A stretch of 64,000 nucleotides of DNA from Apoderus coryli (lineage: Eukaryota; Arthropoda; Insecta; Coleoptera; Attelabidae), in contig OU452200.1 in assembly GCA_911728435.2 (NCBI GenBank), positions 34,797,715 to 34,861,714 on the forward strand, in the 5' to 3' direction. A program made the translations under genes and the position numbers. The notes under the pieces are model-generated. The model was not told the origin of the DNA and ran no database searches. It saw only the letters and a list, made by a program, of their open reading frames with translations. Below, in pieces: positions 1-64,000 of the stretch (position 1 is the first letter of the stretch; each line of letters starts with the position of its first letter).

Positions 1-458
1 CGCGTCCGATGATTACTGTTGATTATGAAACTTGTTTGTAATACCCATTTCCAAAAACGTCTTAATAACAACAATGCTCTGATACAATCCACTCATTAAA
101 TTAATGTTATCAACTTATGTGAATTTAAAACCCAATTAATTTAATATTATGGACATCAGATTAAAATTACAAAAAAATAAAAAAAATTTACATGAAAATG
201 ATACAGTATATCAATCAATTTCACGCTGAATGCACTCAATTAAAGCATTAAGTATCACAAGGAAATTTATAGTTTGCCATGCAAAAGTGTCTGTATGCGG
301 TCCTATATTTGGACGTAATGCATGGTCTTACGGTGCAATCATTAATTTAAAAAAAATCAAAAACTGACTATCGCAGATTTTTAATAATGTTTTTAAGGTA
401 TATCTTAATTCATCCATCAGTATAGTGAGTTATCTCTGACACAATCTTTTGCTCTAAT
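1..458. other. unassigned AT-rich DNA
   Basis: No open frame, RNA gene or repeat structure that I recognise. AT-rich with homopolymer runs, as in the rest of the window. Confidence 0.5.
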
Positions 459-860
459 ATAGGGTGTCCCCATAAAATCGCGAAAAATATGTCTATTTTG
501 TTTATATTTTTGTATCTTTGTTAGGGGTTTGATTTATTGGACGTGTAGGCATCTATTATGGCTACTTTTTAAAATTGATTTCATATTATACAGGGTGTTG
601 CAAATAACCTAAAAGTATCAAAGTTTTGTTTTTTTATATGGAATCCACTGTATATTATTGCACTTTTAGATCCCCTGATCAAATTAATTGTCTGTTTTAT
701 TAAGGTTTATAAGAGTTTTTCAAAATCTAACCTAATTTTCATCTTTCAAATACTTAGGAAGTATTTAAGTCATGTTGACTAAATTAACTCTAAAGTGTAA
801 TAGTAGATCATATTTGGTATTCCAATTGCAGTCAACTTGAAATATTATACAGGGTGTCCA
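459..860 (+). repeat. three consecutive transposon-end motifs
   Basis: Three same-orientation motifs of the TA-CAGGGTG type occur near 459 (ATAGGGTGTCCCC), 589 (TACAGGGTGTTGC) and 848 (TACAGGGTGTCC). Motifs of this form are the outer ends of the transposons at 21.9, 39.7 and 51.3 kb. Here no matching inverted ends are visible nearby, so these are probably solo left ends or truncated MITEs stacked in front of the transposase remnant at 1.2-1.8 kb. Confidence 0.5.
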
Positions 861-1230
861 AAAATTAACACTACTCAAATAAGAACTTTAAGTTGCTATA
901 ACCTCATTAATTTAAATGGAACGTCATATTTCTGAACTTACCTAGCGATGTACTTACTAATTACCTGTCGAATGGTATTAGGGTGTACTATAGCTAAGTC
1001 TGCGCGTTTTAGCAGAAAACGCCAAATAATTGTTTTGTATACCTTAAGGTGTTTTTTAAATACACGTTTTAATGTATCTAGTAGGCTATGTAATCAGAAA
1101 TGTCAAATAAATTATTTTATCTATCAACTTAATTTGCTGTTCATGCTTTACTAATGTTATTGATTTACAATTGTTAGTTTTGGTGTTGCTTTGGTAATGA
1201 AGATTATTTACTAAAAAAAAACATAGATTT

Positions 1231-1829
1231 CATGCTTATAAAATTCAGCTTTGTCAAGAGCTGTATGGAAATTATTTTGACAATAAAATTGAATTTTGCA
1301 TGTGGGTGTTCGATTAAGCGGTAGCAAATGAAACATTTTTTGATAATGTGTTATTTAGTGACGAATATACATTTCACAAGAATGGCCTCGTGAACAGACA
1401 GAACAGAATCCCCATGAATACAGAACCATCAGCAATCCAAATAGGAGATCCATTAATGTGTGGGGTGGAACATTGGGCCGATATTTCATAGGACCCTATG
1501 TTTTTCAAGGATCGTTAAATGGTATGATGGTACTCAATTTTCTACTAAACCAATTTCATGAACTATTAGAAGAAATTCCTTTAAATAGGAGAACAACCAT
1601 GTGGTTTCAATTAGATGGAGCTCCGCCTCATTATCATTTAGAGGTTCGGCAATTTTTGGATACAAACAACCCAAAACAGGTGGATGGAAAAAAATTGACC
1701 TCCCATATCTCCGGATTTAACTCCTCCGGATTTCTTTTTATGGGGATACGTGAAAGGATTTGTCTACAAGACAACACCAGACGATATGAAAATACGCATA
1801 AGATATCTGAAAAACTCGTTTTCATTTAG
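1231..1829 (+). pseudogene. DD41D-type (IS630-Tc1-mariner) transposase fragment
   Basis: Remnant of a DDE/D transposase, the nuclease that cuts and pastes its own element at TA. About 1231-1420 reads through FSDEYTFHKNG, the block holding the first catalytic Asp, after one internal stop near 1315. From 1458 another frame gives WGG...IGPY and then WFQLDGAPPHY, with the second catalytic Asp. The expected SPDL-PLDFFLW block is replaced by out-of-frame sequence, although FLFMG near 1735 is its trace. The N-terminal helix-turn-helix region is not recognisable. The motif order matches the intact relative at 22.3-23.4 kb. Frameshifts, a stop and loss of the third Asp make it inactive. Confidence 0.8.
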
Positions 1830-2922
1830 AAAAAAACATTTCCCAATATTAAAAACAACTACGAAATAATAAAACAATTTTAGCCAATTTAAATTTGTTG
1901 CTGTCGAAGTTTTTTTTATTGTTGCAAATAGTAGTTTTGTTTCATACTGAATTATCAATATAACCTTCCGCCATCGAATATTAACTATATACAAGAAGGT
2001 TCACTTGACGCTGAAAACGACATCGACTCGTCGCATTCTCAGCTCGTTTCTGGTCCCACTACTATATATACTATATCTATATTTACTATAAGATACTATA
2101 TTCCTTATTTTAACTTCCGCCACACTTGACGATTTCCACCCCCGCCGTGTCTTTTTAACTTTAAACAATGTTAAATCACCTGCGGAATTAACAGCAAGAA
2201 GACTCGTATGGGTGGACGTGCAACGTGGAGTGTGGGGGTGCCCAATGTTCCTAGAGGGTAAAAATCGATACGCAACTGAAGAAATTGTTACAACTTTTAA
2301 CAATAAGAATTGTCCTGATTGAAATATCTGACTTGTTTATAATCTTTGCGAAAAAAGCTAATTCCATAATGTTTCGTTTGCAAGTCTTTTTATGTTATTC
2401 CATATTCGTATATGCCATAATTTTCAAGTTCCAATGCATTATATTTTCGTTTCTTATTTTACCTGAATTTTACTGGCATATAAACAAGATTATTTGCCTT
2501 TAAATCGGATATAAAGATATGACTTTATAGAAATGATAAAACAACAATAATTATAATGAACACGTAATAATATAAATTATACAATGTGGCTGAATGTGGG
2601 GGCTAAGGTAGGGAATCTTTTTATAGCTAATATTGCATACCTAAGTGTATAATCCCCATTTACCATACAATATACGAAAATTAAATACAGTGTGACCCAA
2701 GGAGAACAGGGTTTTTTCGAAGACGTAATGTACGTTTACCTACGAGCACTACTGTAAATACTTAAAAACACACCGTCTCCGATCAATGTAAGATTCCTAT
2801 TACGTACGGTAAAAAAATCGTACAGTTTTGCTAGCAACTTATTCAAAAACTGACATAATCTTAAATCAAATTTGTATGTGAGTGTAATATTATAAAGTGA
2901 AATTAGTTTGATTACATAAAAA
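1830..2922. other. unassigned; GC-richer island at 1985-2290
   Basis: Mostly AT-rich with nothing recognisable. About 1985-2290 is noticeably richer in G+C and can be read as a 100-residue open frame on the minus strand, but the protein resembles nothing I know. It could be a piece of an unrelated element or of a host transcript. Confidence 0.35.
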
Positions 2923-4068
2923 ATGTCGAGTGACAGTGAAATAGAAAATTTAACTCCACCCAATATTAGCGAAATTGCAGAAGCTGCTAAAAACAACTTG
3001 TTACCGGCAAAATCTGAATATCGATACAAATTTACTTACCAAAGATTCATGGAATGGAGATTAAAAAACGACGTTAAATCATTTTCCGAGAATGTAATTA
3101 TGGCATATTTCCAAGAACTGTCAAAAACGATGAAGCCTTCCTCACTTTGGTCATTTTACTCAATGTTAAAGGCCACAATTAATGTAAATCACAATGTCGA
3201 TATTGCAAACTACTCCAAATTACAAGCTCTACTGAAGAGAAAATCGGACGGCTTTAAATCCAAAAAATCCAAGATTTTGACAAGCAAGAATATAAACGAT
3301 TTTCTAGAAAACGCACCAGATGAGAAATATTTGTTTATGAAGGTAATATATGAGCTCAATATAATGTTAGATGTGTAAATTTATTTCAAATCGTCTTTTA
3401 GGTTGCTCTTATAATTGGTATAAGCGGTGCATGCAGGAAACAAGAGTAATATAAAACCGTCAGATATTCAAGACACAGGGAAGAATCAAATTATTCATAT
3501 TCCCGATTCAAAAACTAAACGGCTACGTTCTTGTGTGCGGTGAATATTTTTACCCTAAGGTTAAAAAATATATAAACTTTCGCTCTGCAGTAAATACAGC
3601 TCCAAATTTACCTTTTTTCTCAACTATATAAACGGAAAATGTACCAAACAGTCTGTTGGTATTAACAAGTTAGGAAAGATTCCAAAACAAACAGCCATAT
3701 ATCTGGGACTACCAGAAGCAGCGACTTATACAGGACACTGTTTTCGACGCTCGTCCGCGACTATTCTTGTTGACGCGGGTGGTGACTTATTAGATTTAAA
3801 AAGACACGGCGGATGGCAGTCATCAGCCATAGCTGAAGGGTATGTGGATAATTCCCTAAATAATCAAACTAACAATTCGCCTAAAATATCATCTGCAATA
3901 GCAAGTACTAGTAATACTCGTAGTACTAATAGTATTAATGAAAATTTCATTGAGGCAAGTAATAATGTAAATCTTACTTATGTTTCAACAAGCAAAACAA
4001 ACGAGATACCTTTTGTCTTCAATAATTGTTCTGTAACTATAAATAATTATTATAATAAGAATAAATAA
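2923..4068 (+). pseudogene. Crypton-like tyrosine recombinase, frameshifted
   Basis: Tyrosine recombinase of the insect Crypton-like type, which integrates DNA through a covalent tyrosine intermediate. Exon 1 (2923-3342, 140 codons from ATG) encodes the N-terminal/core-binding region (YRYKFTYQRFMEWR, KPSSLWSFYSMLK). A GT-AG intron lies at 3343-3401 in phase 0. Exon 2 begins VALIIGISGACRKQE, supplying the first catalytic Arg, and then hits a stop near 3447 that a 1-nt shift bypasses. Other frames continue with IIHIPDSKTKR, then GHCFRRSSATILVDAGGD (H-x-x-R), LKRHGGW and EGYVDNS with the catalytic Tyr. The tail is Asn/Ser-rich and ends in NNYYNKNK. All catalytic positions persist, but at least three frameshifts or stops break the reading frame. 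A second fragment is at 47.0 kb. Confidence 0.82.
3343..3401 (+). other. intron of the recombinase pseudogene
   Basis: Starts GTAATA after ATGAAG and ends in a pyrimidine-rich TCTTTTAG. Removing it joins ...FMK to VALIIGISGACR, the expected recombinase order, in phase 0. Confidence 0.7.
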
Positions 4069-4227
4069 TATAATAAAAAATAACATTTGTAAATTTCAAT
4101 AATCATACTGTAGAATTATTACAATAAATACCTTCTCGTTGATGTTATCACGTTCTTAAATTATTAAATTATTGGTATTGTTACCAGTTCAGATGGAAAA
4201 CTAGAACTAAATGATGTAGTGTGAATA

Positions 4228-4395
4228 GTAGGTCGTAGGTAAAGTATAGTACGTAATACGTGTTGTAATGCAATTATTACGCACTCATAGAATTACGCAC
4301 TCACCGCTACGCGGCGTCGTGCGTAACTTTTCCATTCGTGCATAAAATGCTTTTTACAACACTTATTACGTAATATACTATTACTTAATCTTAAA
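4228..4395. repeat. palindromic MITE-like element
   Basis: Imperfect inverted repeat: left AGTATAGTACGTAATACG plus TGTTGTAATGC, and the reverse of the right arm AGTATATTACGTAATAAG plus TGTTGTAAAAAGC. The core holds a repeated ATTACGCACTCA motif and a GC-rich CGCTACGCGGCG. No coding potential. It lies just downstream of the recombinase pseudogene. Confidence 0.6.
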
Positions 4396-4399
4396 GGTG

Positions 4400-5710
4400 A
4401 TCTCGCATGAGTAAAACTTCTTTGTAAAATTTGGGATGTTGTAGTACGTATATTTGATTTATTTATTCTTTTTAATTTAATTTAACTTGATAATCAGCAG
4501 GAAACAATTAATAAATTTAATTTTCTATCAGATATCAATTTGTACTCACCTCTCTTTATTAAGCGTTCCTTTACAAAAACAATTAAAAATGAAGTAGAAA
4601 TAAATCTATGTACTTTCATAACATTTTCATTAAAGTCTAATGTGTTAGATGGATACTGTCCCATCGGTTTAACTGAGCTGAAGTGTAACAAAATCATTGC
4701 TTAATCTTACCATCTACCAAGGTAAACTACTAACTATTATAACACCATTAACTAATTATATTAATTAAAAAATGATAACAGAAGAATAAGAGGTACTTCA
4801 CCTACATTTATCATAACTTTAGTGTGGCAAAAAGATAATATTTATTTTGTGCAGTTAGCCTGAGGCGGCATTCTTCAAAGATTTATTTTAGCTACATAAT
4901 GTAGATAGGTATAGGTTTACACTATCTTTTTTGTTTCAAATGTTAATTAAAAGACGAATGTGTCTAATGTATGTACATATAGAAGTACAGTTTTATTTTA
5001 ATATGTCTGTGAAAATGCCGGTGTAATTTGCTGTTATTACTAAAGGAAAAACATCAAAATGGTCATATAAATCATTTATTTTTACTGTGCGTAAAATAAT
5101 TTGCTACACTTTAGATAGACATAATAAACATGACAAAATGTAAAAACATGGATTTTCTTATACGAGGGCGACTTCTGTGGATAACTCTTGAAGATGCTGG
5201 TAATTCGTGGCGTTTTGGCTCCTAAATATATTCACTTAGATGACTTGCCTTAAAATTGAAATAACATAGACAGACATTTTTTCATAAACCTTCAGATTTG
5301 CTAATGTACTTGGAACAAAGCATACTCTCTAAACTTTGCCAAGAAAGTACCTTAGAGAAAATTATTTTGATAACTCTTCTTTTATGAATTTTTTTTGTAA
5401 TTGTTTTTCATCTATTTTACAACAATTTACAATAAAAAAATGTTCAGAGCGGGGCTAGTTAACTTTCTTAATATAACCAATATCGGGTACGGACAGTGGA
5501 TTTTTCTGTTTTTTTTTTTTTATTAGAAAGACCACATTTTTTTGAAATGGTGTATTAAACAAAAAAAATATGGCATTATTTAGCTAAAATTTAACTTTTA
5601 ATTCCCATGAAAATCAACATTTTTAACTATTGTAAACATGTAAACTACATCGTTTCTGTCATTTAGGAAAAAACGCAACGTCGCCAGATTGTAATAATAA
5701 GTCACCGATA
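4400..5710. other. unassigned AT-rich DNA
   Basis: Only short open frames, none recognisable. No strong inverted or tandem repeat noticed. Confidence 0.45.
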
Positions 5711-5712
5711 TA

Positions 5713-7975
5713 CAGGGTGTCCCACCGGGAAAGGACTCGATTGATTATGGAGAAACTACACTGTGGAACAATCTGAAAATGTGGTGTAGTACGTAGGTCG
5801 ACGGGACCAATTGGGCTCAAGTTTTTTCAAAGATCTAGTACTTCCGGTTATGCCGGAAGTAAGTGTAAACTTCCTTATTTGAAATACGACTCTATATAAA
5901 TTATATTTTTTTTGAATTTTCCTTGTAATTCTAAATATATTTCATGCATAATATGTTATACCTTCAGCCGTTTTCCAAATATTTGAAATTTTATGTCAAA
6001 TATTACGTTTTCAGAATAAAGAATAACAATTTTTTGATTATATGCAAGCTTAAATAATTTAATTTGTTAGAATATTCTAGGAGCTATAGATCTACTTTAG
6101 GCGCCTACGTAAATTTTTTAGTAAATATTACTACAGGGTAGGGTAGGATGGGGCACATTGGTACATGGGGCACTTCGGGACCGTTCAAATTTACCGCCTG
6201 ATCATATACTGAATTTGCCGCTGGTGCGCTACAGTATTGCTCGATCAGTGTTATTCAAATATGCATAATAAGCAATTCAATCTGAGAGCGCGTTTAAATT
6301 TTATCACGTGTGAAAAAATTTGTGAGTCGAAAGTAAGTATTATAACATTTTATTTGTAAGAACATAGAGTAGGTACTCCATGGATGATAATTTTCGTGTT
6401 TGTCTACAATAATCCAGGATGTGTGAGGATCAGTTTAGAGCATAGACACAAAACCCAAGCAGAACAGTAAATTAATGGTTTTAGGTTTTACGCGATGATG
6501 CTGTTTGGGGCAGATTGGGACAAATTTGTAGGGGCACGTTGGGACAGTGTACCATTCTACATCAACACGCCTGAGAAAAATGAAAATGAGCTAGAAACAC
6601 AGAGAAAGGAGGAAAACAAATTAAAGGCAACGAACGAACGAAATATAGGGAACAGCAATGGTTCAAGCAAGGTGAAATTGGGAAACAAAAACATAAAAGA
6701 GGAAGACAGTTCATCTATATCAGTTAAATAATATCTATCAATTACCTAGTATGAAAGGGAAGACCTCCAAGATTAAGTGTAAACTTTCCAAAAGATAATT
6801 AAGCTCCTCAGCAAGTGATTCAGATGCGTCTTATGAAGTCAAAGATCTTTTATCGGATTGAGATATGAACGAAGACTATGAAATAGTGGCTAAATTGCCA
6901 AAACCAAGAAAAGTATCGGGTAGTACTAGTAGGTTGGCTTCCTACATATATTTTGATGTTTTGTTTATGAATGAAAATGTGTTTTAAATTTAAGTTAAAA
7001 CTGACAAATTTTACTTGCTCTATTTTGGAATATTTTTGATGTTTAGCCATTAGTTTCAATGCACACCAGGGTGGTGGATAGTTTGGGGCTAGTTGTCCCA
7101 TAGAGCACCCCATTGTTGTCACAACCTACCCCACGGTGGGGCACATTGGAAAAATAACTAACTTTGTCTCAGGATAGTTTTCCATTAAAACTGCTTCTAT
7201 ATTTTTACTTTTAGTTATAAAAATGAATTGCCGATATATGTACGTAGCTATTCCTCCATGTGACTGTTCATTAAATGTTTTTAGTTACTAAGTACAGGCT
7301 ACCGAACAAAAGCGTACAAAACTGCCCCACCCTACCCTATTTGAAAAAAGGGTAAAAAATTAAATTCCAAAAATGTGTCAAAATTTTTAAATGGCGACCA
7401 ATTTTATATATTTTTTATTTTTTTACATTAAAAATAAGGGCAAGTTTATGAAAGGATATCTATTCCAAAGATTGATAGTTTTCAAAATATTGACAATTTC
7501 ATTGATTTTAATTGGCCATGATCCATGATGGCTTTAGAAAGCAAATAAATATGACACTTCAAAAATAATCAACAATTATGACATTTCTAGATACCTTCTA
7601 ATAAATAATAAACAAATTTAGGTATAACGAAGAGTTAACTTGCCCCTATTTTTGGTGCAAAAAAATAAAAATTATAGAAAATTAAAAATTTTGAATTTTG
7701 ACACTTTTTTCAATTTGATTTTTTACCCTCTTTTTCAAATTCCCTGTATTAATATTTACTAAAAAAATATACGTAGGGGCCTAAAGCAGATCTATAGCTC
7801 CTAGGATATTCTAACAAATAAAATTATTAAAGCTTCCATATAATAAAAAATTGTTGTTATTCTTTATTCTGAAAACGTAGTTTTTGAAATAAAATTTAAA
7901 ATATACAAATACATACAAAATATACAAAAATGTTCCACAGTATAGTCTCTCCATAATCGATCGACTGTATCGTGA
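5713..7975. mobile_element. foldback element with long TIRs, interrupted by a pogo-like insertion
   Basis: The left arm begins CAGGGTGTCCCACCGGGAAA after TA and runs through GATTATGGAGAAACTAC, GTTAGAATATTCTAGGAGC and GCGCCTACGT to about 6140, then resumes at 7338 with TTTGAAAAAAGGGTAAAAAA. The right arm (about 7690-7975) is its inverse: TTTTTACCCTCTTTTTCAAA, ACGTAGGGGCCTAAAGC, GCTCCTAGGATATTCTAAC, GTCTCTCCATAATCGATCGA. Each arm is close to 400-500 bp once the insertion is removed. The outermost 25 bp of the right end are missing. The 350-bp centre has no recognisable gene, so it is non-autonomous. Confidence 0.72.
6141..7337. mobile_element. pogo-like non-autonomous element nested in the foldback arm
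   Basis: Ends are GGGTAGGATGGGGCACATTG at the left and the reverse of GGGTAGGGTGGGGCAGTTTT at the right, each next to a TA target duplication (6139-6140, 7338-7339). The uninterrupted site survives in the opposite arm of the host foldback (TACAGGGAATTTGAAAAAG reversed). GGGGCAC(A/G)TTGGGAC-like motifs recur near 6505, 6530 and 7139. A 78-residue open frame (6495-6731) has an acidic, Ser-rich tail, and 6800-6860 can be read as another Ser/Asp-rich stretch. Neither shows a DDE motif. The pogo/Tc1-type assignment rests on the TA duplication and on the GGGGCACATTGG-type ends. Confidence 0.62.
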
Positions 7976-8217
7976 AGTTCATTCAAAATATGACCATATT
8001 GTTAACGAAATGTTTTTGTCAAAGATTTAAAATATAAATACACTATTATTTATATTATTATAATTTTAGTTTAAAATTAATAATAATAAACTTTTTAAGT
8101 TAACCTAACTATAGGTTAAAATTTTTAATAAAAAAGTATCAATAAAATTATAACATGCTAAACAAACCCAACTACCTAACGAGATATACTTTATTCAAAA
8201 ATTAAAAATAAAAAAAA
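7976..8217. other. unassigned AT-rich DNA
   Basis: Very AT-rich, with no feature recognised. Confidence 0.4.
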
Positions 8218-8345
8218 AATCAAGAGCAGAGATCGAACCCCATTTCAGAATAAAGGCATACAAAAATACAAAGATATTTTCGGCAGCGTCGCAAAATTCA
8301 CTCACAGGCGCTATGAATCTAACCTGGTATGTCCAATCGAGTATC
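8218..8345 (-). repeat. possible tRNA-derived SINE remnant
   Basis: On the minus strand GGGGTTCGATCTCTGCTC matches the B-box consensus of RNA polymerase III promoters (GGTTCGANTCC) and is followed by a T/A-rich tail. No convincing A box or cloverleaf was found, so this is a suggestion only. Confidence 0.3.
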
Positions 8346-8840
8346 ATAAATATACCTAGTAATTAATTTTTTAGCTTTCAAATGTGTTTTATTAAACATT
8401 AGTGCTTTAAATAGGTAAATGCACCATATATCATATATTTATTCAATATTTATGGAAAACGTGACTGTCGGTGATATCGACAGAAACCCCAATATCTATT
8501 GAATAACCTACATTATGTTTTTGCAGTGTTAACAAATATAATTTGTCACGAATGCAAAAACCCATTTTCAATTTCAATTTTATAGCTGTTATTAATTTTG
8601 ATACGGTAGCCCATAAAAAAAAATTATCCACCTTTCTGACATCAAAAATGTGTTGGATAAGATTTAAAGTAAGTATAGTGGGTATAATAAAAAAATGAGA
8701 TAAAAAACATCTTAAGCCATATTAATTGGCCAAGTTTTGATTTGCTTTTGTATGTATTCCTTCTGGTTGATATATTTTAAGATTAATTCACTAATGTGTA
8801 TAAATTATTTTGCAAATATCTGTCACCACAAACGACGTAA

Positions 8841-8888
8841 GCTTTTTATTTTATTGGTTACAGTCATGTAACCAATAAAATAAAAAGC
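8841..8888. repeat. perfect 21-bp inverted repeat, 6-nt loop
   Basis: The arms begin GCTTTTTATTTTATTGG and end TTAC at 8841-8861; the exact inverse is 8868-8888; the loop is AGTCAT. It lies about 80 bp upstream of the truncated reverse transcriptase and is not part of its reading frame. Confidence 0.85.
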
Positions 8889-8964
8889 AGCTCTTTAAAG
8901 TTCGGTTAATGTTCACTGTTTAAATGAATAAAATACAAAAAATCTCGATGGCAGCTAGTCGGGT

Positions 8965-10530
8965 ACCCAAAAATATAACACACTTTCAAAAATTTTAGAA
9001 AAAATTATGGAACGGCAAATGTCATCATTTTTAATTACAAATGAAATTTTGCCTGCTTTCCAATCGGGCTTTCGTAAAGGCTTTAGCTGCTCTACAGCAT
9101 TATCTCAATTGACGGATGATATATTTCACGCTTTGGATAGTGGCAGGGCTGTCATTTTGGTTCTGCTTGATTTTAGTAAAGCATTCGATCTACTTAATCA
9201 TGATATCCTTGCTGCTATGTTGAATTATTTTGGTTTCAGCGTAGAGTCAAGAGGTTTGTTGAGATCATTCCTCACGGGTTGTTCTCAGTGTGTTGTGAGC
9301 GATGAGCATATGTCTAGGAAGAGATCAGTTCTGTCTGGTGTGCCGCAGGGTAGTGTTCTGGGTTTATAGTCTGTATTCGTCTGTTTTTGTCAGAGATTTA
9401 GAATTTTGTAAATATCATTTGTATGCAGATGATACACAGATTTATAGTGCCTTTAACCCGGTAGACGCTGCGGTGGCCGTGGATCGTATAAATCGGGACC
9501 TGAGGAGAATACATCAAATATCCCGTGTTCATTTGTTAAAATTAAACACGAATAAAACCATTTGTATGCTGTTTTGTGGCGATAATGTAAGAAATAAAAT
9601 TCAACAAAATGCCCTTGAATGGGATGGAGACATTTTGGTTTTCCAGGAAGGAGCAAAGAACTTGGGACTTGTTCTGGATCACAAGCTGCGATTCAAGGAC
9701 CATATAACATCAAAACTTAAAATCGGATATGGAATGTTAAAAAAATTATACCCTCACCGATATTCGTTAAATGTAACCTTGAAGATTCGTATGTGTGATG
9801 CTCTTGTCTTATCGCACTTAAACTACTCTGACAGCATCTACGGTCCTTGTCTTGATAGTGTGGACAGAGGGAGAGTTCAGAAGTTGCAGAACTCTTGATT
9901 GCTGTTCATATTTGGCATTCGAAGAAGACATCGCATACCTCACAAACTTAAGGAGGCAGGTTGGTTGAATATGTATAACAGACGCATTCACCATTCAACA
10001 TGCTTCTTTTACAAAATAATAAAATATAAAACCCCTCCTTACCTGGTTAATAGAATTGTGTATAGAACTGATGTGCATAATCTAAACATCAGACGTAAAA
10101 GTCTAATAACAGTCCCTGTTCATAAAAAGGAAATATTTAAAAGATCGTTCTCTTATAATGTCGCCACGCCAGTTAACCGGTTTGTCATTAAGGATTTCTC
10201 TCAGAGTTTGGATGTGTTCAGATCTACGATTAAAAAGATATTGCTTGACAGCGTTTAGGCATTTCATTTGGGCATTTTGTTTGCACTGTTTTTAACCCAA
10301 CACTTTATTTTTGTATACTTATCTGTTTTAATATTGTATTTATTGTGTAGTACTGATTTTTTTTTGTATTTTTTCTTGTGTATTGTTTCTTGGGCTTCAA
10401 CAGCACTCAACCTAGTTGAGACGCTGAGATTTCACGCCCTTTAGTTCTAATTGTTGTAATAATACATTTTTTGTAAAATTTATGTAATACCTTTTAGAAC
10501 TAATAAACATATATTATTATTATTATAATA
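8965..10530 (+). pseudogene. Jockey-type non-LTR retrotransposon, 5'-truncated
   Basis: 3' half of a LINE-like element that copies itself by target-primed reverse transcription. The frame opens with TLSKILEKIMERQM (RT block 0/1), then AFQSGFRKGFSCSTA, LLDFSKAFDLLNHD (palm motif A) and LSGVPQGSVLGL, where a frameshift or stop near 9367 breaks it. Another frame resumes with YHLYADDTQIY (motif C, catalytic Asp pair), AKNLGLVLDHKLRFKDHI and VLSHLNYSDSIYGP, with a stop at 9897. The C-terminal domain follows (9899-10258: FGIRRRHRIPHKLKEAGWL, FKRSFSYN). The 3' UTR ends in TTATTATTATTAT near 10527. Catalytic motifs are present but the endonuclease domain, ORF1 and the 5' end are gone. The family also occurs at 34.3-35.1, 42.1-42.8 and 63.6-64.0 kb. 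Confidence 0.88.
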
Positions 10531-10533
10531 AAA

Positions 10534-10693
10534 TACAGGGTGTTCCATTTGGAAATTCAAAGTTGCTATCAGCTACGTATAGAAATGACATCACCGCATC
10601 TGTCAATTTATCACTAAAAGAGAGTTCAGATTGTTATATTATAGCAAACAAAATTTCAGATCGATATCCATGGAGTTTGGAATACCCTGTATA
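10534..10693. mobile_element. short MITE with TA-CAGGGTGTTCCA ends
   Basis: Left end TACAGGGTGTTCCATTTGG; right end TTTGGAATACCCTGTATA, the imperfect inverse. About 160 bp, non-coding, inserted directly beside the (TTA)n tail of the retrotransposon. Confidence 0.7.
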
Positions 10694-11330
10694 AAAATAT
10701 CTTTTATAAATAGAATCCAATATTATCAATTTAATGACACTATAAATATTAAAAAAGCTAAACATCTACTACTAGCATAATGTAGATTTTTAATTGTGCT
10801 TATAAAATAAAAACCTAATTAAATATATTGCTGGTTGCCAAATATTTTGCAAATAATTTACGACTTGGTGGTTTTTTTTAATCGCTGTTTTCTTTATAGC
10901 GACAGTAGGGCCATAATTCAATTTTTGTTTTACGGATCATGCCGTAATATTTTGGAATTAACAGTATTTTTATGGATTTCTATAAAAGCATCGTTTGCAT
11001 TACTCTGTCACCGTACACTTCTAAAGAATATTTTTCACAAAATATATCAGATATAAATTACACCAACGTTAAATGCGTATTTTGATCTAATTTTACTAAT
11101 AAGAAGACATCTTGTAAAGCTGGTAATAGATATTCTGAATTAAAACAATTTTAATTTTGTATTTTATTTTTTTTTTATTTATTTTTTATTTTCTCTTTAA
11201 AGACAGTTCTTGCGGTGGAGAGGGCCCTGAATAAATGTTTTGGTGTTGTTCCCCTGTGGTTGCAAGGAGTAAAAATGCCAACCCTAAAATTATTAAACCA
11301 AAATAGCCGACAAAAGTAACATTTAAATTC
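10694..11330. other. unassigned
   Basis: No recognised gene. A moderately GC-rich patch near 11200-11280 carries no recognisable frame. Confidence 0.4.
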
Positions 11331-11860
11331 ATTTTATTTTCTATTTAAAAACCAAAAAAAAAAAATAATTCCAGCTATATTTTACTAATTTGCAAATAGG
11401 CGCTTTTAAAAAATAAAATGATTTAAACAAACATTTTTAGACAATTTAAGTTTAAATTAAATACAATGTATTTTTTTTTTTTTTTGATAACAACTAAACA
11501 AGTACACACGAACTAACTTTCCCTACCAATCACCGTAGAAGACATGAAATTTAGAATACGAAATGTTTTTGCATCTATTACTTCCCAAATGCTCCAACGA
11601 GCTAAAAATTCATTTATTATAAAACTGCATCAGAAGTGCCACCTTGCCAACATTTTGAGCATTTGTAAAAAAAAAAATTTCTAACACTTGATTGTAATAG
11701 TAGTTCGTATGAAAAGAAATAGGAATTTTTGTATTTTATTTAAACTAAGATTTTATTCTATTTAACCTTAAATTGTCAAATTCTTGTTTATTTTTTAATA
11801 GCGTCTATTTGTAAATTATTAAAATAAAGCTGTAATTTAACTTTACTTTAATGCAATTGT
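11331..11860. repeat. degenerate foldback element, related to 57.2 kb
   Basis: The left side contains TTTGCAAATAGGCGCTTTT plus AAAAAATAAA; the right side contains TAGCGTCTATTTGTAAA plus TTATTAAAATAAAGCTG. The arms are inverse to each other over about 90 bp (11375-11460 versus 11765-11850). The same arm sequence appears at 57.2-57.4 kb. Non-coding. Confidence 0.5.
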
Positions 11861-12143
11861 TTGTAAATAAAAAAATTAAAATGATAAAAAATTGCGACTT
11901 TTGTTTACAATTTTTTCTTCTTTAATATTTTTTTATGAAAAAATGGTTATCCTTAAGCTCATGAAATATGATATCAATAAAAAGTACACGAAAAATTGTT
12001 TTTGCTGTAGTTACCCCAATGCCTTAAATGTATGTCAAAATTAACCCTTCTTTACAAATATTTAAAAAACTACTTGACCTAGACATATCAACCATTATAC
12101 AGTTTTTCTTGTCTTTTAGAGTGTCATTTATTAATGTTAAAAT

Positions 12144-12214
12144 ATACAGGGTGTCGCAATAAGAAAAAATAAGTTTTGTCTGCTGTGCGTTTGTGAACTA
12201 CCCTGTATAATTGA
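12144..12214. repeat. very short CAGGGTG-bounded element
   Basis: TATACAGGGTGTCGCAATAA at the left and CTACCCTGTATA at the right, with about 70 bp in total. Probably an internally deleted MITE. Confidence 0.45.
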
Positions 12215-12308
12215 ACACATTTTTGTGTTATACATATCTTCAGTGTGTAAAAATTTTGTAAAAGATTTTTTGTCTATCGCTTACAGATCTTGAGATATCT
12301 TCCGCTCA

Positions 12309-13280
12309 CACACTAATGGGCCGGATTCATTCTAAACAAATAAATCTGTTGTAACTTTTTCGTAAACTTAACGATTTATCAGAAAAAAATTAATTGATGA
12401 TTAATTACATGATCTGATTCGCATAGGGTGGAATTAAATCGAACTTGAATTCATCTAGTAAGCGGATGTCATTTTGACATTTTGTTATCTAACCTGTTTT
12501 TGGTTAATGTTAGTTAAGTTGCAGTAACGGTCAGTGCATATCCGTTCACATTTTCATACATAAAACGTTTTACTTTACACTTCGACTTGACGAAGGTGTT
12601 CGCGCTAGATTCACCCTGTATATAGAGAAAGATTCTTCTAAAAAAATGATGTCGCTATGGGAATCGTAATTTACGATTGACACTATATACCGTCAAACGT
12701 CAAAGATTAAATAAAAATAGATGCAAATCGTAAATTATGTGTTATATGACAAAAGCTCTAGACTTTTTATTTGCTAGATTACACACACTAATGGGCCACA
12801 CTGTATAGCCGGATTCATTCTAAACAAATAAATCACTTGTAACTTTCTCGTAAACTTATCGATTTATCAGAAAAAAATTAATTGATGATCAATTACATGT
12901 TCTGATTTGCTTAGGGTGTAATTTCAATCGAACTTGAATTTATCTAGTAAGCGGATGTCATTTTGACATTTTGTTAACTAACCTGTTTTTGGTTACTGTT
13001 AGTTAAGTTGCAGTAACGGTCAGTGCATATCGGTTCACATTTTCATACATAAAACGTTTTACTTTGCACTTCGACTTGACGAAGGTGTTCGCGCTAGATT
13101 CACCCTGTATATAGAGAAAAATTCTTGTAAAAAAATGATGTCGCTATGGGAATCGTAATTTACGATTGACAGCACGTACCGTCAAATGTCAAAGATTTAG
13201 TAATTTTGGATTAAATAAAAATAGAAGCAAATCGTATATTATGTGTTATATGACAAAAGTTCTAGACTTTTTTATTTACT
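12309..13280 (+). repeat. tandem duplication, about 488-bp period
   Basis: Two head-to-tail copies (12309-12785 and 12786-13280). Both hold GGATTCATTCTAAACAAAT, GAACTTGAATT, GTAAGCGGATGTCATTTTG, CGCGCTAGATTCACCCTGTA and TATGACAAAAG. The second retains ACACTGTATA after GGGCC, which the first has lost between GCC repeats. A related end (GTGGCCCATTAGTGTGTG) lies inverted at 14096. Non-coding; each unit includes an internal CACCCTGTATA transposon end. Confidence 0.8.
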
Positions 13281-13514
13281 ATATTTCTACAAACTTTTTT
13301 AAATACAGAATTTAAAATGAGACATCTTGAACTAAAATATAATTAAAAAAATAAAATAATAATAATAATTTATCAAAAGAAAGAACACAAATAATATTTT
13401 GGTTTACGGTTTTATTGATTTTACATAAATTTTCACAAGGTGACCCGAATGCATTAATATGAATTATTAATTCTTTCTGTGCATATTGGAATGCAGATTT
13501 TCGTAGTTGATTGT

Positions 13515-13560
13515 ATAACCACTGATGATGGAGCTTGTAGGTGCGAAACATGTTTGTTAG
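13515..13560 (+). ncRNA. hammerhead-ribozyme-like motif
   Basis: TAACCA then CTGATGA (core C3-A9), a stem-II region GGAGCTTGTAGGTGC, GAAA, a short self-complementary stem III ACATGT, T, then TGTTAG, which partly pairs with TAACCA as stem I. Stem II is weakened in this copy; the homologous copy at 37246 pairs better. Compatible with a decayed hammerhead of a Penelope-like or retrozyme-type element. Confidence 0.55.
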
Positions 13561-14085
13561 TGTATATATTTGATTTATTTCGTGGAGGATTGACTTTCAT
13601 TCCTATTAAATAAAATATAATTTGTAATCCAAACCTTAAGTAGCTACATCAAAAGAAATGACTACTTATACTAGTGTGTAGTTTTCACACTTTCTAACAG
13701 TTTTATTATTTTCAACTCTAGAATATTGAGGTAATACACGAATATGATATTAGTGATTTGATAGTAAAATATTTATGACATTTAGATCATGAATACTAGA
13801 TAACAATATTTTATATCAATAGTGTTGACATGGTACATATTTTGTGCTGATGTAAATTGCAATTTATGAATAGAGTTGATATAAGGAGTACCTACCTAGA
13901 TACATACATGTATGTATTCATATAACTGCGGAAAAAGCACCTATGGCATATTTATTATATTATATTAGATAGCTTGATATATTTATTACACAGGTCTATT
14001 TGCAACAAGATATTCTTACTATATTTTGATGTTTACCTTTGAATCTATTATGTTGCATTTGCCTTTTAAATAAATGACATATAAA
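13561..14085. other. unassigned AT-rich DNA
   Basis: No coding region or repeat recognised. Confidence 0.4.
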
Positions 14086-14090
14086 ATATA

Positions 14091-14135
14091 TACAGTGTGG
14101 CCCATTAGTGTGTGGGCGGAAGATATTAAGATCTT
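14091..14135. repeat. TIR of the CAGTGTGGCCCATTAG family
   Basis: TACAGTGTGGCCCATTAGTG followed by TGTGGGCGGAAGATATT is the inverse of 12286-12321 (ATATCTTCCGCTCACACACT plus AATGGGCC). It marks an element end related to the duplicated unit at 12.3-13.3 kb. Confidence 0.55.
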
Positions 14136-14319
14136 CTACATTTTCAGGATATCCCTGTAACGACCAATCAATCACCTTTAAATTATTAATTTTTATGCTT
14201 ATGCAACCTCCAACACCTCATTATGGTATTGATGGTTGCATAACCTCTTCTATGTAATACGACACTTTTAGATGCGCATAATTTTGTCTAAAGTAAAAAT
14301 TTGATTTTTTTATTAAGTT

Positions 14320-15660
14320 TCAGTATATACAGGGGTGTTTTTTTAGGTGCTGTAGTTATACACAGGGTGATCACAGTTCATTTTTGAATGTGTTATTGAT
14401 TGTGCACATTTTTTCAGAGTGAAATTGAATAACTTTAAAATGTTTAGGAATTTTTAGCATCATCACTTTAAATTTATATACGGGGTGAGTCAAAAATGTT
14501 TTTCTTTATTTTTTTAAGGAAAGAAAGTAATATTTTGAGTAATTTTTTGATTTTTTTAGATTTCAAATCAAAATTTCTTTGAAGTGAAACTATAAGCTTC
14601 TAAAGGTTATATACGGGGTAACTTAAAAATGTTTCTATTTACTTAGACACGGCAGAACCTTATAAATAGAAAACATTTGCATTTTTTTAGTTTCTTTATC
14701 TCTATCACCAAATTTTAATTTCGCTGTGAAAACAAAAATGATTTTAACTCATGGCAGTTTAAATAAAGGAAAACAGCTATCACAAAAATTGTTTCTTATT
14801 TCTATACAGGGTGTGTAAATTATTTTTCTATTTCCGTATTAATTTATTGAGAAATTTTAATTTCACTGTAAAAGCAAAAATTATTTTAGTTCATGGCAGT
14901 TTAAAAGAGAGCTCAAATATAAAAATCAGTTGTTTCTATACAGGATGAGCACTATTATTTACAATAGTTACTAAGAAAATTCAAATTTTACTCTCAAAAT
15001 TAATATATGAGATCAGTTTAAATACCTTTTACATGTTTAGAAATTTTTAGCATACACTTTAAATTTATATACGGGGTGAGTAAAAAATGTATTTCTTTAT
15101 TTTGTTAAGGACAAAACAGTAATATTTTGAATAAATTTTTTTGATTGCAATTCAAGATTTCTTTGAAGGAGAAACCATAAACTACCTAGAGGTTATCTAC
15201 GGGGTAACTCAAAAGTGTTTCTATTTATTATTTGAGACTTTTAAACACGGCACAACCTTATCAGCGATACCTAGTTTACTTTTTATATATTTTTTTTATT
15301 TTTTTTTTCTATTTTCAATCAACAATATTTGAGGGTGAAACTATATAGTTCCTAGAGGTTATCTACGGGGTAACTCAAAACATTTCCCACTCATTTATTA
15401 ATGCCCTTAATAAATTTATCGATGTAGGAAGTAAAAAATTGATTTCTTTGATATTTTTTATAGTTTCACTATATACAGAGAGGTTTTTTAAGATTTGTAG
15501 TTATACAATTTAGATAAAAGGGAACTCAAAAATGTTTTAATTTATTTTTTAAGATTTTTGGGCACGGCAAAACCTAATTAATAGTAAAACTTTTGATTTT
15601 CTTAGTTTCTTAGAATGGTCTCATAAAATTTATTTATATACAGGGTGTCTCAAATCTATT
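14320..15660 (+). repeat. array of TACGGGGTGA-headed repeat units
   Basis: Motifs of the form TATAC(A/G)GGGTGA(G)TCAAAAATG recur in the same orientation near 14328, 14362, 14477, 14610, 14803, 14938, 15069, 15197, 15363 and 15639, mostly 115-190 bp apart. Between them similar blocks repeat (TTTCTTTATTTTTTTAAGGA, TTTCTTTGAAG, AACCTTAT). The divergence between units suggests an old minisatellite grown from a transposon end. No coding region. Confidence 0.68.
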
Positions 15661-17385
15661 CTCTCTCTATTTATTTGATTAGGTTTTCAACCCATATTTT
15701 CAGTTTCTTTTATATAACCCTCACTTTTGACTTTTGTCATAGAGAAGACTACCACAAAACAACTGGGAAATCCTACAGTGATTTCTTGTGATATTATGAA
15801 AGGCTATCTGCATGCCAAACGACTTGTGGCTAATTCGTCATTAACAATAGTTTCTTAGGGCTTGAATGATAGCGTCCTATACCAAACAAAGGTATTAAAA
15901 CATTGAAACCTGTTCCTTGTTGTAACTATAAATAAGAAGTTTTAGAATAGTATACCATGTCCGGATATACCTATCTATAACCAACAGAAATATTTAATAC
16001 AGACATAACTGTAATAACATTACTCTTTACCTTAAATGCAACAAACTATCATTTCTTTTTCATATTTTTCTCAAACTGAATAACAAAATAACGCAAAAAA
16101 ATACCATGCGATGATTCCTAGTTACCATAAAGCCATGTAACATGCAACGGTGTTCAGAGGAAATCATCAATAAAATTAATGCATCGTAAGTATTAGAACG
16201 TTCCACAGGTGAGTGCGGCACCATATACGATGAAATTAAGTTATGCCCCGTGTTGTGTATGTGTGTGTGTGTCTTGACAACCAAAAAGGAGACGAATGCT
16301 CTCCTAATTAATGTGTTTTACCTTCACCTTGTCTCTGGTAATATCACTAATTTTATTTTTGGTAATACGGAATTCATAAGGTATTATATTAATAGTCGAA
16401 TGAAAATTTTGTACTCCTATTTCGTATAAATTTATTATTAAAGTATGTAATAAAACTGTACGTATAGCCCAATAATTGCCAAGTATCAGAATTTAAACGT
16501 AACATGAACCTTTGCGAACTAATTAAAGACCGGTCAGATCATATCTCCACCATATTTAGTCAAATAACACTTAGCATACTCTCTTATAAACAAAAAATTC
16601 TCTTGCTCAAATTTAATTGGATTTGCGAGACATCAGATAATATTTTAAAATAAACATGACTAAGGACCAACCATCTTGATTATTAAATCGCAATCAAGTT
16701 AATCGAACTGCCTAAGATTTAGCGTTTTCTTATCAGTGTTAAAGTTGAAAACAAGAAATTTGTGACTCAAGAAATAGTTATGTACATATGATTTTATGAT
16801 CTATTAGCGGTATTTTAGTAACAGAGTAACTTGACATGTTTTCTGATTCGCACCCAGAGCGCCAACTATCTATTGTTTGGCAAATTGATCTGGAACAGCG
16901 CGGCGTCGGTAAGGGGAATGCAGTTGTAATAAAACATGGCTGATTTCATTTATAAAATTTCCAGAGGCGTGCGTTGTAAAAGTTTAGTAATCATTAATAA
17001 ACATTTATGTGTTACTAAAAAATTGCAATTAATGAAAAGTTCTTTACGTGTTTGGTAAAAGCATCTACTGCTATTAAGCTATAACACCCAAGAAGTATTT
17101 TATTTATTTATTTATTTTATAAATATGTACTAAAGTTTGCATACCAAAAATGAAAATGAAACGGTCTTTTAAAAAACAATAACATTCTAAAACAACTTAA
17201 CGAAATAAATTAAATACTTGCTTGATTTAAACAAAAAAATCTAAAACAACTTAACACTTAATAATAATTAAAATATCTTGGATCTTTTTGTTGCTTTAAG
17301 TCACGTTTATAAACTATAATTAACTGTTTTAAATATTTCGATTAAATATAACGCTCATAATTAGTATTACTTTATAGAAGGTGGC
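15661..17385. other. unassigned, with microsatellites
   Basis: No recognisable gene. (GT)n near 16257-16272 and (TTTA)n near 17099-17120. A GC-richer patch lies near 16850-16990 (GCGCGGCGTCGG) and could be a fragment of a host promoter or exon, but no frame supports this. Confidence 0.4.
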
Positions 17386-17387
17386 AA

Positions 17388-17535
17388 TCTGTTAGATTTC
17401 GTCAACTTGAGCATCATCAATCTCGCTGTCGTCATCTTGTCCTAAAGTTGTTATAATGTGCTCCAATTTCTCCAACATTCTTCCTCCCACTCCTTAACAT
17501 GTCGGCAAAAATTATTCCAATCATTACTGGATATT
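17388..17535 (-). pseudogene. possible C-terminal tail of a DNA transposase
   Basis: On the minus strand one frame gives SSNDWNNFCRHVKEWEEECW, and a neighbouring frame continues LEHIITTLGQDDDSEID before a stop. A Trp-rich helix followed by an acidic Ser/Asp tail is common at the C-terminus of some insect DDE transposases. No catalytic motif lies nearby, so the assignment is weak. Confidence 0.3.
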
Positions 17536-17539
17536 AATA

Positions 17540-18640
17540 ACTTCTTTTAATGTAGTTAGGTTGAAATTTCAGGTTGTATTGCGGGTTCTTAGATATTTAG
17601 TTTAAGTTTTGCGAAGTTAACTCTATTGGGTTTAACTCGCACATATACGGAGGCGTTCTAAGAGATGTTTTTTTTAAATCGAACTACCCTGATTTTTTTA
17701 GCCAATAAAATTGCATATTTTTGTTCCTTTTAAATGATATACGAGACTTAATAGATTTAGAAATATCGAAAATCGAGAGCGGTATTGAAAAATTTATTGT
17801 TCCGAGGATTTTTGGACACTTTGTAATTTTGGTATAGTGTTAACTTCTGTCACGATTATGTTGTTAATCTTAAAAAAAACAAAATTCTAAGTAGATTCAA
17901 TAAAAATTTCCAGTTTTGATGCCTTAATAAACAACAAACAATGTGTAAGCTTATATTTCTACAAGAACAAAAAAAAAATTGTTTTGAACCTAAAACACTA
18001 AAGTAACAGAACACTAAATATACAATAATAATTTGATATAATCTTTGATAATATTGCAACTCATACACGACAACAAAAGTATAAATACTAACACCACTCT
18101 GCCACTGACTGATTCAATATTACTACGAGGGGTGGCAACAATTGCGGGGAAGAACTCAGTTTCCACCAATTGCGACTTGCGCACCCGCATGGCGACAAAA
18201 CGTGCGAGGGTCTACGCACCAATTAGGATCATTCAGGTGGCGTCTAACCACACACACCTATTTCGCGTGGTATTGCCGATTTTACAGAAGATCGTATTTT
18301 CTTTTCCCTATTTTAATATTTAGTGGTAAAAATTTTAGTTATTAAATAAAAATAAAACAAACAACCACTTAAAAATGCTAACCTTTTTTCATTATTTTTA
18401 TTGGTAATTGTAAAAAATGGATTTTCAAATTAATACTACTTCTTTTCTAGAACTAGTGATTTTTTGTAGTTAAATTTGGCAATACAGGATTTTTTGTCCG
18501 CATTCCTTTCGTTGTCACAGATTCGTTTGCCAAGCAATACTCTGCTTGTGAAATAAACAAACTACTCAACAAAAGGTTCCTAACAATTTAAAGATTTGTC
18601 ATTATATAAAGTGCTACAAGTTTTTTAGACATAACTCGAA
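17540..18640. other. unassigned; GC-rich island at 18125-18290
   Basis: Mostly AT-rich. At 18125-18290 a GC-richer stretch (GGGGTGGCAACAATTGCGGG, GCGCACCCGCATGGCGAC) is open in two plus-strand frames but encodes nothing I recognise. It could be a promoter or first-exon fragment of a host gene or part of an unknown element. Confidence 0.35.
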
Positions 18641-19330
18641 AATTATGCGGTTTACACTGTGTTATAGAGCATTGCATTGCGAGTCGTTGGCATATTTTGA
18701 GAAAACAGTACCTAATAGCCTAAGATTTCTCCTATACAGGGTGATGAAGAAAATGCTGCAAAAAACTACTTTCAGTATGCCAAAATGTTCACTATATCAA
18801 TATCTCGGGACATTTTTGAATTTTTTGCGATATCTTTTTCCGGTTCCGAAATATAGCATTTATTTCGAACTAATGACACGAATGGCTTTAAGGGGTAGTT
18901 CTGGGTTTAGAATCGGCAACAGTTTGGCATAAATCAATTGGTGATAGGTTCTGAATAGGTTCGGTGATGCACTAACAGAAACTTAAATTATACAGGTTGT
19001 GTCAGAGAACACTGAAAGTTACTTTTTATTGTTGCAAGAAGATACATTTCGAATTTTTGTGATTTTTTTTTTGAGTCTACCAGAATGTTTACTATGCCAA
19101 TATCTCGAGACGTTTTTGGATTTTTCGCGATATCCTCTTTCAGTTTCGAAATATTGCAAATTTTTTTCAATAATGACACGATTGAGTTTAACGGTAGGTT
19201 CTGCGAATACTGAGTTCAGAACTGACAACTTTATGGCATGAGTCTAATATTGATACATTCCTAATAAGGTGTGGAATACACTCAGCTAAATTTTAAATAT
19301 ACACGGTGTATCAGAGTACATTAAACTTAA
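18640..19330 (+). repeat. tandem diverged repeat, about 255-310-bp units
   Basis: Heads TACAGGGTGATGAAG (18735), TACAGGTTGTGTCAGAG (18991) and TACACGGTGTATCAGAG (19299) are followed by shared blocks such as CAATATCTCG(G/A)GACGTTT, TTTGCGATATC and TAATGACACGA. Two full units and the start of a third. Open frames of 60-95 codons here arise from the repeat and look non-genic. Confidence 0.65.
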
Positions 19331-19540
19331 ATAATGTGTAAATTTGACTATGTTTCACTTGCATCTGTTTGCGTACAAAACGCAATTGATTATTTACCAA
19401 AAATTTTGAGGTGTAGGTATATCAGATATTTTGTTTTTCGAAAGATAGTCTAGGATGCGTAAAAAACGCTCGAAATTTGTTATGCTCGTATATTGAGACA
19501 AAAGTGTTATAAATTATCAAAGTCAAATGGTTGTCATTTT

Positions 19541-19917
19541 ATACATGGTGGACAAAATTGTAAGAATAATTGCGTTTTGTCATCGGCTCACATAACACTT
19601 GTGTGTGTTATGTGCATCGGCTAAGGTTTTCTCTGACATAACTGAAAATCAAATTTAAATTTTAAGGTTAGTATATCCGAAATCTAAAATTTATTTTAAT
19701 AACTGTTTTTATAGGCACCAATCACCGCTACCACATAAAGTCTCCAGTCTCCATCACCACGTCAGAGGTGACGTAAAAGGAAGGTCAACAATCTGCACGC
19801 GTTCAGATTTAGGATATAATAACCTTAAAATTTAAATTTGATGTGTAATTATATGTGAGAGAAAACCTTATCCGATGACAACAATCAATTATCCTTACAA
19901 TTTTGTCCACCCTGTAT
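19541..19917. mobile_element. MITE with TA-CAGGGTGGACAAAATTG ends
   Basis: Left TACATGGTGGACAAAATTG and right CAATTTTGTCCACCCTGTA are inverse, and inverse similarity continues inward for about 150 bp (CAAATTTAAATTTTAAGGTT). It also continues a little outward (CAAATGGTTGTCA versus its inverse), so the target may itself be an inverted repeat. Non-coding. Confidence 0.75.
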
Positions 19918-20304
19918 AATAACCATTTGACATTTGATGAAAAATACAATACTTTAATGATTGTAAAATTTACATTCCTTTAAAAACAAAAAAAAAATAT
20001 AATCAACACATTACTTTATTTGGTGCTTTTAAAAAAATTATAAGTAATTTTTTTAATTCTTGATTGTATCGTTTTTTAAAGAAGGTAGAAGAATTACAAT
20101 TTTTAGATTTGCATAAAAAAATATTAATGTAATTTCAGTATCTTTTGTCGTCTCAAAACCAAAACGAAACATCGAAGAATCTTCGGAAATAAAACAAAAT
20201 AAAAGAGGGAATAATTTCATCCTATACTTGAGAGAACCCGAATAAGTCTCGGACCCAAGAAAAAATGTCGTAAAACAATTTAAAATTACACAAAGAAAGA
20301 AATT

Positions 20305-20480
20305 TTGATTTTACTTGACGGACAATTTCAATAATAATAAAAAAAAGTTCCATGACCCAGTTTTGAACTCGTAACTTTACGATTACCAAGAGTAAACGTT
20401 AATACATAGGGCAACAGTTAGTTATGCCATGATTGGTTGTTTAAAATTGTCATATTCGAATGCTAAATGTGTCATTTAAT
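20305..20480. repeat. dispersed short repeat, also inverted at 33.9 kb
   Basis: ACAATTTCAATAATAATAAA plus a run of A and GTTCCATGACCC recur at 33.98-34.11 kb, and ATTCGAATGCTAAATGTGTC recurs inverted at 33.93 kb. On the minus strand ACGAGTTCAAAACTGGG is loosely B-box-like, so a decayed SINE is possible. Most of 19.94-20.69 kb is otherwise featureless. Confidence 0.4.
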
Positions 20481-20690
20481 AAAAATCTGATAGGTTTAGT
20501 TCATGCGAATGGTGTTAAAATAAAAATAAGTATAAATTAGGAGTTTTAATATTTATTATATTAATTTGGAAGTTGAACAAATTAAATTTGTTGGGAAATC
20601 AAGTATCTAATCATAATCATGTTCCATGTGTAGGTAAATATATTGTGTAATGTGTGGATTTGTTGAGGAAAATTTTGCACTTGTTTTGCT

Positions 20691-20699
20691 ATCGGTAGC

Positions 20700-20747
<48 letters not shown>

Positions 20748-20947
20748 TATGAGTCGCGCTTACTGGGAATTCCTCGGTCATGGGGAATAATTGCAAGCCC
20801 AATCCCTAGCACGAAGGAGGTTCAGCCGGTTACCCGATCCGCTCGGACAAGAAGGACACGCTGATTCCTTCAGTCTAGCGCTCGGGCGGACCAGAACATC
20901 TCAGGGCATCACAGACCTATGTTTGATCATTCTCGTGCAGCTAGAAG
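20691..20947 (-). rRNA. 18S rRNA 3'-region fragment (pseudogene)
   Basis: The minus strand contains hallmarks of the 3' domain of eukaryotic small-subunit rRNA: TTTGTACACACCGCCCGTCG, GGAATTCCCAGTAAGCGCGA, CCTTCGTGCTAGGGATTGGG, CTGAAGGAATCAGCGTGTCC and the inverse of AGGGCATCACAGACCT. About 257 bp survive with scattered substitutions and small indels (for example near 20815-20900). The rest of 18S and the 5.8S/28S genes are absent, so this is an isolated retro- or transposed fragment and not part of an rDNA unit. It abuts a reverse transcriptase fragment in the same orientation. Confidence 0.93.
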
Positions 20948-20949
20948 AA

Positions 20950-21292
20950 TTGTTTGTACGCTGACAGTAAAAACCACATACAGTAAAGGGTGGTGAGAGT
21001 GATAGATAGGTAAAGTCTCGTTCGTTATCGGAATTAACCAGACAAATCATGGTTTTCAGAAACTCTACGCTGCACGTAATGTCGTTGATAAATAGCAAAA
21101 AAAATAGGACCCAACACCGAACCCTGTAGAACTCCACAATCCATCGGCCTGCAAGAAGACACAGCCGCATTGACCCTCACGCACTGACTTCTGTTCCTAA
21201 GGTACGACTTAAACCATCCCAGGGGAACCCCCCGAATTCCGTAGTGCTGTATCTTGTTAATTAAACATCTGTGGCTAATAGACTAGTTCCTG
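20950..21292 (-). pseudogene. Jockey-type reverse transcriptase fragment
   Basis: The minus strand reads LINKIQHYGIRGVPLGWFKS, YLRNRSQCVRVNAAVS, then GVLQGSVLGPI (RT palm motif B, usually GVPQGS), and in a shifted frame LFINDITCSVEF. This is the block between palm motifs A and C. A frameshift follows VLGPI, and the FADD motif and flanking domains are missing. The LINE strand runs straight into the 18S fragment, so a chimeric transcript or template switch could have produced both. Confidence 0.75.
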
Positions 21293-21299
21293 AAGCCGA

Positions 21300-21878
21300 A
21301 CACACACAAAAAAATATTCAAAAGTGTAACCTAATGCCTACCTGTCCATTCGAGTTTTTTTAAATCTTGCAGTTTTTAGTTTTCTTTTTAAAACGGTACC
21401 CTCTAGTGGTAGGTATTGAAAAATTGGCCAATAATTTCGGAAATACCCTCTATATAACCTTTGATAATACTCTCCGATTTCAAGTGAAGTTATAGAGTTA
21501 GTTAGGTAATATAATGGATAGTTTTCGTTACTATTGAATCCCATAAAAATTCAATATACCAAATAAGAATGTCTATTCTGTAGTACAACGCGACATTGAA
21601 AAAAGCATCCATAAAAAAGTTTGTGCAATAAAAAGTAAAAACATAATATTTATAGTAAGTTCGTCTCTAGGTACTAAGAGATACTTAAAGTTTTTATTTC
21701 CATATAACTAACTCCATAAAGAGTTAACAAAATCCATTTCTAGTATCGACTTGTCTATACGCTTCCATCTAAAAAAATTATCATTTGATCTAAATCAGTT
21801 GTTGTATTAGTATAAATCACAACTGTGTAATAAGGATGAAACGGCAGTGGCGTGTGTACGTATTTATGTTATATTTTG
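21300..21878. other. unassigned
   Basis: AT-rich; no gene or repeat recognised. Confidence 0.4.
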
Positions 21879-21880
21879 TA

Positions 21881-22245
21881 TACAGGGTGGTCCAACGAAA
21901 AGTTTGCACCTAGCTTTTCTCTTTTTTTTGTAGTCGAATGCGAAAATGCTCGGACACGTCGATTTTGTTTTTGAGGGGGACACATTTTAAACATATTTTT
22001 CGATCTGCGCCTTTAACCCCCTAGCGGGGGTGAGTAACAACCCTAAAATTTTAAATGGAAAGAGGGGTCTAATGACATATCATTTGAAAGGACACAAAAT
22101 TGTCTTTCTAATGATACCCTATTTGTCGAATTTTACTAAAACAGTTAATACGAAAACGACTTTAAAGACATTAAGCCGATAATTTTGGTATTAATGAGAA
22201 ATACAAATAAGTTTTAATTATTGCGAGTGAAAACACCTGCAATCG
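21881..22245 (+). repeat. left TIR of the DD41D element
   Basis: Begins TACAGGGTGGTCCAACGAAA and is nearly identical, inverted, to 23606-23972. Inner blocks include CCCCCTAGCGGGGGTGAG and CATTAAGCCGATAATTTTGG. Confidence 0.92.
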
Positions 22246-22326
22246 TTAGTACATTCCAATGTTTGTTAGTTTTAACATTGCTTTGTAAAAAAAGTAAACA
22301 AGCTGTTAAATTGATTTATTAAAACG

Positions 22327-23401
22327 TTACATTAACAAATGTTGAAAATGTGACCCATTTGATTCCATACAATAATACAGATTTTGTTCAAATCTATTTC
22401 TAACATTTTGTAGCATATCAGGTGTTATGTTTCTGCACTCTTCTGGAATGCGTTGGCGAAGATCTTCTATGGACTCGGGCTTCGTGGCAAAACATTTATT
22501 TTTTAAGTGCCCCCAAAGAAAAAAGTCTAAAGGCGATAAATCCGGTGACCTGGCAGGCCATTCAATTGGGCCCCTCCTTCCAATCCACCGTCCAGGGAAC
22601 CGGTCATCTAAGAACTGTCTTACAGGAGCCACATAGTGCGGAGGTGCTCCATCTTGCTGGAAATAAAGCCGATCAGCAGTATGATTTTGGTCATCTTCTA
22701 TTATTTGTGTTATTAAAGGATCAATTGTGTCTTCAAGCATGTTTAGGTACACTTCACCAGTTAAATTTCCAGGAATAAAAAGTGGTCCTATAATATGATT
22801 TCCTAATATGCCACACCAGACGTTTATTTTTTGAGGATACTGGGTATGAACCTCACGGAATAAATGTGGGTTACTGTCATCCCAGTAACGGCAATTGTGC
22901 CTATTTACAGCTCCATTCAAATAAAATGTGCATTCGTCGGAAAAACAAATGTTAAATAATAATTGCGGATCTTCAATTAAACGCTGGCTCATTGCTTCAC
23001 AAAATTGCAGCCTTCTATCAGGATCATCCTCATTTAGTTCCTGTACTAATTTGATTTTGTACGGATGAAATTTGTACGCTTTTAAAATTCGTATTATGGA
23101 CGAACGGGAGACACCTGAGGCTTCAGCTAGTTGACGGGTACTTTGACTATGATCCATTTCAACATGCCCTAAAACAGCGACTTCCACAGCTTCATTTCTG
23201 ATCGGTTTCTGCGGCTGGTGTTTTACATTACAGACAGATCCGGTATCTACAAACTTTTTAACTAACTTGCCAACGTACACATCATTCACATTTTTATCGG
23301 GATGTCTCTCATTAAATAAGCGAGCCGTTAAGTCTAGCACTACTATTATTTTGAAAATAAAGTTTAACAATTTCAACTCGTTCTAGAATGGAATAAATCA
23401 T
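22327..23401 (-). CDS. DD41D transposase, N-terminal frameshift
   Basis: Catalyses excision and integration of its element at TA. From the Met at 23376 there are 349 codons ending at 22327, but the first residues before LTARLFNERHPDKN look unnatural. An ATG at 23401 in another frame gives MIYSILERVEIVKLYFQ and ...SSAR before a stop, and a single 1-nt shift near 23335 joins it to LTARLFNE. The helix-turn-helix region follows (TRQLAEASGVSRSSIIRIL). Catalytic blocks are CFSDECTFYLNG (first Asp), YFQQDGAPPHYVAP (second Asp) and ARSPDLSPLDFFLWGHL (third Asp). Counting between the second and third Asp gives 41 residues, hence DD41D as in the rosa and Visitor groups. The whole catalytic core is open; only the N-terminal shift argues against activity. 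Confidence 0.92.
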
Positions 23402-23605
23402 TTTGTACGGTAAAAGTAAAATAACTTGAGAAGCAACCAAACTGAATCAATGAAAAGACTAAAATAAACGGTGTAAATTCTTTTCCTACACGTATCTGCA
23501 GTTTTTATTTCAACAAAAAACGCAAACGATTAGTGAGGAATTTAGTTCTGATAAATAAGATAGTGTTTTTGAAATCCCGTTTTTCTTCAAAGTAAATAAT
23601 TTAGA

Positions 23606-23972
23606 AATGATTGTAGTTGTTTTCAGTCGTAATAATTAAAACTTATTTGTATTTCTCATTAATACCAAAATTATCGGCTTAATGTCTTTAAAGTCGTTTT
23701 CGTATTAACTGTTTTAGTAAAATTCGACAAATAGGGTATCATTAGAAAGACAATTTTGTGTCCTTTCAAATGATATGTCATTAGACCCCTCTTTCCATTT
23801 AAAATTTTAGGGTTGTTACTCACCCCCGCTAGGGGGTTAAAGGCGCAGATCGAAAAATATGTTTAAAATGTGTCCCCCTCAAAAGCAAAATCGACGTGTC
23901 CGAGCATTTTCGCATTCGACTACAAAAAAAAGAGAAAAGCTAGGTGCAAACTTTTCGTTGGACCACCCTGTA
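23606..23972 (-). repeat. right TIR of the DD41D element
   Basis: Inverse of 21881-22245; ends TTCGTTGGACCACCCTGTA next to TA. Confidence 0.92.
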
Positions 23973-23974
23973 TA

Positions 23975-24976
23975 TTAAAAATTTCGCCATATAATTAATT
24001 TGTTTTCATGATTTTTTTTTAAATTCCTGTTAACATATTTTAAAGTGAAATTAATACTAACTCTTAATATAATCGCAAAACAAAATCCTTTAAAAACATT
24101 GAACACAACTGACTATATTTTAGTGTATTATTATACTGAATAGGTACTGATCAAACGCAAAACAACAGATTCAGATTACAAAAATAATATCTATTATCTC
24201 GTACACAACCGGAGATTCAGAATGCTGTTTTTACGCTGTGCTATTAGTAAACAAATATAACCAAAATGTCAACTTGACAGTTAATTTAAATTCAACCGCC
24301 AACGAACTCAAGTGAGACATTGACCTAGCCGATTTGTTAACTAAATTTTGTTTTGATTGATCAAAAAATGCGGCCCAGAACGTGCTTCCAAATTTCGTTA
24401 AATCCCATATAATGAAATTAACCACTTTGAGAAAAAGGTTTATTAGTTTGTTTTTGCTCAATTGAAGTAATAAGTTACGGTTTTGAAAATATTTCCATAA
24501 AATTAAAAAAAAAATCAAAATCATTAAAAATGTTATTTTGGATATAACCTGTATAGTAATCGTAAATTTGGTATTCGAAATTGTAGTTTCAACACAAGCA
24601 GACGTTTTTATAAAGAATGACTTTTTGTTCTAAATCTACAAACAAAAAAGTTTTTCCTCTTCCAAACTATATCCCTGAACACATTGCATGTATATTATAT
24701 ATATATATATATAAGTTGAGTGGTAGTCTTTGCTGACTAGTTAATAGATAACTAAACAAAATATTTTTGAATAAACATGTCAGTGTCAATCACAAAAAAA
24801 TTCAATTAACTCAAAAATGTTAAATGTTAATTATTATTTTGCAAAGTTTACAAAAATTTATATAATAATGTTCTTTAATTTACAATTTATATTATTTTTA
24901 CTAATGTAAAACTTACCGCGTATACTAAGGTAAACATATTTTTAAATTTTATATATATTTATACTTAGCTTACTTT
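23975..24976. other. unassigned, with (TA)n near 24698
   Basis: AT-rich. A 97-residue minus-strand frame at 24231-24524 is not recognisable. (TA)n at about 24698-24714. A segment near 24165-24195 (ATCTCGTACAC) resembles 43061-43112, suggesting a shared repeat. Confidence 0.4.
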
Positions 24977-25212
24977 TATATTTGTAGCCCCGAGGAAGAT
25001 ATAAAAATATATCGAAAGCTTGGCATAACGTAAACGAGTTTTAATCAAAAATATTTGCTGATCAACCCAAGACACTAAGTTATCTATATATATATATATA
25101 TATAGATAACTTAGTGTCTTGGGTTGATCAGCAAATATTTTTGATTAAAACTCGTTTACGTTATGCCAAGCTTTCGATATATTTTTATATCTTCCTCGGG
25201 GCTACAAATATA
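24977..25212. repeat. perfect 236-bp palindrome with ribozyme-like ends
   Basis: No mismatch found: TTTGTAGCCCCGAGGAAG... on the left reappears exactly inverted on the right, centred at 25094/25095 within a (TA)n run. Each arm carries CCGAGGAA, GATATA-AAAA-TATATC, GAAAGCTTGGC, a layout like the degenerate hammerheads at the ends of Penelope-like elements, with the two copies facing outward. Further (TA)n tracts follow to 25262. Confidence 0.93.
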
Positions 25213-25262
25213 TATATATATATATATTAAATAAACCAGACGATTTATATATATATATATAT
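25213..25262. repeat. (TA)n microsatellites
   Basis: Two TA runs separated by TTAAATAAACCAGACGATT, next to the palindrome. Confidence 0.8.
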
Positions 25263-25327
25263 AGGTCATTTTTAGGGCTCAGGGATCATGAAGTGAAGGA
25301 GTGCACAAAAAAATTCAAAATTTCGAT

Positions 25328-25351
25328 TGTGTCGATCAGGAGATCGACACA
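25328..25351. repeat. short perfect hairpin
   Basis: TGTGTCGATC, loop AGGA, GATCGACACA: 10-bp arms with a 4-nt loop. Confidence 0.75.
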
Positions 25352-25369
25352 CATTCAGGAGAATAGTTA

Positions 25370-26785
25370 GATTTTTTTTTTTTTTTGAAATTCTATTAAA
25401 ACTGGTTATAGCGTCATAACATTTTGCAAGTTAACAAAATTTTAAGCTTTATAATATTTAACGTAAATATATACAAATTTTAAGCTGCAACAAATAGACG
25501 TTGCTTTTGACCAAAAATAATTAGGAAAAAATATGCATATGGCATAGTAACATTAAAAAAAATATTAGTAATTAATATTGAATGTTAGTGACTTGTTTAT
25601 GATTTGGACATTCCTAAGTGTACTTCTGTACCTATGTATGTAAATTAGGAATAAAGTATAAACATTTTAACATTGGCTACATATACCTGATAGTATTGTA
25701 TTATTTAAATTATACCAGAGGTGACGATATATATTATATATATAAGATTATCAATTTAACTCAACGTGGTGTGGACCAGAGGGGGGCAAATTCATACTAA
25801 TTTGTTTCTAGTAGATTATAGAAACATTAGTTTTATTTCCTCAAAACATAAATGGTCGGTATCCAACGTTTCGTTTATTAATCATAAACGTTGGCTGAAG
25901 CTTAGGTTTTTAATTTATTTGTTTCGCATTCCGCAAATGCAACGCAACTTATTTTAGTTCCCTACATCTTAGTTAATGTATAGCCTATCCTCGAGTACTA
26001 ATTGATTAAAAACCCCTAATTAGTTCTAGGATACCTACACCATCACAGATATAGCAAAACTTAACAATTATACAATATTAATTCGAATATTCTTAAATAA
26101 AAAATATATTTTCAATTTGATTTTATTTGATGCGGATAGATAGTTTATTGTTGGTAGAAAAATATATGTTCAAATTAAGATTTCTTCGATGTGAGACCAA
26201 TAAATTTAGAGAACAAGGCAAAAAAAAACTGCTCCACTGGTTAGTACCACGACTGGCATTGAATTATGAGCACAAGTTTTCTAAATAAATACTAAGATAA
26301 ACATTTGATCTAGCTTTTTCGCATCAAATTAATTGAACATTTTAATTTATTAAAGTTATTAACATATTGAAAAGAATTAAAAGAAAATATAATAATAATA
26401 AATAAAATACACTTTACCTGCTTTCATCTTCAAGTTTTTTATTTCAAAACATGAAGTAGAGACTACTATAATATGCGCATAGTATTTCGTACTCGTTTAT
26501 GCTCATCAGGCAGCCAGATCACTCGCTATTTTGCTTTTAGAACAATATTAAAATTAGAATATTAAATTTGAAAAAATTCATCGCATGCCGCATTGTGTTC
26601 TGGATATACGTCATCGTAACTGTTGATCATTTTCAGCTTCCCAACCATTATCGTAAACCGTTCTACTTAATATTGCCTAAAATGTCTTAAACCAGACGTG
26701 CCTGGGATACATTTATAATTATTATAAATGTAGGACTATCACTATAAAATAATGCTTTTATTTTGGTTGTACTACTAAGAACCTA
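25370..26785. other. unassigned AT-rich DNA
   Basis: Short open frames only; none recognisable. Confidence 0.4.
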
Positions 26786-26857
26786 AAAAGTATAGTGATA
26801 CCTATAAAATTGTATTTAAATATTTAAATACAATTTTATAGGTATCACTATACTTTT
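26786..26857. repeat. perfect 72-bp palindrome
   Basis: AAAAGTATAGTGATACCTAT plus AAAATTGTATTTAAAT followed by the exact inverse; no spacer, no mismatch. No gene is attached. It would extrude as a cruciform or form a 36-bp hairpin. Confidence 0.95.
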
Positions 26858-27043
26858 CTAATATATATTTTAATATTCTCCATTGATTTGTACTCCCATT
26901 TCTTGTTCTTGAGTAGCCCGCTTAAAGATTTTGTCCGAATATATGTTAAAAAGTAGTTACCAAAATAAATAAAGAATATATATTCGCGAAACGCAATTAA
27001 ACCTTTTGAAATTATATTCTAATGACACCTGCAAAATAACAAA

Positions 27044-27100
27044 GCCCGACGTTGGGCGCCAAAATGTAACGCCCTTTTTCGATAACGTAAATTTTAACGT
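27044..27100 (-). mobile_element. LTR retrotransposon remnant: tRNA-Lys primer-binding site and LTR edge
   Basis: On the plus strand GCCCGACGTTGGGCGCCA matches the 3' end of insect tRNA-Lys including CCA, so the minus strand carries a primer-binding site starting TGGCGCCCAACG. Three bases further on TGTAACGCCC begins; inverted it is GGGCGTTACA, a typical LTR 3' terminus. The LTR therefore lies to the right on the minus strand and the internal region to the left. I could not find the LTR's other edge or any gag/pol frame, so only the junction is claimed. Confidence 0.6.
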
Positions 27101-28185
27101 TTAACGTTATTCAAATAGTTTAACTAAATCGTTCAGGATCTAATAAATCTTTTAGGGTTAAGGCAGGAATCATACCATCAGATTTTACATCAAGAAATTA
27201 TTTTGACCCTTAATCTGCATTGGCAAGCAACAAATATTACAATGCAATTAATTTACTGGATGTCGTTAGATTTATTGCACTTACACTCTCAGAAAATATA
27301 ATTTTAGTTTAAAAGGAAAAATCTTGTACTTACTTGTAATTTGTTAGTTACGCTTATGATGTAAACCTAACTACCTACCTATAGTAAAATAGGTGCATTT
27401 TAGTCGCTGATGGGTATCAAAAGTAGGCAGCTAGCTAGCTTTAATGCGGCAAACATGACGGCAAAAATGTTCATAAATAAAATTCTCTATACTTATGTAT
27501 AAAAATGATCATGAAAGAACCCTGCGCTACCGGCTACTTTTTCCTAATATAGTAGCTATTATTTTAAATCTATAGGTACATTTAGTTATGACTACAGCGA
27601 CCGACAAAAGTGTAGGCAAATATACAATTCATTAGTTGAAGAATAAATTTTTATACGTATTTTAGTTTCTAATGTTTATAGGTTTAGGTTTACTCGCATC
27701 AAATCAGAAAAATTAGTTATAGTTGAGACACAACTAAATTAGGAAGTTCCAATTGCAACGTGTAACGCTCGTTTGTGGAAGGTTAGCCCATTACCAAACG
27801 GTTAAGGATGCCCAAAGTAGGGCTTGCAATTTGAAACAAACATAACTTAGATGGTGGCGGCGCCATGCGGCAGATCTCGCATCAAATACGTAGGCTAGAA
27901 AATTGCTAAACATAAAAATCAACACTGACGTGTATTGGCTTCTCTTTTTATAAATGGGTGTGTTTTCTACCTTTTGCAACGATAAAGGAACACCACTAAA
28001 ATTTGTATTGAGTACCCTATCGATCGCAGATACTGTCCGAATATTTTAATATTTTTAACTGTCTTTGTTTGTAAAAAAAAAAAATAAAAAACTATTTCTT
28101 TGTGCATTCTTTCTATCTAAACAGCGAACGAACGGTTGGTCAAATAATTTTTGGCTGATTTGCCTAAAACTACATATTATGTCTA
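27100..28185. other. unassigned, possibly decayed LTR and flank
   Basis: No gene recognised. A GC-rich patch GATGGTGGCGGCGCCATGCG at 27850 stands out and has no frame. Confidence 0.35.
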
Positions 28186-28189
28186 GATA

Positions 28190-28645
28190 AATCTCATGAA
28201 ATTTATAATAATTGGAAAGCACCTGGACCTAACCCAGTAACAAACTTCTGGCTTAAAAAATCAACCAGCACACACAAATTCTTTGCAACGATTTATAGCT
28301 CAATGCTTTCCGACCCGAATGATAACACCAATATGGGTTGCACAGGGTAAAACTACCTTAATCCCTATAAACCAAGACACATTAGATTCAAGGAACTATA
28401 GACCTAATACATGTCTTAATACAATGTATACAAATCTAACATCTATATAATAACTGACCGCCTATACAACATATTATATAGAGACAAATGGTTTACTTCC
28501 CGCCGAACAAGAATGATGAGAAGAAAAGCCCAGGGGTATAAGGATCAAATTCTTCTATGGAATACGGTGGCGCTGGACTGAGGAACACGAAGTAAAAATC
28601 TTAGCGTGGCCTGGATCGATTACCGAAAGTTATTTGATTAAGTGC
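28190..28645 (+). pseudogene. non-LTR reverse transcriptase fragment of a second clade
   Basis: Readable in pieces: NNWKAPGPNPVTNFWLKK (the WKAPGPDG block before the RT), then LIPKNQDT-like and NYRP-like traces, ITDRLYNILYRDKWF, RRKAQGYKDQILLWNT and finally KNLSVAWIDYRKLFD (palm motif A, normally AWIDYRKAFD). This wording differs from the Jockey-type copies and resembles R2/R4-type or related single-ORF LINE reverse transcriptases. Multiple frameshifts and stops; everything after motif A is missing. Confidence 0.7.
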
Positions 28646-29080
28646 TTTAGGGATTCTATTGTGTTGAGCGTGATTTGTATTCGCCAGTTAGACATCACGG
28701 TCAACACAAATTCGGGTTTTATTACAACGATAGGGATTCAAGTAAAATAAGGACTTTATTAAGGAGACTGCCTCTCCCCGCTCCTGTTCTGTAGAGAAGA
28801 GTAAGACGGTAAAAGGCCTGCCCGAAAGGCAATATTAAAAATAGGAAACAAAGTTGGGAAAGGACTACAAATAGAACAACAAGACATATTATCTTGACAT
28901 AAAATTAAATACTAAACATAATATACAACAATATAAGCCTCTGTTAACAACAACATTTTGATATAACATATTAACAATATCAAATAATACTTGAACATAG
29001 GTAAGAAGATAATAAAATAACAAAAGAAAAAATTACCAGTACATAATATTATGCAGTTCATCAATCTATAAATACATTAA
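28646..29080. other. unassigned
   Basis: AT-rich; may include the 3' flank of the minus-strand retroelement that follows. Confidence 0.35.
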
Positions 29081-29760
29081 TTAAGCGGCAGCAAAAGTGA
29101 GACAATTCAAATATAAATTCCCCAAAATACACCGATGAAGGTGTCCCAGAGAACAGATGAAAATATCACAGTCAGCAGATATGTTATTGATTATAGAATA
29201 AAAAACATTAATAGGTGACTTTGTTAAAATATTGGGTCGTGATCAAGTAGGATAAAAAGTCAAATATCTCAGAAATATCCGTCTTTTCAACTCAAATCTG
29301 CTGAATATCGAGGACTTCAAGTAGGAGAACAGTACTCAAATTTCGTACCGACGTATGAATAATATAAAGAGAGTAACGAGCCAATGTTATTAAAATTTTG
29401 ACAGTTTCTGACAATAAAACCGTAACCCTTACTCGCCTCCAACGTCTTAGCATTCATGTGTTCAGGGAGAATGCTAACCTAGAATCAAAGACAACTCCAA
29501 AATCGTAACAGTATTAGCACATGCATTCGGAGTCTGACCCACATGATACATATGGTCATCAGCTCTATTTGTTTTGTGTGAACAAAATATTTACATTTCG
29601 AGGCATTCAAACTACAGCAGTCATGTCCCAGGTTCGATCCCTGAGGAACACCCGACGTTGCCAAGCAATCCTTTGATAGAAATCCATTATAACAGAACAG
29701 AAACGTTTTTAGCTTATCGACGAAACCGTATTGGTCAAGTTTTCTTGAAAATAACACTCA
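29080..29760 (-). pseudogene. Jockey-type reverse transcriptase fragment, internally deleted
   Basis: Minus-strand reading: KLDQYGFVDKLKTFLFCY, then ATSGVPQGSNLGH (motif B), then directly CSLNASKCKYFVHTKQ. The segment with the FADD motif is deleted. After a stop or shift it continues GFIVRNCQNFNN and LYYSYVGTKFEYCS (the C-terminal YVRSKLEY block), with several stops beyond. GGTTCGATCCC inside it is the coding strand of GSNLG and not a tRNA gene. Confidence 0.75.
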
Positions 29761-29834
29761 TGTTCAAAGTGAAACTGAAAACTTTTGCCAGACACTGTAT
29801 ATCAATAGTTATAGGTAAGAAACTCTCCTTATGA

Positions 29835-30985
29835 CATTTCCCTAATGCAACTTCGATCATATTTTACGCATTATAAATGTTTTTCATAAACTAAATGTAT
29901 TTTATTGGATGACAGTCACAAGACAATGAACAAACTGTGGGAAACAAGATAGTAGAGCATTATTTATTTGAATGGACTTTAAGTTTTTGATTTATTTTCT
30001 GTATGTTTTTTGCCAAACATTTCCTGTGCTACAGTAGTTTCTCTTTAAGCCTATTGTGGTTTATAAATAATGGTGTGTTGAATAAAGTTTTTAGAAGTAC
30101 ATATAACATTACTCTGCAGTCGAGGCAATTAATAACCTGATATGAATAAGCAACTAGTTGGAAATCGTTAATTAATAATTAATTAATGCAATATTAATAG
30201 AATACAATATTTTGAAGTTTCTCCGAAGACTCGTAATTCTAACAGATTTCAGAATTATTTTGCTGGTAGCCTAATCTATACAAAAAGCCCATGCCATCGA
30301 AACTTCATTCATACGGACGTGGTTCCTATTGTCCGCTAGTTCATACGTTATGAGATCACAACCAAAACTACTTTAAAACAGTAATAAAATATCATGAATC
30401 CACGCATTCGAAGAGCATACAGCTTTAATGGAACTTCAGAAAGCACGATTGCATCAGTCAGATTGAAATCTATGATGATTGCAAAGCGTAACTTCACTGG
30501 GCTTCAGAAAGTCAAACTATTTATCATCTAGTGAAGTTCTTGTTGAGCTCTAAAAAACCAGCTGCATTTTTGAAGGGAAGGTTAGGATTCTTTTATCATA
30601 GTCAAGTAGACCATATTCGCCTTTTTCGCTTGATTTTGCAACATATATGACATTTATTTGTTAATTGAGGTCAAATCTAAGAAAGAAAAGAGTAAAAGAA
30701 GCGGCATATTATGTAGGTACATGAAGGACCCTAACTGTATAAAGGAAAGCTTCCAATACTGTTTCAAACCTTCAGTCTTACTTTTAAGGTCACACCTAGT
30801 CTATTGTGACAGTATTCACCCCTAATAAACGTTATAATAAATTCAGCATAAGAATAACTAGAAGAGGTTTTAGTCAGGTAGCAAATACATCTAAGGTTTT
30901 TTTTAGTATGCACTTGGTTGCAATTTTTCCTTTTGATAAACAATACTCGTAAGAAATCCCTAGTCTCTACCTAGACAAAGCTTTG
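29835..30985. other. unassigned
   Basis: No recognised gene. An AATTAATTAAT-rich patch is near 30165-30190. Confidence 0.4.
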
Positions 30986-30986
30986 G

Positions 30987-31227
30987 TATTGTTAAAGGCA
31001 CGTACCCACCAGATGTGGTACTTTCTTAACAGAAATGCTTTTCTATACTTAATTTCAACTAAGCAATCTACAACATCCGAACAGTCAACAACTCTCTCGT
31101 GCCAGCAACTAACTGAACTCTCTCTCCAGCTTTTAACAAGTTAACTCTCTAACACGCTCTGTTCATTATTAATAAATAATCAGTTTTGTACATACCGTTA
31201 AACAGTGTTTTAATTATTACAACCATA
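30987..31227 (+). mobile_element. possible solo LTR
   Basis: The segment starts TGTTAAAGGCACG and ends AATTATTACA, has AATAAA at about 31170 and CTCTC-rich leader-like sequence, and is about 240 bp long. No target duplication is visible at the edges. Speculative. Confidence 0.25.
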
Positions 31228-31354
31228 CTACCCAAATTACCAAAAAAGTATATAGCTCTAAAAATGCCCACCCCCACAATTTTTAATTTGGTAAAATTCA
31301 TTAATTTTTCTTTTTTCTAATAGTCTTACCAATTGCCACAAATTCAGTATTTTT

Positions 31355-31797
31355 GACAACAGGATGTTTCTGGTGACATTTAGTGTGCTAACTAGCAACA
31401 AATACCTAGAAATTTTGGAGACAGTTTTACAAGAGTTTTTAGAAATTATCTCATTAGAAGACTACCGTTTATCTTGGTACCAATTGGACGGTGCACCAGC
31501 TGACTATACTGATGAAGTTTCGAATGAGCTGATGGATATATTCCAAGACCGTTGGTTTAGACGTTTCGGTCCTTGGGCCTCCAGACTTAACAACTTTGAA
31601 CAGTTATTTATAGGGTAATTTAAAACAGAAAGTATATCAGACGCTAGTAAACAGCAAAGAAGAACTGTGTGAACGAATCCGGAGTTACATCAGACAGCTA
31701 GATGCTGAAGAGATGCAAAATGCAACCAATGTGGTCAACATCTGATATTGAAGTGTTTAGAAATTTATGGAGGACATTTTGACAACTTTCTTTAGGT
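31355..31797 (+). pseudogene. DD41D-type transposase C-terminal half
   Basis: From 31364: NKYLEILETVLQEFLEI, LSWYQLDGAPADYTDEV (second catalytic Asp), DRWFRRFGPWASRLN, where the expected SPDLNPLDFFLWG block is degraded to ASRLNNFEQLFIG, so the third Asp is lost. A shifted frame continues VNSKEELCERIRSYIRQLDA and ATNVVNI; the last residues MEDILTTF mirror GGHFDNFL of relatives. The first catalytic region is missing. Inactive remnant. Confidence 0.78.
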
Positions 31798-32062
31798 AAA
31801 GATGTGTTTAGTTGTCATTTTAAGAAATTTCTGTAAGTTAAGATAAGTTAATGGTGGTTATTTTAAGAACTCCCTGTAGGTTAAGACTGGTTAATTGTTG
31901 TCATTTTGAGCAATTTATGTAGTTTAGGATAATTTTGGCACATAGCAATTAGTTATTGATATTTTTAAGTATTAATGCGATTATTTCGAAAACCTTACTA
32001 CTTGGGTATACATGATATATCAATTTATAGCAAATTTAATTGTCTTTTAGAATATTTAATAA

Positions 32063-32154
32063 TATACAGAGTGTTCCATTACATAAAATTCACTTATGCC
32101 GATTTTTACTATTAGATCACACTATAGTGATTTGTGACCACCCTGTACCTTGGT
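32063..32154. repeat. short CAGAGTGTTCCA/CACCCTGTA element
   Basis: TATACAGAGTGTTCCATTAC at the left and GACCACCCTGTACC at the right, about 90 bp. Near 32390, ATAGAGGATGTTCCATTTA is another decayed end of this family. Confidence 0.45.
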
Positions 32155-32399
32155 GTGCTAACTTCTTTATAAATATTTTTGTAGCAAGGTATTCCTAAGA
32201 GAAATTAAAAATTTCAGGATTCTTCCTAGTTATTTAAAACGCAATATGAGTTTAACCTGACCTAAGACCTGTTTTTGGCAAAAAATTAATGAGAAAAATT
32301 ATTTTATCAAAAACAGTTAAAGATAAGTATAGGAAAGTGTTAAGAAAAAGTACTCCAAATCGAATGGGGAATCCAAAAATATGATAATATAGAGGATGT

Positions 32400-33880
32400 T
32401 CCATTTAAAATAAGAAAGTTGATATCAACCGGAAGTGACAAAAACGTCAAAATATCTTAGAAATGAAGATTGGATCCACAAATGAATAATAGAAATTAGG
32501 TATGTAAATGAGAACCACATAATTAAGTCCAACGGAAAACAACATACCCCTATATTTACAGTGATAGAAGGTCAAATATAGGATAGTTATTCAACAGTTA
32601 CAAAATATCGCTAAATCTCCACTTAAATGGAGACAGTTATATCTGTTTCTTTTTATCACGAAATAAAGTTTATTTCAATAGCTTACCCCTAGAACATGTG
32701 CAGGACGATATTTATTGTACATGCGATAAACATTTTACTACACCAATTTCTCGTTGCCATTTCCAGATAAAATTTCAAGTATCCGCAACTAACGTTAAAT
32801 ATACTAGGCAGATACAAATACGGTTGACGCACGTCTCTCTCAGGAATCAAATCAAGCATGAAGTGGACGAGACCTCCTACAGTAAAATATTCAATTAAAT
32901 TTTATCTCTCTGAACATAATGATTAACAAACATTTACATGGATATTTTATTTAATTATTATAAACGTCATTAGGATGAACATATTAATTAATATAATTTA
33001 ATAAATCATTTAAACTATCTGTTGATGTAAAAGCTACAATACGAGGTTTGGCAAACTATTTTCAATTCTAGTTTCTTTAAATTTGTCAGAAATTTTTTTT
33101 ATAAATGTCAATTAATATAAAACGTGATAGCTCTTATTCACTCAACGTTCAACCAAAACGAGTAAAAGTTCCTGCACATCTCCTCCAAAGCCAAACAATT
33201 GTAAAATATATCATGTCTTTTTACATACAGTTAAATATCTAGATTAGGCGGTAGGTTACTTTTGGTGATGCTCCTTTGAAGGGAAACATTTTTAAAATAG
33301 TTCACAAATCATCACATTTTTCAGTGAAGTTATTAGAAAAGAAAACAGATTTGTGTGTTATTCTTATGGAATCTACTCGCTTAAATAACATACTAACTTA
33401 CAATGCCCTGTTGCCAGAATGTCCTTGAAAGATTTATATCCTACACCTCGTACTTATTATTTCCGCAATAGCGTAATTAATCCGAAATCTATTTACACCT
33501 GAAACACATGCAGATGCATATTTAAACATAAACTCAATTTCCCCAAGTTTATTTTATTTTATCTTTGCTAAAATAATTTTGTTGTTGACAATATTCCATA
33601 TTTCTTCATTCCATTACATTCAATTCATTCAAAATCTGGCAACAATCAAGAAAATATGAGAAATTCGGTGATGCCACACTTTATTTGAAGATTTTCACCA
33701 TAAACATATTCCAGCCCATTTTCGTAAATAAATCCACACATTACACAATAGATTTACACATGGAACATTATTAGTTACTTGATTTTCCAACAAATTTAAT
33801 TTACTCAACTCCCACAATAATATAACAAATATTAAAACATTATTTTATCTAAAAAAACTACTAATTTTTACTTATTTTTG
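32400..33880. other. unassigned AT-rich DNA
   Basis: A 66-residue frame at 32698-32898 is not recognisable. No repeat structure noticed. Confidence 0.4.
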
Positions 33881-33884
33881 TTTT

Positions 33885-34110
33885 ACTACTATTCACATTA
33901 ACTAATTCTAGCAGAATTGTTTTTAAATGACACATGTTGACACATTTGGCATTCGAATATTGATTTTTTACCGTCTTCACCAGACGTGCTACAATTTCAA
34001 TAATTCTAAAAAAAGTTCTATGACCCCAATATGTGCCTATGGGCTACAATTTCACTAATAAACCAGACGGGCTACAATTTCAATAATAATAAAAAAAGTT
34101 CAATAAACTG
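33885..34110. repeat. dispersed repeat related to 20.3 kb
   Basis: CCAGACG(T/G)GCTACAATTTCA occurs twice, at 33981 and 34063, and the following AATAATAATAAAAAAAGTTC matches 20325-20350. ACACATTTGGCATTCGAATA is the inverse of the 20.45-kb block. Confidence 0.5.
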
Positions 34111-34344
34111 GCTCATAGAGATGCAAGAAATGTATCGATATATTCTTTCTTTCATTATTAGAGATGAAAAAATTGTATTGATATATTCCATTCGGTCTCA
34201 ATTTCTTTTTAAGTTTGAACTATTGTTTCGAGGATTGCAACTGACTCTATTGGCCGCTTATGAGTAAAGACGTATCTATGGCATTTCATATAAAGAAGTC
34301 TTTTTTAAGGGGCCGTCAAAATATCCCTATGAATATTAAACATA

Positions 34345-35110
34345 ACCCTGCACAGTAGCAATTATTTTACGTATGTGATCCTGTTAGTTCTACAAACGAC
34401 TGCGATGAAAATTAAAATGTACTGCAGTTTTGATAGCAAACCGACGCGTCGTCGTCTATCTAGTATCATTATTGCCAAAGATGTTACAACATTGGTGCCT
34501 TCTCGTGACTCTTTATCTATCGCCTGCTCATGACTTTTATCAGGTACAAATGCATATTTAACCCTTACTCTCACATTAATCTTCTGCCTTCTTCTAACGG
34601 CTGATCTGTTAATATTTTCTGTTAGCAGGATTCGGAATGTTGAGGCAGACACGTGATCAAATCTCATCAAGCCACACACCAAAGGACAACATGAGTTCTG
34701 AATTCTTTGCACTCGGCAGGGATAATAACAAGTGAAGCCATAACTCACCATCGAAATTATGTAACATTATTGGGTCACATACGAAACATGTCTTTGAGAG
34801 CGCAAATTTTCATTAAAGAACAGCCCCAGATTCTTGGCCGTCTCAACGAAGGGAATACAAACTTGAATTTAGGATATAGATAAGTTTTCTTTCAAATAAT
34901 TCCTCTTCGGTGTAGGGCCAAACATAGATTTTAACTTAGTTGGATTTAACCTTGAGCTGTGAGAAACAGCGTACTTGGAGATAGATTCCAAGTTACCATT
35001 AATCCTACCAGCAGCAATCTCATACTGGGAAGGGTCGAAGTGGTAATAGAATTGGGTGTCATCCGCAAAAAACTGTGCTTCACAGTTCTTCACGACATCA
35101 CGCAGGTCAA
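34345..35110 (-). pseudogene. Jockey-type reverse transcriptase and C-terminal fragment, same family as 9-10.5 kb
   Basis: Minus strand: AQFFADDTQFYYHFDPSQYE (motif C; the 9-kb copy reads YADDTQIY), INGNLESISKYA, LNPTKLKSMF, then AKNLGLFFNENLRSQRHVS in another frame, and after an internal deletion RVQRIQNSCCPLVCGLMRFD, the block that precedes the C-terminal domain. Several shifts and stops. The deletion removes the HLNYxDxIYG block seen in the 9-kb copy. Confidence 0.78.
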
Positions 35111-35281
35111 GCGCAAATTTTCAACAAAGAACATTAACGTTTATTATTTTTCTTTTATTAGTTCGTCTTAAATTGAAGAGAAAATGTAAATGGAGGATTA
35201 AAAACAAAATCCTATTGAGATGTATTGGCGTAACTTAATTTGACATGAAATTTACTTTATTCGCAAGATAATCTTCTGGCA

Positions 35282-35530
35282 TTATAATTTAAATATGACT
35301 TCTGCAATATGACCGCCACGGCTGGCTCGGACGTAGTCTAATCTGGAGGTCCAACTTTCGATGACTTTTTCCAACATTTGTGGGCGTATATCGGCAATAA
35401 CGCGGCGAATGTTGTCCTCCAAGTGGTCAATCGCATCGGGCTTATCGGCGTTGACTAGCGACTTCACATATCTCCACAGAAAATAATCTAGCGGCGTTAA
35501 ATCGCACGATATTGAAGGCCAATTCACGGG
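35282..35530 (-). pseudogene. IS630-Tc1-mariner transposase C-terminus
   Basis: An 81-codon minus-strand frame: NWPSISCDLTPLDYFLWRYV carries the third catalytic residue (D of PLDYFLW), followed by KSLVNADKPDAIDHLEDNIR and the final block RASRGGHIAEVIFKL. It lacks the first two catalytic residues. The wording differs from the other DD41D copies, so it is a separate family. Confidence 0.85.
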
Positions 35531-36100
35531 TCCGAAACGTGAAACTATGATTAAAATGGCATACCACCTGTCAATAAGTGGAACACCAAGTCGTGCACGG
35601 GAACGAAGATTGGATGAAGGAGTAGAAAAGTATTTGGAAAATCATTGTCTGAATGACTACAAATAAAACACTTTCCAGAAGCAGCTAAATACACGGCATT
35701 TCAGATGTTGTCAGGAATGAAAAAGTGAAATTAAAATTGCCGTATGAAATGGAACGATGGATTCTATACACGAAAAAGGTATAGAAAAAGCTCAGAAGCT
35801 GGTGCTATCAATGCGAAGCTCAATAAATTGTTACTTTATAAGTATTTATTATCCCAGTGATGAAGTAATATTCTGGCACGATCATATTATTCAGGAAAAC
35901 GATAGAGTGGTTAACCGATCAAACGCCACAACGCCAAATACAACAATTTTCAATCACTTCACTAAATCACCGTCTTTTGCAAAATTAATTTACAGTTAGG
36001 AGCGAGAACCAATTGAAGCTAGCTAGTTTCCTAATCAATGGAAAATTGCCATTGGTTCTCCGCTAGCTAAGTGTTTTAACCCTGCATGATTTAATGACGG
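35531..36100. other. unassigned; 80-codon open frame not recognised
   Basis: The plus-strand frame 35757-35999 (starting MDSIHEKGIEKAQKLV) has no motif I know. It may be a transposase fragment, but nothing in it proves that. Confidence 0.3.
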
Positions 36101-36104
36101 TGTA

Positions 36105-36240
36105 TTTCAAAATGAGAGAATCCTCTATACTCAAATTAATGAGTATATCAATAACAAATAATATCATCCTACGTGACTTGCAGTGTGGTTTTCGTAAGAA
36201 TTTTAGTAGCTTCCATTTTACCGCCTTCTGCAAAATGTTT
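36105..36240 (+). pseudogene. small reverse transcriptase N-terminal fragment
   Basis: Reads ERILYTQINEYINNK, then in a shifted frame NIILRDLQCGFRKNFSS. This is the RT block ending in QxGFRKxxS found at 9060 in the longer copy. Nothing further downstream. Confidence 0.55.
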
Positions 36241-36784
36241 ACTTTTTTTTAGAAATCTTACTTAGCAAATGTTTTGTGATATGGTTTCAAACAAACCAAC
36301 CTTGTAGCATTCAACAGTTTTAACATAGAATTATTAAACGTGGATGTCACAAAACAAGTTTTCAGACCATAGAAATAATATATCTTTTATGTGTACGGAT
36401 TTTTATATGATAGAGTCTAATAAAAGTCATTTGATATAGTCATTATTTAATAAAATTTATGTCCGATAATAATTTATATGTTGGTAATACGGTTTATGTT
36501 ATTAACAAGGTGTATGTATATCTACAAAAAATATACTTTTAAGTTAATAATTATTATATATCATGTTTATCAATTTATGAATAGTGTAGTAATGCAGCTG
36601 AATATGTCAAAGCAATGAGACACAAAAGAAGAATAAACTTATATACACATGACATACATGGGTAACTATAATAGAACGTTAGTGCAAGCAGTTGTTGGTA
36701 ACTACAATAGATCATGACGTACACAGGTCGATAAGTTTGGGACGTGAACATATGACTCAGAGCAATCTAATTGCTTGTTAACTT
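36241..36784. other. unassigned AT-rich DNA
   Basis: Nothing recognisable. Confidence 0.4.
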
Positions 36785-37222
36785 GGTAACAGGCAAAGCG
36801 TTATACCTTCGCAATAACACGTCATGGGGAAAGCCAAGTGTCTGTAAGTTCCGCCTTCCTTGTCAACAAATATTTATAAAATCTTCTTTGAACATTCTCA
36901 ATGTTCTGAACAATGGTCAAATATTTCGGATTCCACACAGTCGACGAATACTCCAAACGACTCTTTACAAAAGAGTTATATAAGGTCAAAACAGTTTTCT
37001 TGATTCTAAAACAGTTTGAATTGCGTATAAGGAATCCAAGGCTCTCAAGAGAGTATGTAGTCATAATGATGGGTAAAGGACAATCTCGAGTCAAACTACA
37101 CACCGTAAGTTTCGCATCGTTTCAATATTGCAGAGTCAAGTTCATAATTAAATACAATTAGATGGACCTTTCTTGAAAACGACAGCATAACACAGTTGTC
37201 AATGTTAAGATGCACTGGATTA
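36785..37222 (-). pseudogene. Jockey-type reverse transcriptase C-terminal fragment
   Basis: Minus strand: HLNIDNCVMLSFSRKVHL, FNYELDSAILKRCETY, then SLGFLIRNSNCF, LYNSFVKSRLEYSSTVWNP and IENVQRRFYKYL. These are the thumb and post-RT blocks of Jockey-type elements. A frameshift separates the first two blocks from the rest. The palm motifs are missing. A hammerhead-like motif lies immediately to its right (37246). Confidence 0.78.
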
Positions 37223-37245
37223 ACGTTACCCCATACACTAATTGC

Positions 37246-37291
37246 ATAACAACTGATGATGGAGCTTGAAGCCCCGAAACATGTTTGGTAG
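37246..37291 (+). ncRNA. hammerhead-ribozyme-like motif
   Basis: TAACAA, CTGATGA, a T, stem II GGAGCTT/AAGCCCC (one A-C mismatch), GAAA, self-complementary ACATGT, T, then TTGGTA pairing with TAACAA apart from one mismatch. Same family as 13515, and both are followed by TTTATTCCTATTAAATA-like sequence (TTCATTCCTATTAAATA there). All invariant core bases are present. The extra U before stem II and the changed stems make catalysis uncertain. Confidence 0.6.
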
Positions 37292-37399
37292 AGAAATATA
37301 TTCAATTAATTTTGTGGAAGATTTACTTTTATTCCTATTAAATATAATTTATTCCCCTCCGGAATGGACTAATTCGTTAAGATTCATTTTTTAGTTGTT

Positions 37400-38842
37400 C
37401 TTTAATATTGATTTATAATAAATAAATGAGGTATCAAAAAATGGTTATAACTTTAATAACTTCGGAATTCTCGCGTATTTACAATAACCTGTGTAACGAT
37501 ATCTCTTTGTCTCAACATGGATTTATGAATCATAGATCTACAATTACTAATCTTACACACATTACACAAGAGATATCGGAAACCTTGGATTGTGGTGGGC
37601 AAATGGATGTGGTATACACCGATTTTTCGAAGGCGTTTGACAGAATGGATCACGGTGTGTTGGTTAAAAAGTTAAATCAATTTGGGTTCCCGAATACCCT
37701 GCTTAGACTAGTAGTGTCTTACTTGAGTGGCCGCAGTCAATTGGTTTATTATAACGGACATACATCCGATGATTATACAATGACATCGGGGGTTCCGCAG
37801 GGCTTCAATTTGGGTCCCCTGCTATTTATCAATGACCTAGTCGAAACTAGTCAGGCAGGGAAGCTTTTGTTTGCTGATGATCTTAAAATTTTTAAACCTA
37901 TTACAGCTAAGTTGGATTGCTTGGCGTTGCAGAACAATCTTAATAACTTGTGCGACTGGTCTGACATAAACAAACTATCGCTAAATATAGCAAAGTGTAA
38001 ATACGTCACTTACTCTCGGAAGAAGAAATTAATTGTAAATTTATATACACTGAACGGCATTTGTTTGTCCCGATCAGACTTGGTTACTGACCTCGGAGTG
38101 ATATTAGATTCGAGACTCACATTTAATGAGCACATTAAAACCAGAATTCAGGAAGTTGTATGTATGGCTTCTTAGTGCGAAGTTGTAAGGGCTTTGTGAG
38201 TGTCGTTGCTCTTATTGCCCTTTATTTTGGCTATGTTCGCTCTAAATTAGAGTATGGATCTATCATTTGGTCCCCATTTTATTCATATCATAAGCAGTCA
38301 ATAGAAAAAATACAACATAGATATTTGGTCTGGAAGCAGGAGGGCGCTTATCCAACTCGAGGATATGATCAGGGACTTCTTTTAGCTCGATTTTCAATGC
38401 AAAGTATTGAACCTCGTCGTGTTTTGTCATCTTTAATGTTTTTGTATAATATTCTCCATAACATGGTGGATTGTTCTTATATTCTTTCAAAACTAAACTA
38501 TAATATTCCCAGAATTTCCACTAGACATGATTGTTTGTTTAGATGTGAGCGTGCTAGGACTAATTGCTAGGACTAATGTTCGCTTGAGATCCCCAGTCTA
38601 TGTAATGACTGTTAAATTTAATGAATTCAGCCACTGTTTTGATATATTTTTTGATAGTGTTAGTAAATTAGAACGTGTTGTTCATGCGGTTATGGAATTT
38701 TGATGTTCTTTTTTTTTCTTGAATTAAATCTAGAATTTAAGATACGAACCTAATAAAGTTTTTGTATCTATGAATTGTCCTGTAAAGGGATTTTGTAAAT
38801 CTGTTGGGCAATAAAGCTATTATTATTATTATTATTATTAAT
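37400..38842 (+). pseudogene. Jockey-type non-LTR retrotransposon, 5'-truncated, long RT frame
   Basis: The best-preserved reverse transcriptase. 37426-38175 is open for 249 codons: LSQHGFMNHRSTITNL, VVYTDFSKAFDRMDHG (motif A), TMTSGVPQGFNLGPLLF (motif B, S changed to F), GKLLFADDLKIFK (motif C, catalytic Asp pair), LSLNIAKCKYVTYSRK, DLVTDLGVILDSRLTF. A shifted frame at 38160-38570 continues IALYFGYVRSKLEYGSIIWS and IEKIQHRYL. The 3' UTR ends in (TTA)n at 38818-38842. It differs from the 9-kb family (FADDLK versus YADDTQ). The endonuclease and ORF1 are missing and two frameshifts are visible. Confidence 0.88.
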
Positions 38843-39654
38843 TAGGATTGACGCAACTCAAAGGCGCCTTTATAATTTATCATTTTTAGTGCCAAAGAAT
38901 GCTTAATACAGCACATATTAGATTTTCATCTGCTGCCAAAGTGACTCGAAAAATCTGTGTCCCTACTTTGGCACCCTGCGTTAATGACAACGAAGTATAC
39001 CTAAATTTGGGTGTTCTACTGTCAATTGGGCACAAGGCACGATGCAATTTTAATTGTGACTTATAGAGCTCAAATAGGTCAAAGCGTGCTGTTCTAGGGT
39101 CGATAAATCATGGTCTGCCTTATACTGCCCTCTTTTTTCTAGCAGGGATCACACATTTGTCAGAAAACATAATTACACATAATAGTTTTATACCAACAAT
39201 CTATTACTACACTAAAACACTTTTTTTTTGCATAGCCAAAAATATAAAGTTCCATTATTTAAAGTGGAAAATTGATCAGATTAAGCACTACATCCATAAA
39301 TTGTGCAATTTACAATGAAATAACTTTAAATGGCTTGTATATGCTTGTGTAAAACAATTTGGCCCAAAAATTAATTGCGCACTCGGTTACGCTAAACGCG
39401 CTTTTCGCCAAATTTAAAATGGGAATTAAAACTTCTCTTTGTATAGAGGCATTGATTGGATGGAAATAATGGATTGATATAAAAACATAATAAATCTCTA
39501 TACTGTATCCTAATTGATTGTCAAAGGTATAGAGTCAATATTCTTAACAATATTTGTAGGTATATATGAACGATGATTTGTCTAAATACTATTATTCCGA
39601 GTCCACGTTGGCACTTTGAACTTAATAATTTCAAACTGTGACGTATGACGCCGC
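38843..39654. other. unassigned
   Basis: No gene, repeat or RNA recognised. Confidence 0.4.
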
Positions 39655-39656
39655 TA

Positions 39657-41894
39657 GACAGGGTGATTCATTATGGTTGCAACAAAAGAAAACTGGAGAT
39701 TGCTGAAAGTGATTTAAGCATTTTTTGCCATTGAACCCATGTCCGCAAATGCTTCATTATCGAGATACAGGGTGTCCAAATTTAGTAGTCAAATTAATTT
39801 CTTCTTCTTCTTCTTCTTCTTATTCATTTCTCAAAAACTAGCTAATCGATTTCGACAAAATTTTACATGCATTTGGAGACGGATAACCTAAAATAATCTG
39901 CATTATTTTGGCTTTCATTAAATATTCATTGGCGTAGATATAGGGGGCATTTGGGTAAATTTTAAACATAAATTAATTAAAGACAGCTTTGACAAGCTTC
40001 ATTATTTTAAATTATTACTTTTTTAAAAAGAGCAACTTATAAGCTACAAAAAAGTTAATTACATCGATGTTGTGATTTTTACCATTTCTATGGAAACCGA
40101 TAAATTGCAAGTTAATGGTAGATTTAAATCAAAATAACGTTTACCAGAAAACCAAATAAAAAATCAAAGTTGCCATGGAAAACGAATGCCGCAACAATAA
40201 AAAAAAACTATAACAGCAACAAATTTAAATTAGTTAAAATTGTTTTATTATTTCGTAGTTGTTTTTAATATGGCGAATGTTTTTTCTAAATTAAAATGAG
40301 TTTTTCAATTGAAGAATATGTTTGTGTAATGCAAATGCAAGAAGAGCGGCCAGAGAATACCAAATTAGGTATCCTAATAGACGTCATCCATATCACAAAA
40401 CATGGACGGCTACATTTCACAGGCTTAGAACGATAGGGAGCATTTTACCTAGAGTTAACAAACGACCGCATCGTTTAAATATTCAAACTGAAGAAAACAT
40501 AGTGGATTTAGTTTTAGACGATCCGAAAATAAGCACTAGAAGAATACCAACTCAATTGGCATTACCTCGAACAATTGTTTGGAGACTATTAAATCGAGAA
40601 ATGCTCTATCTCTATCATCATCAAGATGTCCAGGCCCTACATCCTGGAGACCGTGAAAGGCGCCTACTATTTTGTAATTGGGTTCTTGGTAAGCATCAAG
40701 AAGATGAAAGATTATTAGAGAAAGTGCTCTGGTCAGATGAAGCAACTTTTACTAGAGAAATACAAAGCATAATGAACATGTATAGTCTTTAAACAACCCT
40801 CGTGCTATTAGGCCGCGAAATTTTCAAGAACGTTTTAATATCAATGTTTTGGGGTGGCATGTTTAACAATAAATTTTTGCCGTTGTTTGTAATTAATGGG
40901 CATTTAAACTCAAATCAATACAGTCTTTTCCTACACAACCCCCTGCCCGAATTTATTGAGGATGTACCTCTGAATATTGTTCAAAATATGTGGTATCAAC
41001 ATGACGGAGCCCCTACGCACCGTTGTAGACAAGTAACTAAAGTTTTAAATCAACTGTTTGGAAACAATTTGATTAGTTTGGGAGGTTCCATTGAGTGGCC
41101 TACAAGATCACCGGATGTGAATCCGCTCGACTTCTTTTTATGGGGGTACATGAAACAATTGGTTTACAGTGTACCAATTATAAATGAAAACCAACTACTG
41201 GAGATAGTTCATGAAGCTGCTAGGAAAATAAGAAACAATCATAATATCCTTATTAGAGCTACAAATTCATTAGTTAAAAGATGTAAAATGTGCATTACTG
41301 TCAATGGAGGGCAGTTTGAACAGTTGTTATTAATTTTCTTATTTTAATATCGAGTTTAGTTTTTTTATTGTTAAATTTTTAATTGTACTTTGTTGTTAAG
41401 TAATTTTTTATTATTAAATCATTTTCCACGGCAACTTTGATTTTTCATTTTGATTTCTGGGAAACGTTATTTTGATTTAAATCTACCATTAACTTGCAAT
41501 TTATCGGTTTCCATAAAAATGGTAGAAACCACAACATCGACATATTTAACTTTTTTGTAGCTTATAAGTTGTTCTTTTTAAAAAAGTAATAATTTAAAAT
41601 AATGAAGCTTGTCAAAGCTGTGTTTAACTAATTTATGTGTAAAATTTATCCAAATGCCCCCTATATCTACGCCAATGAACAGTTAATGACAGTCAAAATA
41701 ATTCAGAATATTTTAAAATCAGTTAGCTAGTTTTTGAGAACTGAACAAAAAAGTTAAGTTGACCACTAAATTTGGACACCCTGTATCCTGATAACGAAGC
41801 ATTTGCGGACATGGGTTCAATGGCAAAAAATGCTTGAATTGTTTTCAGGAATGTCCAGTTTTTGTTTGTTGCAACCATAATGAATCACCCTGTA
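39657..41894 (+). mobile_element. second DD41D element, copy 1, both ends present
   Basis: The left end CAGGGTGATTCATTATGGTT (39659) and right end AACCATAATGAATCACCCTG (41873-41892) are inverse, with TA flanks. Inner TIR blocks include TTTGCGGACATGGGTTCAAT (right), also found inverted at the left, and an internal second CAGGGTGTCCAAATTTAGT end. TIRs are roughly 450-600 bp. The left arm has a (TTC)n expansion at 39799-39819. One transposase pseudogene inside. Confidence 0.9.
40296..41347 (+). pseudogene. DD41D transposase, copy 1
   Basis: The probable start MSFSIEEYVCV at 40296 is followed by a shift into NARRAAREYQIRYPNRRHPY. The helix-turn-helix region runs to IPTQLALPRTIVWRLLNREM, then LEKVLWSDEATFTR (first Asp). 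A 7-nt loss relative to copy 2 and a shared TAG (40783-40785) disrupt the middle. The frame at 40802-41347 gives WYQHDGAPTHRCRQ (second Asp) and TRSPDVNPLDFFLWGYM (third Asp), and ends NGGQFEQLLLIFLF. The spacing between second and third Asp is 41 residues. All three catalytic residues survive, split between frames. Confidence 0.9.
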
Positions 41895-42095
41895 TAGGAT
41901 AAAAGTCAGGTCCTGACTAAAAATAATTATATTTTTCAGTTTCCAATTACAGTACTGTATTTTTCTTTTTGTAAAAATATTTAAATACATAATAATATCG
42001 CTGTCAATTTCAAAAATATTTGTGGTGTGTCATAGTGATTGGAAACACCCTTGAGTGGTGTTATCAGTTAAATGTTGACATGATTGGGTTATTTT

Positions 42096-42800
42096 TAATA
42101 ATAATAACACGAATAATACAGACTTTATTGTAAAAAAAGACATTTTTACAATAGGCGAAGTTGTAGCAGTGCTTCCTAACTTAACTTAAATTTAACTTAT
42201 TTTTTAGCTTAAACCAATCTGAAAATTGTTTTAGATCGCTGGCCAAAATTAGTTGTTTATGTTTACAAATTAATTTGTTCAATTACGTGTGTAACAGCGC
42301 TCTTAAACGAAAACCCTTGTAAACTTTTTATATTCTCCGGTAGACCGTTGTAATATTGTGAAACCGTATAGGTATAGGATTATAGGAAATTACCGCTCAA
42401 ACATTGATGTTGAGTGTAACGGTGGCCTAATGACAGTTTTATGACGAATATTCACAGATCCAGGAGCTTTAATCTTTCATATAAGTATTCCGCCTTTTTC
42501 CATCTGATGATTTTATTAAATAAAATTAGTGAATGAAAGATCTGACGTTGTTTCATTCTTAAACAGCCGATTTCCTTAATCTTAGCGCTAATGCCTCTTT
42601 CAACCCTACGAATTCCACATACAAGCCGTGTGCATGAATTCTGCATCAACCGAATCCTGTTCTCATCAGTTTTAGTTACACAAGGACCATCATATATAAG
42701 ATCGCCATAATTAAAATGCGACAGTATATTAAACTGTCGCATAAAAGTTTCTTTTGTTTGCCAGTTTATGCCATCTTTTACTACCGTATATTGCTTTCAA
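42096..42800 (-). pseudogene. Jockey-type retrotransposon 3' end, same family as 9-10.5 kb
   Basis: Minus strand 42742-42452: NILSHFNYGDLIYDGPCVTK, RLMQNSCTRLVCGIRRV, ISAKIKEIGCLRMKQRQIFH, matching HLNYSDSIYGP, KLQNSC and the KEAGWLNMYNRRIHH block of the 9-kb copy. Further frames read RPPLHSTSMFERSFLYN, then the 3' UTR and a (TTA)n tail at 42096-42108. The RT palm is absent (5' truncation). Confidence 0.8.
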
Positions 42801-43945
42801 ATTAGTAAAAGCCCTCCTTATGCATTATATTTCGGATAAGTATGATTATTTAAATTTTTGAACCCATTTTTTTGTTATTTTCGTATTGTAATAATTGACT
42901 TTGGCCGTGGATGAATAAATAAATAAATACATTTTTAAACCCCTTTCCTACGCTCATTGTTTCCTGAAAGCACATATCCTGTAGTATTTATGTACCAAAT
43001 TTAGTAAAATATGTTAATAAAAATAAGATTCTTTTAATTCTCACGTACACTATCCTGAAAACACAGAATCAGATTAGAATCACAATATTTATTTATCTCT
43101 TATCTCGTACACGCCGACAATGAACTCTAATACTGAACACAGGAGTGAACGGTATCTATCTACGTCTATGTGATCATTGTGACATTTTATCCTATAATGG
43201 CGGCATGCGCGACGAGTTGCGCAGGACGCCTCGCAAGCGGAGAGTCGGAATATTGTATTATTTATTAGACAGTGCTAGTACCTTGTTCGCTTGAGATTCA
43301 ATTTGCGAACACATAATATATTGCTGGTAAATAAAAAAGTTGGCACGGAATTTTGGTACACTTTGTATCGCTAGAGTGACAAAAATATTTGAAATAGAAC
43401 GGATTAAATCGATTATCACAGTATACAAAATTTTAAGTTTCTAATTCATCGGCTAGTTGGAAAACTTCTAAGGAAAGGCCCATGTAAATCTCCTGCGTAT
43501 ATTATGACATGAAAATAATGATGAAATCTCAGTCAACTTTCACATAATATCATTACCTAACCTAATATGTAAGATCCATCATTAGTTATACTAACGATGG
43601 TGTACTCTATCGAGAATAAACTTTTATTCTATTTTTCCGTTACAATATGATATGTCTCTAGTTTCTTTATTAAACAATATCCAAGTGTAATCAATCATTC
43701 TCTTAATACAAGATGACATGTTTGCTCTTGTTAAAAACATAACAGGCAACAGTTTCATACAGCAAAATTTGATTTTAAAATTTTACAGATTTTATTATTT
43801 TTTGTTAAGAAAAGTAAGAACAACATATAGGCTGGCTCACTTAAAACGAACCAGGGGCCGCTTTCCGTATGCGTATACTAGGTCAATCAATAAGTAAAAT
43901 CAAAAAATTTTGCTCCAACCAACTATGCATTACAAATTTCAGGTT
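42801..43945. other. unassigned; GC-rich patch at 43195-43250
   Basis: No recognised gene. ATGGCGGCATGCGCGACG begins a GC-rich stretch with a 23-codon frame, too short to call. Confidence 0.35.
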
Positions 43946-44044
43946 TTTCATATATTTTTTTTGGGTTTAAGCTTCTCGAAAACAACGTTTTTTAAATATT
44001 AATGAAATTTACCTTTCGCTTATCTAATTTTATTACAAAATTTT

Positions 44045-44080
44045 ACGACGTTTCGACGATGGTTTATCGTCTTCTTCAGG
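44045..44080 (-). ncRNA. degenerate hammerhead-like motif (left arm)
   Basis: Minus strand: CCTGAAGA, A, stem II GACGAT-AAACC-ATCGTC (6 perfect pairs), GAAA, ACGT, C. CTGANGA and GAAA are conserved and H17 is C, but the flanks do not form a good stem I. Resembles degenerate hammerheads of Penelope-like elements. Confidence 0.4.
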
Positions 44081-44104
44081 TTATTCTATTTACCTATTTC
44101 CCTT

Positions 44105-46005
44105 TTTTTAGCTCTTCATATCATAATATATGTAATATATATAGAGAGACTATTAGTTTACGAAAAAAATTTTTTTTTTATTTCACCAGAAATACTTGTT
44201 TTTGGTCATTTTATACATACATAAGTAGTTTTAAAAAAATGTCTGTCTGTCTGTCTCTCTGTATCCACAAAAACGCAAAAACCGCTTAACAGATGTTAAC
44301 CAAATTTGGTACAAAAATACTATTGGACATGGCAAGGAGCTGATTAGATTTTGGGAAACATTGAGCATAGGCAAGGGGTTTAAATGAGGGTTCAAAAATT
44401 ACAAAAATTCATAGTTCTGAAACTTATCCGAAATACTGCATACTTTTGTATGCAGTTAATTAAATATAACCTAAAATATTGAACATAGAATATTAGACCA
44501 CATTGGCGTTCGAAAATAGTGTAAAATGGGCTAAAAAAATTAAAAAAAAAAAACGTTTTTCTTAAACATAGCAGAAATATTAACTAGTTATTTATAGTTT
44601 TGATATAATATATCCTATAAAATGTGTCATAAATAACTTACTTTCATAGGCGTTCGTAGATAGTGGAAAAGGGGTCAAAACATAAAAAGTATATATTTCC
44701 TAAACATATTCGAAATGTGGAATAATTTTTCGTATTTGTGATACAATATAAGCTAAAAAATATTCCATAAAAGAATTGGTTCACAGAGGCGTTTGAAAAT
44801 AGTCTAAAAAAGGGTCAAAAACGAAAAAAAAACGTTTCCCAAATATACCAGGAAAATTGGCTAATTATATATAGCTTTGATATAAGATGCAGCATAAAAT
44901 TTTTATTTACATAGGCGTTCGTAAATAGTAGAAAAGGGGGTGAAATAAAAAAAATATTTAAAATATAAAAAAATTATATTTAACTAGTTGAATTGGTGTT
45001 AAAAATACACGACAAAAATTAATGTACCATAGGCGTCCGTGAAAATTCTATTGAAGGGCCAGAAAAAATTTGTATCCGTGATAACTCAAAAACCACTTAA
45101 CGGTTTTTACCATATTTGGTTCGAAAATACTACAGGATATTTATAGGTGGTGATTAACATTGAGCGTAGGCAAGGGGTTTAATAGAGGGTTCAAAAATTA
45201 AAAAAATCATAGTTCTTAAACTTATCCGAAATGTTGATTAATTTTTTGTGCGTTTAATTAAACATAACCTAAAATATTTAACCCAAACAATTGCACCACA
45301 TTGACATATAAAATTGACATATTGAATAAAGTGTAAACTGGGGTAAAAAGTTTAGAAAAAAACGTACTTCTTAAAAATAGCAGAAATGTTGACTAGTTAT
45401 TTATAGCTTTGATAGAATATAACCTATAATATGTGTTATAAATAACTTGTGTTCGTAAATAGTGTAAAAGGGGCCAAAATAAAAAAATACATACTTCTTA
45501 AGTTTATCCGAAATATGGAATGATTTTTCATAGTTGTAATAGAATAGAACCTAAAAATGTTACATAAATGAACTGGTTCACACAGGCGTTCGGAAATAGT
45601 TCAATAAAGGATCAAAAACGAAAAAAAAAATTCCAAATATAACAGAAAAATTAGCTAATTATATATAACTTTGATATAACATACAGCATAACAATTTTGT
45701 TTGCATAGGCGTTCGCAAATAGTCGAAAAGGAGGTAAAATAAAGTTTATAAGTAAAAAAAAATCAACTATTTTGCGTACAAGAACTTGGCGTAGAAGATC
45801 TGAAATATAAAATATGTACGTATAAATAGTGCCTCCAAAGAGAAGAAAAAGGAACAAAACCCGATACTTAAAAAAAATAGCTGATGTCTAAAACAAAAAA
45901 AATATATGTAAATTTTAGATAAATGATAAAAAGGTCATAAAATTATTAGTTTTACACTTAAATATGGAGAGCTATTCGTGCCTCGTGGCAACAGTTTATT
46001 TTCTT
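44105..46005 (+). repeat. GGCGTTCG-type repeat region, copy A
   Basis: Begins TTAGCTCTTCATATC and ends TATGGAGAGCTATTCGTGCC; the end sequences are roughly inverse (AGCTCTCCATAT). Inside are units of about 115-140 bp starting GGCGTTCGTAAATAGTGGAA followed by AAGGGGTCAAAA. GTCTGTCTGTCTCTCTGTA and AAACCGCTTAACAGATGTTA lie near the left end. Non-coding. Copies B (58.85 kb) and, inverted, C and D (50.5 and 53.8 kb). Confidence 0.78.
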
Positions 46006-46011
46006 TGGAAT

Positions 46012-46318
46012 TAAAATACAGGAAACAGTTTGTTTTAAAATATAAAATAACATTCTAAAAATTGCATTATATAAAACAAATATTTTTTCTTACATAAAAA
46101 TACATCTATTTCACAAAACATTACGTTTACAATCACATAAAGTTTAAAATTTTTCGCAAATATACGTTTATAAATTTTATGAAATTTCAAATTCAAACGT
46201 GAGGTTTTGTCAAATAGATGTACTTTTATGTAAACAAATATTTTATTTTATACAATGCAATTTTTAGAATGTTATTTTATATTCTAAATTTTAATAACAA
46301 ACTGTTTAATGTATTTTA
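46012..46318. mobile_element. small foldback element
   Basis: AACAGTTTGTTTTAAAATAT, TAACATTCTAAAAATTGCAT and ACATCTATTTCACAAAAC on the left reappear inverted on the right over about 105 bp with minor differences; the spacer is about 100 bp. Non-coding. Confidence 0.75.
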
Positions 46319-46358
46319 GTTTCAACGAAAAAAAAAGCAAAATAGCTAAATACAATAA

Positions 46359-46394
46359 CCTGAAGAAGACGATAAACCATCGTCGAGAAGTCGT
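46359..46394 (+). ncRNA. degenerate hammerhead-like motif (right arm)
   Basis: Inverted partner of the 44045 motif; GAAAC has decayed to GAGAA, so it should be inactive. Confidence 0.35.
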
Positions 46395-46519
46395 AAAATT
46401 TTGTAATAAAATTAGACAAATTAAAAAAAGTTGTTTTCGAGAACCTTAAACCCAAAGAAAAGAACAAATACAAAAATTAAAAGAAAAATGGTACAAGAAT
46501 AAAGAAACAGAAAGACAAA

Positions 46520-46674
46520 TTTTAGCGTTGTGATTGCTTCTCGCTAAGGAGTCAAAAATGCTACTAGGAAAATACGCTTAAAATGCACGCAAAGCATTTC
46601 GTCTTTAAATTTCACAAAAAGAGGAAAAGCTGGGCGCCTTATTTTTATTGGACCACCCTGTATAAAATATATTA
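46520..46674 (-). repeat. solo right TIR of a DD41D relative
   Basis: AGAGGAAAAGCTGGGCGCC followed by TTATTTTTATTGG and ACCACCCTGTATA parallels the right end of the 21.9-24.0-kb element (GAAAAGCTAGGTGCAAAC, TTTTCGTTGGACCACCCTG). No matching left end found. Confidence 0.6.
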
Positions 46675-46984
46675 CAAACTGTATCTATTTACACACTATA
46701 CGTCAGAGCAAAACTATTTTAAACGTACCTATATTACCAAATAATTAGGTAGGTACGTTTATTTACTAAGTTTAATTAGACTAAATAAATCTACAAATCT
46801 TTACAAGAAAAAATAATTTATCTTTTAATGTAAACAGGTTATTTCGAAAGATAGAGGACAGAACAAGAAGTTTATCTCTTAAATTCAGTTAGATTTAGAT
46901 GATTTCTAAATAAAATTAAGCACTATTCTTATTGTGATAATTCAATACAAGGAATTATTGTGGAAAATATCAAATAATTAGATT

Positions 46985-47237
46985 TAATGGAGCGTCAGAT
47001 TTAAAACTAATACCGAACCAATTCATGCGCTCGTGTTTAGTTCAGGAATTACTTAAATTACAGTCACAAACGTTCAAACCGTCGACAGTTTTGTCGAAAT
47101 ATTCTATGCTGAAACCAGGGTTAAGTGTTAAAGAAAATATTCAAATCGCAAATTTCCATTTGGCCAGAGAAGAGATCAATCAATTTTTGGCCAGGACTAG
47201 TGATGAAACTAATTTACTTACTAAGGTTAGTTTGCGC
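46985..47237 (+). pseudogene. Crypton-like recombinase core-binding fragment
   Basis: Reads CLVQELLKLQSQTFKPSTVL, SKYSMLKPGLSVKENIQIAN and EEINQFLARTSDETNLLTK, paralleling YFQELSKTMKPSSLWSFYSM and APDEKYLFMK of the 2.9-kb copy. The frame meets GTTAGT exactly where the first copy has its intron donor. The segment between the two helices is shortened, and the catalytic domain is absent. Confidence 0.72.
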
Positions 47238-47290
47238 TGATGATGTTAAAATATGTAGATGATGGTTTTGTATATATGCTTAAATCACAT

Positions 47291-47330
47291 GCCAGACATG
47301 TTTCCGAAACAAGGTTCCATCTTCAGTGAC
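47291..47330 (-). ncRNA. hammerhead-ribozyme-like motif
   Basis: Minus strand: GTCA, CTGAAGA, T, stem II GGAAC-CTT-GTTTC, then GGAAAC (one extra G), ACATGT, C, TGGC. Stem I pairs GTCA with TGGC through one wobble. Close relative of the 57007 motif. Confidence 0.5.
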
Positions 47331-47498
47331 GTAACAGCATTCATATTATGATATGCACGAACAAACAAATCAAACACTTACACGTTCATTTTTTGAAAAA
47401 TGTTTATACGAATTTTAGAAAAGAAACATATTGAAATTAATAAGATAATAAATAAGCTTAAGTTACAACTTAAAAAAAAAATTCGCATGCAGCACAGT

Positions 47499-49097
47499 AC
47501 AAAATTTTACATGCATTTGGGGCCCGATAACCTAAAATAATCTGCATTATTTTGGCTTTCATTAACTGTTGATTGGCGTAGATATAGGGGGCATTTGGGT
47601 AAAATTTACACATAGATTAATTAAAGACAGCGTTGACAAGCTTCATTATTTTAAATTATTACTTTTTTAAAAAGAGCAACTTATAAGCTACAAAAAAGTT
47701 AATTACGTCGATGTTCTGATTTCTACCAGTTTTATGGAAACCGAGAAATTGCAAGTTAATGGTTGATTTACATCGAAATAACGTTTACCAGAAAACCAAA
47801 GTTGCCATGGAAAACGAATGCCGCAACAATAAAAACTTTGACAAATTTAAATTAGTTAAAATTGTTTTATTATTTCGTAGTTGTTTTTAATATTGCGACC
47901 GCATCTTCTAAATATTTAAACTGAAGAAAACATAGTGGATTTAGTTTTAGACGATCCGAAAATAAGCACTAGAAGAACACCAACTCAATTGGCATTACTT
48001 CGAACAACTGTTTGGAGAGTATTAAATCGAGAAATGCTCTATCTCCATCATAATCAAGATGTCCAGGCCCTACATCCTGGAGACCGTGAAAGGCGCCTAC
48101 GATTTTGTCATTGGGTTCGTGGTAAGCATCAAGAAGATGAAAGATTTTTAGAGAAAGTGCTCTGGTCAGATGAAGCAACTTTTACTAGAGATGGCATACA
48201 TACAAACCATAATGAACATGTATAGTCTTTAAACAACCCTCGTGCTATTAGGCCGCGAAATTTTCAAGAACGTTTTAGTATCAATGTTTGGGGTGGCATG
48301 TTTAACAATAAATTGTTGCCGTTGTTCGTAATTAATGGGCATTTAAACTCAAATAAATACAGTCTTTTCCTACACAACCGCCTACCCGAATTTATTGAGG
48401 ATGTACCTATGAATATTGTTCAAAACATATGGTATCAACATGACGGAGCCGCTGCGCACTGTGGTAGACAAGTAACAGAAGTTTTAAATCAACTGTTTGG
48501 AAATAATTGGATTGGTTTGGGAGGTTCCATTGAGTGGCCTCCAAGATCACCGGATCTGAATCCGCTCGACTTCTTTTTATGGAGGCACTTGAAACAATTG
48601 TTTACAGTGTACCAATTATAAATGAAAACCAACTACTGGAGATAGTTCATGAAGCTGCTAGCAAAATAAGAAACAATCATAATATCCTTATTAGAGCTAC
48701 AAATTCATTAGTTGAAAGATGTAGAATGTGCATTACTGTCAATGGAGGGCAGTTTGAACAGTTGTTATTAATTTTCTTATTTTAATTCCGAGTTTAGTTT
48801 ATTTATTGTTAAATTTTTAATTTTACTGATAGGCCTTAAAATTTGTTGTTAAGTAATTTGTTATTATTAAATCGTTCTCCACGGCAACTTTGATTTCTCA
48901 TTTTGATTTCTGGTAAACGTTATTTTGATTTTGAGAAATGAACAAAAAAGTTAATTTGACCACTAAATTTGAACACCCTGTATCTCGATAACGAAGCATT
49001 TGCGGACATGGGTTCAATGACAAAAAATGCTTGAATTGTTTTCAGGAATCTCCAGTTTTCGTTTGTTGCAACCATAATGAATCACCCTGTATATTAT
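47499..49097 (+). mobile_element. second DD41D element, copy 2, left end lost
   Basis: Homologous to 39657-41894 from ACAAAATTTTACATGCATTT onward; about 200 bp of the left TIR are missing. Ends ACCATAATGAATCACCCTGT at the right. Relative to copy 1 it has lost about 190 bp around the start codon (the junction shares GCGA) and about 250 bp of the right TIR. Confidence 0.88.
47915..48785 (+). pseudogene. DD41D transposase, copy 2
   Basis: One frame runs from about 47915 (IVDLVLDDPKISTRRTPTQL, VWRVLNREMLYLHHNQDVQA, LEKVLWSDEATFTRDG) to 48621, with a single in-frame TAG at 48223-48225 where relatives have Trp. It continues PRAIRPRNFQERFS, VWGGMFNNKLLPLFVINGHL, WYQHDGAAAHCGRQVTEV (second Asp) and PPRSPDLNPLDFFLWRHLK (third Asp). 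A shift near 48595 moves the C-terminus (NGGQFEQLLLIFLF) to another frame ending at 48785. The N-terminal DNA-binding half is deleted. Better conserved than copy 1 in the catalytic core. Confidence 0.9.
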
Positions 49098-50523
49098 TAA
49101 TATTTTTAATTGACTCATAATTTTCAAACGAATCCAAGCATCACGAAGTCCAAGCACAATCTTCTTCCTTATGGCTTACCCTCTCTAATATTTCGTTATT
49201 ATATATGATTACTGTTTACGTCTACCTCCATAAAAAATTTCCGGTTCTATCGACAGTATCTCGTATAATGCACAATCTTTGCCTTGTACCCTAAGTGTAG
49301 CTGTGCCTATGCATGCACTCGTTTTCTCTCGCCGCTATATACGTAATAGTGTGCGGTATAGGATATAGTGTGTAGCATACACCACAAATATCTCGGTCTC
49401 TCTCTCCCTCATATTTGTTATATGCTTCATCTCTTTTGCGGGACGAAAATATTAAATCGTGTCGTGACGTGACGCGACCTTGAAATATCACTCTCATGCG
49501 GCCAAAGAAGTATTCACTTCAAAAAAAAATTGGATAAAATAAAATTGTTTTATTTAAGTTAAGGTATTCTCTTAATAATATCAACATGTTCCTTTTCTAA
49601 AATTTGTAAAAACATTGAGTTGTCACAGTGGATGGTCCTGATGGACTAACTCATTTTGAACCGACCGACCTACCTAATATAAAATACAAACAATAAAAAT
49701 AATAGCCATTTTCGCTGTCACATTTGTCGAAGAAAAAAGCCTACTATAGTAATTATAGATTTAAATGTCTGTGTATGTTAAAAATTGAACTTATGGAAAC
49801 TATTGTTATGGGTAATTGATCTTCCTGTCAGCGTCTTAGGATGTAATATGGCCGAGGAAATTTTTAGAAAGTATTGTCGTATCAAAAGCAAATGCTGCAC
49901 GTAAAAATGCCCGTCTATACTGAATAAAATGATTCTTCGTCGGACGGTGTGTCGCAGAACCGAATGTTCCTTACAACATTTGGAATGTCATCATTAATAA
50001 TCATTATTTATTAAATGCACTTATATTTCTGTAATAAAACTAAACATTAACTAATGAATCAGTGTAAAAATTTTAAGTAAAATCGAATACTATATTAAAA
50101 AATGTGGTCTAGCCCTTATCGAACTTAATGAACTCCTATTTTTTCATAGCTTTCTGAGTTTCTCCAATATTTATCGCAGTTCTTCCTAGAGTATTAAATG
50201 TAAACCTACCTACCTAAGCGATTTAAGAAAAACTTCTGTTGTCAAGATTTACATGTTATCTCACATTGGCATGCAAAGTTTTCTAAAAATACACGTCTTG
50301 TGCACTTGGTACGAAAAAGAAAAGTAATTGGCAGATCTTAGTATAACTACATTAGAACATTGCTTATATTTTGTTAAACTTACCAACATTATGTAACGAG
50401 GGTCCCAATTTCTTCCGGTCAAACATTAACTTTACCGTCTAAAAATATCGGTCATGGGCTTTCTAAATATGTCTCCTGAGTAATAGGGTTTATATGCATA
50501 ATATGTACCAAATTCAATAAGCT
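49098..50523. other. unassigned
   Basis: No gene or repeat recognised. A (TC)n-like stretch near 49395-49410. Confidence 0.4.
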
Positions 50524-51260
50524 GTTGCCCTCGAAGCACGAATAGCTCTCCAGAGTGTAAAAGTTATATTTCTGTGAGCATTTTGTCAGCTATATTTCTA
50601 ATTTTTTTTATTTTTAGTCTAAACATCAGCTATTTTTATGTTAATTATTCCATATTTCCAATTATTGTGCCTCCTTTTCCACTATTTACGAACGCCTTTG
50701 TAAGCAAATTTTTTAAACGTTTCATAGGTTATATAATATCTTATCAAAACTATAAATAACTAGTCAATATTTCTGTTTAGGAAATATGTTTTAAGTTTTT
50801 GACCTCTATTTACACTCTTTTCGAACGCCTATATGATATATTTTTTATGTTAAATGTTTTAGGTCAAATTCTGTTAAATCAATGAAAAGTGATTCAATAT
50901 TTCGGATATGTTTAAGAACTATACATTTGTGAACCTTTTGTTAAACCTCTAGCCTACGCTCAATGTTATCCAAAAGTTAATCAGCACCTAGATATATCCT
51001 AAACTATTTATGTGCCAAATTTGTTATCAATCTGTTAAGTGAATTTTGAGTTTTTCTGACCCTTTATAGAGTTTTGACGGACGCTTATGGTACAGAAAAT
51101 TTTTGTCGTGTATTTTTAACACCAATTCAACTACTTCAAAGGCAAAATATATGATTTTTACACTATAATTTTTTTATACGAAGAAATTGTTTTTTAACTT
51201 GCTGAAACTCCCTTGGTGCAATGCACGTCATTCGCATTTATCACTATATTTTCCTATTTT
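50524..51260 (-). repeat. GGCGTTCG-type repeat region, copy C (inverted)
   Basis: CTGTTGCCCTCGAAGCACGA followed by ATAGCTCTCC is the inverse of the right end of copies A and B. Units such as TTTTCCACTATTTACGAACG plus CC repeat with the same spacing. Interrupted on the right by the foldback at 51273. Confidence 0.72.
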
Positions 51261-51384
51261 TTAACCTTCTAATACAGGGTGTTAGTAAATAAGTGCGACA
51301 AACTTCAGGGGGTATTTCTGCATGAAAAAATAATGACAGTTTGCTATATAAACATATGTCCGCAAATGCTTCGTTTTCTGAGAT

Positions 51385-51501
51385 TCTTCTTCTTCTTCTT
51401 CCTGGGCGTGAGCTCGACTGCGAGCATCGTGATCATGGGCTATCTTTTGTAATGGCTTTCCATTGTTGTCGATCTTCGGACAATTTGAATGTTTGTGTTA
51501 A
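51385..51501 (-). mobile_element. 117-bp LINE 3'-end insertion with 12-bp target duplication
   Basis: Flanked by GTTTTCTGAGAT (51373-51384 and 51502-51513). Minus strand: LSEDRQQWKAITKDSP followed by a stop, then a short 3' UTR and a (GAA)n tail. This looks like the last codons and tail of a LINE inserted by target-primed reverse transcription with extreme 5' truncation. The opposite foldback arm has the uninterrupted site. Confidence 0.72.
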
Positions 51502-52423
51502 GTTTTCTGAGATACGGGGTGTTAAAGTTTTTCTTAAAAACTGAAGATTTATTGATTACTCTGAAACCGGTGGAGATATGCAAAAGAAATTTAGTGAGTT
51601 TTAAGAGGTAGTTATTGCGCATTTTTTGGCAAGCAATTAAGAATTTTATGTTCATCAGTGGCACGCATACGGGCAATGATCTCAATATTTTTAAACAAAA
51701 AAATGGTACGCCACTAGAATTTCTCAAATAAAAAATCATTATGATATTCTTCGTTCAATTTGTGATAAAAAATCTCTCTTGCTTTTTTACCGTAGGAGGC
51801 ATCGTCTTTGTGCAAAAAAATAAAACATCTTACCCCGTATTTTTCATTTCTTTAATACATTATCAAGAAGATTAGAAATCTAATACAATAAACATTAAAC
51901 CAAAAGAATAGGAGAAAATAAAACTAATAATAAAGAACCGTTAATTTGACATTTCGTTGAAATATTCGTATTTAACAGAATGTTGACAGTAGCCTACTAG
52001 CGTCGCCGCGAGATGTTCTATTTTTTTGCACAAATGCCCCCGTACAATAAAAAAACAAGAGAGATTTTTTATCACAAATTGAACGAGGAATTCCAAAATG
52101 ATTTTTAATTTGAAAAATTCCAGTGGCGCACCTTTTTTTTTTCAACAAAATTGAGATCATTACCCGTATGCGCGGCACTGATGAACATAAAATTCTTAAA
52201 TGTAAAAGGATGTGTTTGGCGACATCTAGTTTTATTGTTGGTAGTACGCCGAGTGAACACAGTTCCTATATCGACTGCCTGGGAGGTCTCTGACCCCATA
52301 AAGCAACTACCAACACATAGACGCGCCGATACTCCCTTAAGCGGGATCGCATATATTTGGAATGGGCTTGTTTAACAAAACAAGACTTAAAATCCGAGAG
52401 TTTGTCTGTCAACCACTATACTT

Positions 52424-52467
52424 TCACCAGACGGCCGTTTCGTCGATCCACGACTCATCAGTGGTGA
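52424..52467 (-). ncRNA. hammerhead ribozyme, unit 1
   Basis: RNA from the minus strand: UCACCA (stem I), CUGAUGA, stem II GUCG-UGGAU-CGAC, GAAA, then CGGCCG, U, C and UGGUGA (stem I partner). All invariant core residues are present, six perfect stem-I pairs, four stem-II pairs, H17 = C. Predicted cleavage is after C of GGCCGUC. Stem III (ACGGCCGU) is self-complementary with almost no loop, so a dimeric fold is favoured. Confidence 0.85.
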
Positions 52468-52755
52468 TCGGTCAGTAGTTGACAGCCAAACTCTCGTAAA
52501 TAATGTGGTATATACCACAAACGGTACAGAGATGTAAAAGGATGTGTTTGGCGACATCTAGTTTTATTGTTGGTAGTACGCCGAGTGAACACAGTTCCTA
52601 TATCGACTGCCTGGGAGGTCTCTGACCCCATAAAGCAACTACCAACACATAGACGCGCCGATACTCCCTTAAGCGGGATCGCATATATTTGGAATGGGCT
52701 TGTTTAACAAAACAAGACTTAAAATCCGAGAGTTTGTCTGTCAACCACTATACTT

Positions 52756-52799
52756 TCACCAGACGGCCGTTTCGTCGATCCACGACTCATCAGTGGTGA
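52756..52799 (-). ncRNA. hammerhead ribozyme, unit 2
   Basis: Identical to the unit-1 motif, exactly 332 bp further on; a transcript spanning both would be cut into 332-nt monomers. Confidence 0.85.
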
Positions 52800-53058
52800 T
52801 CGGTCAGTAGTTGACAGCCAAACTCTCGTAAATAATGTGGTATATACCACAAACGGTACAGAGATGTAAAAGGATGTGTTTGGCGACATCTAGTTTTATT
52901 GTTGGTAGTACGCCGAGTGTCGATATAGGAACTGTGTTCACTCGGCGTACTACCAACAATAAAACTAGATGTCGCCAAACACATCCTTTTACATCTCTGT
53001 ACCGTTTGTGGTATATACCACATTATTTACGAGAGTTTGGCTGTCAACTACTGACCGA

Positions 53059-53102
53059 TCACCACTGATGAGTCGTGGATCGACGAAACGGCCGTCTGGT
53101 GA
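53059..53102 (+). ncRNA. hammerhead ribozyme, inverted unit 1
   Basis: Same motif on the plus strand: TCACCA, CTGATGA, GTCG/CGAC, GAAA, CGGCCGTC, TGGTGA. Transcription from either strand of the palindrome therefore yields active-looking ribozymes. Confidence 0.85.
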
Positions 53103-53390
53103 AAGTATAGTGGTTGACAGACAAACTCTCGGATTTTAAGTCTTGTTTTGTTAAACAAGCCCATTCCAAATATATGCGATCCCGCTTAAGGGAGTATCGG
53201 CGCGTCTATGTGTTGGTAGTTGCTTTATGGGGTCAGAGACCTCCCAGGCAGTCGATATAGGAACTGTGTTCACTCGGCGTACTACCAACAATAAAACTAG
53301 ATGTCGCCAAACACATCCTTTTACATCTCTGTACCGTTTGTGGTATATACCACATTATTTACGAGAGTTTGGCTGTCAACTACTGACCGA

Positions 53391-53434
53391 TCACCACTGA
53401 TGAGTCGTGGATCGACGAAACGGCCGTCTGGTGA
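53391..53434 (+). ncRNA. hammerhead ribozyme, inverted unit 2
   Basis: 332 bp after the previous plus-strand motif, identical core. The unit is truncated 67 bp further on, at the insertion boundary. Confidence 0.85.
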
Positions 53435-53764
53435 AAGTATAGTGGTTGACAGACAAACTCTCGGATTTTAAGTCTTGTTTTGTTAAACAAGCCCATTCCA
53501 AATAAAATTCTTAATTGCATGTCAAAAAATGCGCAGTAACTATCTCTTAAAACCGACTAAATTTTATTTGCATATCTAAACCGGTTTGAGAGCAATCAAT
53601 AAATCTTCAGTTTTTAAGAAAAACTTTAACTCAGCAGAAAACGAAGCATTTGCGGAATTGTGTTTATATAGCAAACTGTCATTATTTTTTCATGCAGAAT
53701 TATCTCCTGAAGTTTGTCTCACCCTGTATAGTTTTACAGTTTATCTTCTTGGGGATGTAGGACC

Positions 53765-54400
53765 CATTTATGGCATTTTTTTTCTTATTTTTTGACACGA
53801 CCATGCGTAAAAAATCCAAAGTGTAGACATACAGATTTTTTTGACCCATATATACAATTCTCACGGACGTCTATGGTACACTGAATTGTTTTAGTGTATT
53901 TTTAAAACCAATTCAACTACTTTAAATGCTAACGACATCATTTTTACAGTCTAAATATTTTTTATTTTGACTCCTTTTCCACTATTTCCGCACGCCTATG
54001 TAACCAAGTTTTTATGATACATTTCATAGGTTAAACTCTACCAAAGCTCTATAACTAGTCAATATATCTGCTATGTTTTTTTTTTAGTTTTTGCCCCTCT
54101 TTTCGAACGCCAATGTGATCTAACTAACCTACAAGTGGTTCACCTATGACATTTAGTTTAGTTCAGATATTTTATTTTTTAAATTTGTCATTGTACCTGC
54201 TGAAGCTCCCTAGGGATACAAGTCGCTTCCACCTATGGTATTTGCTGTCTTGTTTATTTTTTTAATGTGTCATTTTACCTGGTAAATATCCTTAGGGATG
54301 CTTATAATTCTCACCAAGGTCCATTTGTTTGTTTTTTTTTTGTGACGATATATGCAAAACCCAAAGTGTAGAAGGAAATGTATGCCGTAAGTAATGTTAA
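53765..54400 (-). repeat. GGCGTTCG-type repeat region, copy D (inverted)
   Basis: CTCACGGACGTCTATGGTAC, CCAATTCAACTACTT and CTCCTTTTCCACTATTTCC match copies A-C inverted. Together with C it brackets the foldback, as if that element had inserted into one larger copy. CTGAAGCTCCCTAGGGAT near 54205 parallels CTGAAACTCCCTTGGTG at 51203. Confidence 0.65.
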
Positions 54401-54627
54401 TTTATTTGAAATATTATGTAATTTTGCTTACCGGTACGCCCCTGATCTGCAAGGTGTTTAACATTATTTTAAGTTACTCTATACCTATACCCATCACTTT
54501 TAGTGATGATAAACTTGTGTCAGTGGTGATTGAGTATGTCCGGAAATTCTAAGTTGTTTTAGATTTTAGCGGCTCTCTTTACATAATTGTGGGCTTTTTT
54601 TATACTAATTCCAGAGTATTGTTTTAA

Positions 54628-56054
54628 TACGAGTGTTGTTTGATAATTCCGTGACTTTTAAGGGAAACCTTTTTTTTTTTTTTTGACAGAAAATAATTTT
54701 ATTTTTCTACAGAATCTCTCTCGATTTAGCTCGATACATTTAATCCATCGTGTTTGTAATTTTTCTAGTGCTTCTAAATAACAAGGCTTTGAAAATAAAC
54801 ATTTATTGCAACGATGACCTCTTCATTCGACGCGTATCTCCTACCACCCAGCCATATCTTCAGGTTTGGAAACAGGAAATATTCGGAGGGGGCTAAATAT
54901 GGAAAATATGGTGGATGAGGTAGCAGTTCGCAGCCCGATTGATGAATTTTGCTATGGTGACTGACAAACACTTTTTTCTCCGCTAAATGGAGTCATTTCT
55001 GTTTCGTAAGAGTGCCAAGTAGCCACACGGTTGTGTTTATGGTCGATTGTGAGCAATCGCAGACCCCATTGCGCGGACAGCTTTTTCATATCCAAATATT
55101 CATGGAACATGTGATGAACCTGCTCATTTGAGATGCCTACAGCCTCAGCCAACTCACATGGTGCCAATCTTCGATCGCCCAATCCAATTTCATGGATTAT
55201 ACCGACGTAACGACTTTTTTTGGGTGATCTGAACGTTCAACGTCACTTGTCAAAATGGAACTCAGTAAACCAGTTTTTAGCCATTGAAATTGACGGTGCA
55301 GAGCTCCAAAGTTTTTATCAAGCCTCTCCTTGGTTTTGGTAATGGGTTTTTCGAGCAAAAAGGAATGCTCAAGGCCGATTGTCACTTACGTCTAAGCAAG
55401 CAGATCGCCAACTGCAATTAACAGTGCTATAGATTTTCCGCGGCCTCAATAGAAGTTTCTTCTGGCGTTGTGAAAATATATGTTTTCGACTTCAATATTA
55501 ATAAAAATTGCACTAATATTATAGTTGAAGAGCAAATATTGTAAAAGGAGGAAAGGACGTTTTCTGGTCGATAAAATGCTAAAGAAACGTGATGAAGAAT
55601 GAGAATTTGCAACGTTGCACTCAGAAATTTCATAAATCATAAAGCGCTTCGGTTGCTCTCAATAAGAATTTCGTTTTTTTCTACCGAAAAAGTGGGCTTT
55701 TGCTGGCGCTTTATGTTCTCCTGTCGCTATAAAACTGACTTGAATGCAGAATGACTGCGGGGAGATTATTCACACTTGTGCCGAAACGTTGCCCGCATAG
55801 TTAACTCAAACACATTAAAAATCATAGATTCAATGAAAAAGTATTTTGCAGAGCACGCGCCTTGCACGAAAGTGAGAATCGGCCGTTAATAAGCAGCTGC
55901 TTTCAATGGCTGTCAAACAAAAACTATATGGCGCAGCTTGCACAAAATTTCACAGTAACTCTACCAATAGATGGCAGTTGGCGGAAGCAGTGTTGCCATT
56001 AAAGTTACTACACGGGAACTTAGAAAGTCACGCACATATTAAACCAACCTCGTA
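54628..56054 (-). mobile_element. mariner element, both TIRs recognisable
   Basis: The left TIR TACGAGTGTTGTTTGATAAT, then TCCGTGACTTTTAAG; the right TIR inverted reads TACGAGGTTGGTTTAATATG, then TGCGTGACTTTCTAAG. TA lies at the ends. Length 1.43 kb, about normal for mariner, although the transposase core is deleted, so the 55.4-56.0-kb part (leader-like, with ATGGCGCAGCTTGCAC near 55930) must include extra sequence. Confidence 0.72.
54690..55385 (-). pseudogene. mariner (DD34D) transposase, catalytic core deleted
   Basis: Minus strand: RQFQWLKTGLLSS, DVERSDHPKKVVT (mariner DAERSGRPKE block), then GDRRLAPCELAEAVGISNEQ, VHHMFHEYLDMKKLSAQWG and LTIDHKHNRVATW. About 120 residues with the first two catalytic Asp are deleted. 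It resumes CELLPHPPYFPYLAPSEYFL, FPNLKIWLGGRRYASNEEV; the third catalytic Asp (SPDLAPSDY) has become Glu. A shifted frame continues LEKLQTRWIKCIELN. Clearly dead. Confidence 0.88.
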
Positions 56055-57000
56055 GTTAGAATTGACGCAGATATTTTGGTTGAAACTGGTGACGAAATAA
56101 TGAGCTGTGACTTCTATGAGAAATTTTATTTGTATTTGCATATATCGCCTACTCGAGTGAGATAAGTTTAATGAATCTAATTGAAAATATCGGATTAAAT
56201 TAATTCGTGCAAATAATTAATTAAATACGTGGTGCGCTTAAAATTATTGCACCGACTTTGGATTTCTCCTATTTTATTCATTTGTGCGTATAAAACCTAT
56301 AAGGATGCTATAAATCAGTCAACTTTTCTCAATATACGTACGTATACATATTTATACTACCAGAGAATAATAATAATTAGAACGTATCAACACCTTGTTG
56401 AAATGTTACAAATCTTACATGACAGCAAACGTTAATTTTGCCACACCTGTTTAACTGTCATTGCAAAAATTATCTACTACTTGCATTTATTTTAAAAATA
56501 TGCAAAAGAATGGCTTATCTATTGTACCTTAACCTAGTCTAATCAGATTTAGAAACAAATTTAAAACACGAAAATTTAATAAGATCATAAATTCGAAAAA
56601 AAAAACATCGTTAGAGGGAATTTCGGGGGGCAAGGGTCGGACCCCTGAATTGAATACATGATATTTAACTGAATTTTATAATTTTATGAATTTTAAATAA
56701 GTTTGATATATATATAAAAACATAACACAAGTTTCGTTTAAGATTATCTCTTCAGGATATTATTGTCTATAATTATTGTATTACTATTACCATTTATCAA
56801 TAATAAATTTACCATTTATATTACGTTCATTTTTGTATTTTTTTTAAATCGTTCATGTCGACAAACATGGTAAAACTATATTGAAGTAAATATTATTATG
56901 TATTTTAATTTTAATATCTATATTTCATATATTTATATAAATGAAACGACGTCTGCTCCATAAAATAAATATATTTGTATATCAAAAATCACGGCACATT
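56055..57000. other. unassigned
   Basis: No gene recognised; short GGGGGGCAAGGG patch near 56625. Confidence 0.4.
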
Positions 57001-57006
57001 GCCTAT

Positions 57007-57049
57007 GTCAGACATGTTTCGAGAAAATTAAATTCTCATCATCAGTGAC
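57007..57049 (-). ncRNA. hammerhead-ribozyme-like motif
   Basis: Minus strand: GTCA, CTGATGA, T, stem II GAGAA-...-TTCTC, GAAA, ACATGT core, C, TGAC. Stem I GTCA/TGAC is perfect, stem II has at least 5 pairs and H17 is C; only the extra U before stem II is unusual. The best preserved of the dispersed single copies. Confidence 0.65.
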
Positions 57050-57189
57050 TCTCAGGTACAAGAAAAACAATTTCATTTTTACCAATGAATATGTCACATT
57101 ATATATTTTAACATAAATAAATGCCAGTCTAAAAGGCTAGAAAAATTACATAAGGGTGTATAGGTGTGGGTACTACAGAGTCATTTTAA

Positions 57190-57445
57190 TTATTTTTGTT
57201 TTCTATTTAAAAAAACGAAAAAGTTAAATTACAGCTTTATTTCAATTATTTATAAATAGACGCTCTTAAAAAATACAATGGTTTAAATTTTATTTTTTTA
57301 AGAGCGTCTAGGTATTTGTAATTGAACTAAGTTGTAATTTGACTTATTTGTTTTTTTAAATAGGACAAAATAATAATTAAAATGACAAGAAATTGCGAAT
57401 TTTGTAGGCAAATTTGTCTTTTTTTTTTATAATTTTTTTATGAAA
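57190..57445. repeat. foldback repeat, related to 11.3 kb
   Basis: TAGACGCTCTTAAAAAATAC and TATTTTTTTAAGAGCGTCTA are inverse around 57285, flanked by TTACAGCTTTATTTCAATTA and its decayed inverse. Non-coding. Confidence 0.6.
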
Positions 57446-57449
57446 AAAC

Positions 57450-58262
57450 GGTCAGCTATCGAAAGTGTCAAGTTTAAATTTAGAAAATTTGAATTTGAAC
57501 ATACCAATGTCGATTTTATATTTATTGTCGTTTTATATTTATTTGTACCAAAAATAAAAGATACCCAAACGCATCAAACATAAAAAAATCAATGAATTAA
57601 TTTTTGCATAATTGATGTCAAAGTTTTCTTTTTGCTGAAGCAATAAGTACAATATTTTATTCACTTTAATAAAAAAAAATCACCAACAAAATTTGTTATT
57701 TAATAATACTAATAATAAACAGTTAATCTTATTTGGCGACATGTTCTATTGCTTTGGGATCACTTATTTCTTTTAAAACATTATTTTAAATTGGTATAGA
57801 CAATCTACGTCAATAAATCTAACCATTTGCTACAAGAATATTATTAAATTAAAATTGAAAAATTACGTAAATAACGTATTCTAATAAAATTATTATTTAT
57901 CTAATTATTAGATTTCAGATTAATGGCTTCTACTCCGAATTAAAAACTCTTAATAATTGCACAATACAAAAATGATAATACTTGTGGAAAATACACACTG
58001 ATCTTCCTTTTTAACTATTCTAAAAAATATAATATTTAATTTAACCGGCAATATACGAAATAAATACCTTCAATTTATTCTTTTATCCCCAAATACATAT
58101 TTTTATTTTACTAAAAACAAACTGGTTTTAATTTATTTTTTCTAAAAAAATTCCATTGAAATATAACAATTATTATTTTAATAATTCCACATAATATTAA
58201 AATACACACGGAATCTATTTAAAAAAGCGTGTAACACAAATATTTATAAAAACAAAAGCGCG
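57450..58262. other. unassigned AT-rich DNA
   Basis: Nothing recognised. Confidence 0.4.
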
Positions 58263-58500
58263 CGCGAAACTAATATTTCCTTACGAATAAACCTTATAAC
58301 GAAAAACCGCATGGTATTTGCTTTCCGGTGCAGAGTGGCGCGAACCGTTCCTGCTAGACCAGCAGGAGTACTGAGAGATCACCGCAGGAGCATCGAGAGT
58401 TGAGAGGGTCCAATAATTGTCAAGAGAGATGCGACCACTGCCCGACAGCACAAAAAAGGCAAATTGGTCTGATACCACACTTCCGAAGATGCGGCCGTTC
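58263..58500. other. GC-rich island, possible host promoter or exon
   Basis: About 240 bp unusually rich in G+C for this window (GCGCGCGCGAAAC, GGTGCAGAGTGGCGCGAACC, CTGCTAGACCAGCAG hairpin, CGAAGATGCGGCCG). Open for 65 codons on the minus strand, but the sequence (SLDNYWTLSTLDAPAV...) is not recognisable. Could be a first exon, a promoter or an element fragment. Confidence 0.3.
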
Positions 58501-58849
58501 TGTTTTTATTTTGTTTTTTATTGTTACGTTTGTGAAATGTATTATATCAGTTGTGTGTATAGAAAAGCGGTTTATTTTGAAGTTAATCAGTACATAAATA
58601 AATAGTACAGTTAAAATAGCAAAAAAGCCATACCAGGGCATTAATTACGGCGTGGGTAGCAGCTATACTGTAGTCGATTCTAACGAGGGAAATAAAATTA
58701 ATAACCCCTTGTGGAAAGGACGTCAAAAATCGCTAAAAATATGTTTACCATTCAGGCGATAGTCACATTAAAAATTCTGAAAATGTGTATGTAGTTTCAC
58801 CAATAAAGTGCCGCAAAAATCAGTTATACAAGTTGAATAGAAATACCTT

Positions 58850-61200
58850 TTTAGCTCTCCATATCATATATGTAATATACGAGTATGTATATATGGAGAC
58901 TATTAGTTTCATGAAATTTTTTTTTTTTTTTTTTCACCGGAAATACTTGTTTTTGGTCATTTTATTCATGAATAAGTAGTTTTAAAAAAATGTCTGTATG
59001 CACAAAAACGCAAAAACCACTTAACAGATTTTAACAAAATTTGGTACAAAAATACTATAGGACATGGGAAGGAGCTGATTATATTTTGGGAAACATTGAG
59101 CGTAGGCAAGGGGTTTAAAAAAGGGTTCATAAATTAAAAAAATTCATAGTTCTTAAAAATATCCGAAATACTGCATAATTTTTTACACATTTAATTGAAT
59201 ATACCCTAAAATATTGAACATAAAATATTAGCCCACATTGGCGTTTGAAAATAGTGTAAAATGGGGTAAAAAAGATTTTAAAAAAACGTATTCATATTCT
59301 ATTCTATTTATAGCTTTAATAGAATATAACCTATAAAATGTGTCATAAATAACTTACTTTCATAGGCGTTCGTAAATAGTGGAAAAGGGGTCAAAATATA
59401 AAAAATATATATTTCTTAAACTTATTCGAAATATGGAATAATTTTTCATAGTTGTGATAGAATATAACCTAAAAAATGTTACATAAAAGAATTGGTGCAC
59501 ACAGGCGTTCGAAAATAGTCTAAAAAAAGGGTCAAAAACGAAAAAAAAAATGTTCTCCAAATATACCAGACAAATTGGCTAATTACATATAGCTTTGATA
59601 TAAGATAACCTAAAAAATGCAGCAATTTTTATTTACATAGGCGTTGGTAAATAGTAGAAAAAGGGGCAAAATAAAAAAAAATTAAAATGTAATTTTTTTT
59701 ATATTTAACTAGTTGAATTGGTGTTCAAAATACATGACAAAAATTAATGTACCATAGGCGTCCGTGAAAATTCTATAAAAGGGTCAGCAAAAATTTGTAT
59801 CCGTGATAACTCAAAAACCACTTACCGGATTTTAACCACATTTGGTACGAAAATACTACAGGATATTTATAGGTGGTGTTTAACATTGAGCGTAGACAAG
59901 GGGTTTAAAAGAGTGTTCAAAATTTCAAAAAATCATAGTTCATAAACTTATCCGAAATATTGAATAATTTTTTATAGTTGTGATAGAATATAACCTAGAA
60001 AATGTTACATAAAAGAATTGGTTCACACAGGCATTCGAAAATAGTCTAAAAAAAGGGTCAAAAATGAAAAAAAAAATTTCCCAAATATACCAGAAAAATT
60101 GGCTAATTATATATAGCTGTGATATAAGATAACCTAAAAAATGCAGCATAAAATTTTTAATTACATAGGCATTCGTAAATAGTAGAAAAAGGGGTAAAAT
60201 AAAAAAAAATTAAATGTAAAATATTTTTTATATTTAACTAGTTGAATTGGTGTAAAAATATACGACAAAAATTAATGTACCATAGGCGTCCGTGAAAATT
60301 CTATAAAAGGGTCAGAAAAAATTTGTGTCCGTGATAACTCAAAAACCACTTAACGGATTGATTTGGTACGAAAATACTAAAGGATATTTATAGGTGGTCG
60401 TTAACATTGAGCTTAGGCAAGGGGTTTAAAAGAGGGTTCAAAAATTTAAAAAATCATAGGTCTTAAACTTATCCGAAAATTTTTTGTGCGTTTAATTAAA
60501 CATAACCTAAAATATTTAACCTAAATAATTAGACCACATTGACATTCGAAAAAAGTGTAAAATGGGGTAAAAAGTTTAGAAAAAACTAATTTCTTAAACA
60601 TAGCAGAAATATTGACTAGTTATTTATAGCTTTGATAGAATATAACCTAAAAAATGTGTTATAAATAAGTTGTTTTCATAGGCGTTCGTAAATAGTATAA
60701 AAGGGGTCAAAATAAAAACATATATACTTGCTAAACTTATTCGGAATACGGAATAATTTTTCGTAGTTTTGATAGAATATAACCTGAAAAATGTTCAACT
60801 GGTTCACACAGGCGTTCGAAAAAGGGTCAAAAACGAAAAAAAAAAATGTTTTTCTAAATATAACAGAAAAATTGGCTACTTATATATAGCTTTGATATAA
60901 GATAACCTACAACATGCAGCATAACAATTTTGTTTACATAGGCGTTCGTAAATAGTAGAAAAGGGGGCAAAATAAATTTTATAAACAACAAGAACTTGGC
61001 CTAGAAGATCTGAAATATAAAATATGTACGTATAAATAGTGCCTCAGAAGAGAAGAAAAATAAAAAAACCCGAAACTTAAAAAAAAATAGCTAATATCTA
61101 AAACAAAACAAAAATTTATTGAATTTAGATAAATGACAAAAAGGTAATGAAATTATTACTTTTAGACTTAAATATGGAGAGCTATTCGTGCCTCGAGGAC
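58850..61200 (+). repeat. GGCGTTCG-type repeat region, copy B (longest)
   Basis: Bounded by TTAGCTCTCCATATCATAT on the left and ATATGGAGAGCTATTCGTGC plus CTCGAGG on the right (short inverse ends). GGCGTTCG-like unit starts at about 59240, 59365, 59504, 59640, 59757, 60030, 60168, 60285, 60681, 60811 and 60941. The 59504/59640/59757 trio repeats at 60030/60168/60285, an offset of 526-528 bp, showing a recent higher-order duplication. CCGTGATAACTCAAAAACCA blocks occur within each. No coding region. Confidence 0.8.
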
Positions 61201-61204
61201 AACA

Positions 61205-61420
61205 GTTTATTTGGAACTTATACGAGCTTGAAAAAAAAGTTATTTTTTCGACTTAACCTTAACCTTAATCCGAAAGCAGCTACTAAGTTGCTTATTCTAA
61301 AACGAAAGTTATATAGTTTGTTCCGAACTGAACGCTCGTATTCGAACAAGATTTCCCAACTTAATTCTGATATTTTAGTAAATATTTTGCTGACATTGGA
61401 CGAATTTGAAATTTAATTAA
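61205..61420 (+). other. unrecognised open reading segment
   Basis: From about 61205 the plus strand stays open to a stop at 61416 with a Lys/Leu-rich sequence (LFFRLNLNLNPKAATKLL, KRKLYSLFRTERSYSNKISQ). It begins inside the repeat edge, has no known motif and may be chance or an element fragment. Confidence 0.25.
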
Positions 61421-62140
61421 TTAATTCAGTTCTGTAACTGCACTAAGTATATTAAAATTTCAAGTATAATTAAATTAGTATTAATTAATTACCTATTAGT
61501 GTCTTATTCTATGATATTATCAAATAGTGCTTAATATAATAAAAGCCACAAAACTTACCAATAATACAAGTTAGCAAAATAAATGGATCTACCTGCAACA
61601 AACAAAAATATCCTTAAGTTAATCTTAACAGCACAAGGAACGATGGCATATTAGTTTAGGGCGAAATTATTGAATATTAGGTATATTTGTTTATTTTTGT
61701 TGCTCAAACTTTAACAGGTTCCTTGATGTTTTTTACGTGTTTTTGTAGCTTCTTATAAGTGTAAGCAATATTCATATTTAATTATTTCGTAGAATTGCCC
61801 ACGACAAATAAGATAGACTTGTACGGGGGTCCACTATGGCTGTGCGTTTTAATTTATTTCTATTTTACTCAAGAAAAAATAATAATTGTCATTAAGTGAA
61901 ACGAAATATGACAAAACTACATTTGGGTTGAGTAATAATTTCGTGTCAATTTATTAATACCAAATACTTTAATATGTGTTTAGTTTTTTCAGGCCTTGTT
62001 TTAAATAGAACACCATGTTCTGTTTAAGTCCATCATGAACCATGAACCTATGTTAGTTGGGTTTTAAACCACAATATGTGTTTGATAGACTGGTCCAATT
62101 GTAATCATGGGATTTCTCGCGATGACAAATGACAAAGGTA
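61421..62140. other. unassigned
   Basis: Nothing recognised. Confidence 0.4.
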
Positions 62141-62147
62141 ACTTCGC

Positions 62148-62450
62148 CATATCGATATTTTGTAATATCGATAAAAAATAGCCAGTCACATCGGCATATT
62201 ACGCTTCATTATAACAATATAATATTACCTTAAAATTTAAAGTGTATGTTGCCGATCATTTCGTTTAGCAGATAATCAATATATTTCATTTGATATACCG
62301 CTGGGCTTTGCCAACGATAGTGCCAATGTATCGGTATTTATTAACATTAGTGTAGTTTCTAGTTATTGTTGTATTTATATTAAAAATATTGCCATTTTAT
62401 CGGTTGAAAATGTACGATATCGATTGTTCAAATTTCAATAACAAACTCAA
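62148..62450. promoter_or_regulatory. cluster of TATCGATA (DRE-like) sites
   Basis: Two exact TATCGATA octamers at 62150-62157 and 62166-62173, and GATATCGATTG at 62416. Related TATCGGT/TCGAT motifs lie near 62330, 62400 and 62450. TATCGATA is the DNA-replication-related element bound by DREF in flies and is common in insect housekeeping promoters. No gene start could be tied to it here. Confidence 0.35.
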
Positions 62451-62889
62451 TCGATCGTGACAAAACCTGCATAATAATTCTTCGTGAATGCAGGGTTGGC
62501 AGATTTGGCCAAAAAAGCGATAGTCAATAGGCGCTAAATATTCTTAGTTAGCTCTTGGCGTCCAAATCTGGTGATTCACCATTCATCACATCATTAATAT
62601 TTACGTTATTTCATCATATATTCATATTTATAATATTTCCGATAAAATTTTTGTGTAGTGTACGTAGGCAACCCGTTTTATCATATGTGTAAACTTGGCA
62701 ACACGTTAGGCTGCTGGTTGACAGATGATTAAAGTCGAATTAGTCTGCACAATAGATAATCAGGTGTCCCGGGAGGTTATTAACCTTGTATATTATTTAA
62801 TTATGTTTGTATTTACATTTTGATCCTGATTGGAATAACGATTTAAGATTTAAGTAAATTAAAATTAAACGGGCATTTTACATTTTAGT

Positions 62890-62924
62890 CCCAGATAAGT
62901 AAGTAGTAGTTTTACTTATCTGGG
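62890..62924. repeat. 12-bp perfect hairpin
   Basis: CCCAGATAAGTA at 62890-62901 and its exact inverse at 62913-62924; 11-nt loop. Confidence 0.75.
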
Positions 62925-62964
62925 TTTAGTGTGCTTCCGGAAAGGTTTAGTTAGTGTTTGTGTG

Positions 62965-63245
62965 TTCAAAATGCGAAAATATCGTTTTAGAAGTTTGCAA
63001 AAACGAAGAAATTATCTACAATTTGGAGTATTCCAAAATCGATTGTTATTGATCAAGTATTATAAGACAGCCAGCGCCGCTACAGTTGGCTATCATAGTT
63101 TAATATTTCAATTTAGGTAAAATTGTAATGTAATTTCGGAAGAAATCTGTTGTGTTTGTAATTTTAGTGTATTCAATGTGCGAAAATATCGTTTTAGAAG
63201 GTTGTTGTTTGCAAAAACGAAGAAGTAGTGTACAATTCTACAGTA
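62965..63245 (+). repeat. direct repeat, about 208-bp offset
   Basis: TGCGAAAATATCGTTTTAGA followed by GTTTGCAAAAACGAAG occurs near 62970 and again at 63178 with a short insertion (AGGTTGTT). The first copy is within a 63-codon open frame that is not recognisable. A CACCCTGTATA transposon end is at 63534. Confidence 0.6.
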
Positions 63246-63563
63246 GTCCAGATGGACTTATTTATCAGGTATAATAATTATAATACCTAATTAGTATTTA
63301 CAAAAATGTTAATTTTCGCCTCTACAATTGACAACGCCGCGGAAATTATGCAAACAGATGTTCGATGTTGGAGGCCATCGTGAAAAATAATTGTCATAGG
63401 CGCCGATTTATCGGGGAAAAACGTGGTTTTGCCCCATTTTTTAAACATCTCATAAAATTTCCGAAACAAATTTTTTATGGTTTTTCATGCTTTCCTGAGC
63501 ATGTGGTTAAAATTTTTGTACTCAGTGATAGTTCACCCTGTATATTGTGCAACGAACATGAAA

Positions 63564-64000
63564 TATAATAATAATAATAATAAAGTGGCTTTATTAAACA
63601 CATATTACATCGATATTACATATTATTGTGTTTATAAAGGCGAAGTCTAGCATAAATGCTACTCAAGTCAACCTTAGAAAAAATTAAACAGTAAATTCTA
63701 AAAATTAATACAAAAATATTATTGTATAACATAACAAAATTGACCAAATGAAATTTAGGCATTAATTAAATGTTAACACGTAATTATATTTTAATTACAT
63801 TGAAAAATTGACAAAATTAACTAATCCAGAGTAATTAGTATTATTGCGAAGCAAGAAAAAAATCACGACATTTTCTACGGAAAACATACAAACTTAGATG
63901 TTTGAATCGTTAGGCACAGAGTTATATACAGTTGAAGCATTATAACTAAAAGATCTTTTAAACATGGCGGTACGGAATCTCGGAAGACATAATTTTGTGC
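63564..64000 (-). pseudogene. 3' end of a Jockey-type retrotransposon, continues past the window
   Basis: Minus-strand element whose (TTA)n tail lies at 63564-63583, preceded by TTTAATAAAGCCACT. Reading inward from the window edge, the frame gives LPRFRTAMFKRSFSYNASTV and YNSVPNDSNI before a stop at about 63898, matching the C-terminal FKRSFSYN block at 10.1 kb. The 5' part is outside the window, so completeness is unknown. Confidence 0.78.

What the first reader, a model, noticed from the sequence alone, without database searches (positions are those of the whole stretch)
52200..53501. Non-coding array of 332-bp units, each with a complete hammerhead ribozyme
Seen: four copies of UCACCA-CUGAUGA-GUCG...CGAC-GAAA-CGGCCGUC-UGGUGA, two on each strand, exactly 332 bp apart on the same strand. 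Known: hammerheads in tandem repeats occur in metazoan retrozymes and in Penelope-like element termini. Inference: this is a young non-autonomous ribozyme element whose RNA would be cut to 332-nt monomers and could circularise. No associated reverse transcriptase is in the window.
Basis: partly seen in the sequence, partly recalled or inferred. Interest (0 to 1): 0.92.

Follow-up and report, generated by a model that had tools for sequence, protein, structure and literature searches.

The report
Ribozyme-carrying mobile element, inserted head-to-head
A 332-letter non-coding mobile element with its own RNA-cutting ribozyme sits here as one recent insertion made of two mirror-image halves, and the way its copies end suggests that they are pasted into the genome by the enzyme of another mobile element, Penelope.

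Summary
Observation confirmed. Four identical type I hammerheads (Rfam 33.8 bits, cut-off 34) lie in 332-nt non-coding units. They form one insertion, window 52200-53504: a minus-strand array joined head-to-head to a plus-strand array, with a 10-13 bp target duplication. The genome has 2,343 exact ribozyme cores, in at least two related families, A and B. This is a metazoan non-LTR retrozyme, a known kind. What I did not find in print (seven open-access searches) is its insertion rule. Of the independent insertions with both ends readable, 43 of 43 are head-to-head, one arm ending at site 1 and the other at site 2 of the unit. Penelope-like elements in the same genome do likewise: 18 of 18 neighbouring GIY-YIG pairs are head-to-head, and in 4 of 4 examined insertions of one family the arms start at different sites, 30-38 nt apart. 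Best reading: a Penelope enzyme cuts both target strands, and each primes reverse transcription at a different site of one retrozyme RNA, probably a circle. Circles, self-cleavage and the enzyme's role were not tested; no sequence shared by retrozyme and Penelope ends was found.

The parts
52187..52199 (.). left copy of the target-site duplication (13 bp, of which 10 unambiguous)
   Evidence: direct repeat of 53502-53514
52200..52919 (-). left arm, 2.17 tandem units; outer end at site 1 of the unit
52424..52467 (-). type I hammerhead ribozyme
   Evidence: RF00163, 33.8 bits
52756..52799 (-). type I hammerhead ribozyme
   Evidence: RF00163, 33.8 bits
52919..52920 (.). hinge where the two arms meet, 1 nt of overlap
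52920..53504 (+). right arm, about 1.77 tandem units; outer end at site 2 of the unit
53059..53102 (+). type I hammerhead ribozyme; expected cut after 53096 (GUC^)
   Evidence: RF00163, 33.8 bits; cut position by rule, read
53391..53434 (+). type I hammerhead ribozyme
   Evidence: RF00163, 33.8 bits
53502..53514 (.). right copy of the target-site duplication
   Evidence: direct repeat of 52187-52199

Best explanation
A recent insertion of a metazoan non-LTR retrozyme, copied by the machinery of a Penelope-like element (PLE). Inferred first steps: the array is transcribed, the hammerheads cut the RNA into 332-nt monomers, and a host ligase closes them into circles. A PLE protein then uses two start sites on one RNA, 76 and 230 nt after the ribozyme cut in family A; a conserved 110-nt stem between them leaves about 44 nt of effective spacing. 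It cuts both strands of AT-rich DNA roughly 10-16 nt apart. Each target 3' end primes reverse transcription at a different one of the two sites, so both first-strand cDNAs run inward from the flanks; they may go round the circle more than once, which makes the tandem units, and are then joined. Shown by sequence: arm orientation, two fixed end sites with one per arm, target duplications, variants shared by the two arms, and PLEs in the same genome with the same footprint. Inferred: circularity, enzyme identity, and both primings on one molecule.
For: Both ends readable: 27 of 27 independent insertions in the first sample and 16 of 16 in the second are head-to-head with different end sites; chance under independent choice 1.1e-13. 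Shared flank words of 10 nt or more in 22 of 27, against 1.1% of 702 mismatched pairings. Left-arm variants recur in the right arm of the same insertion in 42 of 98 cases against a mean of 7.9% in arms of other insertions. Only 2 of 48 arm 5' ends lie within 2 nt of the ribozyme cut. Among the first 150 scored GIY-YIG places, 18 of 18 neighbour pairs within 6 kb are minus-then-plus; the LINE endonuclease gives 3 of 9. PLE F1: RVT_1 plus GIY-YIG; 4 of 4 insertions have one arm ending 47-53 nt and the other 83-85 nt after the ribozyme cut, duplications 12-14 bp. The Anolis PLE protein cuts and extends both strands and starts reverse transcription internally (PMC11167929).
Against: No sequence shared by retrozyme and PLE F1/F2 ends; the shared CGCCAAA is weak for A (96 of 5000 shuffles) and absent as a signal for B (1313 of 5000). 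Some copies show one resolved end only (13 in the first sample), two of them (L023, L038) with a duplication and no clear second arm; L031 may be homotypic below my threshold. Linear multimers could also give tandem units. Gene conversion between arms could add to shared variants. The LINE control looks at the 5' side of LINE proteins, so it is imperfect. In vitro the Anolis ribozyme was not needed for insertion.
Confidence: 0.74

Rival explanations
1. A LINE with an APE-type endonuclease moves the retrozyme, and the mirror halves are ordinary L1-style twin priming.
For: Twin priming in L1 gives the same arm orientation and similar duplications (recalled). LINEs with long open frames are abundant here.
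Against: The two-site, one-per-arm rule is seen in PLEs of this genome, not looked for in LINEs. Neighbouring LINE endonuclease domains show no orientation preference, 3 of 9 minus-then-plus. No poly-A or simple-repeat 3' end at the retrozyme ends printed.
Confidence: 0.12
2. PLE machinery, but with self-priming (snap-back copying) making the second arm, as was suggested for rotifer PLEs from an antisense template.
For: Inverted arms and palindromic joints in rotifer PLEs led to this proposal (PMC3846280, passages).
Against: Copying back from one cDNA should give two arms ending at the same site; 0 of 43 two-ended insertions do, and 0 of 4 PLE F1 insertions.
Confidence: 0.05
3. Twin priming by a PLE enzyme, but on two separate RNA molecules or on a linear multimeric transcript rather than on one circle.
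For: Arrays in the genome could be transcribed as multimers; multimeric retrozyme RNAs exist in axolotl (PMC7229834).
Against: The strict one-of-each use of two sites and the shared variants (42 of 98 against 7.9%) favour one template molecule, though identical units of one array would also share variants.
Confidence: 0.2
4. Ordinary satellite DNA or a DNA transposon with long inverted repeats that happens to contain a hammerhead motif.
For: Tandem units and long inverted repeats are present.
Against: Copies are dispersed (the 100 listed cores on C1 form 72 clusters), are flanked by duplications of varied length and sequence, and end inside the unit at two different fixed positions; the fold is kept with two-sided changes.
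Confidence: 0.02

Closest known systems
Metazoan non-LTR retrozymes with type I hammerheads (Cervera and de la Pena 2020, PMC7229834; abstract and sections 13, 14, 15, 17 read)
   Same: Type I hammerhead, non-coding tandem units of a few hundred bp, G+C below 50%, duplications longer than 4 bp, PLEs in the same genome; axolotl units of 330 bp with a one-pair helix III and palindromic tetraloop resemble the CGGCCG helix III here.
   Different: Different sequence and host; in the sections read I saw no account of head-to-head insertions, fixed start sites or a one-site-per-arm rule.
Penelope-like elements with GIY-YIG endonuclease (PMC11167929 main text; PMC3846280 passages)
   Same: Head-to-head ends, duplications of about 8-14 bp, two start sites with an optional tail on one arm, hammerhead upstream of the start sites.
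   Different: The retrozyme encodes no protein, and its two sites are 154 nt apart in sequence (about 44 nt if the stem between them is skipped) against 30-38 nt in PLE F1 here.
Plant LTR retrozymes (PMC7761336 passages; PMC7229834)
   Same: Non-autonomous, ribozyme-carrying, thought to move through circular RNA.
   Different: Type III hammerheads in LTRs, primer binding site and 4-bp duplications; none of that is seen here.

Membership tests
Metazoan non-LTR retrozyme | Type I hammerhead | tested here: met
   RF00163, 33.8 bits, E 3.3e-6, 0.2 bits under the curated cut-off
Metazoan non-LTR retrozyme | Non-coding tandem units of about 150-450 bp | tested here: met
   332-bp units, identical; no long frame
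Metazoan non-LTR retrozyme | Target duplication longer than 4 bp | tested here: met
   13-bp direct repeat here; 10 nt or more in 22 of 27 two-ended insertions
Metazoan non-LTR retrozyme | No LTR, primer binding site or polypurine tract | tested here: inconclusive
   No LTR-like arrangement in the repeats found; primer sites not searched for
Metazoan non-LTR retrozyme | Autonomous PLEs with hammerheads in the same genome | tested here: met
   PLE F1 with RVT_1 and GIY-YIG and a hammerhead-like motif (not listed by Rfam)
Metazoan non-LTR retrozyme | Expressed as self-cleaved linear and circular RNA | not testable with these tools
   No RNA data
Penelope-like element | Own reverse transcriptase and GIY-YIG endonuclease | tested here: not met
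   The unit is non-coding
Penelope-like element | Head-to-head arms with target duplication and paired start sites | tested here: met
   43 of 43 two-ended insertions; so it works like a PLE insertion without being a PLE
Plant LTR retrozyme | Type III hammerhead in LTRs and 4-bp duplication | tested here: not met
   Type I hammerhead; duplication of 10-13 bp

The most novel reading that the evidence does not exclude
Animal retrozymes are SINE-like parasites of Penelope elements. Their RNA circle imitates the PLE start region by holding two priming sites near each other across a conserved stem. Integration is obligatory two-strand priming, one target strand per site on one RNA molecule. The same rule explains the inverted arms and the one-sided tail of PLEs, and speaks against self-priming.
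Probability: 0.58. Interest if true: 0.78.

Novelty: new variant of a known kind. Interest (0 to 1): 0.66.

Why it matters
What moves animal retrozymes is an open question: the 2020 paper infers PLEs from shared hammerheads, tandem copies and co-occurrence. This genome shows an integration footprint shared by retrozymes and PLEs and turns the question into a direct test with a purified PLE protein and a small circular RNA. It also bears on how PLEs themselves insert: different start sites on the two arms favour priming from both cut strands over copying back from one cDNA.

Tried and rejected
Gathering-threshold Rfam scan of the window: no hammerhead listed, because the scores are 0.2 bits below the cut-off. 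The MIR4208 and mir-190 matches and the miRNA and sRNA matches in PLE F1 lie on long inverted-repeat hinges and are read as artefacts. Pfam PF26215 was not held. Sequence relation between retrozyme and PLE ends: none by blastn; a motif test is weak for A and negative for B. Snap-back self-priming, satellite DNA and a DNA transposon were considered and rejected (see rivals). F2 PLE ends (L091, L092) ran to the edge of what I fetched, so their start sites are unresolved. Clustering of arm 5' ends at site 1 in a few B copies was noticed after the fact and is not used as evidence.

Choices of mine in the counts. First sample (41 C1 loci plus the window): I merged L017, L044, L045 and L046, each split by a later insertion, and accepted second arms of about 10-18 nt in L001, L010 and L026; without these seven it is 20 of 20. 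Dropped: L014 (duplicate of L013); 13 with one end resolved (L011, L012, L018, L020, L021, L023, L025, L027, L028, L031, L032, L038, L047); 4 with neither (L022, L029, L041, L048); and a small separate fragment in L044. Second sample (20): dropped C14b (same flanks as C15a), C101a and C101b (same flanks as C101c, but their right ends lack the site 1 arm), and C15b (one-ended). C18b is counted on a 17-nt site 1 piece; without it, 15 of 15.

Full report
Observation. The window holds four exact copies of the hammerhead core, two on each strand and 332 bp apart on each strand, with none expected in 100 shuffles. With permissive filters Rfam scores each as Hammerhead_1, 33.8 bits and E 3.3e-6, just under the curated cut-off of 34. 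Overlapping copies are identical. The whole is one insertion: a minus-strand array at 52200-52919, a hinge, and a plus-strand array to 53504, with the RNA sense running outward on both sides. It is flanked by a 13-bp direct repeat of which 3 nt may belong to the unit. It landed inside an older element with inverted arms of its own (51521-51649 against 53502-53630).

What it is. The genome is 428 Mb in 129 contigs and holds 2,343 exact matches to the core pattern, 1,171 forward and 1,172 reverse, with 0 in the reversed-pattern control. I read 41 loci of contig C1 (L001; L009-L048). Most fall into family A (332 nt, the window) or family B (336 nt, reference L033), which share a near-identical hammerhead of about 60 nt. 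A search with the window's unit lists 150 of 244 matches; 42 listed rows are full-length at the top score, at 18 loci with the window included, so the element was active recently. The unit is non-coding. The linear RNA folds with z -7.0 against 100 shuffles. In a circular consensus fold of 25 units, 96 pairs are predicted; between the A and B majority 16 change on both sides, 8 on one side, 64 are the same and 8 are broken in one. This matches the metazoan non-LTR retrozymes of PMC7229834 (abstract and sections 13, 14, 15 and 17 read), which reports such repeats in several phyla, insects included.

The insertion rule. Each insertion was cut into arms and its outer ends compared with the unit. 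Unit numbers are those onward, where A1 is window 52919; numbers are one lower for A. Outer ends fall at two places: site 1 (A 71-83, B 65-76) and site 2 (A 247-258, B 240-257); representative ends are 230 and 76 nt after the ribozyme cut in A, and 236 and 82 in B. Part of the spread is overlap with the target. Of 27 insertions with both ends resolved, 27 have site 1 on one side and site 2 on the other. A second sample of 20 insertions on other contigs, chosen from the list and read only at their ends, contains 16 independent two-ended insertions, 16 of them heterotypic. Together 43 of 43; under independent choice the chance is 1.1e-13. Site 1 is on the left in 21 and on the right in 22. Weak points: three of the 27 rest on second arms of about 10-18 nt (L001, L010, L026), four on fragments that I joined across later insertions, and C18b on a 17-nt piece; without these eight it is 35 of 35. 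L031 may be homotypic below my threshold, the duplicate L014 looks homotypic until a short outer piece is read, L028 is unresolved, and L023 and L038 show a duplication without a clear second arm. In the plain list of 100 cores on C1, opposite-strand neighbours within 1 kb are minus-then-plus in 14 cases and plus-then-minus in 0.

Target duplications. The longest shared flank word is 10 nt or more in 22 of 27 two-ended insertions, median 12, against 1.1% of 702 mismatched pairings. In the second sample it is 10 nt or more in 13 of 16, or 14 if the duplicate copy C14b stands in for C15a (no null was run there). Of 24 listed joints between arms (one of them a duplicate), 14 show 1-4 nt of overlap, 6 show 1-13 nt of extra letters, 3 neither, and 1 is ambiguous; chance overlap was not modelled.

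One template. Of 98 left-arm variants against the family majority, 42 recur in the right arm of the same insertion, against a mean of 7.9% in arms of other insertions; in L009, L033 and the window it is 19 of 19. Conversion between arms could add to this. Arms longer than a unit run through the ribozyme cut junction, and 2 of 48 arm 5' ends lie within 2 nt of it, so cut linear monomers are not the usual template. A circle is the simplest template; a linear multimer is not excluded.

The helper. A GIY-YIG search scored 150 of 1,260 candidates. Of neighbouring places within 6 kb, 18 of 18 pairs are minus-then-plus, the head-to-head order. The same count for the LINE endonuclease domain PF14529, 150 of 2,036 candidates scored, gives 3 of 9 (Fisher p 0.0003). 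That control is imperfect because the domain lies on the 5' side of LINE proteins. One PLE family, F1, was read in part: L089 has an open frame of 752 aa, cut short at its 5' side by the hinge, with RVT_1 (5.5e-16) and GIY-YIG and a minimal hammerhead motif near its 3' end found by pattern, which Rfam does not list. In 4 of 4 F1 insertions (C1, C25, C16, C5) one arm ends 47-53 nt and the other 83-85 nt after the ribozyme cut, with duplications of 12-14 bp. So this PLE family follows the same rule of two starts, one per arm.

Agreement with biochemistry. The Anolis PLE protein PAc cuts and extends both target strands and starts reverse transcription internally, 111-118 nt into its frame, with the hammerhead cut 26 nt into it, which makes 85-92 nt after the cut by my subtraction (PMC11167929, abstract and main text). 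That is close to 83-85 in F1, 82 in B and 76 in A. The same paper found that the ribozyme was not needed for insertion in vitro. Rotifer PLEs have head-to-head ends, 8-10 bp duplications and a tail on one arm, and self-priming was suggested for them (PMC3846280, passages only). Different start sites on the two arms are expected if each cut strand primes separately, and not if one cDNA is copied back. In A and B the two sites flank a helix of 110 nt whose core pairs with probability near 1, leaving about 44 nt between the sites if the helix is skipped (positions, my subtraction). This resembles the 30-38 nt between the F1 starts but rests on predicted structure.

What is not shown. Expression, circles, self-cleavage and enzyme identity were not tested. 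No sequence shared by retrozyme and PLE ends was found; a shared CGCCAAA is weak. The statement that the insertion rule is not in print rests on seven searches of open-access papers and on the sections named; supplements were not read, the 2014 paper on PLE hammerheads is not held and the 2017 one was not sought.

Noticed in passing
window 51293-53722: The retrozyme lies inside an older fold-back element with several inverted arms (51521-51649/53502-53630, 51293-51380/53635-53722, 51688-51799/52038-52149).
   Followed up: no
window 20776-20874 (-): A 99-bp fragment of eukaryotic small-subunit rRNA, 50.1 bits against a cut-off of 50.
   Followed up: no
window 22327-23382 (-): Open frame of 351 aa with weak Tc3-type HTH and DDE_3 matches below the curated cut-offs, a Tc1/mariner-like transposase that may be intact; related fragments at 40313-41347 and 48226-48621.
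   Followed up: partly
window 8959-9898 and 37426-38570 (+): LINE-type reverse-transcriptase fragments (RVT_1).
   Followed up: partly
window 2920-4068 (+): Two neighbouring frames with weak tyrosine-recombinase matches below the curated cut-offs.
   Followed up: no
G000 contig C101 (L061, L062, L075-L078): Three insertions with the same flanks on a 152-kb contig, apparently copies of one event; in two of them the right end lacks the site 1 arm.
   Followed up: partly
L010, L025, L026, L047: In these B copies one arm's 5' end lies near site 1 (B65-B69), as if the second reverse transcriptase stopped where the first had started; noticed after the fact, not tested.
   Followed up: no
L014, L019, L030, L039, L071: Within single arms the copy jumps between the site 1 region or its neighbourhood and another part of the unit, which could be template jumps or later deletions.
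   Followed up: no
L048 around 2832: A hammerhead-like core next to a long hairpin, with no match to family A or B; possibly a third, decayed family.
   Followed up: partly
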